A stretch of 64,000 nt of DNA, taken from NCBI GenBank assembly GCA_016212095.1, contig JACRHH010000014.1, forward strand, positions 1 through 64,000. The letters are read 5' to 3'. Below are positions 1 through 64,000 of the stretch, piece by piece. Position 1 is the stretch's first letter. The number at the start of each line of letters is the position of its first letter. Position numbers and translations under genes: made by a program. This DNA comes from Nitrospirota bacterium (lineage in GTDB: Bacteria; Nitrospirota; Thermodesulfovibrionia; SZUA-242). A model generated the notes under the pieces. It searched no databases. It saw only the letters and a program-made list of their open reading frames with translations, and was not told the origin of the DNA.

Positions 1-547
1 ATTCGGTTTTTTCATCCCTGGAAATATTGATGCTGTTTATTGTGCGCACCGGGCTGACAGCGTCGCCCCCCGATGTGCGAAACGACGAAAAATCATGCCG
101 GCCAACCAGATACAACAATCCCTCCCGCATGGCATCCAGATCGAGCGGAAGCGGCACAAACCATGTCCACCTGCCGAGAAAAACTGACGGTATTCGCCTG
201 TTCTGTATCAGGTACACATATTTCTTGCCCACCGCATCCTTGCGAGGGTGAAAAGAATCATCGGCGGTTACGGCATCAACAATACGGATGTCATGCGGTA
301 ATGAGGCATTCAATGCGCGCAGCATAACATCGTCCTTAAGCCTGCTTGACGACCGGAAAGCAGCCACCTGGCCAAGCGCATGAACGCCTGCGTCTGTGCG
401 TCCGGCCCCTGTCACGCGAACCTGTTCGCCAGTAACCTTTGCAATTGCCGCCTCAATCGCTCCCTGAATGGAAGGCGCGTCCGGTTGAAACTGCCATCCG
501 GCGTAAGCGGTTCCATCGTATTGCAGTGTCAGGCGTATCTTTCGCAT
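1..547 (-). CDS. truA: tRNA pseudouridine synthase A, 3' end cut by window
   Basis: The first 182 codons are visible; the C-terminal part lies beyond position 1. TruA isomerises uridines 38-40 of the tRNA anticodon arm to pseudouridine in the cytoplasm. The protein opens with MRKIRLTLQYDGTAYAGWQ, and GAGRTDAGVHALGQ around residues 47-60 holds the catalytic Asp (D52); FHPRKDAVGKKYVY and GRHDFSSFR are further family blocks. The ATG at 545-547 fits the usual family N-terminus. It lies 23 bases downstream of the DUF4416 gene on the same strand, so the two are probably co-transcribed. The call is secure; only the missing end is unknown. Confidence 0.95.
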   Translation of the reverse strand, partial: MRKIRLTLQYDGTAYAGWQFQPDAPSIQGAIEAAIAKVTGEQVRVTGAGRTDAGVHALGQVAAFRSSSRLKDDVMLRALNASLPHDIRIVDAVTADDSFHPRKDAVGKKYVYLIQNRRIPSVFLGRWTWFVPLPLDLDAMREGLLYLVGRHDFSSFRTSGGDAVSPVRTINSINISRDEKTE

Positions 548-570
548 GGCGGAAATAGTAACACAAGCTC

Positions 571-1137
571 TTAATCTGTTTTGCGCAACTCACGGACATA
601 TTTTTTGTACTGTTCACGCAGTTTTACAAAAAAATCCGAATGCCGTCCGTCTATGAAATCGGGGAACGCCCTTGCCTCAGGCCTGAACCGTCCGTCCTCG
701 TATGCAAGCGTCACATCGGCATAGAATCCGTTCGACAGGTAAATCTTCATGCCTCCGTATTTTTCGGATATGAGCACAACCTTGAACATGTCGATGTAAC
801 CAGGATCGATGTTAATCAGTCTGCAACCATTTCGCGAGTGCAGATTCTCGATTTCAAGCGCCTTGGTCTTTATGCCGATGATAGCGTCCGGCTCGATCAG
901 GCTGGGAAGTTCGAAGAAGCGCCGTCTAAGTCCTGCTCCCATTTCGCGCTCGTAATAGTATGTATTGTCAAAAGGAACAGGCGGGCTTGCAATTCCCGCG
1001 TCTCCAAAACTGTCAGAGATCATGGCATACAGATAGTCGTCTGCAATGATTGGTGACGCTATGACGCCAAGAAACGCAAGCACAGGCGGCACTGCTCGCG
1101 CACGGTCTTTGCGAAACGGGTTAATGTTGCGGTTCAT
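571..1137 (-). CDS. DUF4416 family protein
   Basis: A 188-residue cytoplasmic protein of unknown function. It matches the DUF4416 pattern as I know it: an N-terminal strand (AFLGVIASP), a central PFDNTYYYEREMG at residues 55-67, and LINIDPGYIDMFKVVL around 107-122, ending in a basic tail. These small proteins occur mostly in deltaproteobacteria, Nitrospirae and related anaerobes. No catalytic motif can be named. It precedes truA by 23 bases and is divergent from the nitroreductase gene. A weak promoter (TTGAAG, 17 bases, TATCGT) ends five bases before the ATG. The family call is likely; the function is unknown. Confidence 0.8.
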   Translation of the reverse strand: MNRNINPFRKDRARAVPPVLAFLGVIASPIIADDYLYAMISDSFGDAGIASPPVPFDNTYYYEREMGAGLRRRFFELPSLIEPDAIIGIKTKALEIENLHSRNGCRLINIDPGYIDMFKVVLISEKYGGMKIYLSNGFYADVTLAYEDGRFRPEARAFPDFIDGRHSDFFVKLREQYKKYVRELRKTD

Positions 1138-1266
1138 GCGTTACGATAGCTCGGAATGATGAACACTTCAATTCACCAAGCGATTCCTTGCCTGAAACCT
1201 TCCGGCTGTTATATGATTCCGTGAATGAATCAATCGCGTTCATGAGCGTCTCACGGAGGTGATTCC

Positions 1267-1773
1267 ATGGAATTTCAAAGAGTTGTCGCCGAACGATACA
1301 GCGTGAGAGGCTACACGCAAGCGACTGTAGGGCAAGACAGCCTGGCGCGCGTGCTTGAGGCGGCAAGGCTTGCCCCGACCGCGACAAACCGCCAGCCGTT
1401 CCGGATATATGTCATATCCACAAGCGGCAGGGAAGCTGAGCTTCGAAAGATTTACGACCGGGACTGGTTTGTACAGCCACCTTTTGTCATCTGCGTATGC
1501 TGTTTGAGAAACAAGGGATGGGTTCGTGGCGACGGCAAGGATTTCGGCGATATCGACTGCGCCATCGTCATGGATCACATTGTTCTGGCCGCAACCGACG
1601 AAGGGCTTGGAACATGCTGGGTGGCCAACTTCAACGTTTCGGAAGCGCGTTCGTTTCTGGGCATCAGCGCCGATCTGGAGCCGATAGCGTTTACGCCGCT
1701 TGGATACCCGGACAAACCGCCCACAGAAAAACGCAGGAAATCCCTCGATGAACTGGTTGTAATGGTGGGCTGA
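1267..1773 (+). CDS. nitroreductase family protein (FMN-dependent)
   Basis: 168 residues, the short form of the nitroreductase fold. ERYSVRGY at residues 9-16 is the usual FMN phosphate-binding start, LAPTATNRQPFRIYV follows, and the C-terminal PLGYPDKPPTEKRRK block is typical. Such enzymes bind FMN and use NAD(P)H to reduce nitro groups, quinones or flavins; the substrate cannot be inferred. The ribosome-binding site is very strong: GGAGGTGATT lies directly before the ATG. recN starts 12 bases after the stop, so both may share a transcript. Confidence 0.88.
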   Translation: MEFQRVVAERYSVRGYTQATVGQDSLARVLEAARLAPTATNRQPFRIYVISTSGREAELRKIYDRDWFVQPPFVICVCCLRNKGWVRGDGKDFGDIDCAIVMDHIVLAATDEGLGTCWVANFNVSEARSFLGISADLEPIAFTPLGYPDKPPTEKRRKSLDELVVMVG

Positions 1774-1784
1774 AACAACGCCGG

Positions 1785-3443
1785 ATGCTGCGCGAACTCC
1801 GAATCAAAAACCTTGTTCTCGCGGATTCGCTGGAGATAGAATTCGCTCCGGGCCTGAACATTATTACCGGCGAAACCGGCTCCGGCAAGTCCGTGATTCT
1901 TGAGGCCATCGCGCTTCTTCTTGGCGAACGCGCATCGTCAGATCTCATACGGACAGGCTGTGACGAGGCTGAGATCCAAGGCCTGATCGAAAACGCAAAT
2001 TGCGTTCCTCTCGAACAATCCGGCATCGATGCTTCCGGCGATATTGTTGTAAGACGTGTGATAAGCGCGTCGGGCAGAAACCGCATCTACATCAACGGCA
2101 CTCTTTCAAGCCTGAAAACACTAAGCGAATTCGGCGAATCCACCGCCGACATGCATGGCCAGTTCGAGCATCAGTCGCTTCTTTCCGAGCGCAACCAACT
2201 CGATCTGCTCGACCGTTGCGCCGGAGCCAAGGCTCTGGAGCTGAAGGCAAGCGTGTCATCCTGCCATGCGCGCATGAAGGAACTGTCCGAACGGCTTGAG
2301 CGAATAGACTCGCTTGCGCGGGAACGCGCCCGGCGGCTCGACATGCTTCGGTTTCAGACAGTCGAAATCTCGGATGTCTGCCTTGAGCCGGGCGAGGAGG
2401 AGGCGCTTGAGAGCGAAAAACTTAAGCTTGCCAATATCGAGAAACTACAGCGCCATTCAGCCGAGGCTCACGAACTCCTTTCCGTGGCTGAACGCTCCGC
2501 GCTCGACACACTCTCCGGCGCGATGTCGGCGCTTTCCGAGATCGCCCGCTACGACGAATCCGCTCTTGGCGCGGTGGATTCACTGCGTGAAGCGATAGCC
2601 AATGCGCGGGAGGCTGCCGCTTTTGCGCGCTCATACAACGATTCGCTGGAGGCGGAGCCTGGCAGACTCGATCAAGTCATCGGTCGATTGGAGGTAATCG
2701 CCCGTCTCAAGCGCAAGTATGGCTCGTCGGTGGATGAGGTTCTGGATTATCTGCGACGGGCAGAGGATGAATTGAACGAAATGGAACACTCGGACAGCCG
2801 CCGCGCGGAGCTACAGGCTGAGTTTGAGACCTGCCGGGCCGATTATAATTCGGCGGCTGCTGAACTTGGGCGCATAAGGCGCGAGACAGCGACGCGCATG
2901 TCGGCTTCCATCGAGACGGAACTCCGCCTGCTTGCCATGCCGGATGCAAAATTCAGCGTTCTGGTTGAGGATGCCGAGCCCGGCCCCGACGGTTCCGACA
3001 GGGTGAGCTTCATGTTGAGCCCCAATCCGGGAACGCCGATGAAACCTGTTGCCAGAACAGCTTCCGGGGGCGAACTTTCGCGCGTGATGCTGGCGATAAA
3101 AAGCGTCACCGGGAACACAACGCCTATTCTTGTTTTCGACGAGATAGACGCCGGAATAGGCGGACGAACCGCCGAGGATGTGGGCAGGCGGCTGAAAGGG
3201 CTTGCGGCAAGGCAGCAGGTGATATGCGTCACACACCTTCCGCAGATAGCCGCATATGCCGACAGGCATATTGTGATTGACAAGTTATCGGCTGACGGCG
3301 CAACGACGATAGAAGCGCGAATAACCGAAAACGGCGAGCGCGTGCGCGAGCTTGCCCGCATGTTGAGCGGAAGCGAAACCGATACGTCGCTTCGTCACGC
3401 GGAAGAGTTGATCGGCAAAGGCAACGCTTGGTTGGCACAATGA
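1785..3443 (+). CDS. recN: DNA repair protein RecN
   Basis: 552 residues, normal length for RecN, an SMC-like ATPase that acts at double-strand breaks. The N-terminal ATPase half has Walker A GETGSGKS at residues 29-36. A long charged coiled-coil region follows (about 150-370). The C-terminal half has the ABC signature ASGGELSRVMLAIK near 425-438 and Walker B ILVFDEIDAGIGG near 447-460, then the H-loop region CVTHLPQIAAYAD. The gene sits between the nitroreductase gene and cysK; its TGA overlaps an ATG (ATGA), but cysK more likely starts 27 bases further on. Confidence 0.96.
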   Translation: MLRELRIKNLVLADSLEIEFAPGLNIITGETGSGKSVILEAIALLLGERASSDLIRTGCDEAEIQGLIENANCVPLEQSGIDASGDIVVRRVISASGRNRIYINGTLSSLKTLSEFGESTADMHGQFEHQSLLSERNQLDLLDRCAGAKALELKASVSSCHARMKELSERLERIDSLARERARRLDMLRFQTVEISDVCLEPGEEEALESEKLKLANIEKLQRHSAEAHELLSVAERSALDTLSGAMSALSEIARYDESALGAVDSLREAIANAREAAAFARSYNDSLEAEPGRLDQVIGRLEVIARLKRKYGSSVDEVLDYLRRAEDELNEMEHSDSRRAELQAEFETCRADYNSAAAELGRIRRETATRMSASIETELRLLAMPDAKFSVLVEDAEPGPDGSDRVSFMLSPNPGTPMKPVARTASGGELSRVMLAIKSVTGNTTPILVFDEIDAGIGGRTAEDVGRRLKGLAARQQVICVTHLPQIAAYADRHIVIDKLSADGATTIEARITENGERVRELARMLSGSETDTSLRHAEELIGKGNAWLAQ

Positions 3444-3466
3444 AAATGACGACAGGGGAGGCATTC

Positions 3467-4387
3467 ATGAAAAAAGTGGGAAACATCGACGAACTGATCG
3501 GCAATACGCCGCTTGTGCGGTTGCGTCATGTTGCGGACGCATCCGGCGCGGAGGTCTGGGCAAAGCTTGAGGGCATGAACCCAGGCGGGTCGGTCAAGGA
3601 CCGGATAGCGTATTCCATGATCTACGACGCCGAGAAGCGCGGGCAGCTTGAGCCGGGCGGCACTGTTGTGGAGCCGACAAGCGGCAATACCGGCATAGGG
3701 CTTGCCATGGTTGCCCGCGTCAAGGGATACAAGCTCATTCTGACCATGCCCGACACCATGACGCTGGAGCGCAGGCATCTGCTTGAGGCATATGGCGCAA
3801 CGCTTGTGCTTACCGACGGCACGAAGGGGATGTCCGGCTCGGTGAGCAAAGCCGAGGAACTTGTCGCGGGCAACCCGCATTTCTTCATGCCACAGCAGTT
3901 TAAAAATCAGGCGAATCCTGAAATTCACCGGCGCACAACCGCGCTCGAAATACTCCATGCCTTCGACTCGCCTGTTGACGGATTCGTGGCCGGAGTTGGA
4001 ACCGGCGGCACGATCACCGGCGTGGGCGAGGTGCTGAAAGAGAAAAATCCGGAAGTAAAAGTTGTTGCCGTGGAGCCTGCCGCGTCCGCCGTTCTTTCGG
4101 GCAGTCCGGCGGGGCCTCACAAGATTGCCGGAATTGGCGCGGGGTTCGTACCCGACATTCTGAACCGATCCATCTACGATGAAATCGCCCAGGTATCCGA
4201 TGCGGACGCAAAAAGAATGTCGATCCGTCTTTCGCTTGAGGAGGGCATTCTGGCCGGTATTTCATCGGGAGCCGCCGCCTGTGCGGCCATAAAGCTCGCG
4301 AAGGAGCTTGGGCCGGGAAAACGGGTTGTGGTCATCTTCCCGGATCGCGGCGACCGTTATCTGAGCGTGGGATTATTCCGCGAGTGA
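3467..4387 (+). CDS. cysK: cysteine synthase A (O-acetylserine sulfhydrylase)
   Basis: 306 residues. A PLP enzyme that makes L-cysteine from O-acetylserine and sulfide. The PLP lysine is K44 in PGGSVKDR; PTSGNTGIG binds the substrate carboxylate and GVGTGGTITGVG the PLP phosphate. The C-terminal SSGAA and FPDRGDRYLS blocks are typical of the CysK/CysM group. I chose the ATG at 3467 because GGGGAGG stands seven bases before it and MKKVGNIDELIGNTPLV matches the family start; an ATG at 3440 overlaps the recN stop but lacks a good site. In a sulfide-producing anaerobe it is the expected route of sulfide into cysteine. Its last 15 bases overlap the convergent next gene. Confidence 0.95.
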   Translation: MKKVGNIDELIGNTPLVRLRHVADASGAEVWAKLEGMNPGGSVKDRIAYSMIYDAEKRGQLEPGGTVVEPTSGNTGIGLAMVARVKGYKLILTMPDTMTLERRHLLEAYGATLVLTDGTKGMSGSVSKAEELVAGNPHFFMPQQFKNQANPEIHRRTTALEILHAFDSPVDGFVAGVGTGGTITGVGEVLKEKNPEVKVVAVEPAASAVLSGSPAGPHKIAGIGAGFVPDILNRSIYDEIAQVSDADAKRMSIRLSLEEGILAGISSGAAACAAIKLAKELGPGKRVVVIFPDRGDRYLSVGLFRE

Positions 4388-5341
4388 ACTTGAACCGGCT
4401 TCCAGTTTCCCAAGCGCCACAGGCGTTTCCGACGGCAGCCTTGAAAGCGAAACAAGCGTAAGTTCCTGTTTCTCCAGATCGCCAAGCCGCCGCTCAAGAA
4501 AGCTGATCGTATCGCGCCGGTCGTGAGCAATCAGAATCGCGTCGCCGTGCTCGCGAGCCATTGCGATAAACCGCTCCCACATGCCCAGCATATACAGGTA
4601 ATCGGGCTTGTTGTCGAGGAACACATCCCGTCGATAAGCCTTGATTCCCGATGTTGCCGCCGCCCTTCTCCCGGCTGAAGACGCTGAAGTTACGCTGTCG
4701 AGGAAGTATAGTCCCTTGCGGCCAAGTTCTTCCGTAACTGTTTTCATCGCATGGAAGTTCTCTGTGAACGTCGATCCCATATGATTGTTCAGGCCCTTGA
4801 TGCCGGGATAAGCGTTCAGGCTTTCGTTGAGCGTTTCGCGCAACTGATCATCGGTCATGCCGGTCAGCAGCATTCCGCGCATCTTCCTGCCCCGATAATC
4901 ATGCGCTTCCATCGGCTGATGCAGGATCACCTCCACTCCATTTGCCACGCCTGCGGTAACAATCTCGTGAGAGTGAGGAAGCCATGGTATCACGGCAAAT
5001 GTGAGGTTGCCTGATAGCGTCATCAACCTGCGCGCCGACGCGGTGTTCATGCCAAGGTCGTCGATAACTATCGCCACCTCGCCGGGCCTGCCGTGAGCAT
5101 GTGGTGGTTTGGTTTTTCGTCCGGCAGGCGGCAGGATGTCCAGTTCGGGAGGGAATGTCTTTTCGATGTATTCCTGCTCGTGATGTTCCTCCGCCTGGTT
5201 GTGGCCGACGTATTTTCTTCCGGCCAAGAATGCAACCACAGCCAGCGCAAGCGTCAGCATTACAAGCGCAACAGTTGCAAGCGGCGACAGTTTCCGCCGC
5301 TTCACGCGCCTTTTATAGCTCCGGCGGCTGTTACGCGCCAT
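4373..5341 (-). CDS. divergent polysaccharide deacetylase family protein (YibQ-like)
   Basis: About 322 residues. A very basic N-terminus (SRRSYKRRVKRRK) is followed by one membrane segment (residues about 20-42) and a linker rich in Glu/His, then a deacetylase-fold domain: EVAIVIDDLGMN, FAVIPWLPHS, VILHQPMEA, GLNNHMGSTFT. This is the divergent polysaccharide deacetylase family (PF04748), probably anchored in the inner membrane and facing the periplasm; its substrate is not known. The ATG at 5341 is preferred to a TTG at 5347. It lies 20 bases after lolA on the same strand. Its end overlaps convergent cysK by 15 bases. Confidence 0.88.
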   Translation of the reverse strand: MARNSRRSYKRRVKRRKLSPLATVALVMLTLALAVVAFLAGRKYVGHNQAEEHHEQEYIEKTFPPELDILPPAGRKTKPPHAHGRPGEVAIVIDDLGMNTASARRLMTLSGNLTFAVIPWLPHSHEIVTAGVANGVEVILHQPMEAHDYRGRKMRGMLLTGMTDDQLRETLNESLNAYPGIKGLNNHMGSTFTENFHAMKTVTEELGRKGLYFLDSVTSASSAGRRAAATSGIKAYRRDVFLDNKPDYLYMLGMWERFIAMAREHGDAILIAHDRRDTISFLERRLGDLEKQELTLVSLSRLPSETPVALGKLEAGSSSLAE

Positions 5342-5367
5342 TTCCAAACTTCGTTTGCAACCTGCTG

Positions 5368-5958
5368 CTACGGAACGAAAACTTCGTCGCCGATCCCCTT
5401 GTTGATCTTCACGCCTTCCAGTGCAAACAGGTTTATATTGCCGTAGATGTCGGTGAGCCTCAGCGTTTTCACCGGAAATGCGCCGCGCCCGATCTCGATT
5501 CTTATTGTCCGCACAACACCCATGTCCGCCTTTGGAGCAAGAACAATCGCGGACGCGCCTTCCTGCTTGACATGAAAATCGCGCTCGACATCGCCAAGCC
5601 CCGAAAGAAGCGCAAGCGGCGTCTGGCCGTAAGCCGCGGCATCGAACTTTCCGCGCATGATCTCCGCGTTTCCGGCCTGTTTAACAAGCATCTCGCCGCC
5701 GGATACGACTATCGTCTGTTTTTCAGGCTCGGCGTACTCCCATCGCATTTTCCCCTTTTTGATAAAGAATCTGCCCGACGCCTTCTTCGTTTCGCCAAGC
5801 TCCTTGATCACGCTTTCCTGTCTGAAACCGCCCTGCAGATCTCGTATGGATTCATAGGATCGCTTTATGGTATCTATGACCGGCTCGGCTGCCGCAACAC
5901 CAGCCGATGTCAAAAGCGGGCAAAACGCAACCAGAAAAAACAACGTGAACCGCCTCAT
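5368..5958 (-). CDS. lolA: outer-membrane lipoprotein carrier protein LolA
   Basis: 196 residues with a signal peptide (hydrophobic stretch at about 5-20, probable cut near AAAEP). The mature part is a LolA-like beta-sheet domain: FRQESVIKELGETKKASGRF, then KGKMRWEYAEPEKQTIVVSG, the family's hallmark region. LolA ferries lipoproteins across the periplasm to the outer membrane, so the cell is diderm. The start codon overlaps the ftsK stop (ATGA), so translation is probably coupled. The downstream neighbour is the periplasmic deacetylase-like protein. Confidence 0.92.
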   Translation of the reverse strand: MRRFTLFFLVAFCPLLTSAGVAAAEPVIDTIKRSYESIRDLQGGFRQESVIKELGETKKASGRFFIKKGKMRWEYAEPEKQTIVVSGGEMLVKQAGNAEIMRGKFDAAAYGQTPLALLSGLGDVERDFHVKQEGASAIVLAPKADMGVVRTIRIEIGRGAFPVKTLRLTDIYGNINLFALEGVKINKGIGDEVFVP

Positions 5959-8165
5959 TCCGCTCCCTTCGCAATCAGGATCTCGCGAGGCTTTCCGGCC
6001 TCGCGCGGCGGGCCGACAATGCCATCCTCTTCCATCAGTTCCATGATGCGCGCCGCCCGGTTGTAGCCTATTTTCAACCGCCGCTGAATATACGATATGG
6101 ACGCCTGCCCGCTGGAGACGACAGCATCCACGGCATTCCGGTATAGTTCGTCGCGGTCTGTGTCGCCGCCTTTTGCCTGATACGCCTCGTCCTCAGCCAC
6201 GATTTTTTCGAACGCCGCGTAGTCCGGCTGTCCCTGCGCCTTCACGAAATCCACCACGCGGCCAATCTCGGTTTCATCCACATATGCGCCGTGTATGCGC
6301 ACAAGCCGGTAGCCCGGCGACAGAAGAAGCATGTCGCCCTTGCCAAGAAGCTGCTCGGCTCCGTTTGAATCCAGAATTGTCCGTGAATCCACCTTCGAAC
6401 TCACCTGAAACGATATTCGAGCCGGGAAATTTGCCTTTATCACGCCGGTAAGCACGTCAACCGACGGGCGCTGCGTGGCCAGAATCAGGTGAATTCCGGC
6501 GGCGCGCGCCATCTGGGCAAGACGCGCGATCGAGTCTTCGATCTCGCGCGGAGCCGTGAGCATCAGGTCGGCAAGCTCGTCGATAAGCACAACGATATAC
6601 GGCAGCTTTTCCTCGCCTTCTTTTAACGCAGCGTTGTATCCGTCAATGTTCCGGACGCCCTTCGCGGCAAGCAGCCGGTAGCGCGTTTCCATCTCGAACA
6701 CAAGCTTTCTAAGCGCGCCGGAGGCGTCTTTCGGCGCGGTTATCACGGGGGCGAAAAGATGCGGAATATCCTGATAAACCGAGAGTTCCAGCATCTTGGG
6801 GTCGATCATCACAAGCCGCAGATCGGCGGGAGACGCCTTGTATAACATGCTTAGAATCATGCCGTTAACCGCCACGCTCTTGCCCGCGCCGGTTGCTCCC
6901 GCAACCAGCAGATGCGGCATTCTGGCAAGGTCTGCCACCATCGGCTTGCCAAGGATGTCTTTGCCCAGCGCAAGCGAAAGCGGCGATTTGCGCTCCACGA
7001 AATCGCGGGCAGAAAGAATCTCGCGCAGATACACGGTTTCGCGCTTTTCGTTCGGAATCTCGATGCCGATTGCCGCCTTGCCGTAGAGCGTGGTCACGCG
7101 AATACGCTCCACCTTCATCGACATCGCCAGGTCATCGGCCAATGACATCACTTTGTTTATCTTGACGCCTGCCGCAGGCTCAAACTCATACATGCTCACA
7201 ACCGGCCCCGGCTGCACGCGAGACACCTTGCCGGAAACGCCGTAATCGGCAAGCTTGCGCTCAAGTATCGAGAGGTTTTCGCACAGGTCATCGGCAGACA
7301 GAACAATGCGGCCCTTGGGCGGCGCGCTCAGAAGGCCGACAGACGGCAGCACATAACCGCCATCCTTTATCTGGCTGAAAAGATTGGGCGGCGGCTCGGC
7401 ATTCCTGCCACGCAATTCCGGCGGCGGCTCAAGAAATTCGATTGGCGGCTCTTCCGGCTGCGGCAGCCTCGTTTCCGTTGCGGCAACAGAATCCGCGACA
7501 ATAACCGGCGCGGCTTCCAGTGGTTTTGCCTGAGGCTCCAATGTTTCGGCTGCGTTAGACCCGGCCTCTTCCGCGCGTTTTGCAGCGATCTTTTCCATCG
7601 CGTCCGAGAGCGGCCTCAACGGCCTGAACAACGCCTTCGTGCCTGCCCATATCGCCTTCAGCAGATCAACAAGCGTAATAGGAACAAGCACAAGCACCGA
7701 AACCACAAACGCTGCAAGTCCGATAATCAATGTGCCGATGTCCGAAAACAGCCTGCTCATCGAACGGGCAAGCATGTAACCGGTCATGCCGCCTGCATCC
7801 AGCCCTTCCGGCTGTATCGGAACGATCTCGCCAAGGTAATGAAGCATCAGCGTGAACGACAGAACAAAAGCCGACACCGACACAATTCTCATGAGCCGGT
7901 TCGACTTCTCGCGTCCGGCCAGCCTCCGCGCGGCATAGATGACCAGAAATACCGGAACCGCTAACGCTGCGGATCCAAGCATCTGGAAGAGCGTTTCGGA
8001 AAGCCATGCGCCTGCCGGGCCGGTGCGGTTAGCGGTATGGGTCAGCCCGGTTCTGGTAAACGGAGAAGGATCCCACGGATGATGCGTGGCAAGGCTGACG
8101 GCAACGAATATGCCCGCGAAGAACGCGACAACCGCGAGGATTTCGTCACTCAGCCTTTTTGCCAT
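5955..8165 (-). CDS. ftsK: DNA translocase FtsK/SpoIIIE
   Basis: 736 residues. Four membrane segments lie in the first 170 residues, followed by a Pro/Glu-rich linker (about 190-265), the alpha/beta motor with Walker A GATGAGKS at 423-430 and Walker B YIVVLIDELADLML, and a C-terminal winged-helix gamma domain (about 670-736; ASISYIQRRLKIGYNRAARI). FtsK pumps chromosomal DNA at the division septum and activates XerCD recombination at dif through gamma. The gamma domain predicts KOPS-type octamers in the genome. It overlaps uppP by 16 bases upstream and lolA by four downstream, forming one envelope and division transcript. Confidence 0.97.
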   Translation of the reverse strand: MAKRLSDEILAVVAFFAGIFVAVSLATHHPWDPSPFTRTGLTHTANRTGPAGAWLSETLFQMLGSAALAVPVFLVIYAARRLAGREKSNRLMRIVSVSAFVLSFTLMLHYLGEIVPIQPEGLDAGGMTGYMLARSMSRLFSDIGTLIIGLAAFVVSVLVLVPITLVDLLKAIWAGTKALFRPLRPLSDAMEKIAAKRAEEAGSNAAETLEPQAKPLEAAPVIVADSVAATETRLPQPEEPPIEFLEPPPELRGRNAEPPPNLFSQIKDGGYVLPSVGLLSAPPKGRIVLSADDLCENLSILERKLADYGVSGKVSRVQPGPVVSMYEFEPAAGVKINKVMSLADDLAMSMKVERIRVTTLYGKAAIGIEIPNEKRETVYLREILSARDFVERKSPLSLALGKDILGKPMVADLARMPHLLVAGATGAGKSVAVNGMILSMLYKASPADLRLVMIDPKMLELSVYQDIPHLFAPVITAPKDASGALRKLVFEMETRYRLLAAKGVRNIDGYNAALKEGEEKLPYIVVLIDELADLMLTAPREIEDSIARLAQMARAAGIHLILATQRPSVDVLTGVIKANFPARISFQVSSKVDSRTILDSNGAEQLLGKGDMLLLSPGYRLVRIHGAYVDETEIGRVVDFVKAQGQPDYAAFEKIVAEDEAYQAKGGDTDRDELYRNAVDAVVSSGQASISYIQRRLKIGYNRAARIMELMEEDGIVGPPREAGKPREILIAKGAE

Positions 8166-8914
8166 AATGTAACTATTATAAGCGCGGCAAATGCCAGCCG
8201 GTAGTAAACAAACACGTTTACCGGATGGCGCTCAAGATAGCGCATCAGGAAAAGAAGCGCGCCCCATCCAGCCAGAAGAGAGGTGACAAATCCGGTGGCA
8301 AATATGCTCATTTCCGCGTCGAGGCCATGCATTATATGCTTGCTCTCAAGAAGCGTCGCGCCGCATATGGCTGGAGTGGACAGCAGGAACGAAAACCGCG
8401 CCGCGGCAGGACGGCTGTAACCCATGAACAATCCGGCGCTTATTGTCGCTCCGGAGCGCGATACGCCGGGCACGAGAGCCAGGGCCTGCGCCATGCCGAC
8501 GGTGACGGCGTCTGGAAGTCCGAGATCGGATAGCGTTTTTCTGCCGCCGAATTTCTCGGCAACATACATCACGCCTCCAAACAGAATCAGCATGGCGGCC
8601 ATGAGCGCAGGAGTTCTGAATGATTCCTCAATCACCTTCCTGAAGAGGAGGCCAAGCACACCTGCCGGAACGCTTCCAGCCAGTATCAGCCATAGCATCC
8701 TTCGGTTTTTCAACAGAATCTCCATCCAGTCCTGCCAGAAGAAGACCAGAAGCGCAAGCGTTGTGCCGAAATGAAGCGCAACGTCGAACGCCATCGAATC
8801 GACCGCGCCGTGCCATCCGAACAGTTCAGGAAGAAACACCAGATGCGCCGTGCTGCTGACAGGCATGAATTCAGTCAGGCCTTGAACAATACCAAGGATT
8901 ATCGCCTCGAACAT
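8150..8914 (-). CDS. uppP: undecaprenyl-diphosphate phosphatase
   Basis: 254 residues, strongly hydrophobic, with about seven or eight membrane segments. EFMPVSSTAHLV (residues 15-26) and PGVSRSGATISAG are the two signature blocks of the BacA/UppP family and hold the catalytic Glu, Ser and Arg. The enzyme recycles the undecaprenyl carrier for peptidoglycan and O-antigen synthesis; higher dosage gives bacitracin resistance. A good ribosome site (GGGAGG) precedes the ATG. It is the first gene of the leftward uppP-ftsK-lolA-deacetylase series, whose ends overlap. Confidence 0.96.
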   Translation of the reverse strand: MFEAIILGIVQGLTEFMPVSSTAHLVFLPELFGWHGAVDSMAFDVALHFGTTLALLVFFWQDWMEILLKNRRMLWLILAGSVPAGVLGLLFRKVIEESFRTPALMAAMLILFGGVMYVAEKFGGRKTLSDLGLPDAVTVGMAQALALVPGVSRSGATISAGLFMGYSRPAAARFSFLLSTPAICGATLLESKHIMHGLDAEMSIFATGFVTSLLAGWGALLFLMRYLERHPVNVFVYYRLAFAALIIVTLWQKG

Positions 8915-8952
8915 TTTGTTGCCTCCCCGAACGGTTTATTTTTATTGCCACG

Positions 8953-9004
8953 CTCACCCCCCGGCTTCACCAGCCCACCACAATAAGGAGGACAGGGGGA
9001 AGTT
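8953..9004. repeat. degenerate palindromic C/G-tract repeat
   Basis: The 94-base gap between uppP and rnj begins this unit with CACCCCCCGGCTTCACC and ends it with GGAGGACAGGGGGAAGTT. The ends resemble the two clear palindromic repeats at 36361-36413 and 36813-36867, but the middle is not conserved. It may form a hairpin behind rnj and act as a terminator on the leftward transcript. The relation to the other copies rests on eye alignment only. Confidence 0.4.
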
Positions 9005-9008
9005 ATAT

Positions 9009-10682
9009 CTACAATTCCATCACAATAGGCAGAATCATCGGCGTGCGTTCAATCGATTTGTATATGAATTTCTTCAGCACGCTCCGGAGCTTGGTCTGAA
9101 GCATCGCCATATCGGATTTAAGCTCGGAGTCCATCTCCATTAGCGCGTATTCAAGCTCGTACCTGGCGGCGTCCAGCAGATCGCGCGATTCATCCTCATA
9201 CACAAATCCGCGCGACACCAGATCTGGGCCGGAGATGATCTTGCCGCTCTCCTTCTCCATGTTAAGAAGTATCAGGATCACGCCGTCGCTGGCCAGCCTG
9301 CGCCTGTCGCGAAGCACAACGTCGCCCACGTCGCCCACGCCCTTGCCGTCGATGAAAACCCGTCCGCACGTAACCTTTTCAAGCCGCTGCGCAGTGCCGT
9401 CAGGAAGAAACTCCACAGGCTCGCCATCCTGCAGTATGAAAACGTTTTCCTTCGGAATGCCACACTTAGGCGCAAGCATCGAGTGATATACCAGATGCCG
9501 GTACTCGCCGTGAACAGGGATGAAGTATTGCGGCTTCACCATGTTCATCATCAGCTTGAGTTCTTCCTTCGATGCATGACCCGACACATGGATGTCGGAG
9601 ACCTTCTCGTAATGAACTATCGCGCCGCGCCGGAACAAATGATTGATAACCTTGCCGATGGCCCGTTCGTTTCCCGGAATCACCTTGGCCGAAAGAATGA
9701 CGGTGTCGCCTTCCTTGATCTTGATCTGCTTGTGCTCGTCAACCGCCATGCGCGACAGCGCCGACATCGGCTCGCCCTGGCTTCCGGTGGTGATCAGCAC
9801 AACCTCGCTGTCGTCAAGCTTGTCGAGGTCTGTCAGCTTGAGCCATGTTCCTCCGGGTATGTTCAGATAACCCAGATCGAGGGCAATCTGCGTGTTGGTG
9901 ATCATGCTTCGGCCATTGAGGGCCACCTTGCGGTTGCACATCACGGCGGCGTCCACAATCTGCTGTATGCGGTGAATGTTGGAGGCGAACGTGGCTATGA
10001 TTATCCGGCCCGGCGCCGCCGCGAAAATGTGGTCGAGGCCGCGTCGCACTTCCTTCTCGGAAAACGTGAAACCGCCGCGTTCGGCGTTCGTGCTGTCCGA
10101 CAGAAGCGCAAGCGTGCCCTTCTCGCCGTATTCGGTAAACTTGTGGAAATCCATCAGCTCGCCGTCAACCGGCGTCGGATCGAGCTTGAAATCACCGGTA
10201 TGCACAACGCGCCCCACAGGCGTTTCGATTCCCATCGCCACGCCGTCAACAATGCTGTGCGTCACGCGGATGAATTCCACCCTGAACGGGCCAAGTTGAA
10301 CAACGTCCCTCGGCTTGACGACAATAAATTCGGTCGATTCGTGCAGATTATGCTCGCGAAGCTTCGAATGCACCAGCCCGATGGTTAGCGCCGTGCCGTA
10401 AACCGGCACGGTAATATCACGCAAAACATACGGGAGCGCTCCGGTGTGGTCTTCGTGGCCGTGGGTGAGAAGAATGGCGCGGACGTTGTCTTTTCGCTCG
10501 CGAAGATACGTTGTGTCGGCAATGACGTAATCGACGCCGTGCATCTCCTCGTCTGGGAACATCAGACCGGCATCGACAACAATAATATCGTCACCATATT
10601 CGAGAACGGTCATGTTCAGGCCGATCTCCTCGACGCCGCCAAGGGGAATTATTTTCAGGGAATGCTCAGGTATTTCAGACAT
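9009..10682 (-). CDS. rnj: ribonuclease J
   Basis: 557 residues. A metallo-beta-lactamase/beta-CASP nuclease with 5'-3' exonuclease and endonuclease activity on RNA. The zinc motif HGHEDHTGALP lies near residues 77-87; further metal ligands are in HTGDFKLDPTP and the VSGHAS block; VHGEYRHL is the beta-CASP motif C. The C-terminal third carries the small domain. The reading frame runs open upstream into thiE, but MSEIPEHSLKIIPLGGVEEIGLN is the family start, so the ATG at 10682 is used. There is no Shine-Dalgarno site; see the promoter at 10689-10697. Confidence 0.95.
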   Translation of the reverse strand: MSEIPEHSLKIIPLGGVEEIGLNMTVLEYGDDIIVVDAGLMFPDEEMHGVDYVIADTTYLRERKDNVRAILLTHGHEDHTGALPYVLRDITVPVYGTALTIGLVHSKLREHNLHESTEFIVVKPRDVVQLGPFRVEFIRVTHSIVDGVAMGIETPVGRVVHTGDFKLDPTPVDGELMDFHKFTEYGEKGTLALLSDSTNAERGGFTFSEKEVRRGLDHIFAAAPGRIIIATFASNIHRIQQIVDAAVMCNRKVALNGRSMITNTQIALDLGYLNIPGGTWLKLTDLDKLDDSEVVLITTGSQGEPMSALSRMAVDEHKQIKIKEGDTVILSAKVIPGNERAIGKVINHLFRRGAIVHYEKVSDIHVSGHASKEELKLMMNMVKPQYFIPVHGEYRHLVYHSMLAPKCGIPKENVFILQDGEPVEFLPDGTAQRLEKVTCGRVFIDGKGVGDVGDVVLRDRRRLASDGVILILLNMEKESGKIISGPDLVSRGFVYEDESRDLLDAARYELEYALMEMDSELKSDMAMLQTKLRSVLKKFIYKSIERTPMILPIVMEL

Positions 10683-10688
10683 TTGATA

Positions 10689-10697
10689 ATTATAGCA
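10689..10697 (-). promoter_or_regulatory. extended -10 element directly before rnj
   Basis: Reading leftward, TGCTATAAT covers 10697-10689: an extended -10 box (TGn plus perfect TATAAT). Only six bases separate it from the rnj ATG, so transcription from it would begin at or next to the A of the start codon and give a leaderless mRNA. It overlaps the last codons and stop of thiE. No -35 match is seen at the usual spacing, as is common for extended -10 promoters. It could be a chance match made by the thiE stop codon. Confidence 0.45.
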
Positions 10698-11346
10698 GAG
10701 AGGGGAGGAAACGATGCGGACGATTACTGGCAGCAACAAACCTTCTCGTCGCCCCCGCCACATCGCCGCCCGCCTGCACCGCCGACGCGACCGCAAGCAT
10801 GTCGGCCCCGGCCCGCAGAACATCACCGGCGTTGTTCGTGGTAATGCCTCCGATTGCGGCAACCGGAATTTTCACCGCCGCCCGCACCTCTGCCAGCATC
10901 CCAAGCCCGCGCGGGGCATAACCGGTATCCTTCGTCGATGTGCCGAATATCGGGCCGAAACCGATGTAATCGGCCCCGCCGCGTTCGGCTTCAAGCGCCT
11001 GGTCGATTGTGTGGGTTGATATGCCGATTATGAACCGTGCGCCGCAAACCTTGCGGGCAAGCGCAAGCGGCAGGTCGTCCTGCCCAAGATGCACGCCGTC
11101 GGCTCCGGATGCGATGGCGATGTCAACGCGGTCGTTCACAATGAACAGCGCGTCAAACCTGCGGCAGAGGTCGGCAATACGGCAGGCTGTTTCGTAGAGT
11201 TCCAGTGGCGTCATGACTTTATCGCGAAGCTGAATAATTCGAGCGCCGCCATCAAGAAGCGCTGCGGCGGTTTCATAGTGAGGCAGACAGGAAATGCGCG
11301 TATCAGTCAGCGCGTAAAGGCCGGGAAATCGATGATTCCGCTTCAT
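10690..11346 (-). CDS. thiE: thiamine-phosphate synthase
   Basis: 218 residues, TIM-barrel. ThiE joins the pyrimidine (HMP-PP) and thiazole phosphates into thiamine phosphate. Family blocks are visible in order: GLYALTDTR (9-17), IIQLRDK, FIVNDRVDIA, GADGVHLGQDDLP, ADYIGFGPIFGTSTK and PVAAIGGIT. The last residues run up to the rnj promoter and start. No TPP riboswitch is recognisable before the gene; the 15 bases upstream separate it from the VapC-like gene on the same strand. Confidence 0.95.
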   Translation of the reverse strand: MKRNHRFPGLYALTDTRISCLPHYETAAALLDGGARIIQLRDKVMTPLELYETACRIADLCRRFDALFIVNDRVDIAIASGADGVHLGQDDLPLALARKVCGARFIIGISTHTIDQALEAERGGADYIGFGPIFGTSTKDTGYAPRGLGMLAEVRAAVKIPVAAIGGITTNNAGDVLRAGADMLAVASAVQAGGDVAGATRRFVAASNRPHRFLPSLL

Positions 11347-11361
11347 TGGCGTAATAAATTG

Positions 11362-11748
11362 CTACTGCCAGAACGTGCGCGAATAATTATCGGCAATCGC
11401 CCTGTCGCGGCTGACAAGCACGGAATCGTCCAACGCGGCGTGCGCAACAATAATGCGGTCAAACGGATCGCGTGTCCAGTTTTGTTGCAGCGCACACGCA
11501 ATGATTTTGAGAAACGGCTTGGAACAAACGCCAAGCCCTATTCGTTCTCCCAACTCGCTCACAACAATTTTACCGGGGATTCCCACTCTGCCGGTTTCAA
11601 ACAGATATTGGAGTTCAAGTTCAACCATGGGAGAGATGACGATTCTGTCGCATTCGATGCGCTCCATGACGGCATCACTCAAGCGGTCAAGCAGTCCGGC
11701 ATAAACCCAGACAACAACATGAGTATCGAGATATGTCAGGGTTTCCAT
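11362..11748 (-). CDS. PIN-domain toxin (VapC-like)
   Basis: 128 residues. A PIN-domain ribonuclease as in type II toxin-antitoxin systems: the N-terminal YLDTHVVVWVYAG carries the first acidic residue, MVELELQYL the Glu, and DPFDRIIVAHAALDDSVLVSRD the C-terminal acidic pair. It would cleave RNA (often initiator tRNA) when not bound by its partner. It overlaps the antitoxin gene by 13 bases, the usual coupled order with the antitoxin first. Confidence 0.88.
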   Translation of the reverse strand: METLTYLDTHVVVWVYAGLLDRLSDAVMERIECDRIVISPMVELELQYLFETGRVGIPGKIVVSELGERIGLGVCSKPFLKIIACALQQNWTRDPFDRIIVAHAALDDSVLVSRDRAIADNYSRTFWQ

Positions 11749-11954
11749 TCTTCAGACCAATCCATATGAACCACATCATCAGGATCACATTTCAGATAAT
11801 CCGGATGCTTGACAAGCCTGTCGAGCTTGCGCCGGGATTCGATCGGAACGATCCGCACAGTTTTCCCCTTGAGCTCCACGTCAACCGGCACTCCGGTGTC
11901 TGCGATGGTCTCAATTATTTTATACAAATTGGCTCGAAACGCCGTTGCCCGCAT
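11736..11954 (-). CDS. antitoxin of the PIN-domain pair (Phd/YefM-like)
   Basis: 72 residues. The N-terminal part MRATAFRANLYKIIETIADTG followed by VPVDVELKGKTVRIVPIES looks like a Phd/YefM-type DNA-binding beta-alpha fold, and the acidic, Trp-rich tail (HMDWSEEWKP) is what usually wraps the toxin. It precedes the PIN gene with a 13-base overlap. An inverted repeat and a -10 box upstream (12002-12046) suit autorepression. The role rests mainly on context and size. Confidence 0.75.
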   Translation of the reverse strand: MRATAFRANLYKIIETIADTGVPVDVELKGKTVRIVPIESRRKLDRLVKHPDYLKCDPDDVVHMDWSEEWKP

Positions 11955-12001
11955 CGCTGTTTATGCCTCCAAAAGTCAGGCTGGAACTGACGACAAAAAC
12001 A

Positions 12002-12046
12002 ATTATAACACATACGTACGCGATGCAACGCCAATTACGTACGTAT
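12002..12046 (-). promoter_or_regulatory. toxin-antitoxin promoter with inverted-repeat operator
   Basis: Leftward, TGTTATAAT at 12010-12002 is an extended -10 box for the antitoxin at 11954. Just upstream stand two inverted 8-base arms, ATACGTAC at 12012-12019 and GTACGTAT at 12039-12046, separated by 19 bases; each contains the palindrome TACGTA. This is the expected place for binding of an autoregulating antitoxin or toxin-antitoxin complex. The far arm reaches to within nine bases of the accC stop. Confidence 0.6.
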
Positions 12047-12054
12047 ATATATGC

Positions 12055-13404
12055 CTACGCCGATTCGTTCAGGCGCTCGATGAACTTGGTGTTGAACTGG
12101 CCGGAACGGAACAGATCCGATTCCATGACCCGCTTGTGAAACGGAATGGTTGTGCGGATGCCCTCGACTATGAACTCCTCAAGCGCGCGGCGCATTCGCA
12201 TGATTGCCTCGTCGCGGTCGCGCCCGTGAACTATCAGCTTGGCAATCATTGAATCGTAATGCGGCGGAACGTTCCAGCCGCAATATGCCGCAGTGTCCAC
12301 GCGAACGCCGGGGCCGCCCGGAAGTATGATTGACGTGATAAGTCCGGGCGACGGAACGAATTTAACCGGATCCTCGGCGTTGATGCGGCATTCGATGCTG
12401 TGGCCGGTTATTTTCACGTCGGTCTGCTTGATGCGAAGCGGATTGCCGGCTGCAAGAAGAATCTGTTCTTTTATGATGTCGATGCCCGTAACGTATTCGG
12501 TAACCGGATGTTCCACCTGAACGCGTGTATTCATCTCCATGAAATAGACGTTCTGGTCGTCGTCGTAGATGAATTCGACAGTTCCGACATTGGTGTAGCG
12601 AAACGCGCGAGCAGCCTTCACCGCAAGCGTTCCGAGCTTCTTTCTGAGCGCATCGTTTACAACCGGCGACGGGGCTTCCTCCACAAGCTTCTGATGCCTG
12701 CGCTGAACCGAGCAGTCGCGTTCGCCAAGATAGATGCATTTGCCCTTGTTGTCGGCCATTACCTGCACTTCGATATGCCTCATGCTGGTTATGAACTTCT
12801 CCACGTACACATCGCCGTTTCCGAACGCAGCCAGAGCCTCGCGCTGCGCCATGTGGTACGCCTGCATGAGTTCGGATTTCTTCTCCACAACGCGCATTCC
12901 CTTGCCGCCGCCGCCCGCCGACGCCTTGATGATGACCGGATAGCCGATCTTTTCCACAACTTCCACAACAGAAGCCTCGTCGGAAACCGGGCCGTCGCTG
13001 CCCGGCACAACCGGAACGCCAGCCTTTTTCATGACCTCGCGGGCCTTCGACTTGTCTCCGGCCATGCGAATGCTTTCAGCCGTCGGGCCGATGAACGCGA
13101 TGCCGGATGTGCGGCACGCCTCGGCAAACTGCGGGTTTTCGGCAAGAAAGCCATAGCCCGGATGAATGGCCTCGCTGTCGGTTATTTCAACCGCGCTGAT
13201 TATGGCCGGAATATTAAGATAGCTCTGCGTGGACTGCGGCGGGCCGATGCAGACGGATTCGTCGGCAAGGCGCACATGCAGCGCGTTTGAATCGGCGGTT
13301 GAATGCACGGCAACGGTCTTTATGCCGAGTTCGCGGCACGCACGAATAATGCGAACCGCAATCTCGCCGCGATTCGCGATTAACACCTTCCCGAACAGGT
13401 TCAT
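12055..13404 (-). CDS. accC: acetyl-CoA carboxylase, biotin carboxylase subunit
   Basis: 449 residues, full length. Uses ATP and bicarbonate to carboxylate the biotin carried by AccB, the first step of fatty-acid synthesis. The N-terminal [20 protein letters not shown], the ATP-grasp glycine loop [14 protein letters not shown], the FIGPTAESI block and the catalytic [15 protein letters not shown] are all present. Its start overlaps the accB stop by four bases. Downstream lies the toxin-antitoxin operator. No carboxyltransferase genes (accA, accD) are in the window. Confidence 0.97.
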
Positions 13405-13883
13405 CTTGGGTCTACAAGGAAAAGCGGCTGGCCGTATTCGACAGACTGACCGTTCTGAACCAACACCTTGACTATCCTGCCGTCAGCGTCAGCCTCTATC
13501 TCATTCATCAGCTTCATCGCCTCGATAATGCAGATCACCTGTCCCTTCCGCACCTCGGAGCCGACATCGACAAACGGCGGGGCTTCGGGCGTGGGCGAGC
13601 GATAAAACGATCCGACAATCGGCGAGGTGATTTTCACATACCTTGCGGATTCGTCCAGCATCGGAGCAACCTCGGCAGCCTGAGCCGCCGCAGTAACCGG
13701 CTGAGCCGTTGCAACAGGCTGTGGCGCAAAAGCAGGCTGAGCGGCGGCAGCCACCATTATCTCGGCAGGCTGCGCAAAGCCGCGCTTGATGCGAACCTTC
13801 GTTCCGTCGCGCTCCACTTCTATTTCGGAAACATCCGTTCCCTGAAGAAGCTTGAGCAGTTCTTTTATATCCTTGTTTTCCAT
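13401..13883 (-). CDS. accB: acetyl-CoA carboxylase biotin carboxyl carrier protein
   Basis: 160 residues. An N-terminal helical region (1-35), an Ala/Pro/Gln-rich flexible linker (36-75) and a C-terminal biotinyl domain with [12 protein letters not shown], where K124 receives biotin. It carries CO2 between AccC and the carboxyltransferase. It overlaps accC (ATGA type) and follows the M24 peptidase gene by 21 bases, an order common in many bacteria. Confidence 0.96.
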
Positions 13884-13904
13884 CTATTATGTTGTTTCCG
13901 TTAT

Positions 13905-14981
13905 CTAAAGAATATCCGGATCGCGGGGCAGCCTGGTAATAACCTTCGCGCCGGTCTGTGTGACTATCACCATGTCCTCGATCCTTACGCCGCCCTTGCC
14001 CGGCAGGTATATGCCGGGTTCGATCGTGAAAACCATGCCCGGCTCGGCAGCGCCAGTTCCCATCATCGAAACGCGAGGGCCTTCATGGACTTCCAGACCA
14101 ACACCGTGTCCGGTGCCATGACCGAAATATTTACCGAATCCGGCATCTGTGATCCGCTCGCGAGCAGCCTTGTCGATGTCCTTCATCTGAATGCCGGGCC
14201 TGACCGAATTCACCGCCATATCCCGCGCTTCGAGCACTATATCATACACCCGGCGCTTTTCTCCACCCGTGCCCCCCAAAATAAATGTTCGCGTCATGTC
14301 GGAAAAGTAACCGTTCCATTCGGCGCCCCAGTCAAGAATGACAGTATCGCCCTTGCGCAGCTTGCGCGAAGTGGGACAAGCGTGCGGCAAAGCTGCGCGC
14401 GCACCGGATGCAACAATAGTATCGAACGGCAGTTTTGCCGAACCAAGCATTCGTATCTCGTGTTCGAGCGCCAGTGCGATGTCAACTTCGCGCGTGCCCG
14501 GCCTGATCATCGGCTTTATCTTGAGGAACGCTTTTTCGGCAATCCGAACCGCCTTGGTGATGGCGGATATTTCCGCATCATCCTTGATCATGCGAAATCT
14601 TTCGACAGGGATATCAAGAGGTTTCATGCGAAGGCCGCGTTTTCTCAGGGCGTTGAACATCTCCATGTTCACATCGCCATATTCAACCGCCAATGTCCGA
14701 GCCGAGCAACGTTCCGCCAGAGATGTTATCGCATCGATTCTTGATCTCGACTCTATCATGACGGGAATATGCCTGACTTCGCTGCCTGCCTGCGTCTCAT
14801 AGCGTCCATCCGTTACAAAAAACGAACGTTTCCGGGCAAGAAAAATAAAAGCCTGTGAGCCGGTGAAGCCGGACAGGTAGCGGACGTTTCTGAGCGAAGT
14901 CAGCAATACAGCGTCTGATTTTCCATCCAGAAGTATTTTTTTGACCGAAGCGAATCGTGCGGCGTTGTTATCGCGAAACAT
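13905..14981 (-). CDS. M24 family aminopeptidase P/prolidase-like (Xaa-Pro peptidase)
   Basis: 358 residues. An N-terminal creatinase-like domain (about 1-130; YLSGFTGSQAFIFL, FFVTDGRYETQA) and a C-terminal pita-bread metallopeptidase domain. The five metal ligands are visible: Asp in ILDWGAEW, Asp in FSDMTRTF, His in HGTGHGVGLEVHEGP, Glu in FTIEPGIY and Glu in GVRIEDM. It removes or cleaves next to proline at peptide N-termini in the cytoplasm. It lies between the roadblock gene and accB on one leftward transcript. Confidence 0.93.
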   Translation of the reverse strand: MFRDNNAARFASVKKILLDGKSDAVLLTSLRNVRYLSGFTGSQAFIFLARKRSFFVTDGRYETQAGSEVRHIPVMIESRSRIDAITSLAERCSARTLAVEYGDVNMEMFNALRKRGLRMKPLDIPVERFRMIKDDAEISAITKAVRIAEKAFLKIKPMIRPGTREVDIALALEHEIRMLGSAKLPFDTIVASGARAALPHACPTSRKLRKGDTVILDWGAEWNGYFSDMTRTFILGGTGGEKRRVYDIVLEARDMAVNSVRPGIQMKDIDKAARERITDAGFGKYFGHGTGHGVGLEVHEGPRVSMMGTGAAEPGMVFTIEPGIYLPGKGGVRIEDMVIVTQTGAKVITRLPRDPDIL

Positions 14982-14995
14982 GGACGGAGAGATGA

Positions 14996-15400
14996 CTAAA
15001 ACACTTTTCTTATGTCATTAACAGCCCGGCGCAGAACTATTTTGGCCTTGCCTGAGGCTGCGTCGGATTTAAGGACAATGGCTACCGCATATTCATGGTT
15101 GATTCGTGAAACAACATAAGTGAATGAATCGGCAGTTAGCGTAATCTCGCGCAGCTTCCCGCTACCGAGCAACTCCGATGATACATCGTCGAACATACGG
15201 AGGAGGTCAGCCAGTCCGGCGCTGACAGCAGCCGGATTGGCAACTCCGGCGGCACCAAAAGCCGACGGATCGGTTAATCCACCACCGGCACAATGCGACA
15301 CCGCAATCCCGTCGCTTCCAAAGATCACCGCGGCAATAGCGCCATGAACCCTGCCTACCGCATCCTTAAGATAATTATCGAGCTCCACCGGCAACCTCAC
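14996..15400 (-). CDS. roadblock/LC7 domain protein
   Basis: 134 residues, a single roadblock/LC7 fold: VHGAIAAVIFGSDGIAVSHC at the start, a central helix of leucines (LADLLRMFDDVSSELL), and EYAVAIVLKSDA in the last strands. Such proteins bind and regulate small GTPases or act as scaffolds; no MglA-like GTPase lies nearby, so the partner is unknown. Its start lies inside the end of the TPR gene (26-base overlap), which suggests coupled translation and a shared role. Confidence 0.8.
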   Translation of the reverse strand: MRLPVELDNYLKDAVGRVHGAIAAVIFGSDGIAVSHCAGGGLTDPSAFGAAGVANPAAVSAGLADLLRMFDDVSSELLGSGKLREITLTADSFTYVVSRINHEYAVAIVLKSDAASGKAKIVLRRAVNDIRKVF

Positions 15401-16253
15401 CCGACACTTCGTTGGCCCTTTTCCGGATGTCGCTCATGAACAGGTTCATTCTCTTGACCACCTGCTCGTTCTCGCTGGCCTTTTTTTTGTCATCCACCCA
15501 TTCGACAACCACCGTAAGCATCTTCAGGTCGCTCATTTTCTGGAGCAGCGCGCGGTTTCCCTTGTCGCTGTCGAGAAGCCGCTCGTAAACATTCATCGCC
15601 TTGTCGTATAGCCCCTGCCCTATATAGACATCGGCCATGCTTTCGGTGTTTATTTCAGAATCGATTTCCTCCACGAAACCGAATCCGGATTCCAAAGCGG
15701 CGTCGGCAAGCTCTGGCTCTTCCGGAATTGCCGTCGATTCGGGGACTGCGGATTCAGTCTCCATGTATTCAGCCACGGCGGGTGGCTCGAAAGCAGACCC
15801 GCTTAAAGGCTCCGAATCCGGTTCCGGAAACGCCATATCCGTTTCGACGGGGACAGGATTGGATGATAACCGCTCAAGCGTTGCGGCAGCGTCTTCGTCC
15901 GCTGGATTCAAAGCCAGAACGGCTTCAAAATGCTCACGAGCGCTTTCGTTATCACCTTTCGACAGAAATATTTCAGCAAGTTTGCGTCTGGAGAAAAGAT
16001 TGTCCGGAATAGCGCTGACAACGCATTCAAACTCAACCAACGCCTTGTCGGGCATGGCTTTTTCAAGGTATATCTTGCCGAGCGCGACGCGCGCGCTCAT
16101 GTAATTGGGCTGTTGGCGCAATCCGTTTTCGAGCACGGAAACCGCCTCGTCGAACATGCCGTTCTTCCTGTACTCCTCGGCGAGCGCAACAAACAGAACC
16201 GATGAGGGAGACTTTTCAACGCGTTCCTTGAGCCTGAGTATTTCTTCTCTCAT
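15375..16253 (-). CDS. tetratricopeptide-repeat protein
   Basis: 292 residues. Three or more TPR units cover about residues 1-125 (NGMFDEAVSVLENGLRQQP, MPDKALVEFECVVSAIP, NESAREHFEAVLALNPADED), a low-complexity acidic/Pro/Ser region spans about 130-200, and a last unit (QGLYDKAMNVYERLLDSDKG) with a helical tail follows. There is no signal peptide, so it is a cytoplasmic scaffold. It overlaps the roadblock gene and probably works with it. A promoter at 16266-16293 lies just before the start. Confidence 0.85.
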   Translation of the reverse strand: MREEILRLKERVEKSPSSVLFVALAEEYRKNGMFDEAVSVLENGLRQQPNYMSARVALGKIYLEKAMPDKALVEFECVVSAIPDNLFSRRKLAEIFLSKGDNESAREHFEAVLALNPADEDAAATLERLSSNPVPVETDMAFPEPDSEPLSGSAFEPPAVAEYMETESAVPESTAIPEEPELADAALESGFGFVEEIDSEINTESMADVYIGQGLYDKAMNVYERLLDSDKGNRALLQKMSDLKMLTVVVEWVDDKKKASENEQVVKRMNLFMSDIRKRANEVSGEVAGGAR

Positions 16254-16265
16254 AATTACCTGAAA

Positions 16266-16293
16266 ATATTACCAGAATTCGATTTGAAGTCAA
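16266..16293 (-). promoter_or_regulatory. promoter of the TPR-roadblock-peptidase-accBC genes
   Basis: Reading leftward: -35 TTGACT (16293-16288), 16-base spacer, extended -10 TGGTAATAT ending at 16266. The -35 box overlaps the coaBC stop. Only 12 bases lie between the -10 box and the ATG at 16253, so the transcript would have a leader of about five or six bases. It gives the TPR-to-accC genes their own start site, apart from rpoZ-coaBC. Confidence 0.65.
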
Positions 16294-17459
16294 GATCGAA
16301 GCGATGCCGCGCGATCGAGTATGGCGGAAGCGGCATCGTCTTTCGACATTACCGGGCATTCAACCATGCCTCCGGCCCTGTCGATGATCGTTATGATATT
16401 CGTATCGGTATCGAAGCCCGCGCCCTGAAGTGTTACATCATTGAAAACCATCATGTCGGCGCCTTTTCTCCTCATTTTATCCGTTGCGCGGTCTGTCCGT
16501 GGGCCGGTTTCGGCGGAAAATCCAACAAGAAACGGCTTGTTTTCAAGCGTTCCCGCCTCGCGCAGAATGTCCGGGGTTGGCTCCAGTTCAATCCGCGCGC
16601 CGTCCGCTGTTTTTGGCAACTTTTCCGGTGACACATCTCTTGGCGAATAATCGGCCACGGCAGCGGCCATGACCGCCATCGACGCAGAGCCAATCTCCGA
16701 CATCACCGCATCCCGCATCTGAACGGCAGTCTCCACGCAGACGCATCTGACAGCGCGCGGAATAAATGCGTGCGTCGGGCCGGTGACAATTGTGACTTCG
16801 GCTCCGCGCCTGAAAGCCTCGCGCGCAATCGCGGCACCCATCTTGCCCGACGAGCGATTCGATATAAAACGAACCGGATCCATCGGTTCGCGGGTGGGGC
16901 CGGATGTGATGAGAACTTTTTCGCCCTTCATGTCCTGAATCCTGAGCGCTTTTTCCACATATAAAACAATCTCGTCGATCGACGCAAGCCTGCCCTCGCC
17001 TTCATCGCCGCATGCAAGCGATCCGCTTTCAGGCGGAACGATCAGGCAGCCCGTCGCGGAAAGACGTTCAATATTTGAGCGAACGACCGCATTGTTCAGC
17101 ATCCGGGTATTCATGGCAGGAGCAAATGCAGCTTTTGAACCTGCTGCGACAAGAATTGTGCTAAGCAGGTCGTCACCGATTCCGGATGCGGCCTTGCCGA
17201 TGATATTCGCCGTCGCGGGAGCAACAAGAACCAGATCGGCTGCTGCAAGTTCGATATGCGACAGTGGTTCATCCCAGAGACTGGCATGAACCTTGCGACG
17301 CGTGATAGTTTCGAATGTGAGGGGGGTTATGAATCGGCGGGCGCTTTCGGTCATGACAACCGACAGATTGAAACCCTTACCGGAAAGCCGCCTTGCAAGT
17401 TCCGCTGACTTGTAGGCGGCTATGCTTCCAGTTATGCCGAGAACAACCGAAGCTGGCAT
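16290..17459 (-). CDS. coaBC: bifunctional phosphopantothenoylcysteine decarboxylase / phosphopantothenate-cysteine ligase
   Basis: 389 residues. The N-terminal CoaC flavoprotein half decarboxylates phosphopantothenoylcysteine: GITGSIAAYKSAELARRL start, active-site His in LSHIELA, PAMNTRM motif, Cys in the ACGDEGEGRL clamp. The C-terminal CoaB half (from about 180) ligates cysteine: LITSGPTREPMDPVRFISN and AAVADYSP. Together they serve coenzyme A synthesis. The frame is open far upstream, but the ATG at 17459 fits the family start. It follows rpoZ by 25 bases, a common pairing. Confidence 0.96.
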   Translation of the reverse strand: MPASVVLGITGSIAAYKSAELARRLSGKGFNLSVVMTESARRFITPLTFETITRRKVHASLWDEPLSHIELAAADLVLVAPATANIIGKAASGIGDDLLSTILVAAGSKAAFAPAMNTRMLNNAVVRSNIERLSATGCLIVPPESGSLACGDEGEGRLASIDEIVLYVEKALRIQDMKGEKVLITSGPTREPMDPVRFISNRSSGKMGAAIAREAFRRGAEVTIVTGPTHAFIPRAVRCVCVETAVQMRDAVMSEIGSASMAVMAAAVADYSPRDVSPEKLPKTADGARIELEPTPDILREAGTLENKPFLVGFSAETGPRTDRATDKMRRKGADMMVFNDVTLQGAGFDTDTNIITIIDRAGGMVECPVMSKDDAASAILDRAASLRS

Positions 17460-17484
17460 TTGCGTATCCCGGCCTCTCTCTAAA

Positions 17485-17925
17485 TTACTCTTCTTCCGTA
17501 TTCTGTTCGGTATCCGGGCCGCCTTCGGCTTCTTCAGCAGTCGCCTCGCCTGTGGCAAAGAGGTCTTCGATAGCCTGTCTGTCCTTGTGCTCTTTTTCGT
17601 GCAGGTACATCTGGAGATCCTTCTCGATCTCCGACATCTCGCCGCTCGGCTCCTCACGGCGCTCAAGCTCGGCCATGCGGCGAACCTCGGCCTTGCGAGC
17701 CTCGCGCTTTGCCTTTTTGGCTTCGTCTCCCGTAACGACGTCGAGCTTCGATTCCAGCGCTTCCTCAAGCGCCATCGTGGTAGGCTTGGTGGAGCGTGTC
17801 TGCACCTGCGGCCTCAATCCGGCTGACGCCAGCCTTTTGGCCCTCTGCGCCGTAATGATCACCAGCCTGTACCGGCTGTCAATCTTGTTCTTGTCTATCT
17901 CAGGGGGAAGTGTTACGACATCCAT
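17485..17925 (-). CDS. rpoZ: RNA polymerase omega subunit with long acidic tail
   Basis: 146 residues; ordinary omega is about 70-90. The first 60 residues are the omega core (KIDSRYRLVIITAQRAKRL, then TKPTTMALEEALE), which helps fold and hold the beta-prime subunit. The rest is a highly charged helical stretch (EAKKAKREARKAEVRRMAELERR) and an acidic Glu/Gly/Thr tail ending TEQNTEEE. AGGAGG stands before the ATG. It heads the rpoZ-coaBC transcript and is divergent from bioD. Confidence 0.9.
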   Translation of the reverse strand: MDVVTLPPEIDKNKIDSRYRLVIITAQRAKRLASAGLRPQVQTRSTKPTTMALEEALESKLDVVTGDEAKKAKREARKAEVRRMAELERREEPSGEMSEIEKDLQMYLHEKEHKDRQAIEDLFATGEATAEEAEGGPDTEQNTEEE

Positions 17926-17959
17926 CCCAATACCTCCTGGGGGTTTGATTTAAACTTTG

Positions 17960-17965
17960 ATTATA
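17960..17965 (-). promoter_or_regulatory. -10 box of rpoZ-coaBC
   Basis: Perfect TATAAT on the minus strand, 34 bases before the rpoZ ATG. A start about seven bases downstream would give a leader of roughly 27 bases containing the AGGAGG site. No clear -35 hexamer is seen. Confidence 0.5.
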
Positions 17966-18031
17966 CACTAATCGGCAAGGAAAGCACTTCCGGGAACAAA
18001 CAGGCCAAACAATCGCGAACGTGCATCCGCC

Positions 18032-18061
18032 TGGACAAATACCTGTCGGCTGACATATAAC
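18032..18061 (+). promoter_or_regulatory. promoter placed directly before bioD
   Basis: -35 TGGACA at 18032-18037, 18-base spacer, -10 TATAAC at 18056-18061. The bioD ATG follows only seven bases later and no ribosome site stands before it, so the mRNA would be leaderless or nearly so. This repeats the arrangement seen at rnj and mltA. Confidence 0.55.
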
Positions 18062-18068
18062 ATCCTCC

Positions 18069-18776
18069 ATGAGCAAGCCTGGCGGAATCTTCATCTCCGG
18101 CACAGACACCGGCGTCGGGAAAACAGTCGTCACCGCCGGACTTGCGCTTGCTCTCAGGCGCAAAGGCGTAAACGCCGTGGTGATGAAACCTGTGGAAACC
18201 GGCTGCCCGGTTAAACGCGGACGGCTGGTTCCGTCCGACGCGATGTTTCATCTTGCCATGCTCGGCATTAATGAGCCGCTGGAGTTGATATGCCCCGTGC
18301 GTCTGCGGCATCCGCTTGCGCCGATTACTGCCGCCGGAATCGAGGGCGTTACAATTAATATTAGTCAGATAGTTGCTGCATACGAAAACCTTGCTTCCCG
18401 CTACGATCTCGTGCTGGTGGAAGGCGCGGGCGGCCTGACGACGCCAATTGCCGACGGATGCCTGTTTTCGGACTTGGCCGCCGAATTTGGCCTGGCGATG
18501 TTTCTGGTTGCCGGGCTTCGCCTTGGAGTTATAAACCACACGCTGCTTTCGCTCGATCATGCCCGGAATCGCTGCATCGATACGCTCGGCATCGTGTTCA
18601 ACCGCCTTCTTCCCGGCAGGCCGGACGCCGCGGCCAGAACATCGCCCGACGCGATTGCGCGTTTCACTAAAGTTCCGGCGCTCGGAACATTTCCGCATCT
18701 GGCAACACTTTCAAGAAACGCGCTTGTCCGCGCGTCGCGACCGATTGCCGATAAACTTGTCGAGGTTATCAAATGA
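18069..18776 (+). CDS. bioD: ATP-dependent dethiobiotin synthetase
   Basis: 235 residues. Makes dethiobiotin from diaminopelargonate, CO2 and ATP. The P-loop GTDTGVGKT lies at residues 11-19; MKPVETGC holds the substrate lysine and threonine; VLVEGAGGLTTPI is the third conserved block. No other bio genes are in the window, and the partner here is ubiX, whose start overlaps the stop (ATGA). A role on a different small carboxylate cannot be ruled out, but the motifs are those of true BioD. Confidence 0.88.
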   Translation: MSKPGGIFISGTDTGVGKTVVTAGLALALRRKGVNAVVMKPVETGCPVKRGRLVPSDAMFHLAMLGINEPLELICPVRLRHPLAPITAAGIEGVTINISQIVAAYENLASRYDLVLVEGAGGLTTPIADGCLFSDLAAEFGLAMFLVAGLRLGVINHTLLSLDHARNRCIDTLGIVFNRLLPGRPDAAARTSPDAIARFTKVPALGTFPHLATLSRNALVRASRPIADKLVEVIK

Positions 18777-19366
18777 AAAGAATAATTCTTGCAATAACCG
18801 GGGCAAGCGGCGCGGCTTACGGCGTTCGGATTCTTCAGGCGCTTGTGGATTCCGGCTGCCATGCTCATGTTGTCATTACTACTCAGGCGTTCGAGATAAT
18901 CCGCGCCGAGACCGGCCACGATTTCTCCGGCGAAACCTCCGCCAAAGTTACGAAAAAACTCCGCGCGGCCATGAAATCAGGCCGGATAGAGTTCCATTTC
19001 GAGCAGAATCTTGGAGCATCGATTGCAAGCGGTTCGTTCCGGACGGACGGCATGATCGTTGCGCCGTGCTCCATGAAGACGCTTGCGGCGATTGCGAACG
19101 GCTATGCCGACAACCTCGTTGCCCGCGCCGCCGACGTATGCCTGAAGGAAGGCCGGAGGCTGGTTCTATCGCCGCGCGAGATGCCTTTCAGCGCGATTCA
19201 TCTTGAGAACATGCTGAAGCTGGCAAGGCTTGGCGTAAAGATCGCGCCGCCGGTTCCGGCGTTTTATCACGGAGTTGAGAGCGTTTCGGATCTGGTGGAC
19301 TTCGTTGCAGGCAGGATTCTGGATGCCGCGGGGGTGGACAATGAGATTTTCAGAAGGTGGGGATGA
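18773..19366 (+). CDS. ubiX: flavin prenyltransferase UbiX
   Basis: 197 residues. UbiX joins dimethylallyl phosphate to FMN to make the prenylated flavin used by UbiD-type decarboxylases. The Rossmann-like start AITGASGAAYGVRIL, the SFRTDGMIVAPCSMKTLAAIANG block (S, R and the PCS loop) and LSPREMPFSAIHLENM near the C-terminus are diagnostic. No ubiD lies in the window. The four-base overlap with bioD suggests one transcript. Confidence 0.93.
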   Translation: MKRIILAITGASGAAYGVRILQALVDSGCHAHVVITTQAFEIIRAETGHDFSGETSAKVTKKLRAAMKSGRIEFHFEQNLGASIASGSFRTDGMIVAPCSMKTLAAIANGYADNLVARAADVCLKEGRRLVLSPREMPFSAIHLENMLKLARLGVKIAPPVPAFYHGVESVSDLVDFVAGRILDAAGVDNEIFRRWG

Positions 19367-19483
19367 GGGGAACCTCAAATTACGGCTCCTGCCTGTTTTC
19401 TGATACAATGCCCAGCATAATTCAAGCTTGAACAACGCCGCATCCGGCCCGAACAAGCGCCGGAAGAGAAACGAGATTTTCCC

Positions 19484-20980
19484 ATGAACAATTCGATAGA
19501 AGTGCCGCAAGGCCAACCCGAAGACACGCAAACCCCATCGACTGCCGTCACAATTGAACAGTTGCCGGAGCGTTTGCGCGAAGCCGCCGCACGCGCCGGC
19601 TGGACATCGCTCATGCCTGTTCAGGCGCAGGCCATTCCGCGCCTGCTTGCCTCGCGCGACATGATAATTCAGGCCCGCACCGGAAGCGGCAAAACCGGCG
19701 CGTTCCTGCTGCCGATGCTCGAAAGGCTCGACCCGAAGCGCAGCCAATGCCAGGCGCTCATACTTGTTCCCACGCGGGAACTGGCTAGACAAGTATGGCA
19801 GGAGGCCGAGCTTCTCTGCGGCGGCGCTGGCTTCCGCACGGTTGCGGTGTACGGCGGAGTTGGCTACGGCACACAGACCGACGCGCTGAAGCAAGGCGCG
19901 CATATCGTCGTCGGCACGCCCGGACGCGTGCTCGATCATCTACTGAAGCGCACATTCACGCTCGACAATCTCCGGATGCTGATCTTCGACGAGGCGGATC
20001 GCATGTTGTCGATGGGTTTTTATCCCGACATGAAGCAGTTGCAGCGTTATCTGCCAACGCGCGCCATAAACACATGCATGTTTTCCGCAACATTCCTGCC
20101 ATCCGTGATACAAGCAGCAGGCGAATTCATTCCTGAGCCGGAACACTTGACGCTGAACAGCGGAAAAGAGCATGTAACCGACATCGAACATGTTTTCTAC
20201 TCGGTGCCCGGCATGGACAAAGACCGCTGCCTTGTGCGCTTCATCGAGATCGAGAATCCGGCGTCGGCCATAATTTTCTGCAACACAAAGGTGAACGTGC
20301 ATTACGTGGCCACAGTGTTGCAGCGTTTCGGCTACGACGCGGACGAGCTGAGCGCCGACCTGTCGCAGAGCGCCCGCGAGCGCGTTCTGGAGCGCGTTCG
20401 CAAGGGCGCGCTACGTTTTCTGGTGGCAACCGACGTTGCCGCGCGCGGGCTCGACATCCCCGACCTTTCGCACGTGATCCAGTACGAGCCGCCTGAGGAC
20501 ATGGAAGTGTACGTTCATCGCGCCGGACGCACCGGACGCGCCGGAGCCTCAGGCGTGGCGGTTTCTCTGGTGACGGTAGTTGAGATGCTCAATCTGGTTC
20601 GCATCGCAAAGATGTTCGGCATCAACATTCAGGAGCGGCCATTGCCCACCGACGCCGACGTGGAGGCGGTTGTCACCGAGCGGATTACCGCTTTGCTTGA
20701 AGCGCGTCTCCGCGAGCGCGACAAGCTTCAGACAGAGCGAAGCAGGCGATTCGTGCCGCTGGCCCGCGCTCTGGCCGAAAACGAGGATGAGTCCGCCATC
20801 ATGGCCATGCTTCTGGACGATTACTACCAGCAGACGCTTCACGCGCCCCCGCCTCAGCCCACAGGCACAACTCAGGCAGCCCCAAAAACAGCCGCTCACT
20901 CCGCCAAAACCGCGCCTGCCGGGAAAAAATCATCGGAACCGGGCCGAAGACGGCGCCGCCCGGATGACCGCAGGCGGTAG
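19484..20980 (+). CDS. DEAD-box ATP-dependent RNA helicase
   Basis: 498 residues. Motifs in order: Q-motif region (WTSLMPVQAQAIP), Walker A ARTGSGKT (65-72), PTRELARQ, TPGRVLDH, DEAD box VFDEADRML-type sequence at about 166-174 (IFDEADRML), SAT near 200, and HRAGRTGRAG at 345-354. A basic, Pro/Ala-rich tail (about 440-498) ends RRRRRPDDRRR and probably binds RNA. Such proteins unwind structured RNA in ribosome assembly or mRNA decay. The ribosome site is weak. A possible -10 (TGATACAAT) lies about 65 bases upstream, after ubiX. Confidence 0.93.
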   Translation: MNNSIEVPQGQPEDTQTPSTAVTIEQLPERLREAAARAGWTSLMPVQAQAIPRLLASRDMIIQARTGSGKTGAFLLPMLERLDPKRSQCQALILVPTRELARQVWQEAELLCGGAGFRTVAVYGGVGYGTQTDALKQGAHIVVGTPGRVLDHLLKRTFTLDNLRMLIFDEADRMLSMGFYPDMKQLQRYLPTRAINTCMFSATFLPSVIQAAGEFIPEPEHLTLNSGKEHVTDIEHVFYSVPGMDKDRCLVRFIEIENPASAIIFCNTKVNVHYVATVLQRFGYDADELSADLSQSARERVLERVRKGALRFLVATDVAARGLDIPDLSHVIQYEPPEDMEVYVHRAGRTGRAGASGVAVSLVTVVEMLNLVRIAKMFGINIQERPLPTDADVEAVVTERITALLEARLRERDKLQTERSRRFVPLARALAENEDESAIMAMLLDDYYQQTLHAPPPQPTGTTQAAPKTAAHSAKTAPAGKKSSEPGRRRRRPDDRRR

Positions 20981-21215
20981 TTGAATTCCCTCGCCGTCAC
21001 GGGCTGATCAGGCGGACTCTTCCATCCTGATTCCGTGATACGCCTCTGCGGGATTCCGGCAGGGTTTGCACCGGTAAAACGATTCCAACTGTCCATGAAA
21101 TCTTGATAAACCCGGTTAATACATGGATTGATTTTTCTTATTTGACTTGTAACGACGGCGCATTATATTCTTTTCAGCCGTTTTTATCTGAATAATCCTT
21201 TCGAAGGAGGAGCGA
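20981..21215 (+). other. intergenic region before dsrA
   Basis: 235 bases between the helicase stop and dsrA. The first 120 bases are GC-rich with no clear hairpin plus T-run, so no terminator could be assigned to the helicase. The last 75 bases are AT-rich and hold the dsr promoter (21142-21169) and the strong site AAGGAGGAGCGA before the dsrA ATG. Confidence 0.6.
21142..21169 (+). promoter_or_regulatory. sigma-70-type promoter of the dsr operon
   Basis: -35 TTGACT (21142-21147), 16-base spacer, -10 TATATT (21164-21169), giving a leader of about 40 bases before dsrA at 21216. With the strong ribosome site it predicts high, largely constitutive expression, as expected for the terminal reductase of sulfate respiration. 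Confidence 0.75.
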
Positions 21216-22403
21216 ATGAGCCAGAAGAAGTACGAAACACCGTTACTGGACGAACTGGAAAAGGGCCCGTTTCCGAGTTTTGTAACGGAAATCAAGACAG
21301 CTGCGGCTAAGAATGACTCCGCGAACGATCTTCTCGGAGTGCTGGAACAATGCTACCGTGAGCGGAGAACTCACTGGAAGCATGGCGGCATCGTTGGCGT
21401 GCGCGGTTACGGGGGCGGTGTTATCGGTAGATATTCCGATGTTCCGAACGAATATCCCGGTGTTGCACATTTTCATACCGTACGTATCAACCAGACAAGC
21501 GGTTTCTTCTACACCTCAAAGGCGTTGAACGACATCTGCGACATCTGGGACAAGTATGGAAGTGGTCTCACAAACCTGCACGGTTCAACAGGTGACCTGG
21601 TTCTTCTGGGTACGAAAACCGATGCTCTCGAGGCGATATTCGCCGAAACGTCATCACGCGGCTGGGATCTTGGCGGTTCCGGTTCGGCGATGCGTACTCC
21701 GAGCTGCTGTGTAGGTCCGGGCCGTTGCGAATGGTCGATGATCGACACGCTCGATATCACCTACGCGCTTACCCAGGAGTTTCAGGACGAGCTTCATCGT
21801 CCGGCATTCCCCTACAAGTTCAAGATCAAGACCGCCGGTTGCGGCGTTGACTGCATCGCCTCCGTGGCGCGCGCCGACCTCTCGCTCATCGGAACTTGGA
21901 AGGGCGACATCCAGATCGATCAGGCCGAAGTGAAGAACTATGCCGCAAAGGGCATGAACATTCAGGGCGAGATCATCGACATGTGTCCGACAGGCTGCAT
22001 GAGCCTGAACGGCGGCGAAATCGCCATCGACAACTCGAACTGCTCGCGTTGCATGCACTGCATTGCCAAGATGACGAAGGCGCTTCGTCCGGGCAAGGAG
22101 CACGGTGCAACCATAATGGTCGGCTCCAAGGCTCCGTTTGTTATCGGCGCGCTTCTTTCGCACGTTATCGTTCCGTTCATGCCGCTTGAGCCGCCGTACG
22201 ATAACCTCAAGGATCTCATCCGCAAGATGTGGGAGTGGTGGGACGAGCATGGCAAGAACCGCGAGAGAATCGGCGAACTCATTGTCCGCAGGGGCATGAG
22301 AGAGTTCCTGGAATTCCTTGAGCTCGATCCGATCCCGCAGATGGTTTTCGAGCCGCGCCGCGATCCGTTCTACTTCTGGACCGAGGACGAGCTTAACAAG
22401 TAG
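21216..22403 (+). CDS. dsrA: dissimilatory sulfite reductase alpha subunit
   Basis: 395 residues, typical for DsrA. With DsrB it reduces sulfite using siroheme coupled to [4Fe-4S], and the sulfur is passed to DsrC. Cluster/siroheme cysteines sit in CCVGPGRC (C165, C171) and CGVDC (C209, C213). The ferredoxin insert has C257/C261 (CPTGC) and NCSRCMHC (C276, C279, C282). RGYGGGVIGRY and HFHTVRI are conserved substrate-pocket blocks. It is the first gene of dsrA-dsrB-dsrD-dsrN. No dsrC or dsrMKJOP genes are in the window. Confidence 0.98.
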   Translation: MSQKKYETPLLDELEKGPFPSFVTEIKTAAAKNDSANDLLGVLEQCYRERRTHWKHGGIVGVRGYGGGVIGRYSDVPNEYPGVAHFHTVRINQTSGFFYTSKALNDICDIWDKYGSGLTNLHGSTGDLVLLGTKTDALEAIFAETSSRGWDLGGSGSAMRTPSCCVGPGRCEWSMIDTLDITYALTQEFQDELHRPAFPYKFKIKTAGCGVDCIASVARADLSLIGTWKGDIQIDQAEVKNYAAKGMNIQGEIIDMCPTGCMSLNGGEIAIDNSNCSRCMHCIAKMTKALRPGKEHGATIMVGSKAPFVIGALLSHVIVPFMPLEPPYDNLKDLIRKMWEWWDEHGKNRERIGELIVRRGMREFLEFLELDPIPQMVFEPRRDPFYFWTEDELNK

Positions 22404-22415
22404 AAGTCCGTTGTT

Positions 22416-22430
22416 GCCGGAAATTCCGGC
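22416..22430 (+). promoter_or_regulatory. perfect hairpin between dsrA and dsrB
   Basis: Seven-base perfect arms (GCCGGAA / TTCCGGC) around a single base, 13 bases after the dsrA stop and without a T-run. It probably protects or punctuates the mRNA rather than ending it. The dsrB ribosome site (AAGGAGG) follows about 50 bases later. Confidence 0.45.
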
Positions 22431-22491
22431 CACTTGGGCGAATGTGAATTTTACTGTGTAAATTCCTAACAAGTTAAGGAGGATTGTAAAT

Positions 22492-23568
22492 ATGGCAGAC
22501 CTACCACAGAGGCAGACAGATATCGGCCCGCCTCATTATATGCAGTTCCTGCCGCCGGTCGCGCAGAAGAACTACGGCCAGTGGAAGTATCATGAGCAGC
22601 TTTCCGGCGGATCGATGGTTCACGTTGCCGAAAGCGGTGACAAGCTCTGGACTGTGCGCGCGGCGTCCCCGCGCTTGATCAGCACCGATTTCATTCGCGG
22701 TCTTACGGCTCTTGCCGACAAGTACTGCGGTGGCCATCTCCGTTTCACCACGCGTCATAACGTTGAGTTCCTCGTCTCCGACGAGAGCAATCTCAAGCCG
22801 CTTATGGACGAACTCAAGCAGAAGAACTACATGGTTGGCGGTATCGGCGACGGTATCAGCAACATAGTTCACACTCAGGGATGGGTTCACTGCCACTCCG
22901 CCGCGACAGACGCGTCGGGTCTGGTGAAAGTGCTCATGGACGAGTTTGCCGACTACTTCACCGGCACGAAGACTCTTCCTGCCCGTGTGCGTTTCGCGGT
23001 TGCCTGTTGCACCAACATGTGCGGCGCGGTTCACTGCTCTGACATCGCGGTTGTGGGTATCCACAGGAAGCCGCCGACAATCGTTCATGAAGACGTGAAG
23101 AGGGCTTGTGAAGTTCCCTCCACGATCGGCTCATGCCCCACCGGCGCCATCAGCCCGGATCCGGCCAACAAGAGCGTCAAGATCAAGGAAGAAAAGTGCA
23201 TGTACTGCGGCAACTGCTACTCGGTCTGCCCGGCCATGCCAATTTCCGATCCAGACAACGACGGCGTTGCCATCGTGGCCGGCGGAAAAATCGGCAGCCT
23301 TCGCTCGAACCCGAAGTTCTCGAAGCTTGTGATTCCGTACCTTCCGAACAACACTCCAAAGTGGCCGGAAGTTGTCGCGGCTTTCCGGACAATCCTTACC
23401 GCATACGAGAACGGCGCGCGCAAGCACGAGCGTCTCGGCGAGTGGATCGACCGCGTCGGCTGGGAGAAGTTCTTTAGCCTCACAGGTCTTCCGTTCACGC
23501 ATCAGCATATCGACGACTTCACAATCGCCCGCGAGACCTACAGAACCTCAGCGGCGTTCAAGTGGTAA
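22492..23568 (+). CDS. dsrB: dissimilatory sulfite reductase beta subunit
   Basis: 358 residues. Partner of DsrA in the alpha2beta2 enzyme. Cluster and siroheme cysteines: [14 protein letters not shown] (C172, C173, C177, C182). The ferredoxin domain has CPTGAI (C215) and [13 protein letters not shown] (C236, C239, C242, C246). [11 protein letters not shown] and GWVHCHS are conserved DsrB blocks. A perfect AAGGAGG ribosome site stands before the ATG. The strong match to reductive DsrB together with dsrD argues against the sulfur-oxidising type. Confidence 0.98.
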
Positions 23569-23588
23569 TCAGACGATAGAATTATCCG

Positions 23589-23612
23589 CGGCGGGTCTTT
23601 AACGGCCCGCCG
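23589..23612 (+). terminator. terminator-like hairpin between dsrB and dsrD
   Basis: Seven-base GC arms CGGCGGG (23589-23595) and CCCGCCG (23606-23612) around a ten-base loop, then TAATCTTTTTCCTTT. It looks like an intrinsic terminator with an interrupted T-run, 20 bases after the dsrB stop. Partial read-through would lower dsrD-dsrN relative to dsrAB. Confidence 0.65.
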
Positions 23613-23647
23613 TAATCTTTTTCCTTTGTAAGGAGGAGGGTACAGAA

Positions 23648-23863
23648 GTGTCGAAACAGGAATTGATGGACGCGATTTACAAGACAATCGAAGAGGCCGA
23701 GGGCAAGAAGAAGCTCAAGGCTGGCGACATTCAGAAGAAGTTCGCGGTTGGCGATGTCACAAGGGATGATGTGAAAGCAGCCATCCGTGATCTCGTCGAT
23801 ACCGAGAAGCTCACCTACGCTTACCTTGGCGGAAGCTATCTTGTTCTGCCGCCGAAGGCGTAG
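23648..23863 (+). CDS. dsrD: DsrD protein
   Basis: 71 residues, normal length. A small winged-helix protein found with reductive-type DsrAB; it has been reported to stimulate sulfite reduction by DsrAB rather than to act as a classical regulator. Visible are the helical start SKQELMDAIYKTIEEA, the recognition-helix region TRDDVKAAIRDLVDTEKL and the wing TYAYLGGSYLVLPPKA. The start is GTG at 23648 after AAGGAGGAGGG. Its presence is the best genomic marker here for sulfite/sulfate reduction. Confidence 0.93.
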   Translation: MSKQELMDAIYKTIEEAEGKKKLKAGDIQKKFAVGDVTRDDVKAAIRDLVDTEKLTYAYLGGSYLVLPPKA

Positions 23864-23883
23864 TCTCAAGGATTAACCTGCTT

Positions 23884-25284
23884 TTGGAATCCCGCTGTCC
23901 AAGGGTGGTTTTTGCCGCCCTTGGCGGCGGTTCAGGAAAGACCACCGTTTCGTTAGGTGTTGCGGCTGCCCTTGCGGGGCGCGGCAAAACTGTAATTCCC
24001 TTCAAAAAAGGCCCCGATTTTATTGATCCGGGTTGGCTGTCATCCGCAGCCGGTTCGCTGTGCTTCAATCTCGATCCATATCTGATGCCTCAATCCGTAA
24101 TCGCGGAGTCTTTTGTGCGCCGTTCAATCAATGCCGATGTTGCTGTTATCGAGGGCAATCGAGGACTGTATGACGGCGTGAACGTCGATGGCGCATACAG
24201 CACAGCGGAACTGGCCAAACAACTTGGCGCGCCGGTAATCCTCATAATCGACACCACCAAGATGACCCGAACGGTTGCGGCCATCGTTATGGGCTGCCAG
24301 AAGTTCGATCCGGATGTTCGCATAGCCGGCGTTGTGCTGAACAGGGTTGGGAGCGCTCGTCAGGAAAGACTGATACGTTCGGCTGTCTTGAAATATTGCG
24401 GCATTCCGGTTGTCGGGGCGATTCCCCGCCTGAAGGACGGAGGTTTTCCTGAGCGGCATATGGGGCTAACTCCGGCTGACGAGCATCCGATGATGCAGGC
24501 GGCCATTGCTTCAGCACGGGATACGGCTGAGAAATACATGGATATTGATGCTATCATGCGGATTGCGTCCATTGTCGAGCCTCTTTGCGTGGATGCGCCC
24601 GATCAGGCGATCGTTCGCGATGGCGATGGGTTGCGAATCGGCATTGTGCGCGACACTGCGTTTCAGTTCTACTATCCGGAAAACGTTATGCTGCTTGAGG
24701 AACGCGGCGTTCAGGTGATAAGCGTCAACGCGCTTTCCGGCAAGGCGTTGCCGAAGCTCGACGCGCTCTATATCGGCGGCGGATTTCCGGAAACCCATGC
24801 TCCGATACTGGCTGAAAACGAGGCGTTCCGGATGTCGCTAAGTGATGCGGCCGAAGACGGTCTGCCGATTTACGCTGAATGCGGCGGCCTGATGTATCTT
24901 GGGCGGTCAATCACGGTTGACGGCGTTCGCTATCCCATGGCCGGGGTGTTGCCGCTGGATTTCATGTTGAGCGGCAGGCCGAAGGGCCACGGCTATACGG
25001 ACGTTGTCGTCGATTTTGACACGCCGTTTTTTCCGGCTGGAACGCGGCTTCACGGCCATGAGTTTCATTATTCATCGGTGGCGCAGGACTGCATCGGGAG
25101 TCTGCCGACAACGTTCACGCTTGAGCGAGGAACCGGCGTCTGGAACATGCGCGACGGCGTGGTTTATAAAAACGTGTTGGCGGCATACACGCACCTTCAC
25201 GCGCTTGGCAGCCCTGAATGGGTGGACGGCATGATCAGGGCGGCCAGAAATAATCTGAATCGATGCAATACCCGGAACGTTTAA
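23884..25284 (+). CDS. dsrN: DsrN, CobB/CbiA-type siroheme amidase
   Basis: 466 residues. Homologous to cobyrinate a,c-diamide synthase. In dsr clusters this gene is called dsrN and is thought to amidate siroheme for DsrAB, using glutamine and ATP. The N-terminal half has the P-loop GGGSGKTTV and VIEGNRGLYDG; the C-terminal glutamine amidotransferase has the Cys loop YAECGGLMYLG and a late His (YTHLHALG). TTG is used as start after AAGGA; a GTG at 23905 is possible. No corrin genes or cobalamin riboswitch are nearby, which supports the siroheme role. Confidence 0.88.
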   Translation: MESRCPRVVFAALGGGSGKTTVSLGVAAALAGRGKTVIPFKKGPDFIDPGWLSSAAGSLCFNLDPYLMPQSVIAESFVRRSINADVAVIEGNRGLYDGVNVDGAYSTAELAKQLGAPVILIIDTTKMTRTVAAIVMGCQKFDPDVRIAGVVLNRVGSARQERLIRSAVLKYCGIPVVGAIPRLKDGGFPERHMGLTPADEHPMMQAAIASARDTAEKYMDIDAIMRIASIVEPLCVDAPDQAIVRDGDGLRIGIVRDTAFQFYYPENVMLLEERGVQVISVNALSGKALPKLDALYIGGGFPETHAPILAENEAFRMSLSDAAEDGLPIYAECGGLMYLGRSITVDGVRYPMAGVLPLDFMLSGRPKGHGYTDVVVDFDTPFFPAGTRLHGHEFHYSSVAQDCIGSLPTTFTLERGTGVWNMRDGVVYKNVLAAYTHLHALGSPEWVDGMIRAARNNLNRCNTRNV

Positions 25285-25364
25285 CATTGATGAACAGGAT
25301 AGACAGGATGCGATAGAGTTATTTGTTGCTATTCCCAATCCTGTTCATCCTGTTCATCAATGTT
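25283..25364. terminator. long inverted repeat, probable bidirectional terminator
   Basis: Two 27-base arms (25283-25309 and 25338-25364) pair almost perfectly around a 28-base loop; each arm holds two tandem ACAGGAT-type units (GATGAACAGGAT, GACAGGAT). It starts at the dsrN stop and ends 11 bases before the convergent flavodoxin stop, so it can end both transcripts. The unit resembles a dispersed intergenic repeat seen in many anaerobe genomes. Confidence 0.7.
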
Positions 25365-25375
25365 TGAATTCTTGC

Positions 25376-25852
25376 TTAAACCAGCTTTTTGCAGAGTTTG
25401 GCAACCCGCGCGCCAAGCTTGAAGGCATCGCCCGACGCTGCATTATCCGGCGCTCCAACCGACGCAACCCCGTAGTGTCCCGAAGCCTCCATCGGATCTC
25501 CCGCGATAATCATTCCGTAAATCAACATGCACTGCAGAATCGATAGCATTGTTGTTTCCTTGCCGCCGGTATTATGACCGCCTGTTGCGAAAGCAGCTCC
25601 GATCTTGTTTTCCATCTTTCTGCGCGTGCTTACAAACTCGTCGAATACTTTTTTCAATTCCCAGGCCATGACGCCGAAATAGACGGGCGAACCGGCAATT
25701 ATGCCGGCGGAGTTCAGGAAGTCGTCTTTCGAAACCTCGCCGGTTGTCTTGATCACCGCGGTGACGCCTTCCGATGCAATGCCTTTTGCAATCTCCTCGG
25801 CCATTTTTTTCGTGTTGCCGCTTTTCGAGTAATAGAGCACAAGAACCTGCAT
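25376..25852 (-). CDS. flavodoxin/WrbA-like FMN protein
   Basis: 158 residues. FMN phosphate loop YYSKSGNTKKMAE at residues 7-19, GSPVYFGVMAWELKKVFDEF as the second flavin loop, and ATGGHNTGGKETTMLSIL, a signature of the NAD(P)H-quinone oxidoreductase-like flavodoxin group. It likely carries electrons or reduces quinones in the cytoplasm. AAGGAGG stands before the ATG. It is convergent with dsrN and divergent from the next small gene. Confidence 0.88.
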   Translation of the reverse strand: MQVLVLYYSKSGNTKKMAEEIAKGIASEGVTAVIKTTGEVSKDDFLNSAGIIAGSPVYFGVMAWELKKVFDEFVSTRRKMENKIGAAFATGGHNTGGKETTMLSILQCMLIYGMIIAGDPMEASGHYGVASVGAPDNAASGDAFKLGARVAKLCKKLV

Positions 25853-26026
25853 GTCGGCCTCCTTGAAGTAAAGTCAGTATTATGGTTGATTAGTTCTTTT
25901 ATCACGAAACGGACTGGATTACATCATTTATCGCATTAAACCAAAACAGGCTTATAATTGAACCATCATCGGCATGAAAATCCAGAACTAAAGTGGAAGA
26001 TGGCCGGAACAAACGTGGAGGATGGT

Positions 26027-26206
26027 ATGCGAATAGAACTTGAAGGCACGCTTCTGAAACTCAAACCCGAAAACGAGACCGAACGGCAGGAACTCAACAG
26101 TTTGTGGACGATTATCATCGGATGTGTGAATGAGGGCAGAAAGCTGGTTCCTGTCGGGCAGTACATTCCGGGCCAGTCGGAAACGGCGAATTTCCATATT
26201 GAGTGA
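26027..26206 (+). CDS. small conserved-looking hypothetical protein
   Basis: 59 residues. I do not recognise the family. The start is the ATG at 26027, because GTGGAGG lies six bases before it; the frame is open further upstream but has no site. It reads as a small soluble protein: a beta-rich start MRIELEGTLLKLKPEN, a helix with Glu/Arg, then WTIIIGCVNEGRKLVPVGQY and a short polar tail. A possible -10 (TATAAT) stands near 25953. A hairpin follows the stop at once (26207-26225), so it is a single-gene unit. Confidence 0.65.
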   Translation: MRIELEGTLLKLKPENETERQELNSLWTIIIGCVNEGRKLVPVGQYIPGQSETANFHIE

Positions 26207-26225
26207 GGGCGGGTTCAACCCGCCC
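26207..26225 (+). terminator. terminator of the small gene
   Basis: GGGCGGGTT (26207-26215) and AACCCGCCC (26217-26225) pair perfectly round one base and are followed by a short TTT. It begins directly after the stop of the 59-residue gene. Confidence 0.65.
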
Positions 26226-26245
26226 TTTCCGGACGTATGAATCAT

Positions 26246-26264
26246 GGGCGGGGCAACCCCGCCC
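26246..26264. terminator. second GC hairpin, behind purC
   Basis: GGGCGGGG (26246-26253) and CCCCGCCC (26257-26264) pair round three bases, two bases past the convergent purC stop. There is no T-run on either side, so it is a weak terminator at best, but its placement suits the end of purC. It closely resembles the hairpin 20 bases away. Confidence 0.45.
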
Positions 26265-26265
26265 C

Positions 26266-27147
26266 TTATAACTCTATTCCAGCTATCTGCTTCAATGCTG
26301 CAAGGTACTTGGCCCGTGTCTTGTCAACGATTTCCTGCGGAAGGGCCGGGCCAGGCGGCGTTTTGTCCCATTCGAGCGTCTCCAGATAGTCTCGCACAAA
26401 CTGCTTGTCGTAGCTTTTCTGCGATCTGCCCGGCTCATAGTCGTCCATCGGCCAGAAGCGTGAAGAATCGGGGGTCATAACCTCGTCGATCAGAATGATC
26501 CTGCCGTCCAACATGCCGAACTCGAACTTCGTGTCGGCTATGATTATTCCCCTGGTCTCGGCGTAGGCGCGCGCCTGGCTGTATATCTCGATGCTGAGGT
26601 CGCGCACCTTCTGCGCTGTGTCCATGCCCACAAGACGCACAGCCTCATCAAATGAGATATTAATGTCGTGGCCCTGTTCGGCCTTTGTTGACGGTGTGAA
26701 TATGGGTTCGTCCAGTCTCTCCGACTCGCGCAGGCCTTCCGGAAGCGGAATGCCGCAGACGCCTCCTGTCTTCCTGTAATCCTTCCATCCGGAGCCGGAA
26801 ATATATCCGCGCACAATGCATTCTATCGGAAGCGGCATCGCCCTTCGCACAAGCATGAACCGGTCGCGAAGCATATCGGCATGTGGCGCAAAACCTTCTG
26901 GCAGGTCGGCGGTGTCGCAGGCCAGGATATGGTTCGGCACGATTGATGACATTCGCTCGAACCAGAAGCGGGAAATCCGTGTGAGTACCTTCCCCTTGTC
27001 GGGTATCGGCGTGGGCAGAACCACGTCGAACGCCGAAACGCGGTCTGTTGAAACAATCAACATGCGGTCGCCCAGATCGTAGAGATCGCGAACCTTTCCC
27101 CTTCGAATGGGGCCGAAGCCTTCAATGGCGGTTTCGAATACTGTCAC
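26266..27147 (-). CDS. purC: phosphoribosylaminoimidazole-succinocarboxamide synthase (SAICAR synthetase)
   Basis: 293 residues. Joins aspartate to CAIR with ATP in purine synthesis. [29 protein letters not shown] is the ATP-binding start (shown in parts: [18 protein letters not shown]), [17 protein letters not shown] and [18 protein letters not shown] complete the motif set. The start is GTG at 27147: GGAGG lies five bases before it, and the open frame to a TTG at 27159 has no site. The promoter at 27191-27219 overlaps the end of the kinase gene. Confidence 0.95.
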
Positions 27148-27190
27148 TTCATCCTCCAATGCGGCGCAGGAATTTAATGCAAGGACTGGA

Positions 27191-27219
27191 ATTATATATC
27201 AGAACGGTATCAGTTGTAA
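27191..27219 (-). promoter_or_regulatory. purC promoter
   Basis: Leftward: -35 TTACAA (27219-27214), 17-base spacer, -10 TATAAT (27196-27191). The leader is about 35 bases. The -35 box lies inside the last codons of the histidine kinase gene. Confidence 0.65.
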
Positions 27220-30200
27220 TTGCCGGCCAAAACACGCGCCACGGTTTCACTGAGTTCGTCCACGTGGTATGGCTTTGCGATTACGCCCATAAAGCCCATT
27301 TCGCGGTAGTTGGCCATGACCGGATCGCTGGAATAGCCGCTGGAGACAATCGCCTTGACATGAGGATCGATCTCGACAAGCCGGGCAACGGCTTCGCGAC
27401 CTCCCATGCCGCCCGGCACGGTCAAGTCCATGATCACCACATCGAACGGTCTGTCGATGCTTTTTGCGGTGCTGTACATCGATATGGCCTCTTCTCCGTC
27501 CTTTGCGAACGCCACGGTGTAGCCCATGAGTTCCAGCATCGATCCGGCAACCTCGCGTATGGTTTCCTCGTCATCCATGATGAGAATGGTTCCGGAGCCT
27601 GTGACAAGCTTTTTCCTGCGTCTGCGCGATACATCCATCTGTTTGTTGGAGGATGGCAGATAGATATGCATTGTGGTGCCGATGTCCAGATCGGACTCGA
27701 CCGTGATGTAGCCCTGATGCCTGCTGACTATCGAATAGCAGCTTGCCAGGCCAAGGCCGCTTCCGGTCTGCTTTGTGGTGAAGTACGGATCGAATATCCT
27801 TTTGAGGTGATCCTCCGGAATGCCGCAGCCTTCATCGGCCACCCTGATCTCGACATATTCGCCCGGCTTGAGTGGAATGCCGCTCATCAGGCTAACTGTC
27901 GTGTTTTCAGCGCTTATGTTTATCGTGCCGCCGTTTGGCATCGCATGTTTGGCGTTGATAACCAGATTATTGATAACCTGGCTTATCTGCCCCACATCCA
28001 CCTCAACGGGCTTGAGATCGGCTGGAAGGGAAAACTCGCATTTTATGTTGGAGCCACGAAGAACGAACTGCGTTGTGTCGTGGATGATGTCGGCGATATG
28101 AGCTGTCTTCTTCACCGGCGCTCCGCCCTTTGCGAAGGTCAGAAGTTGCTGGGTAAGGTCACGCGCCCTTGAACAGGCCTTTTCAGCCTGTTCGAGCTTG
28201 CGCGAGACATCCTCGCCCTTCTGAAGCGAGAAACGTGCAATCGAAATATTGCCCATGAGCGCGGTCAGGATGTTGTTGAAGTCGTGTGCTATGCCGCCCG
28301 CAAGCACTCCAAGCGACTCAAGCTTCTGGGCCCTGACAAGTTCTTCCTCCATCTGCTTCTTCTCCGTCAGATCGCTGAAGACCATCGTTACGCCGATGGT
28401 GCCACCCTGTCTGTCACGAACAGGCGTGCCGAGCATGGTGATGTGATGTTCATCGCCGTCCCTGCTTACCAGTATGAGCTGCGGGCCGAAATCCATGGGT
28501 TTCCCGCCCGACAGCACCTGTCTGTGAGGCTCTATGACAGGATCCCGGTTTATGGTGTCGATCATGAGGGCTACTTCATCCAGACGTTTGCCTGCCGCCT
28601 CCTGCTCGGTAAATCCGGTAAGAATCTCGGCGGTTCTGTTCATGAGGGTAATCCTGCCGCCTGTGTCAGTGCTTATAACGCCATCGGCTATGCTTCGGAG
28701 TGTGACGGCAAGCCGTTCCTTCTGTCCTTCAAGTTCGTTTGCAATACGCTTCTGATCGCTTATGTCGCGGATGAAACTCTGCACCAGTCCGGTATTCTGG
28801 TCAACGGTGCGCGAGCTTATCTCAACGTCAATCGGAATGCCGCCGTTATGATGAAACCTGGTCTCCAGCCGTCCGCCCTCGCTTCCGCCCCAAAGCACCC
28901 TGAGCCTGATACTGTGAACAGAACGGACGTCCGCCGAAAGAAAATCTGTCAGTATTCCGCCCTCAGGAATTCTGTCCGCGCGGCCAATGAGTTCAGACAT
29001 GCGCTGGTTTGTCTGGATAATTTTGCCGTCTGTGCTGTGCAGGACTATTGCATCGTTCGATGATTCAAAGAGGTTTTCATAGCGTCTTGCGCTCAGGCGA
29101 AGTTCGGAGGCCATCCTGGTCTTGTTCGACAACACGGAACTGAGTGATTCAGCCGCCGAGTTGGCCCGCTCTATCATTATTACGCGGGTAATGGCCGCGG
29201 CGGTTATCGACGCCAGATACTCAAGAAGACGAACCTCCGAGCGAGCCACGGAATACATCTCCGGACGCATCGCAAGCATAAGCTCGCCGCGCCACGAGTC
29301 GCCCTTGGCGTCGGCTCCGCCTGACATCGGGATGATAAGGAATGGTTCCTGGTACTGAACCATGCCGGTCTTGCGCCCCTCGCCCTCGTCGCCAACCTTC
29401 ACAAAACGACGGTTCCGGCCTTCAACTACGGCAACCATCGGATCCGGGACATGCGCTGACCTCATTGCGCCACTCAGAGCATTGTCCGAATCGCTTATTG
29501 CCGGGATGGTGTGGTATGCCTTGCCTGGAAGCCAGAAGCCGCCGCCGGAACGCAAGTTCGATAAATCCGTGTAATGGATCATGCCTTCCGTGTGGGCGAA
29601 GTCGGAAGCCAGCGTCAGAGCCGCCGCCGCCATCACCTCGTCCGCATCTCCGATGTCATTCAGGCGGAGGTGAAAATCGTGCAGGATGGAAAGCCTGAGG
29701 TTTTCCTGCTCCATCTGCTTCTGCTTCCACAGGCCGGATGCCATTGACACAAGCTTCCGGTTGGCGCGCTGGAGGGCCGAGAAGTAAAACGACATCTCGT
29801 TGTCTTCAATATCGAGCATTGCTGCGCGCTCGCTGAAGCGCCCGCCAAGGCTTCCGGATATTTCGGCAACCGCGGCGGAATCGAGGCCGAGGGCTGAGAG
29901 AGTCTCATCGTAATCCGCGCCCTGAGAATGCATCGCGGCGGAATCGGCCATTGTTGCGTGTGAAAGCATGTCGGCCAGCCGGACAATGTCGATCAATTCC
30001 TTGCGCTTCACGAACTCCAGCGACGCAAGCGCATCGCTGCCCTGATGATGCAGCCAGATTGTTTGCACAAGTTGTTCCGGCATTCGCCACTTTTCGAGCA
30101 GCCATTTCCCGGCTGTAGGATGATCCACGCCAAGCACCGAGTTTTCGGCGTCCTGCGCTGAAAGCATCCGCTCAGTCTGCATGGACATCACCCGCTTGTA

Positions 30201-30776
30201 TTCGTCCGGAAAACATTCGGAGAGAATCAGCTTGCCGATGTCGTGAAGCAGACCGGCGACGAATGCCTCGGCCCTCAGGCTTTTATCGACGCGCTCGGCT
30301 ATTGCCTCGGCACATGCGGCACATGCCAGGGAATGCTTCCAGTGCATCTCCTGCTCGCCGGTGTGCCTGTTTCTGAGCGGCTTTATGAGTGACTCGGAGA
30401 CGGTGACGCCCAGAAGCGTGCAGCGAACCTCGTCGATGCCGAGCTTGAAGACCGCGCGAGACACTGAGCCGACATCCTCAGCCCCGCCCATTCCGGCGGA
30501 ATTGACGGTTTTGAGCAGGCGCGCGGCAATGGCCTGATCGCTTTCGACAAGGGCTATTACATCCTGAAGATCGACGTCCTCATCGGAGAACAGCTCCAGC
30601 AGGCGCGTGGCGGCAACAGGAATTGCCGGGAGCGTGTCGAGCTTCCGGACAACCCGTTTTATTTCATCACGCATATGATTATTGCTGTCCACTGTCCGGT
30701 TGATGCCGTTAAATGTTTCTACCGTTTGCAACACTATTCGTCCGGCCTCCTGCCCCTCCGAATATTCCGCCCGCAA
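27210..30776 (-). CDS. hybrid histidine kinase with HDOD, PAS and receiver domains
   Basis: Up to 1188 residues (TTG at 30776 after AGGA; an ATG at 30674 is the alternative). Order: HDOD (about 40-240; VAGLLHDIGKL), a GAF-like region (about 360-535), PAS 1 (560-675), PAS 2 (685-805), HisKA with phospho-His H831 in GGIAHDFNNILT, ATPase (N box NNLVINAKHA; DEGCGIP; TGSGLGLA), and a C-terminal receiver with phospho-Asp D1117 (VVIMDLTVPGG). No membrane segment is seen, so it senses inside the cell. HDOD fused to a hybrid kinase is unusual. The output partner is not adjacent. Confidence 0.9.
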   Translation of the reverse strand: MRAEYSEGQEAGRIVLQTVETFNGINRTVDSNNHMRDEIKRVVRKLDTLPAIPVAATRLLELFSDEDVDLQDVIALVESDQAIAARLLKTVNSAGMGGAEDVGSVSRAVFKLGIDEVRCTLLGVTVSESLIKPLRNRHTGEQEMHWKHSLACAACAEAIAERVDKSLRAEAFVAGLLHDIGKLILSECFPDEYKRVMSMQTERMLSAQDAENSVLGVDHPTAGKWLLEKWRMPEQLVQTIWLHHQGSDALASLEFVKRKELIDIVRLADMLSHATMADSAAMHSQGADYDETLSALGLDSAAVAEISGSLGGRFSERAAMLDIEDNEMSFYFSALQRANRKLVSMASGLWKQKQMEQENLRLSILHDFHLRLNDIGDADEVMAAAALTLASDFAHTEGMIHYTDLSNLRSGGGFWLPGKAYHTIPAISDSDNALSGAMRSAHVPDPMVAVVEGRNRRFVKVGDEGEGRKTGMVQYQEPFLIIPMSGGADAKGDSWRGELMLAMRPEMYSVARSEVRLLEYLASITAAAITRVIMIERANSAAESLSSVLSNKTRMASELRLSARRYENLFESSNDAIVLHSTDGKIIQTNQRMSELIGRADRIPEGGILTDFLSADVRSVHSIRLRVLWGGSEGGRLETRFHHNGGIPIDVEISSRTVDQNTGLVQSFIRDISDQKRIANELEGQKERLAVTLRSIADGVISTDTGGRITLMNRTAEILTGFTEQEAAGKRLDEVALMIDTINRDPVIEPHRQVLSGGKPMDFGPQLILVSRDGDEHHITMLGTPVRDRQGGTIGVTMVFSDLTEKKQMEEELVRAQKLESLGVLAGGIAHDFNNILTALMGNISIARFSLQKGEDVSRKLEQAEKACSRARDLTQQLLTFAKGGAPVKKTAHIADIIHDTTQFVLRGSNIKCEFSLPADLKPVEVDVGQISQVINNLVINAKHAMPNGGTINISAENTTVSLMSGIPLKPGEYVEIRVADEGCGIPEDHLKRIFDPYFTTKQTGSGLGLASCYSIVSRHQGYITVESDLDIGTTMHIYLPSSNKQMDVSRRRRKKLVTGSGTILIMDDEETIREVAGSMLELMGYTVAFAKDGEEAISMYSTAKSIDRPFDVVIMDLTVPGGMGGREAVARLVEIDPHVKAIVSSGYSSDPVMANYREMGFMGVIAKPYHVDELSETVARVLAGNYN

Positions 30777-30937
30777 GGAATCATCCTGATCCCTTTATTA
30801 AAAGGCAGACCAACCCCGTTGCAACCACGCCGGTAATAAATCGGCAGTGACAAATAGAAACTTTACAGCCGCCGGCCGCAGTAGAATCAAGCAACGCTAT
30901 CGTTTTGTTATTAAACAATAATTTAGCCAATATCTCA
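30777..30937. other. intergenic region between the kinase gene and fba
   Basis: About 160 bases, AT-rich towards fba, with no ORF of note. It must hold the kinase promoter, but no hexamer pair stands out. The fba terminator follows at 30938. Confidence 0.5.
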
Positions 30938-30975
30938 ATACGGAAAACCCCGCGCGAAGGCGGGGTTTTCCGTAT
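30938..30975 (-). terminator. terminator of fba
   Basis: Perfect 16-base arms (30938-30953, 30960-30975) with a GCGAAG loop on the plus strand; the arm contains GGGGTTTTCC, so a run of U lies in the stem's distal half. It starts 18 bases past the fba stop. Confidence 0.8.
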
Positions 30976-30993
30976 GAGGCGGTATGCTGAAAA

Positions 30994-31974
30994 TTAAACC
31001 CGGTTTGCCGAGCCCAGAACCTCGCGGTTCTTGCGCATGTAAAGCTCCTTCAGCGCGTCGCGCGCTGGGCCGAGGTATTTGCGCGGATCGAACTCCGCCG
31101 GCTTGTCGTTCAGCGTTTTGCGGATGGCGGCCGTCATCGCAAGCCTGCCGTCCGAGTCGATGTTGATCTTGCAGACTGCCGATGCCGCCGCCTTGCGGAG
31201 ATCGACTTCCGAAATGCCTACGGCATCCTTGAGCTTGCCGCCATTTTCGTTGATGATTTTCACCAGATCCTGCGGAACCGACGACGAGCCGTGCAGAACA
31301 ATCGAGAAGCCCGGAATGCGCTTTTCGATCTCGGCAAGGATGTCGAGCCTTATGCTCTGCTCCTGACCCGGCTTGAACTTGAACGCGCCGTGTGATGTTC
31401 CGATTGCGATCGCCAAAGAATCCACGCCGGTTGCCTTCAGGAACGCCTCCACTTCCTCCGGCTTGGTGTATGTGTGCTGCTCGGCCTTCACGTCGTCTTC
31501 GATTCCAGCCAATACGCCAAGCTCGCCCTCAACCGTAACGTCATATTTGTGCGCGTAATCCACAACCTGACGGGTAAGCTCCATGTTCTTGTCCATGGGA
31601 AGATGCGAGCCGTCGATCATTACCGACGAAAACCCGTGTTCTATGCACGATTTGCAGAGTTCGAACGTGTCGCCGTGATCGAGGTGCAGGGCCATCGGAA
31701 TCTCCTTCAGCCCCTTTTCACCGGCCATGCGCTTCATCATCTCGACAGCGCCCTGCCCCATGTAGCGCAGAAGCGTCTGATCGGCATACTTGCGCGCGCC
31801 CGAAGAGATCTGAAGAATCACCGGCGACTGAGTTTCGAGGCAGGCGCTGACGATAGCCTGCAACTGCTCCATGTTGTTGAAGTTGTAGGCCGGAACAGCG
31901 TACTTCTCGGCCATAGCCTTCTTGAACATCTCGATTGTGTTAACAAATCCCAAGTCCTTGTAGCTTACCGCCAT
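30994..31974 (-). CDS. fba: class II fructose-bisphosphate aldolase
   Basis: 326 residues. Cleaves or forms fructose 1,6-bisphosphate, using zinc, in glycolysis and gluconeogenesis. The zinc and catalytic block LHLDHGDTFELCK, SVMIDGSHLP, the second zinc His in GTSHGAFKF, and LHGSSSVPQDL are present. The ATG at 31974 has AGGAGG ten bases upstream; the open frame further upstream is not used. A promoter lies at 32053-32079 and a strong terminator at 30938-30975, so the gene stands alone. Confidence 0.95.
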   Translation of the reverse strand: MAVSYKDLGFVNTIEMFKKAMAEKYAVPAYNFNNMEQLQAIVSACLETQSPVILQISSGARKYADQTLLRYMGQGAVEMMKRMAGEKGLKEIPMALHLDHGDTFELCKSCIEHGFSSVMIDGSHLPMDKNMELTRQVVDYAHKYDVTVEGELGVLAGIEDDVKAEQHTYTKPEEVEAFLKATGVDSLAIAIGTSHGAFKFKPGQEQSIRLDILAEIEKRIPGFSIVLHGSSSVPQDLVKIINENGGKLKDAVGISEVDLRKAAASAVCKINIDSDGRLAMTAAIRKTLNDKPAEFDPRKYLGPARDALKELYMRKNREVLGSANRV

Positions 31975-32052
31975 GATTTTAAGTCCTCCTGAAGATGTTG
32001 GAATATAAACAACCGCGTTATTGACCCTTATATTCGGCGAAACAGAAACCAT

Positions 32053-32079
32053 CTTATAGCAAGTTGCCATTGCCGTCAA
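32053..32079 (-). promoter_or_regulatory. fba promoter
   Basis: Leftward: TTGACG (32079-32074), 15-base spacer, TATAAG (32058-32053) with an upstream TGC that makes it an extended -10. The leader is about 70 bases long. Confidence 0.6.
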
Positions 32080-32125
32080 TCAAATAATAGCCGGAAAACT
32101 ATCCGCAACCATCGGTTTATTAAGG

Positions 32126-32131
32126 TATAAT
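32126..32131 (+). promoter_or_regulatory. -10 box directly before mltA
   Basis: Perfect TATAAT ending nine bases before the mltA ATG at 32141. No ribosome site stands between them, so the transcript would have a leader of zero to three bases. No -35 hexamer is clear. Confidence 0.5.
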
Positions 32132-32140
32132 AGCCGTTCA

Positions 32141-33322
32141 ATGAACACGCTCCCCAACATCTCCGGCAAGGTTTTCCGATCCGCTATTCTCATGGCAATC
32201 GCCTTGATGGCTTTTGCCCTGCCGTCGTGCAAGGCCCGGCCAATGACGCTTGGCGGCAAGGCTTTCCCGGCGCTTCTGGAAACGACGGGCGTTGAAGCGC
32301 GCGAGGAGGGCAACCCCGAAAGCCTTCGTCTTGCCGCAGACCGCCACATCGAAGCGCTGAAAAAGCTGTTGGGCCAGCCGCGCATTCCGGAAGACAGAAA
32401 GCAGCGTTACCGTGTTCTGCTTGCCATGGCCGAGGGGATTCGCGATGCTGCCGGACATCCGGGCTTCGATCTGTTTCTGCGCCGGAATTTCGCGTTCTAC
32501 CGCGCCGGAGAGCCCGATTCCGTGCTGGTTACGGGCTATTACACGCCGCTGCTTAATGTTTCTCGGTCGCAAAGTGATCGTTACGTCTTCCCCATATTCG
32601 GCAAACCGGCTGATCTGGTTTCGGTAAATCTGGCCGATTTTTCGAAAGAGGGTCACATCTATGGCCGCGTGGACGGCGGAAGGCTTGTCCCGTATTATTC
32701 GCGAGCCGAGATCGAGGACGGAGGCGCTCTGCGCGAAGAGCCGATAATGTACGCCGCCGACAGGCTCGCGCTATTTTTCCTGCATGTGCAGGGTTCGGGC
32801 GTTGCAATGCTCGACGACGGCAGCCGCGCGCGTATGGCCTATGCGGGCAGAAACGGGCATCCGTACTCCAGCCTGGGCAAGATGCTGATAGACGACGGCA
32901 AGATTGCAAGGGAACGGATGTCGATGGAGGCGATTCAGGAGTATTTCGCGGCCCACCCAGATGAACTGGAAGGCTATCTCCGGAAAAACGCGAGCTATGT
33001 GTTTTTTAAAATAGCCGACGGCGGGCCTTTCGGCAGCACCGGTTCAACGGTGACGCCCGGTCGTACTATCGCGGCAGATGCCGGAACGTTTCCGGACATG
33101 GGAATCGCATATCTTGAGACCGGGGTTCCCGCCGGGAAGAACCCCGACGGCACGGTGAAACTCCAGCCGTATCGCGCCGTTATCTTTCATCAGGACGCCG
33201 GAGCCGCCATAACCGGCCCGAAGCATATCGATCTTTACTTCGGCGAAGGCGAACAGGCCGCGTTCATGGCGGGCAACATGAAATCGCGGGGAACGCTTTA
33301 TTACCTGGCGCCGAAGGAATAA
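32141..33322 (+). CDS. mltA: membrane-bound lytic murein transglycosylase A (lipoprotein)
   Basis: 393 residues. The hydrophobic signal ends in a lipobox, ALPSC (Cys near 30), so the protein is lipid-anchored, most likely in the outer membrane. MltA cuts peptidoglycan glycan strands, leaving 1,6-anhydro-muramic ends. Family blocks: VTGYYTPLLNVSRS, YYSRAEIEDG, FFLHVQGSGVA, YSSLGKMLIDDG, and the C-terminal 3D domain with ITGPKHIDLYFGEG, which contains the catalytic Asp. The start is preceded by a -10 box rather than a ribosome site. Confidence 0.93.
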   Translation: MNTLPNISGKVFRSAILMAIALMAFALPSCKARPMTLGGKAFPALLETTGVEAREEGNPESLRLAADRHIEALKKLLGQPRIPEDRKQRYRVLLAMAEGIRDAAGHPGFDLFLRRNFAFYRAGEPDSVLVTGYYTPLLNVSRSQSDRYVFPIFGKPADLVSVNLADFSKEGHIYGRVDGGRLVPYYSRAEIEDGGALREEPIMYAADRLALFFLHVQGSGVAMLDDGSRARMAYAGRNGHPYSSLGKMLIDDGKIARERMSMEAIQEYFAAHPDELEGYLRKNASYVFFKIADGGPFGSTGSTVTPGRTIAADAGTFPDMGIAYLETGVPAGKNPDGTVKLQPYRAVIFHQDAGAAITGPKHIDLYFGEGEQAAFMAGNMKSRGTLYYLAPKE

Positions 33323-33359
33323 CGAACAAGCTAAAAGGCAATGTCTGCCTGTGTATAGC

Positions 33360-34589
33360 CTACGGCTTGCCAACCACTTCATATGGGAAAATCGCATCCT
33401 CGCAGTTGTCGGCAATTCCGGCGTAGCGCTTGAAAAATTCCTTGAACTCCATAGGGTTATGGCCGAATGTCGCGACGAAATCCCCCTCATGGCCCGCATC
33501 CATCGCAACGATAAAAAACGCCTCCGCGTCACGGGTGTGTCCTGGAAGATTTGCAATAACAATCTGGTCTTCCTTCCGCGAAGGGTATGTAACGATGTTC
33601 TTCCCGTCTGTCATTATGTTGTAACCGCCGTCGCTCGTTGGAAAGATCATCGCCACGCGATCATCTGCCATGATGTTGAATACGGCGATTCGGGCCGGGC
33701 GCTCCGTGCTCACCGCAATCCGTGCCGCCTCCCCTGCCCTGAAAAGACTGCCATTCAGTGATGCAGCCAGCCCAAGCGGCTTTATCTTCTTCTCCGGCAA
33801 GCGCACGGTTGCGGTTATCGAAACGCGATATTCCGGAATCGGCGGGCTGGATGAATCGCGCTGATATTGGCCAAGCGGCAGCCAAGTCACATCCTCCTCC
33901 ACGATGTAGCCGCTTGAGTAGGTTCGGATGAAATCGACAGCAAGCCGCGCCTCGGTCACCACTGCCGAAGAGTCAACACGAACGCCTGACGCTTGCTCTA
34001 TTGCCGCCTGACGCGCCCGCTGAAGCGCCGTGAGCCGCGCCTGCTCGGCGGTCATGCCCACAACCGCACATGCGCCCTCGGCCTTGACTCCCCGGACAAC
34101 GCCGCGCGGCTGAATCTTCCCGGCCTGCACAAACGGCGAAGGCGGCGTTTTGGCAAACGAGCCTCTCGCCCGCGCCAGCGCCGCGTCTGTCTCGTTTCGC
34201 TCGATGATTGCCGCAGCCCAAACCGTGTTCTCTCTCTGTCCGGTTTTGTCTATCCGTGAATTGACCAGAATTTCGTTGGCGGATGTCTTTGCAACAAGCG
34301 TCACCCGGTTGCGGCAGTTGCCGTCGGTTCCGCCGGAACAGGCTTCGTCGATCATCACGCTCTCAATGCGCACCCGTATCTGCTCGGCAATATCGCGCCG
34401 GGCCTGCACGCCGGCAACGCGGCGGTCGGCAGCCTCATCGCCGGTGGCCGCCGTTTCGCCAACGCCCACGATATACTCGCCGGGCGGATAGCCTCGCTTC
34501 ACCTCGTCGTAGAGCGAAACCGAGGCGCATGAGGCAAGCGCTGCGAGAACGGCGACAGACCGCAATACGCTGGAGACAGATAATCTCAC
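33360..34589 (-). CDS. lipoprotein with LPP20-like and DUF4384-like domains
   Basis: 409 residues. The signal ends in a lipobox (LASC, Cys near 21). The N-terminal half (GEYIVGVGETAATGDEAADR, RRDIAEQIRVRIES) looks like LPP20/LpoB-type lipoproteins; the C-terminal third (FRAGEAARIAVSTERPARIA, VAMIFPTSDG) looks like DUF4384, a domain often found with caspase-fold proteins. It overlaps the caspase gene by four bases and must be made with it. Probably a periplasmic outer-membrane lipoprotein and the partner of the protease-like protein. The domain calls are from pattern memory. Confidence 0.75.
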   Translation of the reverse strand: MRLSVSSVLRSVAVLAALASCASVSLYDEVKRGYPPGEYIVGVGETAATGDEAADRRVAGVQARRDIAEQIRVRIESVMIDEACSGGTDGNCRNRVTLVAKTSANEILVNSRIDKTGQRENTVWAAAIIERNETDAALARARGSFAKTPPSPFVQAGKIQPRGVVRGVKAEGACAVVGMTAEQARLTALQRARQAAIEQASGVRVDSSAVVTEARLAVDFIRTYSSGYIVEEDVTWLPLGQYQRDSSSPPIPEYRVSITATVRLPEKKIKPLGLAASLNGSLFRAGEAARIAVSTERPARIAVFNIMADDRVAMIFPTSDGGYNIMTDGKNIVTYPSRKEDQIVIANLPGHTRDAEAFFIVAMDAGHEGDFVATFGHNPMEFKEFFKRYAGIADNCEDAIFPYEVVGKP

Positions 34590-36277
34590 TTCAGCATCAC
34601 CAGCACGTCTGCATCCGCGCCGTTTACAACCGGAGTCTGTTCCACGCTGCTCAGGCGCAAGGCCATGTATGGCACGTTGTCGCCAAGATACTTCCGCAGT
34701 TCGCCGATTGTCACCTTCCGGTCGCGGTCTGCGTCGGCATCGCCGCCGATGGCTTTCAGGAAAAAATACGTGAACATCGAATGCCGTTTATCGGGATACC
34801 ACGACGAAACCTGATCCACCGCCGCGCTGGTTATCACCGAGGCGTTGGCCGGGCCGTTGTATTCCTTCCTCACCTTCACCAGAGCCGGGCTTACTCCGCT
34901 CATAATCAGCCGCCCGTTTGAGTTGCCGGAAAAGCATGAATCGAGCACAACGGTTATCTTTTTGGCGGGCAGCTTGCCCAGATTGTCGTAGAACATCTGA
35001 AGCGGATAGCCGCCGGTCTCTATGGCGGAGGGGTTCGCGTCGGACGGCACGAAATACGCCTCCTGCGTGTTCAAGTCTGGCGCGCCGTGGCCCACGTAGT
35101 AGACAAACACGTTCGAAACATTCGCCTTCACAAACCGCGCAAGTTTTCCCCTTGCCGTGGAAGTTCCTAATATTTCGTTGAATTTTCCAAGCGTTGCGTC
35201 TTTTTCAAAGATAACGTTCTCCCTGGCAAATCCCATTGAAAGAAGATATTCGCGAATTATCGCTGCGTCGCGGTCGGCAAACTCCACCGGCGGAACGCCC
35301 GGCGCGGAATAGTTTTTGTTGCCGATAATCACCGCAACGTCGTCTTTCCCGAAGGTTTTGCCAACCGGAATGTTCACGTCAACGTCAACGCTCAGGCCGG
35401 TTGCAGCTTCAATTTCGGCCTTCGGGCTGGAAGATTCGCCCTTGACCACTATCTCCTGCGAACTGCGCTGCGGCGCGTTCATCACTATATTCGGCTCATA
35501 CGACGAGTTATACTTGTCGCGCGCCTCGTTTATCCGCAGCGTGACCGGTATTTTCTCGCCGTTTTTGATGCGCTTGTTCGTGTAGAACATGAACTTCACG
35601 TCGCGAAACGCGCCCGGCGGCAACGCGCCAAGCTCAAAATGCGTCACGCTTTCGCCGCCCATAAAAACATTCGCCCCCGGCAAAACGTCAACCGTCACGC
35701 CGCGCGCGCCGCCATGGCCCGCGTTCTGAACCCGCGCCGTAACCTCCACGGTTTCCTGCGGCTCCACGCGCGAATTGCCGCTCTGGTCGTCTATGCCGAA
35801 GTCTGCCACAACCAGCTTCGGCGGCTCGAACGCCCGCGTGGAAAACGCGATGTTCACCGCGTCCGGCTCAAACCCGTTGGCCTCCTTCACCTCCACGTTC
35901 AGTTTCACGTCGGCTGTCGGGGTTTCCTCAGACGCAATCAGCGCGATTTTCTTCACGACCGACTTGCCGGCGGCAATCGTGCCGATTGCGGTTTCGGCGT
36001 CGAACGCAAGGCCGCGCGGCTTTTTAACGGCGTCGATCACCGCCTTCACGTCAAAAGCGTCGCCCTTGCCGCTGTTTTTCACCGTTACGGCAAGCCCGGC
36101 AGTCTCGCCGGCGTCGAGGATGTTGTTGCCGGAAGGCTCGGAAAAGGTGACGAAAAATGAAATATCGGGCGGCGAGGGAGAGATGGACGGCTTGAACGAG
36201 CCGCGTCCGGCGTGGGCGGATGAGGAGATGAAGACGATTGCGGCAAGGCAAGTTATTGCAAGAATGCGGTTTTTCAT
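34586..36277 (-). CDS. secreted caspase-fold protein (peptidase C14 family)
   Basis: 563 residues with a signal peptide (cut near AHAG, residue 23). Two CARDB-like beta domains (about 40-150 and 155-265) precede a caspase domain (about 310-510) with the catalytic pair His397 (YYVGHGAP) and Cys448 (VLDSCFSG). DADADRDRKVTIGEL at 513-527 is EF-hand-like, so calcium may activate it, as in metacaspases. It would cut after basic residues in the periplasm or outside the cell. It is coupled to the LPP20/DUF4384 lipoprotein. The catalytic dyad is intact. Confidence 0.88.
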   Translation of the reverse strand: MKNRILAITCLAAIVFISSSAHAGRGSFKPSISPSPPDISFFVTFSEPSGNNILDAGETAGLAVTVKNSGKGDAFDVKAVIDAVKKPRGLAFDAETAIGTIAAGKSVVKKIALIASEETPTADVKLNVEVKEANGFEPDAVNIAFSTRAFEPPKLVVADFGIDDQSGNSRVEPQETVEVTARVQNAGHGGARGVTVDVLPGANVFMGGESVTHFELGALPPGAFRDVKFMFYTNKRIKNGEKIPVTLRINEARDKYNSSYEPNIVMNAPQRSSQEIVVKGESSSPKAEIEAATGLSVDVDVNIPVGKTFGKDDVAVIIGNKNYSAPGVPPVEFADRDAAIIREYLLSMGFARENVIFEKDATLGKFNEILGTSTARGKLARFVKANVSNVFVYYVGHGAPDLNTQEAYFVPSDANPSAIETGGYPLQMFYDNLGKLPAKKITVVLDSCFSGNSNGRLIMSGVSPALVKVRKEYNGPANASVITSAAVDQVSSWYPDKRHSMFTYFFLKAIGGDADADRDRKVTIGELRKYLGDNVPYMALRLSSVEQTPVVNGADADVLVMLK

Positions 36278-36286
36278 GTAATCCCC

Positions 36287-36766
36287 CTATTGTAAATTGC
36301 GGCGGACAGGGGCTTCGCCCCTTTCGACTCCCCCCGGGCCTTCGGCTTCCGTATGACAATAAACTCCCCCCGGCTTCGCCTCCCCCCTCATTGAGGGGGG
36401 TTGGGGGGAGTTTATGGCTTCAACAGCATTTGCCAATGCCAGATAAACGCTATCAATATTATGCAGAACATCGTCGTTCGTAAAGCGGATGATCGTCAGG
36501 CCATATCCTTCAAGTATTGCTGTTCGGTCGGCATCATATTCCGCACGTTCCGCATGGCTTTCACCGTCTATTTCCACCACCAGCCGTAATGCCGGGCAGT
36601 AGAAATCCACAATGTAATTATCAATCGGTCTTTGTCGCAGCCAGCGAATGTCTCCACACCGTTTATTGGTCAGCACCGTGTACCAGAGGGCTCTCTCCGC
36701 AGGTGTCATGTTGTTGCGAAGCTCTTTCGCCCGTTCGGTTAAGGCATTGTTGTATGGCAAACGCAA
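36287..36766 (-). CDS. DUF559 (Vsr-like) endonuclease-domain protein with repeat-derived tail
   Basis: 159 residues. Residues 1-110 are the DUF559 fold, related to Vsr/restriction endonucleases: TPAERALWYTVLTNKRCG, then FYCPALRLVVEIDGESH (acidic active-site Asp/Glu) and IIRFTNDDVL. The last 45 residues are translated from a palindromic C/G-tract repeat (PQPPSMRGEAKPGG), so the tail is not a real domain. A second repeat copy lies just upstream of the gene. The gene splits the DUF1566-caspase pair and looks like an insertion. The function is unknown; see findings. Confidence 0.85.
   Translation of the reverse strand: MRLPYNNALTERAKELRNNMTPAERALWYTVLTNKRCGDIRWLRQRPIDNYIVDFYCPALRLVVEIDGESHAERAEYDADRTAILEGYGLTIIRFTNDDVLHNIDSVYLALANAVEAINSPQPPSMRGEAKPGGVYCHTEAEGPGGVERGEAPVRRNLQ
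36326..36346. repeat. partial palindromic repeat, third copy
   Basis: ACTCCCCCCGGGCCTTCGG matches the first 20 bases of the copy at 36813 with one change. It lies inside the DUF559 reading frame and next to another small hairpin (AGGGGC / GCCCCT at 36308-36322). Confidence 0.6.
36361..36413. repeat. palindromic C/G-tract repeat, copy A
   Basis: 53 bases with ends AAACTCCCCCC and GGGGGGAGTTT, an inner hairpin GGCTTCGCC, and a second inner pair CCCCCC-TCATTGA-GGGGGG. It is inside the 3' end of the DUF559 gene and is translated there. Confidence 0.85.
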
Positions 36767-36812
36767 ATTAAAACTCCTTAACTCTCAATGGCTTCGGCCA
36801 GCCCATAAAGCC

Positions 36813-36867
36813 AAACTCCCCCCGGCCTTCGGCCACCCCCCTCACTGAGGGGGGCAAGGGGGGAGTT
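36813..36867. repeat. palindromic C/G-tract repeat, copy B
   Basis: 55 bases, same plan and orientation as copy A: AAACTCCCCCC, hairpin GGCCTTCGGCC, CCCCCC-TCACTGA-GGGGGG, end GGGGGGAGTT. Differences inside the hairpins are compensatory (GGC/GCC became GGCC/GGCC). It lies between the DUF559 start and the DUF1566 stop, touching that stop, and may serve as its terminator. Confidence 0.85.
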
Positions 36868-37573
36868 ACTGCCCGCCGCAAACACACCGGACGTAGTCGT
36901 TAAAGAGCTTACCGTAGTAGTGAACGTTGCCATTGCCGAAATCCACATACCACGCGGCCAACGAAAAGAAAAGCTGTGTGTAGGACGTGGACGACCAGTA
37001 GGACGAGGACTTTGTATCCGGAAAATACTCGCTGTCGATTGTTAGCGTAACACCTTCTTTTATCAGGCTTTTCAGCTCATCTATCTCCGGCAGCCGCCAG
37101 TCTGAACGCCCGGCCAGCACCAATTTATTGCAATACGATTTGGCGTCTTCCCAGTTCCGTTCTTTTCCATCATCCCTCTGCTGCCACATAAGCTTGGTCT
37201 GCTTATCCGTCACAGTCCCGTCGCCGTGGTCGATATACCTTTCCGATTCACGCGAGTTTTTAACCGCCACCTCCCACTCAAACTCCTCCCGCAGCCCGCG
37301 CGGGAAATCTTGAAGCACGTTCCACCAGATTTTCTTGCCGCTTCCGGCTGCAACCTTGCCGAAATCGCCTTCGAGGTGCAGCTTGTCCGTTGTCAGCGTC
37401 TCGCCCTTGAAAAATATTGTTATAGCCACATCGCCTTCACCATCTCCCGCCAGATCGTATTCAAACAATATCCGGTTGCCAACTTGCGACGGGCGTGCGT
37501 TCTTCACCTCTGCGGCGTGTGCCGCTGATGCGAAGACGAAAAGGAACAGAATGAATAAAAGAAAACGGCGCAT
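36866..37573 (-). CDS. DUF1566 (Lcl C-terminal) domain protein, exported
   Basis: 235 residues with a signal peptide (FLLFILFLFVFASAAHAAEV; cut after AHA). Residues 25-115 form a beta-rich domain; the C-terminal half is DUF1566: YIDHGDGTVTDKQTKLMWQQ, WEDAKSYCNKLVLAGRSDWR, LPEIDELKSLI, SSSYWSSTSY. This fold belongs to the C-type-lectin/FGE-like surface modules. The ATG at 37573 has AGGGGG upstream. It is probably secreted and was perhaps once joined to the caspase operon, now separated by the DUF559 gene and repeats. Confidence 0.85.
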   Translation of the reverse strand: MRRFLLFILFLFVFASAAHAAEVKNARPSQVGNRILFEYDLAGDGEGDVAITIFFKGETLTTDKLHLEGDFGKVAAGSGKKIWWNVLQDFPRGLREEFEWEVAVKNSRESERYIDHGDGTVTDKQTKLMWQQRDDGKERNWEDAKSYCNKLVLAGRSDWRLPEIDELKSLIKEGVTLTIDSEYFPDTKSSSYWSSTSYTQLFFSLAAWYVDFGNGNVHYYGKLFNDYVRCVCGGQ

Positions 37574-37607
37574 GAAATTCCCCCTTGGCACGGATTACTT
37601 CCTGTTT

Positions 37608-37844
37608 TCAACAGCTTTCAGCGTAATCGAAAACAGGAACCTCGATAATTTTCACAGGCTTGAACTCGTTCCCGGCAAACCGGAGCAATTCGTCAGCGAC
37701 ATCGGGCGCATACGTCTGTTCGCCGCATTGCTCGCATACATCAGCCGGAACGTGCTCCACCAGAAGACGCTTGCCGTCATCTTCGTAACTGAACGTTACC
37801 AGTTTCGTCTCAACCCTGCCACCGCAGAAAACGCACTTATTCAC
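37608..37844 (-). CDS. YgiT-type zinc-finger protein (MqsA-like antitoxin)
   Basis: 78 residues. Two zinc-binding pairs CVFCGG (4-9) and CEQCGEQTY, as in the MqsA N-terminal domain; the helix-turn-helix half of true MqsA is missing. The short C-terminal part (NEFKPVKIIEVPVFDY) is usual in the YgiT-type group that pairs with DUF4258 proteins. It follows the shortened DUF4258 gene by three bases, antitoxin second, as expected. Confidence 0.8.
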   Translation of the reverse strand: MNKCVFCGGRVETKLVTFSYEDDGKRLLVEHVPADVCEQCGEQTYAPDVADELLRFAGNEFKPVKIIEVPVFDYAESC

Positions 37845-37847
37845 GAA

Positions 37848-37973
37848 TCACCTCCTGATTCGACAGTCGATCCATTCGTCCGGATCGGGCTCATACGCAG
37901 TTATCACCACGATTACCGCATGATCGGACAAGCGGTATTCCCCATTCCTTATACTATCCCTGATGGCATCCAT
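37848..37973 (-). pseudogene. DUF4258 toxin with internal deletion
   Basis: 41 codons. The first 20 residues (DAIRDSIRNGEYRLSDHAV) match the start of DUF4258 toxins, and the last 20 (VVITAYEPDPDEWIDCRIRR) match their end; the middle, roughly 40-50 residues in normal members, is absent. The join is in frame. The zinc-finger partner next to it is intact. A functional nuclease is unlikely. The start at 37973 is the ATG that begins the family match. Confidence 0.7.
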
Positions 37974-37983
37974 CTGCCCCCCG

Positions 37984-38751
37984 TCACATCCCGGTCGGAT
38001 GCTCCACGAAAACCGTTTCGATGCCGAAGTGCTCAAAGATGCGTCTGCCGACTGCGCGGACGCCGAAGGTTTCAGTGGCGTAATGCCCCGCAAACACGAT
38101 GTTTTTGCGGAATTCCTCGGCCTGGAGATATGCGACGTGGGACGGTTCGCCGGTAACGAATGTGTCTATGTCGCTTCGCTCTACATCGCCGAAGCAGCTT
38201 GCGCCGCCGCCGGAAACAGCCGCGATGTTCTTCACCTCGCCGCCAAAGCTCACAACCGAGACATCGCCGCCGCCCGAAACGGATTTAACCCGCGCCGCGA
38301 AATCGGCAACAGCCATCGCGGACGGCAAAACTCCGCGAAATCCGATCTTCCTGCCGTGGTACGAGCCAAACGGCTCGCTGATTTCCGCGCCGAGCGCCTT
38401 CAATATTTCGGCGTTGTTGCCAAGCTCCGGGTGGGCGTCGAGCGGAAGGTGGCAGGCGTAGAGCGAAATGTCGTTTCGGGCAAGAAGCGCAATCTTTTCC
38501 TTCATCGCGCCGGTGATCGATTTCAGCCCGCCCCAGATCAGGCCGTGATGCACGAAAAGCATGTCGGCCCCAAGTTCCGCAGCCTTTTCAATGGAGTAGC
38601 GGCAGGCGTCAACCGCAATCGCGATTTTTCTTACGCTCGCCCGCCCCTCGAACTGAAGCCCGTTGGCGCTGGAATCGTCGGCAAAATCCCGCAAGGCAAG
38701 GGTTTCATCCAGCCAGCCGACCATGCGTTGAAGCGGCTCGCAGTCAGGCAT
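37984..38751 (-). CDS. Nif3-like dinuclear metal centre protein (DUF34)
   Basis: 255 residues. NGLQFEGRASVRKIAIAVDA, MLFVHHGLIWGG (metal-binding His pair), YACHLPLDAHPELGNNAEI, and the C-terminal FAGHYATETFGV with further metal ligands. The family forms a hexameric ring with two metals per subunit; a GTP cyclohydrolase-like activity has been proposed, but the role is open. It sits two bases from DedA on the same strand. The short form lacks the middle PII-like insert. Confidence 0.9.
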   Translation of the reverse strand: MPDCEPLQRMVGWLDETLALRDFADDSSANGLQFEGRASVRKIAIAVDACRYSIEKAAELGADMLFVHHGLIWGGLKSITGAMKEKIALLARNDISLYACHLPLDAHPELGNNAEILKALGAEISEPFGSYHGRKIGFRGVLPSAMAVADFAARVKSVSGGGDVSVVSFGGEVKNIAAVSGGGASCFGDVERSDIDTFVTGEPSHVAYLQAEEFRKNIVFAGHYATETFGVRAVGRRIFEHFGIETVFVEHPTGM

Positions 38752-38753
38752 TT

Positions 38754-39401
38754 TCAGCCAGCCTCATCCGGAACTGCCGCCGCCACGGCGTTTCTGCTTC
38801 GCCGCTTCTGAATAAACACGTAAGCTGCGATAATCAGAGCGGAAAACAGAACAATCGCAATTCCCGCCTCATGCAGGTAACTCTTTAAAAGAACCTCGTT
38901 TTCGCCGATCCAGTAGCCTATAAGCGTAAGCACGCTCACCCATATTCCGGCTCCGGCCAGCGTGTAGAGCGAAAACCGAAGGTGGTTCATCCCGGCAAGC
39001 CCGGCGGGAATGGAAATGAGATGCCTGACAACCGGAAGCAATCGGCCTATGAACGTGGCAATTTCGCCGTGGCGCAGGAAAAACGATTCGACACGCGCGA
39101 ATTTTTCCTCTGTTATCAATACATATTTGCCGTATTTAAGAATGAGCGGGCGCCCCAGATAAAACGAAGCGAAGTAGTTTGCGTATGCGCCCACAAGGCT
39201 TCCGACCGTTCCCCAGAATATTGCGATGAAGGCGTTCATCTGGCCCTTGTACGCCAGATAACCGGCGGGCGGCATCACAAGCTCGCTTGGAACAGGAATG
39301 ACAGAGCTTTCCATAGCCATGAGCAGGAAAATGCCGGGATATCCCATCGATCCGATGGTATGCACCAGCCACTCCATCAATTGGTGAATATATTCGCTCA
39401 T
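38754..39401 (-). CDS. DedA family membrane protein
   Basis: 215 residues, about five membrane segments. LLMAMESSVIPVPSELVMPPAG, WGTVGSLVGAYANYFASFYLG (conserved Gly and Tyr) and FIGRLLPVVRHLISIPAGLAGM are the DedA/SNARE-associated motifs. DedA proteins act as lipid scramblases, including undecaprenyl phosphate recycling, and influence membrane potential. The C-terminus ends in a basic tail. The gene lies between glgP and the Nif3-like gene on one leftward transcript. Confidence 0.92.
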   Translation of the reverse strand: MSEYIHQLMEWLVHTIGSMGYPGIFLLMAMESSVIPVPSELVMPPAGYLAYKGQMNAFIAIFWGTVGSLVGAYANYFASFYLGRPLILKYGKYVLITEEKFARVESFFLRHGEIATFIGRLLPVVRHLISIPAGLAGMNHLRFSLYTLAGAGIWVSVLTLIGYWIGENEVLLKSYLHEAGIAIVLFSALIIAAYVFIQKRRSRNAVAAAVPDEAG

Positions 39402-39407
39402 TAAAAC

Positions 39408-41123
39408 CTATCTGATGTATGCGTCAGTGACATAGCGCCGCATCATCCTGTGCGTGTTGAAATAGTATGCGTTTTTCCCGATTGCGTTCTGCATCATCCT
39501 GATCCAGACCGGGCGGTTATTATAGTAGAGCGGTATGATTTTTTCATCCAGCTTGGTGTAAAGATCGTCGGCGTCGCGGCTGTCCATGTTCTCGGAAAGC
39601 GTGGTTTCAACCGGCTCAGGCCCGATGGCCCAGCCGGTGAAATCCTCGATATGCCCTTCAATCCACCAGCCGTCCAGCACGCTGAAGTTCATCACGCCGT
39701 TGTGCGCCGCCTTCATGCCCGAAGTTCCCGACGCCTCGCGCGGGCGAAGCGGCGTGTTCAGCCATATGTCCACGCCCGATACAAGCTTCAGCGCAAGTTC
39801 CATGTCGTAGCCCTGCAAATATACCAGCTTGATGTCTCCGGCAAGCCGCCGCGAGTAGTCCACGACGCGCGCTATAAGCTGCTTGCCCTGCTCGTCTCGC
39901 GGATGCGCCTTGCCGGCGTAGATAATCTGAAGCCTGCCGCTTCCGATCTTCCGCAGACGCTCGAACTCGGAGAACAGCAGATCGGCGCGTTTGTATGCCG
40001 TGGCGCGGCGAGCAAATCCGATGGTGAGAACATCCGGCGACATATCCACGCCGGTTGTGTCACGCACAAGCGACAGCAGCTTTGCCTTGGCGGACTGGTG
40101 CGCCGCCCATATCTTTTCATCGGGGATGCGCCCAACACGCACGAAAAGCTCCGGCTCGTTGGCCCAGCCCGGAAGATACTCGTCGTAGAGCGCCTTGAAC
40201 TCGTCGCATGTCCAGGTGAAGGAATGGACGCCGTTTGTAATCGAGGTAATTTCATAGCCCGGAAACATGTTTTGGGACACCTCGCCATGCTTTTTGGCCA
40301 CGCCGTTTATGAAATTGCTCAGGTTCAGGCCAAGCAGCGTCATGTTCAGGCAGTCCTCGCCCGCAAGCCGTTTCAGCACCGAAAGCGGGATTTCCTCTTT
40401 CATCACCTGCTCCACGATGTCGTATGAAAACTTGTCGTGCCCGGCCTCGACAGGCGTGTGCGTGGTGAAGACGCAGAGTTCGCGCACGGCGTCGGTGTTC
40501 CAGACAAGCCGCTCGTCCCAAACGTCCTCGATGTCGCGCCGGAAACGCCGCAGAAGCTCGATGGTCAGCAGGCTTGCATGGCCCTCGTTCATGTGATACT
40601 TGCGGATTCCGAAGTATCCGAGCGCATCCAGCATCCGCACGCCGCCGATTCCAAGCACAAGTTCCTGCTTCAGACGGTAGGTGTTATCTCCGCCATAAAG
40701 CTGATCGGTGATGGAACGATCAGTGTCGGAGTTTTCGGGCAGGTTTGTGTCGAGCAGAAACACCGGCACGACACCGCCGGTCACACTTTTCACATCGTAA
40801 CGCCACGACTGGACATGAACCATGCGGCCCTCGATGGAAACCTGAATCTTGCGCGGTATCAGACGCATGTGATCTTCGGGCCGCCATTCAACCGGATGCT
40901 CTATCTGGCGGCCTTCGGAGTTGATCTCCTGCCTGAAATATCCGTTCCGGCACATCAGCGTGACCGCGACCATCGGCAACTGAAGATCGGCTGCCGACCG
41001 AATCGTATCGCCCGCCAGCACGCCAAGGCCGCCGCTGTATGTGGGAACGTCGTTTGCCAGCCCGATTTCCATCGAGAAATACGCTATCTTCGGTTCCGCG
41101 GTAAATGCTTTTCTTATTTCCAT
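39408..41123 (-). CDS. glgP: alpha-glucan (glycogen/maltodextrin) phosphorylase
   Basis: 571 residues, the short bacterial/archaeal type. Releases glucose 1-phosphate from alpha-1,4-glucans. FSMEIGLANDVPTYSGGLGVLAGD is the start block (SMEIGLANDVPTYSGGLG), MNEGHASLL and FTTHTPVEAGHD are active-site regions, and RPREASGTSGMKAAHNG holds the PLP lysine near residue 472. It shows the cell stores or uses glucans. An AAAGGA site precedes the ATG. Neighbours are amrB upstream (13-base gap) and DedA downstream. Confidence 0.95.
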   Translation of the reverse strand: MEIRKAFTAEPKIAYFSMEIGLANDVPTYSGGLGVLAGDTIRSAADLQLPMVAVTLMCRNGYFRQEINSEGRQIEHPVEWRPEDHMRLIPRKIQVSIEGRMVHVQSWRYDVKSVTGGVVPVFLLDTNLPENSDTDRSITDQLYGGDNTYRLKQELVLGIGGVRMLDALGYFGIRKYHMNEGHASLLTIELLRRFRRDIEDVWDERLVWNTDAVRELCVFTTHTPVEAGHDKFSYDIVEQVMKEEIPLSVLKRLAGEDCLNMTLLGLNLSNFINGVAKKHGEVSQNMFPGYEITSITNGVHSFTWTCDEFKALYDEYLPGWANEPELFVRVGRIPDEKIWAAHQSAKAKLLSLVRDTTGVDMSPDVLTIGFARRATAYKRADLLFSEFERLRKIGSGRLQIIYAGKAHPRDEQGKQLIARVVDYSRRLAGDIKLVYLQGYDMELALKLVSGVDIWLNTPLRPREASGTSGMKAAHNGVMNFSVLDGWWIEGHIEDFTGWAIGPEPVETTLSENMDSRDADDLYTKLDEKIIPLYYNNRPVWIRMMQNAIGKNAYYFNTHRMMRRYVTDAYIR

Positions 41124-41136
41124 TTATTATTTCCTT

Positions 41137-41961
41137 TCACATTGCCGGGAGTATCACAATCCCGGCGTAGCCAACCACCCTGTCGAAATCGCCGCTCACC
41201 TCGCCCGATGTGCGGTAATCTACCAGTTCGGCCTTTGCCGCGCCAAGCAGTTGCGCCGCAAACAGCATCGCGGTGGCAGGGCCGAAGCCGCACATCGAAA
41301 TCCGCATCCGCCGCACAACGGCGTGCAGTCCTTCGGGCGAAATCGCAAGCGTCTGATCTATCGCCAGCCTGTCCAGCCTCCGGGCCTCGGCGTCCGGTAC
41401 GTAGTGGCTCATGTCGGAGCTTGCCACAATAACGACCGGATAACCGGCCTCCGGCACAGCCCGCGCAATTCCCTCGCCCAAACTGCGGCAAGTCTCAAGC
41501 GATGTGTCGGATATTACTATCGGCACGATGCGGGCGTCGCTTGACACCCTTGCGATAAACGGAAGCTGAACCTCAAGCGAGTGTTCCAGCAGATGCGCCT
41601 GCTCGTCTTCCTCCAGCGGCTCGACATATTCCAGCAGTTTTCGGGCAAGCGCGTGGTCGATTTCGAAGCTTGCGCCAGGGATTTCCCAACGCCCGAACGA
41701 CATTACGGAAAGCGGCGCGCCAAGCCCGGTATGGTTCGGGCCAATGATTATGTAGGTTTTTGGCGGCTCGATGCAGCTGTAGACCGCGCCTGCAACCGCC
41801 CCTGAATACATCAAACCGGCGTGCGGCGAGATAACGCCGACTGCCCGCCTGCGCGGCAGGTCGCTTCGCATGAAGCGGCCAACCTGAGCGTCGAGCCGGG
41901 ATTTCGTGCCCTCGTAGAACTGCCCGGCAACCACCGGCCTGCGAATGATTTCAGCGCTCAT
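41137..41961 (-). CDS. amrB: AmmeMemoRadiSam system protein B (MEMO family)
   Basis: 274 residues. MEMO fold related to LigB dioxygenases: SPHAGLMYSGAVAG, GPNHTGLGAPLSV, LEHSLEVQLPF, SSDMSHYVPD and CGFGPATAML are the conserved metal and pocket blocks. In most prokaryotes it occurs with a radical SAM protein and an AMMECR1 protein; neither is here. The biochemical role is not known. GGAGGAGG precedes the ATG. It begins the leftward housekeeping series just beyond the accessory island. Confidence 0.93.
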   Translation of the reverse strand: MSAEIIRRPVVAGQFYEGTKSRLDAQVGRFMRSDLPRRRAVGVISPHAGLMYSGAVAGAVYSCIEPPKTYIIIGPNHTGLGAPLSVMSFGRWEIPGASFEIDHALARKLLEYVEPLEEDEQAHLLEHSLEVQLPFIARVSSDARIVPIVISDTSLETCRSLGEGIARAVPEAGYPVVIVASSDMSHYVPDAEARRLDRLAIDQTLAISPEGLHAVVRRMRISMCGFGPATAMLFAAQLLGAAKAELVDYRTSGEVSGDFDRVVGYAGIVILPAM

Positions 41962-42036
41962 GTGGAACCTCCTCCGGCGGAAATGATTGTGAAGCGGACG
42001 TCAAGCACTCAGTATAGCCCCAAAGGATGTCTGGTT

Positions 42037-42168
42037 CTACGAGGATGGAAAGAGGGCGGAGTCGGGCGATGTTAGTGCGAAGCCTGGATGCCATATCCTC
42101 CGCGACATTTTCATTACTCCCAAAGGGTTTGAACATGAGGATACGCAAGTATCGAAAAGAACCCTCAC
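42037..42168 (-). pseudogene. remnant of a VapC-type toxin
   Basis: A GTG at 42168 overlaps the Phd stop (GTGA), exactly where a toxin start belongs. It reads RVLFDTCVSSCS, the typical start of a PIN toxin with its first Asp, then loses the family pattern and stops after 43 codons. An overlapping frame stays open to 41951 but has no recognisable domain. A broken toxin behind an intact antitoxin is the simplest reading. Confidence 0.55.
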
Positions 42169-42407
42169 AAGTCTTGGCTGTGAAGCATGTTCCAGTCATC
42201 AGTCGAAATCATCGGCTCCGTAAGGTCGCAACGCTCAACAACGCTGCCCTTCCCCAATCCGAGAACCGTCCGGTTTATTTTCGTTTTTTGAACAGGAATT
42301 ATCAGCGCCATCGGAATGTTTCGCTTGCAGACCTCAACAACCTCGCCTTTTTCAGCAAGGGAAAGATAGTAGCTGATGTGATTTTTTAAATCCGCGACAT
42401 TCGTTCT
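42165..42407 (-). CDS. Phd/YefM-type antitoxin
   Basis: 80 residues from the ATG at 42407. MRTNVADLKNHISYYLSLAEKG, VVEVCKRNIPMALIIPV and the C-terminal LTEPMISTDDWNML are typical of Phd-like antitoxins paired with PIN toxins. It stays intact although the toxin behind it is degraded (42037-42168). Its promoter lies in the repeated cassette at 42386-42516, of which a second long copy stands at 43620-43754. Confidence 0.85.
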   Translation of the reverse strand, partial: RTNVADLKNHISYYLSLAEKGEVVEVCKRNIPMALIIPVQKTKINRTVLGLGKGSVVERCDLTEPMISTDDWNMLHSQDL

Positions 42408-42516
42408 CATGGAATCAGTGTGGGCCATCAACATGGCCATGTCAATGGACAGCACCGGCAAAATATATCCCGCTCCCGCTGTCAGGCTCCTGTCAGCACG
42501 CTTTGCTATGCTCGAA
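42386..42516. repeat. antitoxin promoter cassette, copy 1
   Basis: About 130 bases covering the Phd start, its upstream region and the conserved block TGTCAGCACGCTTTGCTATG. Leftward it contains two CTGACAG units and a TATATT box before the ATG, so it is the promoter/operator of the antitoxin. A long copy is at 43620-43754 and a 29-base identical piece at 43196-43224. Confidence 0.75.
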
Positions 42517-42578
42517 TCGTGACTGAATCCGCAGTAAAAAGGAGGAAACAGAAATTAATCGGGATCAAGCAGAAGACG

Positions 42579-42875
42579 TTAGGCTCTGGCCTGCCAAATG
42601 GCGGAATCCCTGCTGCCGTGAAATACCGCCAGGACAACAATACGATGTTCCTCCGCTCGAAAATAAACACTGTATGGGAAACGATTGGCTACGACACGCC
42701 GGATGTCCCCGTAAATAATGGCAAATTGAAGCGGATGCTCAGAAGCCAGCAATACGCATCGGTCAATTGCGGTTATGAACTCAAGAGCAAGGCCAAGACG
42801 CTTGCTCTCATACCATGCCGCTGCCTCGATAAACTCTGCGCTGGCGGCGCGATGAAAAGCGACAGGCAGGCTCAT
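42579..42875 (-). CDS. RelE/ParE superfamily toxin
   Basis: 98 residues. FHRAASAEFIEAAAWYESK, then LGLALEFITAIDRCV, DIRRVVANRFPYSVYFRAEE and RIVVLAVFHGSRD follow the RelE/ParE plan of two helices and a beta sheet; the end FHGSRD matches many ParE-like plasmid stabilisation proteins. It may cleave mRNA on the ribosome or block gyrase. Its start overlaps the antitoxin stop (ATGA). Confidence 0.88.
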   Translation of the reverse strand: MSLPVAFHRAASAEFIEAAAWYESKRLGLALEFITAIDRCVLLASEHPLQFAIIYGDIRRVVANRFPYSVYFRAEEHRIVVLAVFHGSRDSAIWQARA

Positions 42876-43099
42876 TGCCTGATTCCGGACAGGGCGGCTG
42901 CCTTTACCTCACTCCATGGAACGACATCGTCAGGATTCGCCAGATGGTCTGCGAGGCGGCGGTCAAGCTCCATTCTCTGAGCTTCCGTCAACGATGGCGC
43001 CGCGCCGCGACTGACTATACCGTCCCAGATGGCCTCAACCAGCTCGATCTGCTCGTCAATGTCAAGCGCGCTTGCTTGCTGCAATAGTAGCGTGTTCAT
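42872..43099 (-). CDS. addiction-module antitoxin (PF09720-like)
   Basis: 75 residues from the ATG at 43099. The helical start ASALDIDEQIELVEAIWDGI and the tail LTEAQRMELDRRLADHLANP, followed by PWSEVKAAAL, are standard for the 'addiction module component' family, which pairs with RelE/ParE toxins. It comes first and overlaps the toxin by four bases. A TTAAAATGG stretch 15 bases upstream gives little of a promoter signal. Confidence 0.88.
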   Translation of the reverse strand: MNTLLLQQASALDIDEQIELVEAIWDGIVSRGAAPSLTEAQRMELDRRLADHLANPDDVVPWSEVKAAALSGIRQ

Positions 43100-43195
43100 G
43101 GTCTGCACTCCATTTTAACCTGATGCGCTAATTCTAGCGCGTCTCGCCACCTTGTGTCGAACGACGCATGCTTAACGCTCACACTGACACTATGC

Positions 43196-43224
43196 TGTCA
43201 GCACGCTTTGCTATGCTCGAATCG
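43196..43224. repeat. antitoxin promoter cassette, short copy
   Basis: 29 bases identical to 42491-42519. It lies between the addiction-module antitoxin and the nucleotidyltransferase gene with no Phd start next to it, so it is a leftover of duplication or a recombination scar. Confidence 0.75.
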
Positions 43225-43298
43225 GGATCAGTTCGCGCCCTGGATTGCGCCATGTATTGCAATAGTAGGCCGCGTTGAGAGTTTCATTATGTCGGTCA
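43225..43298 (-). pseudogene. possible HEPN remnant behind the nucleotidyltransferase
   Basis: Behind and overlapping the nucleotidyltransferase stop, a frame reads VTDIMKLS, as HEPN partners often begin, and a second frame a few bases on reads LNAAYYCN, like the RAYYA helix of HEPN proteins; then stops follow. No full HEPN gene exists here. This is a weak call from short matches. Confidence 0.3.
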
Positions 43299-43613
43299 CA
43301 CCCTGATTCCCTCGGAAAAAATGTTCCGCACTATTGGCGATGACCGCACCGGACTTTGCTCGATTTCATCACGGCTGAAAATAAGCGGCGATATGTAGAT
43401 GGAATATTCGTAACCGGTGGCCCAAACAATATTGCGTATCGAGCGCTTAACGCTACGATCGAGGCTTTCGACCTCAAGAAAGACATCCATGTCCGAGTCC
43501 GCATCGCAATCCCCGCGCGCCCGCGACCCAAAGATCATGAAATCCACAAGCCTGACGGTTTCGGAAAGCCTGGCCTTCAACTCCAGCGCGATTGATAAAT
43601 CCTTGCCTGTCAT
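43296..43613 (-). CDS. MNT-type nucleotidyltransferase
   Basis: 105 residues from the ATG at 43613. FMIFGSRARGDCDADSDMDV (residues about 29-48) is the GSxxxG-x-SDxD nucleotidyltransferase motif with both metal Asp residues. In HEPN/MNT modules such enzymes add AMP to the HEPN RNase toxin and silence it. The HEPN gene is missing or reduced to scraps. The start overlaps the stop of a 12-codon Phd remnant (ATGA), so its translation may depend on that short peptide. Confidence 0.82.
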   Translation of the reverse strand: MTGKDLSIALELKARLSETVRLVDFMIFGSRARGDCDADSDMDVFLEVESLDRSVKRSIRNIVWATGYEYSIYISPLIFSRDEIEQSPVRSSPIVRNIFSEGIRV

Positions 43614-43648
43614 ATCTGTTTTTTGAAATCCGCGCAATTTGTTCTCAT
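43610..43648 (-). pseudogene. 12-codon Phd antitoxin remnant acting as leader ORF
   Basis: MRTNCADFKKQI then stop, the same first residues as the intact Phd at 42407, behind the same promoter cassette. Its stop overlaps the ATG of the nucleotidyltransferase, so it may now serve as a coupled leader. Confidence 0.6.
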
Positions 43649-43754
43649 GAAACCAGTATGGGAAATAAACAGCGTCATGTCAATTGTCCGCACCGGCAAA
43701 ATATATCCCGCTCCAGCTGACAGGCTCCTGTCAGCACGCTTTGCTATGCTCGAA
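43620..43754. repeat. antitoxin promoter cassette, copy 2
   Basis: About 135 bases matching 42386-42516, with a run of identity over ACCGGCAAAATATATCCCGC and over TGTCAGCACGCTTTGCTATG. It drives the Phd remnant and the nucleotidyltransferase. Confidence 0.75.
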
Positions 43755-43821
43755 ACATCACCGGCTCTGCCACTGATCGGCGAGCTAAATAGTTTGCGAA
43801 GCAGTAGTATGGTGGAATGGG

Positions 43822-43846
43822 GACGGACGGTTAGCAACCGCCCGTC
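43822..43846 (-). terminator. hairpin behind the PLD gene
   Basis: GACGGACGGTT and AACCGCCCGTC pair round AGC with one wobble/mismatch pair, and an outer GAATGG/CCATTC pair extends it. It begins 15 bases past the PLD stop. There is no T-run, so it is a probable rather than certain terminator. Confidence 0.5.
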
Positions 43847-43860
43847 AATACCATTCGTCC

Positions 43861-44886
43861 TTATTCATCTCCGAGGAAGTGCGCCATCACACCAGCCCGG
43901 AATTCATCATATTTCGATTGAGTAACGTCACAAAACGTGCAGTTCGGCGATCTCCAAGGAAAGGCTCCATCGGCATCAGTCCACGCCAGCCAGCGTGTGG
44001 GAACGCGCCATTCGATACTGTCATAGTCATAAGAAAGCCGGCCAGCCTGCGAAGAAGACAGTGTTTCGCACACCGCCTTGGCCACTCCCACACCTATAAT
44101 TCCCACGCCCTTGGCAAACATGAAGATTGCGTCTCCGAGTTCGACCCTTTTCATGTGGGACGGGTACTTAAAATCTTCCCATGCAACGGCGAAACCTTGG
44201 TTATGCATCTCTTCCTCCAGATGATAACCACCAGTAGATGTCAGAACTCCATTTCTACGGTGTGTATTGCAGACAAAGAAGCGCGTTGCCGAGTCAAACA
44301 AGTTCACCAATGAATCAGACAACGCTGTCTTGGTATTGTTTTTCTGCGATGAGCGTGCTTTGGCCCTCAGCTTCTGTTTCAGTTTCATAAAGTCACGTCG
44401 TAAAGCAGATGTTTCGTTATGCAATTCTAAAAGTTGATCGACTGTAATTGGACTGGCGATTTCCCATAAACGGTCAAACCATGCGGCTAACTGGCGAGCC
44501 TCATTTGCGGAGGTTTCTAAACCAGCCTCAATGTTTGAATCAAAAGCATTGCCCGTAAAGTTTGCTGAAGTAACCACAGCGCTCGATGTTCCGAAAATGT
44601 AGACTTTGGAATGAAGTCGCGGACGCGATGGTAAAGCGCGGCATTTGACACCTAATTGAAGCAGTGCGTTCAGTGCCTCGATTGATGTCGCACCCGACGC
44701 AACGTCCATTGGACGTAGGGACGTTAGAAGTCGCACTTCATGTTTTGGGTAGGTGGTTAGGAATTGCCGCTCGGTAACGTAAGCAGACGCAATCCGAATG
44801 GTATCAGTGCATTCGTTAAGAAGTTTTGACAGGCGTTGCCTGTGGCGGCGATTGGGGCTTCCATCTTCCAGAATTAGATTCGTCAT
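43861..44886 (-). CDS. PLD-family nuclease with probable PUA/EVE-like C-terminal domain
   Basis: 341 residues from the ATG at 44886 (GAGGG before it). Residues 1-150 resemble phospholipase-D-type nucleases: IRIASAYVTERQFL, then RLHSKVYIFGTSSAVVTSAN with the His-x-Lys and Asn of a single HKD motif. A coiled linker follows (160-200). The C-terminal 140 residues (GDAIFMFAKGVGIIGVGVAK, RVPTRWLAWTDADGAF) look like a PUA/EVE-type fold that reads modified bases. It is more AT-rich than the genes around it and lies among toxin-antitoxin genes. A modification-dependent restriction role is my inference. Confidence 0.7.
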   Translation of the reverse strand: MTNLILEDGSPNRRHRQRLSKLLNECTDTIRIASAYVTERQFLTTYPKHEVRLLTSLRPMDVASGATSIEALNALLQLGVKCRALPSRPRLHSKVYIFGTSSAVVTSANFTGNAFDSNIEAGLETSANEARQLAAWFDRLWEIASPITVDQLLELHNETSALRRDFMKLKQKLRAKARSSQKNNTKTALSDSLVNLFDSATRFFVCNTHRRNGVLTSTGGYHLEEEMHNQGFAVAWEDFKYPSHMKRVELGDAIFMFAKGVGIIGVGVAKAVCETLSSSQAGRLSYDYDSIEWRVPTRWLAWTDADGAFPWRSPNCTFCDVTQSKYDEFRAGVMAHFLGDE

Positions 44887-44964
44887 CGTTACCACCCTCA
44901 GCGTAATTGCGAATAAGGTTAACTTAGCCGCCGCTTGAGGTGGAGGTCAAGGTTTTTTTGAGGG

Positions 44965-45414
44965 GCACGGCGGAAACTCATCGAGCGGCTTCTGTCCAAC
45001 ATTCCGCGCAATGCCTGCGTGGTGACGTATTCGCCTTTCGAAAAGACGCGGCTTGAGGAGCTTGCCGGATGGTTTCCGGAGCATGAAGGCCACATCGGGC
45101 AGATTCTCGAAAACCTGCGCGATCTTGCCGCCCCGTTCAGGCGGAAGCACTACTACCACTGGCAATTGCGCGGCTCGTATTCGATAAAGGCGGTTCTTCC
45201 GGCGCTTGTTCCTGAGCTGTCCTACGACGACATGGAGATTTGCGACGGCGGCATGGCCATGAACGCTTGGCACGAAATGACCGAAATGAACGATTCAGGC
45301 GACTTGACTGAACTGGCCCGCATACGCGGCGCGCTTCTTGAGTATTGCGCGCTCGACACGCTTGCGATGGTCAGGATTGTGGAGAAGCTGAAACTGCTTT
45401 GCGGAAGGGCGTAA
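44965..45414 (+). pseudogene. C-terminal remnant of a DUF2779 protein
   Basis: 150 codons open from a stop at about 44959, with no start. TYSPFEKTRLEELAGWFPEH, KHYYHWQLRGSYSIKAVLPA, LVPELSYDDMEI and LLEYCALDTLAMVRIVEKL match the C-terminal end of DUF2779 proteins, which carry a RecB-like nuclease and this exonuclease-like end. The N-terminal several hundred residues are gone and the break lies next to the PLD gene's promoter region. Confidence 0.75.
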
Positions 45415-45454
45415 ACCACCGGCCAACGCCGCCCAGCTCAAGTAATTCCAGTGG

Positions 45455-45530
45455 CTAATCCCCCTCGGTATAATCCTTGAGTGTCGTGAATTCTTCCAGA
45501 TAGGCGAGCTTCACCGTGCCGATGGGGCTA
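45455..45530. repeat. duplicated dnaB 3' end, left copy
   Basis: About 75 bases matching the end of dnaB (46188-46263) with four or five changes. On the minus strand it still reads PIGTVKLAYLEEFTTLKDY and the same TAG stop. It has no start or ribosome site. The two copies bracket the VapBC-like pair. Confidence 0.85.
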
Positions 45531-45536
45531 TTGGGC

Positions 45537-45926
45537 TTACCATTTTTCGACCGCAATGTCATCAATACTGTTAAAGTGAGCATCATTCGTGACAAGTATT
45601 AACGAATAGTGTTGAGCAATTGCAGCAATCCAGATGTCATTTTCCGGAATCGGTTGGCCCTTGGCCTTTAAATCGTTCTTGATTTTCCCATAGCGTTTTG
45701 CTATGTCGGGATTGCAGGGCAAGATACTGTTATTGAGCACAAAATCATCTATTCGGGCAATATTCTCATGAAATCTGGTTGACTTGCAGGCTCCAAAATA
45801 CAGTTCACCAATGGCAATGCATGAAACAAATATTTCCTTTGCCTCCGCCATCCGTGCATGGACTGCGGAATCCTTTGCAAAAAGAGCGATAATGACATTG
45901 GTGTCGAGAAGGTATCTACCACTCAT
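45537..45926 (-). CDS. VapC-type PIN-domain toxin
   Basis: 129 residues from the ATG at 45926. GRYLLDTNVIIALFAKDS (first Asp), IAIGELYFGACKS (Glu), and ENDIWIAAIAQHYSLILVTND (two Asp) give a complete PIN active site. It closely resembles VapC RNases that cut tRNA or rRNA. It overlaps the antitoxin by 11 bases. Its stop lies seven bases from the left copy of the duplicated dnaB end. Confidence 0.92.
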   Translation of the reverse strand: MSGRYLLDTNVIIALFAKDSAVHARMAEAKEIFVSCIAIGELYFGACKSTRFHENIARIDDFVLNNSILPCNPDIAKRYGKIKNDLKAKGQPIPENDIWIAAIAQHYSLILVTNDAHFNSIDDIAVEKW

Positions 45927-46137
45927 TCGTATCAACGCGCTCGCAGTTGTCCTCGATTGCCTGCGACATCAAGTGCAAGTCCTCACCAGAAATTACGCCT
46001 TCAAAACGCAAGAGGCTTTTACCTTCGACGCCTTTGGGAATAAGTGAGTTCGCGAAATCCAGAACTCGCAACTGCAAATCGTACGGAAGTTTATCCATCT
46101 GCGCAACAAGACTATCCTTTAAAACAGCCGTCGTCAT
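45916..46137 (-). CDS. antitoxin of the VapC pair (DUF2281-like)
   Basis: 73 residues. TTAVLKDSLVAQMDKLPYDL, RVLDFANSLIPKGVEGKSLL and ISGEDLHLMSQAIEDNCERV match a small antitoxin family that precedes VapC genes in many cyanobacteria and proteobacteria; the tail is acidic. AGGAGG-type GGAGGCGACTT stands before the ATG. It follows dnaB by 50 bases on the same strand. Confidence 0.82.
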   Translation of the reverse strand: MTTAVLKDSLVAQMDKLPYDLQLRVLDFANSLIPKGVEGKSLLRFEGVISGEDLHLMSQAIEDNCERVDTNEW

Positions 46138-46187
46138 AAGTCGCCTCCTACGCTTGTCTCATAGTAACACGCTCAAACGCGCCTTCC

Positions 46188-47528
46188 CTAATCCCCCTCG
46201 GTATAATCCTTGAATGTCGTGAATTCCTCCAGATAGGCGAGGTTCACCGTGCCGATGGGGCCGTTTCGCTGCTTGCCGATGATGAGCTCGGCGCGGCCTT
46301 TCAGATTCGGGTCGTCCTTGTTGTAGACTTCCTCGCGGTAAACGAAGATTATTACGTCGGCGTCCTGCTCGATTGCGCCGGATTCCCTGAGGTCGGAGAG
46401 CATCGGCTTGGGCGGCTTGCGCTGTTCGACAGCGCGGTTGAGCTGACTGAGCGCAATAACCGGCACTTTCAGTTCGCGGGCAAGCGCCTTGAGCGAGCGC
46501 GAAATGTCCGAAATCTCCTGCTCGCGGCTGTCTATGCCCGCCCTGCCCTTCATAAGCTGGAGGTAATCGACGATGATAAGGCTCAAACCATGCTCCATCT
46601 TCAGCCTGCGCGATTTGGCGCGCATTTCTAGCGCTGTGTTTATCGGAGAGTCGTCGATGTATATCGGCGCGTCGAATATCCGCCCGGCGGCTGAGGTGAG
46701 AAGCGGCCAGTCGGTTTTGGAAACATAGCCGGTTCGCACCTTCTGCGAATTCACCATAGCCTCGGAGCAGAGCATTCTAAGCACAAGCTGTTCCTTGGAC
46801 ATTTCGAGGCTGAACAGGCCGACAGGCTCCTTGTTGCGAACCGCCACATTCTGGGCGATGTTCAGCGCGACGGCTGTTTTTCCCATCGAAGGCCGTCCGG
46901 CGATGATTACAAGATCGCCCGGCTGGAATCCGGCGGTCTTTTCGTCCAGGTCGCGAAACCCGCTCGGAACGCCGGTGATCATCTCCTTGCGGTCGTAAAG
47001 CCGCTCCACCATCTCTATGGTGTCGTGGATGATCTCCTTCGTGGCGACGAAAGACTGGCGGATGCGCTTTTCGGAGATGTCGAAAATCTTGCGTTCGGCT
47101 GTGTCGATCAGTTCATCAACGCCGCCCGGAGACTGAAACGCCTCCTGCACAATCTCGGTGGCCGATGTTATCAGGCTTCGAAGCGTGGATTTTTCCCGGA
47201 CGATCTTGCAGTAGTGGCGTATATTGGCGGCTGTCGGAGCCATCGAGACCACTTCTGCAAGATACGAAGCGCCGCCAACGCCTTCAAGCTCCTTGCGCTT
47301 GGTCAGTTCATCGGTGAGGGTTACAAGGTCTATCGGCTCGTTGCGCTCGTAGAGATCGAGCATCCGGTTGAAGATGCGGCGGTGCGCCTCTTTGTAGAAG
47401 TCGGCAGCCGAGATCATTTCGAGCGCCTTGGCGATGGCCTCGTTCTCAAGCAAAATCCCCCCCAGAACCGACTGCTCAGCGTCGAGGTTCTGGGGGGGAA
47501 TGTTATGAAGGGAAGACGGCTCCCTCAT
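46188..47528 (-). CDS. dnaB: replicative DNA helicase DnaB
   Basis: 446 residues. The N-terminal domain begins PPQNLDAEQSVLGGILLENE; the RecA-like motor has Walker A GRPSMGKTAVAL and Walker B LIIVDYLQLM, then SQLNRAVEQR and SDLRESGAIEQDAD. It opens the replication fork as a hexamer. rplI precedes it by ten bases, a common pairing. A 13-base perfect inverted repeat lies at codons 11-24 (47457-47498). Its last 75 bases are duplicated at 45455-45530. Confidence 0.97.
   Translation of the reverse strand: MREPSSLHNIPPQNLDAEQSVLGGILLENEAIAKALEMISAADFYKEAHRRIFNRMLDLYERNEPIDLVTLTDELTKRKELEGVGGASYLAEVVSMAPTAANIRHYCKIVREKSTLRSLITSATEIVQEAFQSPGGVDELIDTAERKIFDISEKRIRQSFVATKEIIHDTIEMVERLYDRKEMITGVPSGFRDLDEKTAGFQPGDLVIIAGRPSMGKTAVALNIAQNVAVRNKEPVGLFSLEMSKEQLVLRMLCSEAMVNSQKVRTGYVSKTDWPLLTSAAGRIFDAPIYIDDSPINTALEMRAKSRRLKMEHGLSLIIVDYLQLMKGRAGIDSREQEISDISRSLKALARELKVPVIALSQLNRAVEQRKPPKPMLSDLRESGAIEQDADVIIFVYREEVYNKDDPNLKGRAELIIGKQRNGPIGTVNLAYLEEFTTFKDYTEGD
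47457..47498. repeat. perfect 13-base inverted repeat inside the dnaB start region
   Basis: CCCCCCCAGAACC (47457-47469) and GGTTCTGGGGGGG (47486-47498) around 16 bases, 30 bases after the dnaB ATG. Codons of the conserved PPQNL and LGGIL blocks make up both arms. An mRNA hairpin of this strength near the start could slow translation. Confidence 0.75.
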
Positions 47529-47538
47529 GTGGCGCTCA

Positions 47539-48000
47539 TTAAGCGGAGGCTTCTTGTCCGGCCCTCACGACATTGACTCTAACCGGGATTTCAACATCGG
47601 CATGAAGCTTCACCGAGACGGTATATTCGCCAAGGCGGCGGATAGGCTCGTCGAGAACAATCTTGCGACGGTCGATCACTATGCCGTGCTCGCCGATCTT
47701 CTCGGCAATCTCGGAAGATGTGACGGAACCGTAGAGCTTGTCTTCCTCGCCAGCCTGCTTGGCGATGACAAGGGTAAGCGTGGCGATGCGCGCAGCAAGG
47801 CCTTCGGCGTCGGTGCGAACAGCCGCGGCCTGCTCAAGTATTTTTTTCTTGCGCGACTCAACCCACTTCATGTTCGCGGGGTTCGCGTCAAGGGCGAATT
47901 TGCGGGGAAGAAGAAAATTGCGGGCATAGCCCGGCGCAACCTTTACGATGTCGCCCGCCCTGCCGAGCTTTTCAACATCGCTGACCAATATAACCTGCAT
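47539..48000 (-). CDS. rplI: 50S ribosomal protein L9
   Basis: 153 residues. MQVILVSDVEKLGRAGDIVK, VAPGYARNFLLPRKFAL is the L9 N-terminal domain that binds 23S rRNA; a long helix (KWVESRKKKILEQAAAVRTD) links it to the C-terminal domain (LYGSVTSSEIAEKI). The ribosome site AAAGGAG is strong. It leads the rplI-dnaB transcript; the usual rpsF/ssb/rpsR partners are not here. Confidence 0.97.
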   Translation of the reverse strand: MQVILVSDVEKLGRAGDIVKVAPGYARNFLLPRKFALDANPANMKWVESRKKKILEQAAAVRTDAEGLAARIATLTLVIAKQAGEEDKLYGSVTSSEIAEKIGEHGIVIDRRKIVLDEPIRRLGEYTVSVKLHADVEIPVRVNVVRAGQEASA

Positions 48001-48052
48001 CGAAACGTCTCCTTTCGAAACGAAAAATGTCCGTGTTTCCAGACAGGCAACT

Positions 48053-48082
48053 ATACTAAATATTGTTACGTGGGGTTGTCAA
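48053..48082 (-). promoter_or_regulatory. rplI-dnaB promoter
   Basis: Leftward: consensus -35 TTGACA (48082-48077), 18-base spacer, -10 TAGTAT (48058-48053). The leader is about 45 bases. Confidence 0.6.
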
Positions 48083-48130
48083 ATTAGCATCAGCCGTTAG
48101 CCGCTTTATGATGACACTCTCTGGTCAAAA

Positions 48131-49573
48131 CTACTGGCCGGACTGGGAAGTCGGTGTGTCGTCACACACCCATTCACCGGCGTCCTTGCCGTCAACTTTC
48201 ACAATCCTCCCCATCTGCATGATCAATCCGGTATCCCTGTGGCGAATCAGGAAGATGAACGGACGCGCCTCGGCAGTTCCTGCAGGCACGTAGTGGCTAG
48301 GGCAAGAAAGGACAAGGCTGTTTGGGTTGGTTATATTGAGACCTGTGACTAACCCGTACAAATACGACGGTTCATCCTTAGTTGCATAAAGGTCTGCGTT
48401 GGCATTGCCGCTGCCTTTCAAGATGCTGCCGCTAAACAAGACCGAGTTGCAGGACGAGGCTTTGTCCACGTACAAATAGCCCACGCCGTTTATTTTCGAA
48501 AAATCGGCTGATCCTTCAGAAAAAGCTCGCCAAAGTTGACTATACCTAAAATCATCAAGGTTGTAACATTCATCGGCGGAGAAAGCTGGAACAGAGATCT
48601 TTACCGAAGATGTTTTCATGCCCGATAGCACCTCCGGAAGGATGGTTTGAATTCCGTCCTCAACCTCAAAGTAGCTGCCCATATGGAAAATTCGAAATCC
48701 GTTCTCAACCGAGATATAGCTGCTCTTATTTGGCATGATGATCAAAAGCGACAGCCCGTTACTATTGAATGGGATTTCAACCGCCTTTAATTGATCATTT
48801 TCGAAAGTCGGATACTCGCCACTGATGCTCACCATCGGAGCCCAAACCTGTGTGCCGTCAAGCTTCTCAAACAGCCCGTCATGCGGCAGGACATCCGCGC
48901 TTGTTCCTGCCAGCGAAGCAGAAAAATCGGTTGAGTCTGAAAGCGTCAGCCTTCTTCGATTATACTGCGGATCATCCAGCGTGAAAGGCTTGAAAGTTGT
49001 CCCAAAGCCGTTGACAAGATTGTCGAGAAAATCGCGGGCCAGACGATAGCGGTCGAAAATCTCTGCCGATGAGGATTTTGAAAAATGAACATCGCCGCCC
49101 GGTGGCGCGCCGCTTATCCCAAGCGAGCCTTCAATGCTGCACGATACCGAAAGCCAGTCTTTCACCGCAAGGCCCGGAACAATCGCGTTGCCGATTTCGG
49201 TTGCCATGTCGTCATCGGCTCCAACGGCCAGCATCCCAAGCAAGCGGCTTGAGTTGTAGAAACCGTAGACGGCGTTATTTTTATCCGAGCCATACACGTC
49301 ACAGCAATAAGTTGGCCCAATACCGTAAGAAAACAACTGTCTGATCAAAACATTGGAAGCATCCACGAACTTCAGGACATTTTCCTCCGGAGCCTGCTTG
49401 CGTAGTACACCTGTGGGCGCGGAGTAATCGACAATGGTTGTGAGTGGATCGTCTTGCGTCTTGTCGCCTGTTCTGTCTCCACATGCGGTTGCGGCAAGAA
49501 CGCAAACCGCTAACAATATGATTTCACGAAAACAAACCGTGAATTTGCCTGTTGCCCTGCCTGCATTTTCCAT
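48131..49573 (-). CDS. serpin-family lipoprotein
   Basis: 480 residues. The signal (LLAVCVLAATAC) ends in a lipobox, so the protein is membrane-anchored outside the cytoplasm. The body follows the serpin plan: VEIPFNSNGLSLLIIMPNKS, SVKISVPAFSADE, ADFSKINGVGYLYVDKAS and the last block ARPFIFLIRHRDTGLIMQMGRIV, which in serpins follows the reactive loop. Serpins trap serine or cysteine proteases. It has several Cys residues, unusual for a serpin. The N-terminal half is divergent. It is more AT-rich than its neighbours. Confidence 0.85.
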   Translation of the reverse strand: MENAGRATGKFTVCFREIILLAVCVLAATACGDRTGDKTQDDPLTTIVDYSAPTGVLRKQAPEENVLKFVDASNVLIRQLFSYGIGPTYCCDVYGSDKNNAVYGFYNSSRLLGMLAVGADDDMATEIGNAIVPGLAVKDWLSVSCSIEGSLGISGAPPGGDVHFSKSSSAEIFDRYRLARDFLDNLVNGFGTTFKPFTLDDPQYNRRRLTLSDSTDFSASLAGTSADVLPHDGLFEKLDGTQVWAPMVSISGEYPTFENDQLKAVEIPFNSNGLSLLIIMPNKSSYISVENGFRIFHMGSYFEVEDGIQTILPEVLSGMKTSSVKISVPAFSADECYNLDDFRYSQLWRAFSEGSADFSKINGVGYLYVDKASSCNSVLFSGSILKGSGNANADLYATKDEPSYLYGLVTGLNITNPNSLVLSCPSHYVPAGTAEARPFIFLIRHRDTGLIMQMGRIVKVDGKDAGEWVCDDTPTSQSGQ

Positions 49574-49664
49574 AACTCCACCCCTCCAATGGTTATTGAG
49601 GAAATACCTCGTTAGCGTCCGAAGTTCGTGCCGACATTATACTTGGTGTTGACGGATGGCACAA

Positions 49665-49696
49665 ACCGGTCGGCTATAAAACCGGTCGGCTATAAA
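49665..49696. repeat. 16-base tandem duplication
   Basis: ACCGGTCGGCTATAAA twice in a row, between the serpin and Mut7-C genes, with the second unit covering the last codons and stop of the latter. It looks like a recent slippage event. Confidence 0.8.
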
Positions 49697-50418
49697 AATA
49701 TCCCGGAATTACTGGGGCAGACATCGGATGCGATCATTTTCTCCAGCCTTGTCCAGTGCGCGCCGCGCCAGTACACCTTGCCGCATTCGCCGCATGTCGA
49801 AAAATCGCTGTAATACGCGTAGGTTTTGGGCGGAACCTTGTCGATAACGCTTTCCCTGCCGGTTCCTGAAATCCGCCCGTTACAGACCGGACACCGGGTT
49901 AACGGCGCAATGAAGCCGTCGGTTTCAACTCGCAGGGTGACTTCCCGAATCTGCTCGCCGGCAGAGCCGGAACGTATGAATATTCCGTGCGTCACCGCGC
50001 GCCGCATGAGAAGACGGCGGTCGCGCGTGAGGACTATGCGCCCCTCCAACGCGCCAATGGCCGCTATCCCGGCATCGTCAAGCGCCGGATTGAACAGGCA
50101 GTCGAGCCCCAGAAGGCGGAGCCTTCGCGCCAGCCTGCCAAGATGAACGTCGGCGATAAAACGCGGGGCGATCAGATATTTATCGCGCTGCGGACAGACA
50201 CGGATCATGTCGCCATCCACTGTCAGGCTCTCCATGTCAGCCATGCTGCCGTTAACAAATACCGAACCTGCCTCCGTATGCGGCACGCCAACAGATTCGA
50301 TGAGGTCTTTCAGCGAACGCGGCTCCGGGAAGGAGACCGTGAAATCACGGCCACGGCTGGGCGGCTTGAGAAAATCGTTCAGTTCATCGATAAAACAGAG
50401 GGTTACACTCTGGGCCAT
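49690..50418 (-). CDS. Mut7-C RNase-domain protein with ubiquitin-like N-terminus
   Basis: 242 residues. Residues 1-80 form a ThiS/MoaD-like ubiquitin fold (VFVNGSMADMESLTVDGDMI), the next part is a PIN-like Mut7-C domain (FIADVHLGRLARRLRLLGLD, RIVLTRDRRLLMRRA), and the C-terminal region carries two zinc pairs (CPVCNG, CGECGK). The family is thought to act as an RNase, but no substrate is known. It lies between korB and the serpin gene with gaps of 37 and 116 bases. Confidence 0.88.
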   Translation of the reverse strand: MAQSVTLCFIDELNDFLKPPSRGRDFTVSFPEPRSLKDLIESVGVPHTEAGSVFVNGSMADMESLTVDGDMIRVCPQRDKYLIAPRFIADVHLGRLARRLRLLGLDCLFNPALDDAGIAAIGALEGRIVLTRDRRLLMRRAVTHGIFIRSGSAGEQIREVTLRVETDGFIAPLTRCPVCNGRISGTGRESVIDKVPPKTYAYYSDFSTCGECGKVYWRGAHWTRLEKMIASDVCPSNSGIFL

Positions 50419-50455
50419 GATTAAAGCTTACCCAACCTTGCCGGCTTCGCCAAAA

Positions 50456-51307
50456 TCAAAAAAATTCCTGAAGCGTTCCCTCGATCCTCGATGAATCGAA
50501 CGCCTGATGCACGAGCGGCCCGGCTGCCAGCATCGGAACGCGCTCCTCGAAGGCCGGGCGGTTATTCCGGTATATGACGCCTATCGGGATACGGTCGCCC
50601 CATTCGAGCGACTTCGAAAACGCCGCCATGCGGTCTTCGGGATTATAATCGGGTTCGATATGGTAAACGCGCTTGCGATACCACTCGTATGTATTCACCT
50701 TGTTGAAGGTGACACAGGGCTGAAGGATGTCGATCAGCGCAAAGCCGGTGTGGTTCATCGCTTCTTTCATGACAACTTCGAGGTGCGCCGTATCGGCTGC
50801 GAAGCCCCGCGCCGCGAAGCCGCAGTCTAGCGCCACGGCAAGAGCCATCGGGTTGAACTGTCCGGAGATCACACCAAACGGGGCATTTTTGGCAACCGTG
50901 CCTTCGCCGGTTGTTGGAGACGGCTGCCCCTTGGTCAATCCGTAGATCTGGTTATCGTGGACGAAAAGCTTCACGTTTATGTTCCTGCGAATCGCGGCCA
51001 TGAGATGATTGCCGCCCTCGCCGTAACAGTCGCCGTCGCCGGTGGTGACGATCACAGGCATTGCATGGTTGGCAAGCCTGATGCCGGTTGCAACCGGCAA
51101 GGCTCTGCCATGCAGGCCGTTGAAAGTATTGCACCTGGTGTAGTGCGGCAGCTTTGCGGCCTGACCGATCCCTGAAACCACGGTGATCTGATGCGGTTCA
51201 AGCTGAAGCTCGACCATGACATCCTTGAACGCTTTCAGGATCGCAAAATTGCCGCACCCCGGACACCATGCCGGAGTCTGGCCCCTAAATGTTTCCAAGG
51301 TGACCAT
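50456..51307 (-). CDS. korB: 2-oxoacid:ferredoxin oxidoreductase, beta subunit
   Basis: 283 residues from the ATG at 51307. Holds thiamine pyrophosphate (GDGDCYGEGG, NIQIYG-type NQIYGLTKGQ) and iron-sulfur Cys residues (WCPGCGNF). With the alpha/gamma subunit it oxidises 2-oxoglutarate or another 2-oxoacid with CoA and reduces ferredoxin. An upstream in-frame start at 51319 is possible. It overlaps korA by 23 bases. KorAB is low-potential and oxygen-sensitive, in keeping with an anaerobe. The substrate is inferred from overall similarity only. Confidence 0.9.
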   Translation of the reverse strand: MVTLETFRGQTPAWCPGCGNFAILKAFKDVMVELQLEPHQITVVSGIGQAAKLPHYTRCNTFNGLHGRALPVATGIRLANHAMPVIVTTGDGDCYGEGGNHLMAAIRRNINVKLFVHDNQIYGLTKGQPSPTTGEGTVAKNAPFGVISGQFNPMALAVALDCGFAARGFAADTAHLEVVMKEAMNHTGFALIDILQPCVTFNKVNTYEWYRKRVYHIEPDYNPEDRMAAFSKSLEWGDRIPIGVIYRNNRPAFEERVPMLAAGPLVHQAFDSSRIEGTLQEFF

Positions 51308-53012
51308 TGATCTCTCCAATCAGCTCTTCAACCGTGAATGGCCTGCCATCATATCTGTGGATCAGGGCATCGAACTCAAAACCTGTTTCGGCGCGCAGCA
51401 ACCGGCTGAACTGGCCGGTGGCGTTGTGCTCCATGCATATGGAAAGCATTGCCTTCCGCAGAAATGCCGCGTAATCGAATGGCTCCAGATTCGGCAGGGG
51501 AAAAACCTCGCTGAAGTGGAGCATCGCAATGCTCGTTGACTTTGCCAGCTCATCGACGGCTTCCTTCATGACCCCATATGTCGAGCCCCATCCGGTCAGG
51601 ACAACACTCGCCTCTTGATCTCCGTATAGTTCCGGCGGCGCTATTTCAGCCTTTATGAGCGGACGTTTCATGAGGAGACGCTTTTCGACCATTCTGGTTC
51701 TTGTGGCGGCATCCTCGACAATATGCCCTTCCTCATCGTGTTCATCGCTGTCAACGACCACAACATGACCGGCGTCTCCCGGCACTGCAAGAGGAGAAAT
51801 TCCCGTCTCTGTGAACGCATGGCGCTTGTAGTCCGGCAGTTTTTTGAAGGCATCGCCCCGCAAGCGGTAATCGATGTTTCGCACCCGGCCCAAATCGAAG
51901 CTGTCGAATGTCCATTGCGAATCGGCGAGATAAGTGTCGAAGAGAATGAAGACAGGAATCTGGTATTTCTCCGCGATATCAAAGGCCTTGTTCGTGAGAT
52001 AAAATGCCTCGCCCGGAGAACCGGGAGCAAAAATGACGCGGGGAAACTCGCCATGCCCGGCAGAAATGAGGAAAGCAAGATCGCCCTGCTCGGTTCGCGT
52101 GGGAAAGCCGGTTGCCGGGCCGGGCCGTTGTCCCATGGCGATTACAACCGGCGTCTCGGTCATGCCGGCAAGCGAAAGCCCCTCCACCATCAGCGCAAAG
52201 CCGCCGCCGGATGTGCCGGTCATTGCGCGAACACCCGCGTATGACGCGCCCAATGCCATGTTGATAGCGGCAATCTCATCCTCGGCCTGCTCGACGACAA
52301 CGCCGTATTCATTCTCCTTCGACGCAAGAAAGTTCATGATGCCGGTGGACGGCGTCATGGGATAGGCCGAATAGAACCTGCATCCCGATGCAAGCGCGCC
52401 AAGCGCAATTGATTCAACTCCGCCAATCAGCATCCGCTTTTCAACTTCATTCACGGCAGCGGCAAAGGCGCACCTGTCGCAATGCTGTTTCGCGTATTGG
52501 TGCCCTGCATTGGCGGCGATTTTGTTGGCTTGAACAACATCATCGCCCTTATGCCTGAACGTGCCTGCGATAAGTTCCATCAAATGGCCTGATTCCATGC
52601 CAAGCATTCCAAGCACCGCGCCGGTTGCAACCGTATTCGCCATGATCTTGTCGCCGCCATGCTCAAAAGCCAGCTTTTCAAAGGGGATGTCAAGAAAGGC
52701 TGCGCCTTCGCCATTGAACCTGAGCGCCGAAGCGTCATGGATAATCATGCCGTTCGTCGTAAGTTCATGCTCATGGCGGTTGATGCTTTCGCGGTCGAGC
52801 GCCACAATAATATCGATCCTGTTCCGTGAAGCGGAAATGGGCTTGTTCGAAAGCCTTATCTGGTAGAAATTATGCCCGCCACGGATGCGTGACTCATAAT
52901 CCTGGTGCGAAAAAACGTGGTAACCGGAACGGACAAATACTCGGCACAGGGCATCGCCGATGGTCTGGATACCCTGTCCCGCTTCACCGCCGATCTTGAT
53001 GGAGTAATCCAT
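51285..53012 (-). CDS. korA: 2-oxoacid:ferredoxin oxidoreductase, fused gamma-alpha subunit
   Basis: 575 residues. Residues 1-185 are the gamma domain (GGEAGQGIQTIGDAL, QDYESRIRGGHNFYQIR), the rest the alpha domain (YPMTPSTGIMNFLA, VVEQAEDEIAAINMALGAS, GTSGGGFALM, FPTRTEQGDLAF). The fused form is usual in KorA. It binds the 2-oxoacid and pairs with KorB for ferredoxin reduction. The gene begins 45 bases after the selenoprotein candidate on the same strand, so they may share a transcript. Confidence 0.92.
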   Translation of the reverse strand: MDYSIKIGGEAGQGIQTIGDALCRVFVRSGYHVFSHQDYESRIRGGHNFYQIRLSNKPISASRNRIDIIVALDRESINRHEHELTTNGMIIHDASALRFNGEGAAFLDIPFEKLAFEHGGDKIMANTVATGAVLGMLGMESGHLMELIAGTFRHKGDDVVQANKIAANAGHQYAKQHCDRCAFAAAVNEVEKRMLIGGVESIALGALASGCRFYSAYPMTPSTGIMNFLASKENEYGVVVEQAEDEIAAINMALGASYAGVRAMTGTSGGGFALMVEGLSLAGMTETPVVIAMGQRPGPATGFPTRTEQGDLAFLISAGHGEFPRVIFAPGSPGEAFYLTNKAFDIAEKYQIPVFILFDTYLADSQWTFDSFDLGRVRNIDYRLRGDAFKKLPDYKRHAFTETGISPLAVPGDAGHVVVVDSDEHDEEGHIVEDAATRTRMVEKRLLMKRPLIKAEIAPPELYGDQEASVVLTGWGSTYGVMKEAVDELAKSTSIAMLHFSEVFPLPNLEPFDYAAFLRKAMLSICMEHNATGQFSRLLRAETGFEFDALIHRYDGRPFTVEELIGEINGHLGNI

Positions 53013-53057
53013 TACGCCCTCTCATGGTACGGATCCGGCCAGTAATTCCGGACAATG

Positions 53058-53627
53058 TCAAAGAAGCCTGTATGGGTAGGCCCGTTTAGTCCATAGGCTC
53101 TGTGGATACTCTTTTAGCAGTCGTTCGTAGGCTTCCTTGAGTGGCAACGCGTTGTGCGTGTTCTTGTAGCGGCTTACGCCTGCAAGAAAGACTGACTCCG
53201 GGGCCGAATCAGTTCCGGCGTGTTTCGCCAAAATAGTTTCAAAAGAATTGATAGCTTCCTCGAATTCGTTTGCGTCGTAATGCATTTTGCCGATGCCAAG
53301 CAATATTGAAGCGATCAACTCGTCAGCTTCCATGAAACCTACCGTCCGATGATGCTCCTTGCCGTTTTTGTCGAGAACCAGCAGGGCCGGTGTCCAGCTT
53401 ATGCCGAAATCTTTAGAAAGCGGCTGCTCATTGGAACCGACACGCAAAGGTATGACCTGCTTGTTGATGAATTCGCTGACAGCTTCATTTGGATACGTAA
53501 CTGCATCCATCTGTTGGCAGCCAATTCACTGAGGGTTGAAGAAATCCAGAAAAATCGCCTTATTCTCCGACGTTGCCCTGCTGATGGCTTGCCCGAACAC
53601 CGTTTCCCACTGAATTTTCATTGACAT
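53058..53627 (-). CDS. thioredoxin-fold protein with probable selenocysteine (UxxC)
   Basis: 189 residues if UGA at 53528-53526 is read as selenocysteine (U34). The start ATG at 53627 has AAGGAG nine bases upstream. Residues 1-110 are thioredoxin-like: KAIFLDFFNPQ-U-IGCQQMD, then the cis-Pro block SWTPALLVLDKNGKEHHRTVG. The UGA stands exactly where the first Cys of CxxC belongs. Residues 115-189 form one or two TPR-like helices. No signal peptide is seen. It lies between tRNA-Phe and korA. A nonsense mutation is the alternative, but the frame and site favour selenocysteine. Confidence 0.82.
53498..53523 (-). promoter_or_regulatory. possible bacterial SECIS hairpin
   Basis: Just after the UGA, TGGCTGC and GCAGTTA (minus strand) can pair, with an inner CCA/TGG pair closing an ACAGA loop that contains the G expected at the tip of SECIS elements. 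The spacing to the UGA is about 15 bases, at the short end of known cases. The fold was drawn by hand. Confidence 0.4.
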
Positions 53628-53800
53628 GGCGCAATCTCCTTCAGGTTTCAAACTTAGCTTCGAAGCAGAATCAGGAACATGATTCATGCCAGTTTCCAGT
53701 ATCTTCCGATTGACTTCAGGAAGCAAGAATATTTTGAAGTTTTGCCGAACGGCAAACGGTTTGGAGTAAAGAGACATTACGCAATGCCAAGCGCAAAATA

Positions 53801-53831
53801 AAAAAATGGCTACGCCTGTTGGCGTAGCCAC
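53801..53831 (-). terminator. terminator of tRNA-Phe
   Basis: Ten-base perfect arms (TGGCTACGCC / GGCGTAGCCA) round four bases, followed on the minus strand by TTTTTTTATTTT. A textbook intrinsic terminator 11 bases past the tRNA. Confidence 0.92.
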
Positions 53832-53841
53832 TTGATTTTCA

Positions 53842-53917
<76 letters not shown>

Positions 53918-53939
53918 GCTGTCGTTTAGCAAGCTTTGG

Positions 53940-53969
53940 ATATTACCCAAAAGCGTTGAAGACTGTCAA
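53940..53969 (-). promoter_or_regulatory. tRNA-Phe promoter
   Basis: Leftward: consensus -35 TTGACA (53969-53964), 18-base spacer, -10 TAATAT (53945-53940); the start falls about 15 bases before the mature tRNA. The -35 box lies just past the coaD stop. Confidence 0.75.
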
Positions 53970-53982
53970 GCCGAACCGGTTG

Positions 53983-54468
53983 CTATTTTATCGCCAGTTT
54001 AGCCAGAAGCGCGGCATTCACCGGCCCGGAGACGAGGCCGTCGATTCGCCCGCCGAACGAGGCCACCTCCTTGATTATGGTGGAGGTGATGTATGAATAC
54101 TCCTCGCTCGGCATCATGAAGACGGTTTCCACCTCCGTGTTCAGCCTGCGGTTCATGAGAGCCATCTGAAGCTCATACTCGAAGTCGGACACGGCGCGAA
54201 GGCCGCGCACAATCGCCACGCCTCCGGCGCGGCTTACATATTCCACAAGCAGGCCGTCGAACGCCTCGGCGGTGACGCCCTTCAGATGACTGGTTGAATG
54301 GCGGATCAGGTCGAGCCGCTCATCGAGCGTGAACAAGGGCTTTTTCTTCGGGTTCGGCGCGGCTGCCACTATCACCCGGTCGAATATGCGAAGGCTTCGC
54401 TCAACCAGATCGATATGCCCGTTGGTTATAGGGTCGAAAGTGCCCGGCACTATCGCGATTCGTTTCAT
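53983..54468 (-). CDS. coaD: phosphopantetheine adenylyltransferase
   Basis: 161 residues. Adds AMP from ATP to 4'-phosphopantetheine, the step before coenzyme A. VPGTFDPITNGHIDLVERS carries the HxGH-type nucleotidyl motif (here NGHID), VRGLRAVSDFEYELQMALMN binds substrate, and EEYSYITSTIIKEVASFGG is the second signature. It overlaps rsmD by four bases, as in many bacteria. Confidence 0.97.
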   Translation of the reverse strand: MKRIAIVPGTFDPITNGHIDLVERSLRIFDRVIVAAAPNPKKKPLFTLDERLDLIRHSTSHLKGVTAEAFDGLLVEYVSRAGGVAIVRGLRAVSDFEYELQMALMNRRLNTEVETVFMMPSEEYSYITSTIIKEVASFGGRIDGLVSGPVNAALLAKLAIK

Positions 54469-55046
54469 GGTTCTCCACCATCTTCCATATTATATGCGCC
54501 GGCTTCCGGTCTGAAGAATACGCTGAGCATCGTGTCGCCGTATCTGTAGCGCCGCCCGGCATTGAATCCGTCCAGGGTTTCAGCCGGAACGGCATTGGAA
54601 AGATGCTCAAGAACAAGAATACCGCCGGGGGCCACGGTATCGCAAGCCAAAATGACCGGCAGCACTTCGGGCATGTCGGATGTACGGTACGGCGGATCGA
54701 CGAAAACAATATCGAAGCCCCTTGCATCCGGTCTCGCAAGATATTTTGAGGCAGACATCTTCATGACAGACGCCCTGCCGCTCCAGCCGAGCTCGCGCGC
54801 AAATCGCTCCACCGCCTCGGCCCTTGCGCGGTTTTCCTCAACAAACACAACATGTTCCGCGCCGCGGCTCAGCGCTTCAAGACCCACCGCGCCGCTTCCG
54901 GCAAACAGGTCGAGGAATGTCGCGCCTTCCACGCGCCCCTGAAGTATGTTGAAAATCGACTCGCGCACCCGCGACGCCGTGGGGCGGACATCGCCAACCG
55001 GAGATTTCAGCCTTCGCCCCTTCGCCAAACCGCCGACTATACGCAT
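54465..55046 (-). CDS. rsmD: 16S rRNA (guanine966-N2)-methyltransferase
   Basis: 193 residues from the ATG at 55046 (AGGATCA upstream). MRIVGGLAKGRRLKSP start, SAM loop FLDLFAGSGAVGLEALSRGA, FVEENRARAEAVERFA, and the catalytic DPPY in IVFVDPPYRT. Methylates G966 in the 30S subunit. The coaD-rsmD pair is classical. The frame runs open upstream but the start matches the family. Confidence 0.95.
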   Translation of the reverse strand: MRIVGGLAKGRRLKSPVGDVRPTASRVRESIFNILQGRVEGATFLDLFAGSGAVGLEALSRGAEHVVFVEENRARAEAVERFARELGWSGRASVMKMSASKYLARPDARGFDIVFVDPPYRTSDMPEVLPVILACDTVAPGGILVLEHLSNAVPAETLDGFNAGRRYRYGDTMLSVFFRPEAGAYNMEDGGEP

Positions 55047-55082
55047 TGATCCTGCCGATGATTTTCTTTTCGACGCATGTTT

Positions 55083-55088
55083 TATAAT
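55083..55088 (+). promoter_or_regulatory. -10 box of engB
   Basis: TATAAT 28 bases before the engB ATG, in the 70-base gap divergent from rsmD. No certain -35 box. Confidence 0.45.
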
Positions 55089-55116
55089 ACACGACCGACA
55101 TTTGATTGGACTTAAA

Positions 55117-55737
55117 ATGAGAATAAACTCTGTTGAATTCGTTACAAGCGCCGACCGCATGACCGGCTGCCCTCCGGCCACGCTGCCGGAGATCGCGTTT
55201 GCAGGCAGATCTAACGTCGGCAAATCGTCGATTATAAACAGCCTGCTCAAGCGCAAGGACACCGCCAAGGTCAGTTCCACGCCAGGCAAAACACGCCTGA
55301 TAAATTTCTTCCGCGTAAACAATTCGTTTCATCTTGTCGATCTTCCGGGCTACGGACACGCACGGGTATCGGCGGCGGAAAAGAAACGATGGGGAGTCTT
55401 CATTGAGGACTACCTTACGAAACGGGAAACCCTTCGCGTGGTTGTCCTGCTCCGGGACATCTCAATTCCGCCGGTTGCCAGCGACACCGACATGGCCGAC
55501 TGGATGATCGCAAGCGGAATTCCATTCATCGAGGTTTTGACAAAGGCGGACAAGGCCGGGCAGGGCGAAATTGCCAGGCGCGTTAACGCCGCCCGCGAAA
55601 CCATTCCCGCCGACGGAGCGGTTCTGGTTGTCTCCTCGAAAACCGGGCTGGGCATCGACAAGCTGTGGAAGGAAATGTCGGGCCGACTGCTTGCGTCAGA
55701 CACGGTTAATCATTCGGAGATTGTTCATCGTGGGTGA
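55117..55737 (+). CDS. engB: ribosome-biogenesis GTP-binding protein EngB/YsxC
   Basis: 206 residues from the ATG at 55117. G1 AGRSNVGKSS, G2 STPGKT, G3 VDLPGYG, G4 TKAD and G5 SSK are all in place. It assists 50S assembly. The N-terminal INSVEFVTSADRMTGCPP is typical. The frame is open far upstream but no site is there. The next gene starts inside its last codons. Confidence 0.96.
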   Translation: MRINSVEFVTSADRMTGCPPATLPEIAFAGRSNVGKSSIINSLLKRKDTAKVSSTPGKTRLINFFRVNNSFHLVDLPGYGHARVSAAEKKRWGVFIEDYLTKRETLRVVVLLRDISIPPVASDTDMADWMIASGIPFIEVLTKADKAGQGEIARRVNAARETIPADGAVLVVSSKTGLGIDKLWKEMSGRLLASDTVNHSEIVHRG

Positions 55738-55990
55738 CGCAAACAGGATAGGCATCATCGCCGCCATCGCGCTGTTCGCGCTTATCGTAAACCTGCCTTT
55801 TGGCTACCTTCGCACAAAAACCCGCAAGTTTTCGTTGCAATGGTTTCTCTGTGTTCACATGCCGATCCCCCTGATAGTGGTGCTAAGGCTGTCAACCGGA
55901 GTGAGCTACAAGGCCATTCCGGTTTTCCTGATAGCCTCGATAACCGGACAGGTTTTCGGCGGACGCATCAAACGCAACACTCTCAAATAG
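55730..55990 (+). CDS. small membrane protein of unknown function
   Basis: 86 residues from a GTG that overlaps the engB stop by eight bases, with GGAG ten bases upstream. Two or three membrane segments: RIGIIAAIALFALIVNLPF, MPIPLIVVLRLSTGV and AIPVFLIASITGQVFGG, with a basic loop YLRTKTRKF between the first two. I do not recognise a named family; the coupling to engB suggests it is a real, co-expressed gene. Confidence 0.7.
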   Translation: MGDANRIGIIAAIALFALIVNLPFGYLRTKTRKFSLQWFLCVHMPIPLIVVLRLSTGVSYKAIPVFLIASITGQVFGGRIKRNTLK

Positions 55991-56011
55991 CGTGACGGAC
56001 TTGCTGATCCG

Positions 56012-57127
56012 ATGAAAGCCTGTGTTCTGATCGAGCCCGGCAGGCTTGAATGCCGGGACATTGAAAAGCCGATGCCCGGCGCTGGCGAGGCGCTTGTGCG
56101 CGTGCGGGCGGCGCTCACCTGCGGAACCGACCTGAAGACCTTCCGGCGCGGCCATCCGATGATTCCGCTTCCAGCGGTTTTAGGGCACGAGTATTCGGGA
56201 GTTATTGAAGCTGTCGGCCCCGGCGTGGACGGATTCAAGCCGGGCCATGCGGTAATGGGCGTTCACAGCGGGCCATGCGGCCAATGCTTTTTCTGCGCCA
56301 GAAACCAGCCGCAGCTCTGCGAAACGATCATGGATTCCAAGGCATTGGGATCGTTCGCCGAATTCATGCTGCTGCCGGAAGTTGTGGTGAAAAACAACCT
56401 GTTCCACAAGCCGGACAGCGTTTCCTTCGAACACGCCGCCTTACTGGAACCGCTGGCCTGCGCCGTTCATGGCGTCCGTTCGGCCATGAACGGCGATGGT
56501 AAAATCCCTGCAGTTCATGGCGTCCGTTCGGCCATGAACGGCGTTGGCACAACCACCGCAGTGCATGGCGTAAAATCGGCAAGATCGGCACTGGAAAAAG
56601 TTCTGGTTATCGGAGCCGGGCCGATCGGGCTTCTGCATCTTGTTCTGCTCAAACGCATGGGAGCAAGAGTGATTGTTTCCGGCAGGGGAAAGAAGCGGCT
56701 CGATGCGGCGCTGGAATGCGGCGCGGATCATGTTATAGACGCGGCAGTGTCCGACGTGAGGCGCGAGGCGCTTGCGCTTACCAACGAGCGCGGAGCCGAC
56801 GCCGTGATCGAATGCACCGGGCGGCCCGAAGTGTGGGAGGAATCTGTCTGGCTTGCGCGGCGCGGCGGAACGGTTGTCCTGTTCGGCGGATGCCCGGCTG
56901 GAACGCGCGTGGGTTTTGATGCCGGGCGGATTCACTACGACGAGATCACGCTGAAGGGCGTGTTTCATTTCAGCCCCGGCGACGTGCGGGAGGCCCGCGA
57001 CATAATTATTGACGGCGGCATTCCGTTTGGCGCGTTCATTAGCGGCGAGTACCCACTGTCGGAGCTGAGCATTGCGCTTGAGCGGCTGCTGCGCGGAGAC
57101 GGGGTGAAATTTTGCATAAAGCCATGA
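56012..57127 (+). CDS. zinc-type alcohol dehydrogenase-like protein with repeat insertion
   Basis: 371 residues, MDR superfamily. Catalytic zinc ligands in CGTD and GHEYSGV; the structural zinc lobe CGQCFFCARNQPQLC; Rossmann loop VLVIGAGPIGLL; the NAD-binding fold continues to the end. Between EPLACAVHG and the Rossmann domain lie two extra 16-residue units (AVHGVRSAMNG repeated), encoded by 48-base repeats with a perfect palindrome. Likely a polyol/sorbitol-type dehydrogenase; the substrate is unknown. Its stop overlaps the next start (ATGA), so the two dehydrogenases are a pair. Confidence 0.88.
   Translation: MKACVLIEPGRLECRDIEKPMPGAGEALVRVRAALTCGTDLKTFRRGHPMIPLPAVLGHEYSGVIEAVGPGVDGFKPGHAVMGVHSGPCGQCFFCARNQPQLCETIMDSKALGSFAEFMLLPEVVVKNNLFHKPDSVSFEHAALLEPLACAVHGVRSAMNGDGKIPAVHGVRSAMNGVGTTTAVHGVKSARSALEKVLVIGAGPIGLLHLVLLKRMGARVIVSGRGKKRLDAALECGADHVIDAAVSDVRREALALTNERGADAVIECTGRPEVWEESVWLARRGGTVVLFGGCPAGTRVGFDAGRIHYDEITLKGVFHFSPGDVREARDIIIDGGIPFGAFISGEYPLSELSIALERLLRGDGVKFCIKP
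56465..56580. repeat. 48-base palindromic repeat expansion inside the dehydrogenase gene
   Basis: Units start at 56465, 56513 and 56561 (third partial). The first two hold the palindrome GTTCATGGC-9-GCCATGAAC (56465-56491 and 56513-56539), identical in both. The third (GTGCATGGCGT) seems to be the original gene sequence. The length keeps the frame open. Confidence 0.85.
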
Positions 57128-58167
57128 CAATTCCCGACTCCATGAAAGCGGCCGTCCTTTACAGCTTCAGCGATATTCGCATCGAGGACGTGCCGGTTCC
57201 GGCCATCGGCCCAGGTGAGGCGCTGGTTCGGGTGCGCGCGAGCGGCATATGCTCCGGCGATGTGATGCCTTGGTATATCGAGAAAAAAGCCCCGCTTGTG
57301 CTCGGACACGAACCGGCGGGCGAGATCGTGGCCGTTGGCGAAGGCGTGCATGGATTCGCGACCGGCAACCGCGTCTTCGTTCACCACCACGCGCCGTGCA
57401 TGAAATGCTCGTACTGCCGCAAGGGCGACCATGTTCAGTGCGAAACATGGCGGAATTCAAGAATTGATCCCGGCGGCATCGCCGAATACATGCGGGTTCC
57501 GGCTGTAAACCTGATGCACGACACGTTGCATCTGCCTGCGTCGGTAAGCTTCAATGAGGCTGTCTTCGTCGAACCTCTGGCCTGCGTCGTGAAGGGGCTC
57601 CGGCGCATCAGGATTCGTCCCGGCGACACGGCGCTGGTGATCGGCATGGGAGTTATGGGACAGCTTCATATTCCGGCGCTTGCATCAATGGGTGTGACAC
57701 GAATTATTGCAGCCGACAAGGTTCCGTTCAGGCTGCGGAAGGCGCTTGAACTTGGAGCCGATGACGTCATCGACGTAAGTCGCATAAATATTTTTGACAG
57801 GCTGTCAGAGATCACAACAGGCAAAATGGCCGATCTGGTTATTGTCGGCCCGGCAAGCGCCGCCGCGATGGAAACCGGCCTGTCTTGCGTAGCGCCCGGC
57901 GGCACGGTGCTTTTCTTCTCTCCGGCGGTTCCCGGCGAAAAGCTGGCTATCGACCCGAATGCGCTTTATTTCAGGGACATTTCCGTGGTCACGAGTTATT
58001 CCTGCGGCCCGGAGGATACACGCCGCTCGCTTGAGCTCATCCGGTCAAAGGCAGTTCCGGTGGAATCCCTGATCACCCACGTTTTCCCAATCGAGCGCAC
58101 TGCCGAGGCTTACCGCCTTACAGCCTCCGGAGGCGATTCGCTTAAAACTGTAATCACCTTCGGCTGA
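57124..58167 (+). CDS. zinc-type alcohol dehydrogenase-like protein
   Basis: 347 residues from the ATG at 57124 (overlapping the previous stop). Zinc ligands in CSGD and LGHEPAGEIV; structural lobe CMKCSYCRKGDHVQC; GDTALVIGMGVMGQLHI is the NAD loop. Paralogue of the gene before it, about the same length without the repeat insert. The pair may act on two steps of one sugar or alcohol, or form a heteromer. The substrate is unknown. Confidence 0.9.
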   Translation: MTIPDSMKAAVLYSFSDIRIEDVPVPAIGPGEALVRVRASGICSGDVMPWYIEKKAPLVLGHEPAGEIVAVGEGVHGFATGNRVFVHHHAPCMKCSYCRKGDHVQCETWRNSRIDPGGIAEYMRVPAVNLMHDTLHLPASVSFNEAVFVEPLACVVKGLRRIRIRPGDTALVIGMGVMGQLHIPALASMGVTRIIAADKVPFRLRKALELGADDVIDVSRINIFDRLSEITTGKMADLVIVGPASAAAMETGLSCVAPGGTVLFFSPAVPGEKLAIDPNALYFRDISVVTSYSCGPEDTRRSLELIRSKAVPVESLITHVFPIERTAEAYRLTASGGDSLKTVITFG

Positions 58168-58475
58168 GCACCGTCAATGTCGGATACTTGACACGGTGCG
58201 TCAAAATATCAATTGAAACACCACACTTAAAATTACTACTATAGACGTTGTCGTTGTTGCCAAAATTAATAATATCCGGCAGTTCAGCCGAAATGTAAAT
58301 GACGCATCGACATGCGGCGAACCGAAAACAGCGGTAGTGTTGGGTAGTGGGAGAGAACGAGAAACTAAACAAGGAATTGTCCGGCGGGGCGGGGGTGTCG
58401 TGCGACTGGAGTCCGCCTGACACAACCGACAGGCTCGGCCATGCGGAAGATTGCGCTAACAAGACAAGCGTGGTT
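58168..58475. other. intergenic region before the cupin gene
   Basis: About 300 bases. It is AT-rich from 58200 to 58300 and has no clear hairpin plus T-run behind the dehydrogenase. A longer cupin frame opens at GTG 58347, but those 43 codons (ending KTSVV) do not look like the family, so they are left out. No certain promoter could be placed. Confidence 0.4.
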
Positions 58476-58868
58476 ATGCGGCATCGCGGCAATTTCGAGT
58501 GGGACGGCACGGAAACCATCTCCTACAAGCAGCCGGATACAAACTGGAACAACGTGCTTCGCCGCGTGCTGCTGGGCAATCAAGGCGAACCGGCACGTTT
58601 TCATGTCCGCTACTTCGAGATAGCCCCCGGCGGGTTCACAACATTCGAGCGCCACGAGCATATTCATTTCGTGCTTGTGCTGCGTGGTTCCGGCTGCATA
58701 AAGCTGGGTGACACGACGGATGCGGTAAACCCTATGGATGTTATATATGTTGCACCGAACATGCCGCATCAGCTTGGAAATTTGTCGGACGCGCCGTTTG
58801 GATTCATCTGTGTTGTCGATGCGGAACGGGACAGGCCGGTTCCAATGCGAGTGGAGAACGGCCCATGA
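58476..58868 (+). CDS. cupin-domain protein
   Basis: 130 residues from the ATG at 58476 (a GTG at 58470 is equally possible; no good ribosome site). Cupin motif 1 (FERHEHIHFVLVLRGSG; two His) and motif 2 (PMDVIYVAPNMPHQLGN; His) can bind one metal. The opening RHRGNFEWDGTETISYK is typical of small single-domain cupins from anaerobes. The function is unknown. It overlaps the FGE-fold gene by four bases. Confidence 0.85.
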   Translation: MRHRGNFEWDGTETISYKQPDTNWNNVLRRVLLGNQGEPARFHVRYFEIAPGGFTTFERHEHIHFVLVLRGSGCIKLGDTTDAVNPMDVIYVAPNMPHQLGNLSDAPFGFICVVDAERDRPVPMRVENGP

Positions 58869-59809
58869 TGACCAGGCGTTTACTGATTGCGACTATTGCC
58901 CTGCTCGCATTCCTTATTGCCGAGTTGCCGCATAAAGCTTATGCCGCATCATTGGGCGGACGTGGCTCCGAATCGAAGAAGGCCGATGAAGAAGGCGGCG
59001 CGCCTTCGATCAAATTCAGGCAGGTTGATCCTTTCGGCGAACTGGCGGTTGTGCCGGCAGGCAAATTCATAATGGGCAGCGCAGATGAGGAGATCGAGCG
59101 CGCGTGGAAAGAATGCACGGATAAATATCCAGCCTGCCAGCGCTCCATATTCGAAGCCGAAGGCCCGGAACATGCCGTCTATCTGGACGAATTCATGATC
59201 GACCGTTTTGACATCACCAATATTCAATATTTCGAATGCGTCATGGATGAGGAATGCACGCGCCCTCACAAGGACAAGTTCCTCGAAAATCCGAAGTACG
59301 CCAACTACCCGGTTGTGTATGTGGACTGGCATCAGGCATACAACTACTGCAACTGGGCAGGCGGACGGCTGCCAACCGAGGCCGAATGGGAGAAGGCCGC
59401 GCGCGGAATCGAGATTTTCCGGTATCCGTGGGGCAACGATTTTGAAGAGGAGCGGGCGGTCTGGAACACCACTTCACCAAGCGCTGTAGGACAGAAGGGC
59501 GGCATGTCGCCATACCGCGCATACGACATGGCCGGAAACGTCTGGAACTGGGTTCAGGACTGGTACTCTCCAAACGCCTACACAGATTCGGCGTTCACCA
59601 ACCCGAAAGGCCCCGACAAGGGCATTCACAAGGTTTTCAGGGGAGGATCGTGGGCAAGCGACCTTTCGGTTTTCCTGCGCACAACCATACGCAACCATGA
59701 CAAGCAGGGCATGTGGAACGCATACACCGGATTCCGGTGCGTAAAAGACATAGACCGCAAGGCTCCGCCCAAAAAGGCAGCAATCGATGAAAAACCGGCT
59801 GGACGATGA
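58865..59809 (+). CDS. exported formylglycine-generating-enzyme-fold protein
   Basis: 314 residues with a signal peptide (LLIATIALLAFLIAELPHKA). FGE/SUMF1 domain: VPAGKFIMGSADEE, DEFMIDRFDITNIQYFE, WHQAYNYCNWAGGRLPTEAEWEKAARG, YDMAGNVWNWVQDWY, FRGGSW and GFRCVKD. The final Cys of active FGEs is present (FRC), but the paired one is not evident, so conversion of sulfatases is doubtful. More likely a surface or periplasmic binding module. Its start overlaps the cupin stop. Confidence 0.88.
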   Translation: MMTRRLLIATIALLAFLIAELPHKAYAASLGGRGSESKKADEEGGAPSIKFRQVDPFGELAVVPAGKFIMGSADEEIERAWKECTDKYPACQRSIFEAEGPEHAVYLDEFMIDRFDITNIQYFECVMDEECTRPHKDKFLENPKYANYPVVYVDWHQAYNYCNWAGGRLPTEAEWEKAARGIEIFRYPWGNDFEEERAVWNTTSPSAVGQKGGMSPYRAYDMAGNVWNWVQDWYSPNAYTDSAFTNPKGPDKGIHKVFRGGSWASDLSVFLRTTIRNHDKQGMWNAYTGFRCVKDIDRKAPPKKAAIDEKPAGR

Positions 59810-59820
59810 TTTCCAGGACA

Positions 59821-60516
59821 TCAACAGCCCTTAAAAGAAACCTCCAGCAATAACTCGCCGGGTTGCCGTTCGACCGCAACACTGCGCGTCTTCGGATCGA
59901 AGGTGTACGTCAGAAAGCAGTCGGAGCGCGGATTGCCAAGAATCGACGGCGTGAACACGGCGAGATTGATTCCTCCGCATCGGGCCGACCGTGATAACAG
60001 CCCTGGCCACCCCTCAACGTGAAGACGTTCCGCGATATTGTGCGTGAAGCCGTAGTCGTCCGCGACAAGACCGGGGAAATCGATCTCTTTCCCAACCAGA
60101 TCGATAAGCAGGGCGCGGCTATGGACAAGATACACAGCCCGTTCCCGCACGATCGGCTCGTTTGAGCCTTCCACCTTGAGTTCTTCCATCATCATATGAA
60201 ACGCCGTCTCATGAATCGTTGTATCCATCTCAAGCGATCCGTACCACACGCCGAACAAACCGTTGCCGAATCTCGATGTCAGATACGGCTCGCGTTCAAA
60301 TGGATAACCGATGGCGCGGCTATGGAAAAAATCTCTTTGAACAGTCTCCGGCGATATGCCCGATTTCACCCTGTTCCCGGCGAAGGCCGCGATACGGTTC
60401 AGGTTAACGTCGCCGTCGCTCAGGTCGTCAAACGGATCGATCCATTTCCGGAGCGATACGATATTGCGAAATACGTCATTGTCCAGTTCCCTGATTCTGT
60501 CGAAAAGAACCGGCAC
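59821..60516 (-). CDS. RES-domain toxin
   Basis: 231 residues. RES fold of ADP-ribosyltransferase type; known members degrade NAD+ and stop growth. FHSRAIGYPFEREP (Arg), GLFGVWYGSLEMDTTIHETAFH (Glu) and LLSRSARCGGINLAVF (Ser) are the RES motif residues. It starts two bases after the Xre-type antitoxin. The convergent FGE-fold gene ends 11 bases away. Complete and likely active. Confidence 0.88.
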   Translation of the reverse strand: MPVLFDRIRELDNDVFRNIVSLRKWIDPFDDLSDGDVNLNRIAAFAGNRVKSGISPETVQRDFFHSRAIGYPFEREPYLTSRFGNGLFGVWYGSLEMDTTIHETAFHMMMEELKVEGSNEPIVRERAVYLVHSRALLIDLVGKEIDFPGLVADDYGFTHNIAERLHVEGWPGLLSRSARCGGINLAVFTPSILGNPRSDCFLTYTFDPKTRSVAVERQPGELLLEVSFKGC

Positions 60517-60518
60517 GG

Positions 60519-60926
60519 TTACCGCCCGCAGTAGAAGTCGAGATAACGGGCAACCCTGGCTATGCCGATAAGCCCCTGCTCCTTCATTACTTCAAGCGGC
60601 GACAGATTGTCGAATGCCGTGTTGCGCCTCGATACCCATGAGTATCTGAGGCTTTCGTTGTTCGGATAAAGAAGCCGCAACGCCTTGTGAATCGCAAGCA
60701 ACCATCCGATCCGATCCAGGCAGTCGCGTGTTGTGGGCAGCGCCTCGCCGTTTGCATACCGGCACAGCATGGCCCTGCTCTTGGCGCTCAAGCCGAGAAG
60801 CTCAAGCTGGTCGGCGGTGGACAGCCCCCAAAGACGAAACAGCTTCATGACCATCTTTGAAAGCCCGCTCTTCGATTCCCTCGTTTGAAGATCCAATTCA
60901 ATGGATTCGGAGTGCGCCAATGCCAT
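60519..60926 (-). CDS. Xre/MbcA/ParS-type antitoxin (DUF2384)
   Basis: 135 residues from the ATG at 60926, which has a strong GGAGGTGATT site. Xre-like helices (SKMVMKLFRLWGLSTADQLE, SAKSRAMLCRYANGEALP) and the C-terminal DUF2384 toxin-binding part (AFDNLSPLEVMKEQGLIGIARVARYLD) are present. It pairs with RES toxins. The frame is open further upstream, but the site decides the start. Confidence 0.9.
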   Translation of the reverse strand: MALAHSESIELDLQTRESKSGLSKMVMKLFRLWGLSTADQLELLGLSAKSRAMLCRYANGEALPTTRDCLDRIGWLLAIHKALRLLYPNNESLRYSWVSRRNTAFDNLSPLEVMKEQGLIGIARVARYLDFYCGR

Positions 60927-60957
60927 CACAATCACCTCCCGGCCAGTATTATGATTC

Positions 60958-60986
60958 ATTGTAAACATATAATGTGCATTACGCAA
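60958..60986 (-). promoter_or_regulatory. promoter of the RES/Xre pair
   Basis: Leftward: -35 TTGCGT (60986-60981), 17-base spacer, -10 TACAAT (60963-60958); the antitoxin ATG is about 30 bases away. Overlapping AT-rich sequence may be the antitoxin's operator. Confidence 0.55.
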
Positions 60987-61101
60987 CTGCAACGGGCTGA
61001 TTGGGCCCTTCAAACAAAATCGCATTTGCAGTAAAATGATCCTCGCAACCGGGCAACCGGCGCGGCAGAAAATTCTGTTCTAATGACTTTGGAGGGCAGA
61101 C

Positions 61102-64000
61102 ATGCCAGAGAGCTCAATTCACCTCGGCATCGATATCGGATCGGTAAGCGTCAAGGCGGTTTTAATGCTGCCGGACGGCACTGTCATCAAACGGCAATAC
61201 AGCCGCCATTTCGGCAATCCGCTTCCGGCGCTGCACGACATTCTGGAATCTTTCGGCGATGCCGACACCATTAGCGCAACCGGTTCCGGCGCAAAGGTTC
61301 TGGCTCCGGTCTTCGGCCTCGCGCCGGTGAACGAGGTGGCCGCACATGCGGCGGCGGCAATAAAGTTTCACCCAAACGCAAAAAGCATTATCGAGATGGG
61401 CGGGGAAGACTCCAAACTCATCGTTCTGGCCGAGGGCCGGATTCGCGATTTTTCGATGAACGCCATCTGCGCCGCCGGAACCGGATCGTTTCTGGATCAG
61501 CAGGCCGAACGGCTCTGCATGAGCATCGAGGAATTTTCTCAGGCCGCGCTTCTATCCAATAATCCGCCGCGTATCGCCGGGCGTTGCAGCGTTTTCGCCA
61601 AATCGGACATGATTCATCTTCAGCAGATAGCCACGCCGGTGGAAGACATCGTGGCCGGGCTCTGCTTCGCGGTTGCCCGCAATTTCAGAAGCTCCATCTG
61701 CAAGGGCCGCGAAATTGCCGCGCCGGTTCTGTTTCAGGGCGGCGTGGCTGCAAACAGCGGAATGCTGCGGGCCTTCCGCGAGATATTCGGCATAGAAGAG
61801 ATCATCCGCCCCGACGATTACATGCTGATGGGCGCAATCGGCGCGGTGATTTCAGATATATCGGGAGCAACGAAACAGCCTGCCGCATACAATCCGGCGC
61901 GTCTTTCAAAACTGCTCGACGCCGGTTCATACGACAACGCCGACAGCCTTGCCGCGCTCGTTCAGGACAGTGCCGATTTTCAGGCCCGCCATAACGGCTC
62001 ATCGCCCATGGCCGAGACTGCCGGTGTTTCGCGCATAAAAACTTATCTCGGCATCGACATCGGCTCCATAAGCACAAATCTTGCCGTCACCGACACCGAG
62101 GGACGGCTGCTTGCGAAGCGTTATCTCCGAACGTCGGGAAGGCCGATCGAGGCGGTGATGACCGGGCTTCGCGAGATCGAGGAGGAGATCGGCGGCCGCA
62201 TCGACATAGCGGGCGTAGGCACAACCGGCTCAGGCAGATACATGATTGCCGACTACGTGGGGGCCGACATCGTGAAGAACGAGATAACGGCTCAGGCGAC
62301 AGCCGCCGCGTTCATCGACCCGAACGTGGATACGATATTCGAGATCGGCGGGCAGGATTCCAAATACATCGGCCTTCGTAACGGCGTGGTGGTGGATTTC
62401 GAGATGAACAAGGCCTGCGCCGCCGGAACCGGATCGTTTCTGGAAGAACAGGCCGAAAAGCTCTCCATAAGCGTCAAGGACGAGTTTTCGGAGATGGCCA
62501 TCTCCGCCGACGCGCCCTGCCCGCTTGGCGAGCGATGCACCGTATTCATGGAAAACAGCCTGATGAGCCGCCTCCAGAAAGGCGCTGGCAAGAGCGATCT
62601 TCTTGCCGGGCTTTCGTATTCGATCGTGAAAAACTACCTGAACCGGGTTGTGGGCGACAGGCGAATCGGCGAAAACATCTTCTTTCAGGGCGGAACCGCG
62701 TTCAACAAGGCGGTGGTTGCGGCATTCGAACAGGTTGTGGGCAGGCCGATAACGGTTCCGCCGCATCACGACGTGACCGGCGCAATAGGCATGGCGCTCA
62801 TCGCCATGCGCCACATGAGGGCCAAGGGCGAACCGGCAAGCGGCTTCAGGGGCTTCGGCATCTGGAAGCGCGGGTACGACATCAAGTCTTTCGAGTGCAG
62901 AAGCTGCGACAATCTTTGCGAAATCAACACGGTAACGCTTGAGGGCGAGACGCAGAAGCTGGTTTACGGCGGACGTTGCGAGAAGTACGACTTTAAGCGC
63001 AAGGCCGCGTCGAGCATTCCGAACCTGTTCGAGGAACGCGCCGCGTGGCTCACCGAGGCGCATGAGCGCAAGGCTTCGGAACTGAAAGTTTCGGGGCGAA
63101 AGCCGCGCGCGCGGCTAGGTCTGCCGAGAATTTTCTTCTTCAACGACAATCTTCCGTTCTGGAGCAGCCTCCTGCACGACATCGGCTTCGATGTGGAGCT
63201 TTCGCCGCGCACAAACACAAAGGTCATACATTCCGGACTTGAGGCGGTTCAGGCCGAGGCCTGCTATCCGGTGAAGGTGGCCCACGGGCATGTGAAGCAT
63301 CTGCTGGATGAAGGCGTAGACGCCGTGTTCATCCCAAGCATGATCGGTCTGAACGCCGGTGACGAGCGGTTCAAGCGCGGCGTCGCATGTCCTTACGCGC
63401 AGACAATTCCGTATCTCACGTCGGTTGCGCTTGGGCGCTATCCGGCTGTCACGCCGATAATCGATCTTGGGCGCGGCCCGGAGAATCTGGCAGACGAGCT
63501 TTATCGCGCGCTTGGAAAATTCGGCGTGAAAAAGCGCTCAATTCGCCCGGCAATAGACGCGGCATGGCAGGTTCAGCACGATTTCCAGAACCGGATGCGA
63601 AAGCGCGGCCTCGAAGCGCTTGAAAGGCTATCCGGACGGGCGATTGTGGTGGTGGGCAGAAGCTACAACGCGTTCGACCCGGCCATGAACCTGAACATCC
63701 CGCGCAAGCTGATAGACCTCGACGTGACGCCGGTTCCGATGGATTTCCTGCCGCTTCATATCGCCGACATCCACGACGAATGGAGCGGCATGTACTGGCG
63801 CTCCGGCCAGCGGCTGCTGCAAGCCGCGCGAATAATCCGGGAAGACCCGCGCCTGTTTCCGCTTTTCATCACCAATTTTTCCTGCGGGCCGGATTCGTTC
63901 ATTCTGCGGTTCTTCAAGGAGAAGCTCGCCGGAAAGCCATTTTTGCAACTGGAGATCGACGAGCATTCGGCTGACGCAGGCGCGGTTACGCGGTGCGAGG
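61102..64000 (+). CDS. two-module acyl-CoA dehydratase activase (BadF/BcrAD/HgdC family), cut by window
   Basis: 966 codons are visible with no stop; the family's long form has about 1400. GGAGGGCAGAC precedes the ATG. Two ASKHA ATPase modules stand in tandem: HLGIDIGSVSVKAV / ICAAGTGSFLDQQAE, then YLGIDIGSISTNLAV / KACAAGTGSFLEEQAE; each Cys should ligate part of a [4Fe-4S] cluster. A DUF2229-like domain follows (FECRSCDNLCEINTV, RIFFFNDNLPFWSSLL, VQAEACYPVKVAHGHV). ATP hydrolysis drives low-potential electrons to a 2-hydroxyacyl-CoA dehydratase or aryl-CoA reductase. The partner would lie beyond 64000. Confidence 0.93.
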   Translation, partial: MPESSIHLGIDIGSVSVKAVLMLPDGTVIKRQYSRHFGNPLPALHDILESFGDADTISATGSGAKVLAPVFGLAPVNEVAAHAAAAIKFHPNAKSIIEMGGEDSKLIVLAEGRIRDFSMNAICAAGTGSFLDQQAERLCMSIEEFSQAALLSNNPPRIAGRCSVFAKSDMIHLQQIATPVEDIVAGLCFAVARNFRSSICKGREIAAPVLFQGGVAANSGMLRAFREIFGIEEIIRPDDYMLMGAIGAVISDISGATKQPAAYNPARLSKLLDAGSYDNADSLAALVQDSADFQARHNGSSPMAETAGVSRIKTYLGIDIGSISTNLAVTDTEGRLLAKRYLRTSGRPIEAVMTGLREIEEEIGGRIDIAGVGTTGSGRYMIADYVGADIVKNEITAQATAAAFIDPNVDTIFEIGGQDSKYIGLRNGVVVDFEMNKACAAGTGSFLEEQAEKLSISVKDEFSEMAISADAPCPLGERCTVFMENSLMSRLQKGAGKSDLLAGLSYSIVKNYLNRVVGDRRIGENIFFQGGTAFNKAVVAAFEQVVGRPITVPPHHDVTGAIGMALIAMRHMRAKGEPASGFRGFGIWKRGYDIKSFECRSCDNLCEINTVTLEGETQKLVYGGRCEKYDFKRKAASSIPNLFEERAAWLTEAHERKASELKVSGRKPRARLGLPRIFFFNDNLPFWSSLLHDIGFDVELSPRTNTKVIHSGLEAVQAEACYPVKVAHGHVKHLLDEGVDAVFIPSMIGLNAGDERFKRGVACPYAQTIPYLTSVALGRYPAVTPIIDLGRGPENLADELYRALGKFGVKKRSIRPAIDAAWQVQHDFQNRMRKRGLEALERLSGRAIVVVGRSYNAFDPAMNLNIPRKLIDLDVTPVPMDFLPLHIADIHDEWSGMYWRSGQRLLQAARIIREDPRLFPLFITNFSCGPDSFILRFFKEKLAGKPFLQLEIDEHSADAGAVTRCE

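Follow-up and report, generated by a model that had tools for sequence, protein, structure and literature searches.

A probable selenoprotein joining a thioredoxin-like UxxC site to a TPR-type domain in a Nitrospirota genome

Does the TGA inside a thioredoxin-like gene of this Nitrospirota bacterium end a protein, or does it encode selenocysteine (Sec)? The gene lies in the window, by which we mean the whole stretch of 64,000 nucleotides that was analysed, and its minus-strand frame runs from ATG 53627 through a TGA at 53528-53526 to a second TGA at 53060-53058 (Table 1). A sequence-only reading of the window had taken the gene for a probable new selenoprotein with UGA at the first position of a CxxC motif. 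We confirmed from the sequence that the first TGA is in frame between DFFNPQ and IGCQQMD, and that it stands in place of the first Cys of a thioredoxin CxxC motif. Readthrough would give a product of 189 residues (MSMKIQWE...DFFNPQ-U-IGCQQMD...WTPALL...KRAYPYRLL). The thioredoxin-like sequence described on both sides of the TGA was borne out by matches of this product to the Pfam families PF13098 and Thioredoxin.

The strong ribosome site claimed for ATG 53627 was found as AAGGAG, and the claim that no start with such a site lies after the TGA also held, the first later ATG (53510) having none. This bears on whether the locus encodes two proteins, a 33-residue peptide and an independent 150-residue protein from ATG 53510. 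An open reading frame with an ATG does exist after the TGA. Its start, however, lacks a ribosome site, and a protein made from it would be without the first strand of the fold and without its active site. The N-terminal portion also shows conservation at the protein level. We consider two separate proteins extremely improbable.

Table 1. Coordinates of the candidate selenoprotein gene, its elements and its neighbours in the window
Feature	Position	Strand	Remarks
Trx-TPR selenoprotein gene (candidate)	53058..53627	minus	189 codons and terminal TGA; one frame, single internal TGA
Ribosome binding site AAGGAG	53636..53641	minus	about 9 bases before ATG 53627; from sequence
Sec codon UGA (putative)	53526..53528	minus	residue 34, first position of U-I-G-C
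SECIS hairpin GGAUGC-AGUUAC-GUAUCC (putative)	53491..53508	minus	17 bases after UGA; loop 53502-53497, G at 53501
Thioredoxin-fold domain, DsbD-gamma/DsbH-like	53307..53627	minus	residues 1-107; cis-Pro candidate P80 at 53390-53388
C-terminal helical TPR-type domain	53061..53306	minus	residues 108-189
korA (51285-53012) and korB (50456-51319), 2-oxoacid:ferredoxin oxidoreductase	50456..53012	minus	starts 45 bases after selenoprotein gene
tRNA-Phe(GAA)	53842..53917	minus	upstream neighbour
coaD-like cytidylyltransferase	53983..54468	minus	native to host lineage

The peptide pattern with which genome contigs were scanned for homologues starts only beyond the Sec codon, and the scan was therefore unable to favour TGA over Cys. 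Of 132 loci, 80 were kept, with 50-67% identity. All 80 carried TGA at codon 34 and no other stop, and the reading frame was conserved at full length across them with this one internal TGA only. The hosts belonged to Desulfobacterota, Nitrospirota and anammox Planctomycetota, and included Desulfobulbaceae, Desulfocapsa, Desulfomonile, Syntrophaceae, Nitrospirota, Candidatus Brocadia and Jettenia; one of the host genomes, that of B. pituitae (L081), was complete. Full-length homologues with 39-55% identity were present in six of 60 genomes of relatives, and each of them had a single TGA, again at codon 34. As a second sample, a profile search covered 395 genomes from the phylum of a Desulfobulbaceae genome, and the family was found in 84 of them (about one fifth). 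Exactly one TGA was present in 80 of the 91 matches and none in the other 11, and no match contained TAA or TAG.

A pseudogene or a sequencing error, in which a nonsense mutation split a thioredoxin-like gene, would be the ordinary explanation for a frame broken by a stop of the standard code. However, TGA was at this codon in 80 of 80 loci without a second stop, the protein downstream was conserved to its last residues, and the stops of the second sample were TGA without exception. Random stops or deletions at the site, which the sequence-only reading had named as the pattern that speaks against Sec, were not found in close relatives. We give a pseudogene or error practically no probability.

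Cysteine at residue 34 of homologues had been suggested as a further check, and it was found at a distance: more distant full-length homologues carried either TGA or Cys at this site, and none carried TAA or TAG. Nine loci of the second sample were taken for inspection, seven TGA-less ones and two Sec forms as contrast; Cys was at the site in all seven of the TGA-less matches examined (of 11). The full-length Cys forms were L137, L138, L140-L142 and L163-L169, of which L137, L138 and L140-L142 are held by Nitrospirota, and none was among the 80 closest homologues. Alternation of Sec and Cys at one site is a classical sign of a selenoprotein. Comparison of the homologues showed that UGA 34 specifies a residue equivalent to Cys.

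Several other relatives were noticed in these searches. Further Sec-containing Trx-TPR subfamilies (L130-L136, L139, L143 and L144) had the motifs UxGCAAMNAGPYS, UGGCVRLEAES and UGGCKKM, the first two in Nitrospirota, which indicates a larger superfamily. One genome (G161) had both a Sec form (L136) and a Cys form (L140, CPVCRQM) of the full-length protein. Several Nitrospirota also encoded a separate, short Sec thioredoxin of one domain, which has the motif U-x-A-C and carries the same SECIS hairpin (L019-L025 and L027), and Cys relatives of this short thioredoxin (C-E-A-C; L026 and L147-L150) were without the hairpin. No relative was found in viral contigs.

A hairpin with a G in its tip loop had also been reported to follow the TGA. 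It was present, with six pairs and a loop of six bases in which G is the second, but it lies at 53508-53491, partly outside the range of 53498-53627 that had been given. Folded alone, it was unexceptional (z = -1.9), and comparative tests were used because folding of a single sequence is weak evidence at such a value. All six pairs were formed in 81 of 81 genes. Synonymous resampling with the codon usage of the family itself, a control that ignores relatedness, gave an expected pairing of 11% on average and 21% at maximum. Three codons of the region were frozen, namely Asp+7 (GAT in 81/81), Thr+10 (ACG in 72/72) and Tyr+11 (TAT in 80/80), and codons +8 and +9 were strongly biased; nearby codons on both sides varied freely.

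Covariation was analysed in 40 diverse Sec genes. All 240 of 240 cells were paired (100%), a value that describes a selected set, because the 40 genes were picked from the Sec forms with the standard register. Compensatory double changes were observed at two pairs (GC to AU and UA to AU), and a third varied on one side (GU, AU and GC). None of 500 shuffles matched the paired percentage, the number of double-change cells or the covariation score, and pairing fell to 21-61% when the partner was slid by 1-3 columns. RNAalifold recovered the same hairpin unaided. A small apical loop containing G is the mark of a bacterial SECIS (PMC1088965), and the hairpin found here, just 3' of the UGA, has such a loop; in the main family the G was always the second loop base. 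The Cys forms were without the hairpin. A few Sec forms departed from this pattern: L126 and L127 have one mismatched pair, and the pairing register of L143, L144 and L171 differs. In an Rfam scan near the gene, tRNA-Phe was the sole match above threshold, and no SECIS family was matched. These comparisons showed that the putative SECIS hairpin is under selection.

The genes selA, selB, selD and that for tRNA-Sec, whose presence in the genome had been named as a check, were all found in the host (2.97 Mb in 39 contigs, rated 100% complete). SelA scored 621 bits, SelB 363 bits and SelD 362 bits, and tRNA-Sec(UCA) scored 73.8 bits with an agreeing ARAGORN call. The host SelD (G000:C31:24107-25033) is itself of the Sec-containing kind, with an in-frame TGA in CGUAAKI. 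Across 38 distinct genomes with a Sec form, long or short, SelA was found in 32, and tRNA-Sec in three of the other six. Both were absent from the remaining three (G042, G050 and G232), where the missing machinery is probably due to gaps in metagenome assemblies. SelA was found in none of the five genomes with full-length Cys forms only; three of these five gave borderline tRNA-Sec scores near 49 bits, and the matched genes, of 77-85 bases, are probably other long tRNAs.

A second tRNA-Sec-like gene was observed in the host genome outside the window (G000:C5:13412-13509), with the anticodon loop CU-GCA-AA followed by U73-CCA, and G172 also had a second tRNA-Sec-like match. ARAGORN made no call for the second gene of the host. 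It resembles the selC* tRNA-Cys, a known type, some members of which have a UCA anticodon (PMC7609411). Such tRNAs give some ground for supposing that the UGA is read through as something other than Sec, with a suppressor tRNA or a Cys-loaded tRNA-Sec-like tRNA inserting Cys or Trp. However, the second tRNA of the host has the anticodon GCA and would thus read Cys codons, not UGA. Suppression, moreover, needs no frozen SECIS hairpin, and SelA, SelB and a SelD with Sec are present. Non-Sec readthrough is in our judgement very unlikely. Decoding as Sec remains our preferred reading: the product of the gene is very probably a selenoprotein of 189 residues that has a redox active site. The overall claim of the sequence-only reading was thus supported, and came through the tests that it had named as able to overturn it.

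What kind of protein would this be? Residues 19-106 matched PF13098 (Thioredoxin_2; E 2e-11, 44.4 bits vs a cut-off of 27), and Thioredox_DsbH (PF03190) and Thioredoxin were also above cut-off; TPR matches in Pfam after residue 107 were all below cut-off. AlphaFold, given a 27-row alignment with Sec entered as Cys, predicted one compact protein (pLDDT 96.9, pTM 0.91) that has five to six C-terminal helices and in which residue 34 directly precedes helix 35-44. The nearest solved folds were 3ira, 2kuc (a putative disulfide isomerase) and DsbD-gamma. Sequence profiles matched DsbD and isomerase in the Trx part and CpoB/YbgF in the TPR part. The protein has the features of a thioredoxin-fold oxidoreductase, with U34-I-G-C37 at the active helix and an invariant WTP80 in the candidate cis-Pro loop. 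It is not a classical thioredoxin TrxA, since its motif is Q-U-I-G-C and not WCGPC, and it scored 32.8 bits against TIGR01068 vs the 96.8 required. No N-terminal signal sequence was apparent by eye, and the selenoprotein is therefore probably cytosolic.

Adjacency to korAB had been included in the description of the gene. In the window, co-transcription with korAB is possible, but the arrangement does not characterise the family. Of 81 loci, 7 had a KorA-like gene at a distance of up to 5 kb, and only in the window did it adjoin the gene; on these grounds we rejected the idea of a conserved korAB operon. The 640 neighbouring ORFs fell into 438 clusters with no fixed partner. Recurrent neighbours were Hsp20, superoxide reductase, an HtrA-type protease, pirin, rubrerythrin, a TrxR-like flavoprotein and DsrC, a weak signal in favour of redox chemistry connected with stress or sulfur.

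A link to deltaproteobacteria did not hold for the host, which is Nitrospirota by kinship. The flanking coaD was closest (77%) to a genome of the host's own family. In a quick tree of the selenoprotein, made without bootstrap, other Nitrospirota stood apart from the window gene, which clustered with sequences from Desulfobulbaceae/Desulfocapsa (SH-aLRT 96). This is most simply, and probably, explained by lateral transfer between two phyla that both use Sec.

From these results we infer redox activity, client binding and a stress role for the selenoprotein. SelB and tRNA-Sec would decode UGA 34 as Sec, guided by the hairpin, which begins 17 bases after this codon. At the Sec-Ile-Gly-Cys site, Sec34 would attack oxidised client thiols (disulfides, sulfenic acids or polysulfides), and Cys37 would resolve the selenenylsulfide; thiol-selenol exchange is the best mechanism to propose because the UxxC motif sits in a Trx fold. 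The TPR domain may bind a client or a partner, and the protein would then serve as a selenium-based repair reductase in anaerobes facing oxidative or sulfur stress. We regard a client-binding role in stress as evenly balanced.

The TPR part might instead have no client role, the selenoprotein being a general Trx-like or sulfur-transfer reductase in which the helices stabilise the fold or mediate dimerisation. The sub-threshold TPR matches would fit this, as would the number of helices, about five or six vs ten in CnoX (PMC8129009), and a DsrC-like gene near six of the loci hints at sulfur metabolism. However, the TPR region is well conserved, up to its KRAYPYRL end, and is retained in the long forms, and the neighbours at other loci include Hsp20, HtrA, superoxide reductase, rubrerythrin and the TrxR-like flavoprotein. 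A TPR part without clients is possible, and we hold it at less than even probability. Returning to the client-binding reading, we tentatively propose, at less than even odds, a superfamily of Sec chaperedoxins that has escaped the catalogues. Its members would combine a UxxC reductase with a client-binding TPR and would be common to sulfate reducers, Nitrospirota and anammox bacteria, with a main clade that is exclusively Sec and that crosses phyla only into Sec-competent hosts.

Standard gene calling would truncate members of the family at codon 34 and split the protein in two. Methods that depend on Cys homologues can also miss it, because none of the 80 members of the main clade is a Cys form; the authors of deep-Sep state the need for a Cys homologue as a limit of their own tool (PMC12013277). 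Through this family, anammox bacteria join the hosts of a Trx-type selenoprotein, and its SECIS, which is defined and shows covariation, is suitable for a reporter test. If the TPR binds clients, selenium chemistry would be linked to protein quality control.

The novelty claimed for the protein stood in part. Of the 119 selenoprotein families listed in 2026 (PMC13188914) none is a Trx-TPR entry, and TPR goes unmentioned both there and in the compilation of 2022 (PMC9312934). NCBIfam release 20 had no dedicated model, and the window protein was far below all its cut-offs; 27 members of the family matched generic Trx, DsbD or TPR models or those of other selenoproteins. A literature search for a Sec-containing Trx-TPR protein returned nothing relevant. 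Two groups of Trx-fold selenoproteins, TsoB (NF045694) and VPGUxxT (NF041382/3), matched the Trx region weakly (36 bits vs a cut-off of 805, and 16 bits vs 275-350, respectively), and their Sec motifs and domain layouts differ from those of the window protein.

The nearest listed family is that of the thiol:disulfide interchange selenoproteins (PF13098, UxxC; for example WP_011366075.1), first described in Geobacter metallireducens, G. uraniireducens and Syntrophus aciditrophicus (PMC13188914, PMC1794560). The window protein has the same best Pfam domain and the same UxxC motif, and fits the combination of PF13098 with UxxC. A TPR part is unmentioned for that family in the two reports. The present family is probably new, rather than shown to be so, because this older category may overlap with it. 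In fold and sequence the Trx part is closest to DsbD-gamma, DsbH and PF03190. DsbD, however, is membrane-bound and periplasmic and has Cys, whereas the window protein is small, is predicted to be soluble, and has Sec and a TPR part.

The domain order is that of CnoX/YbbN, which has an N-terminal thioredoxin fold and a C-terminal TPR, in some cases with an active CxxC (PMC6282202, PMC8129009). Searches of the CnoX literature and of PDB sequences found no Sec-containing CnoX and no match to E. coli YbbN, respectively. Foldseek aligned the whole chain with E. coli YbbN/CnoX (3qou) but poorly (TM 0.42/0.29). The TPR of CnoX consists of two subdomains of five helices; the TPR-like region of the window protein has 82 residues and falls short of ten helices. 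Caulobacter CnoX, which has the same domain order with CxxC, is an active reductase and a holdase (PMC6282202, PMC8129009). By analogy, the selenoprotein may work in a similar way, although by structure it is not a CnoX; we put this at clearly below an even chance.
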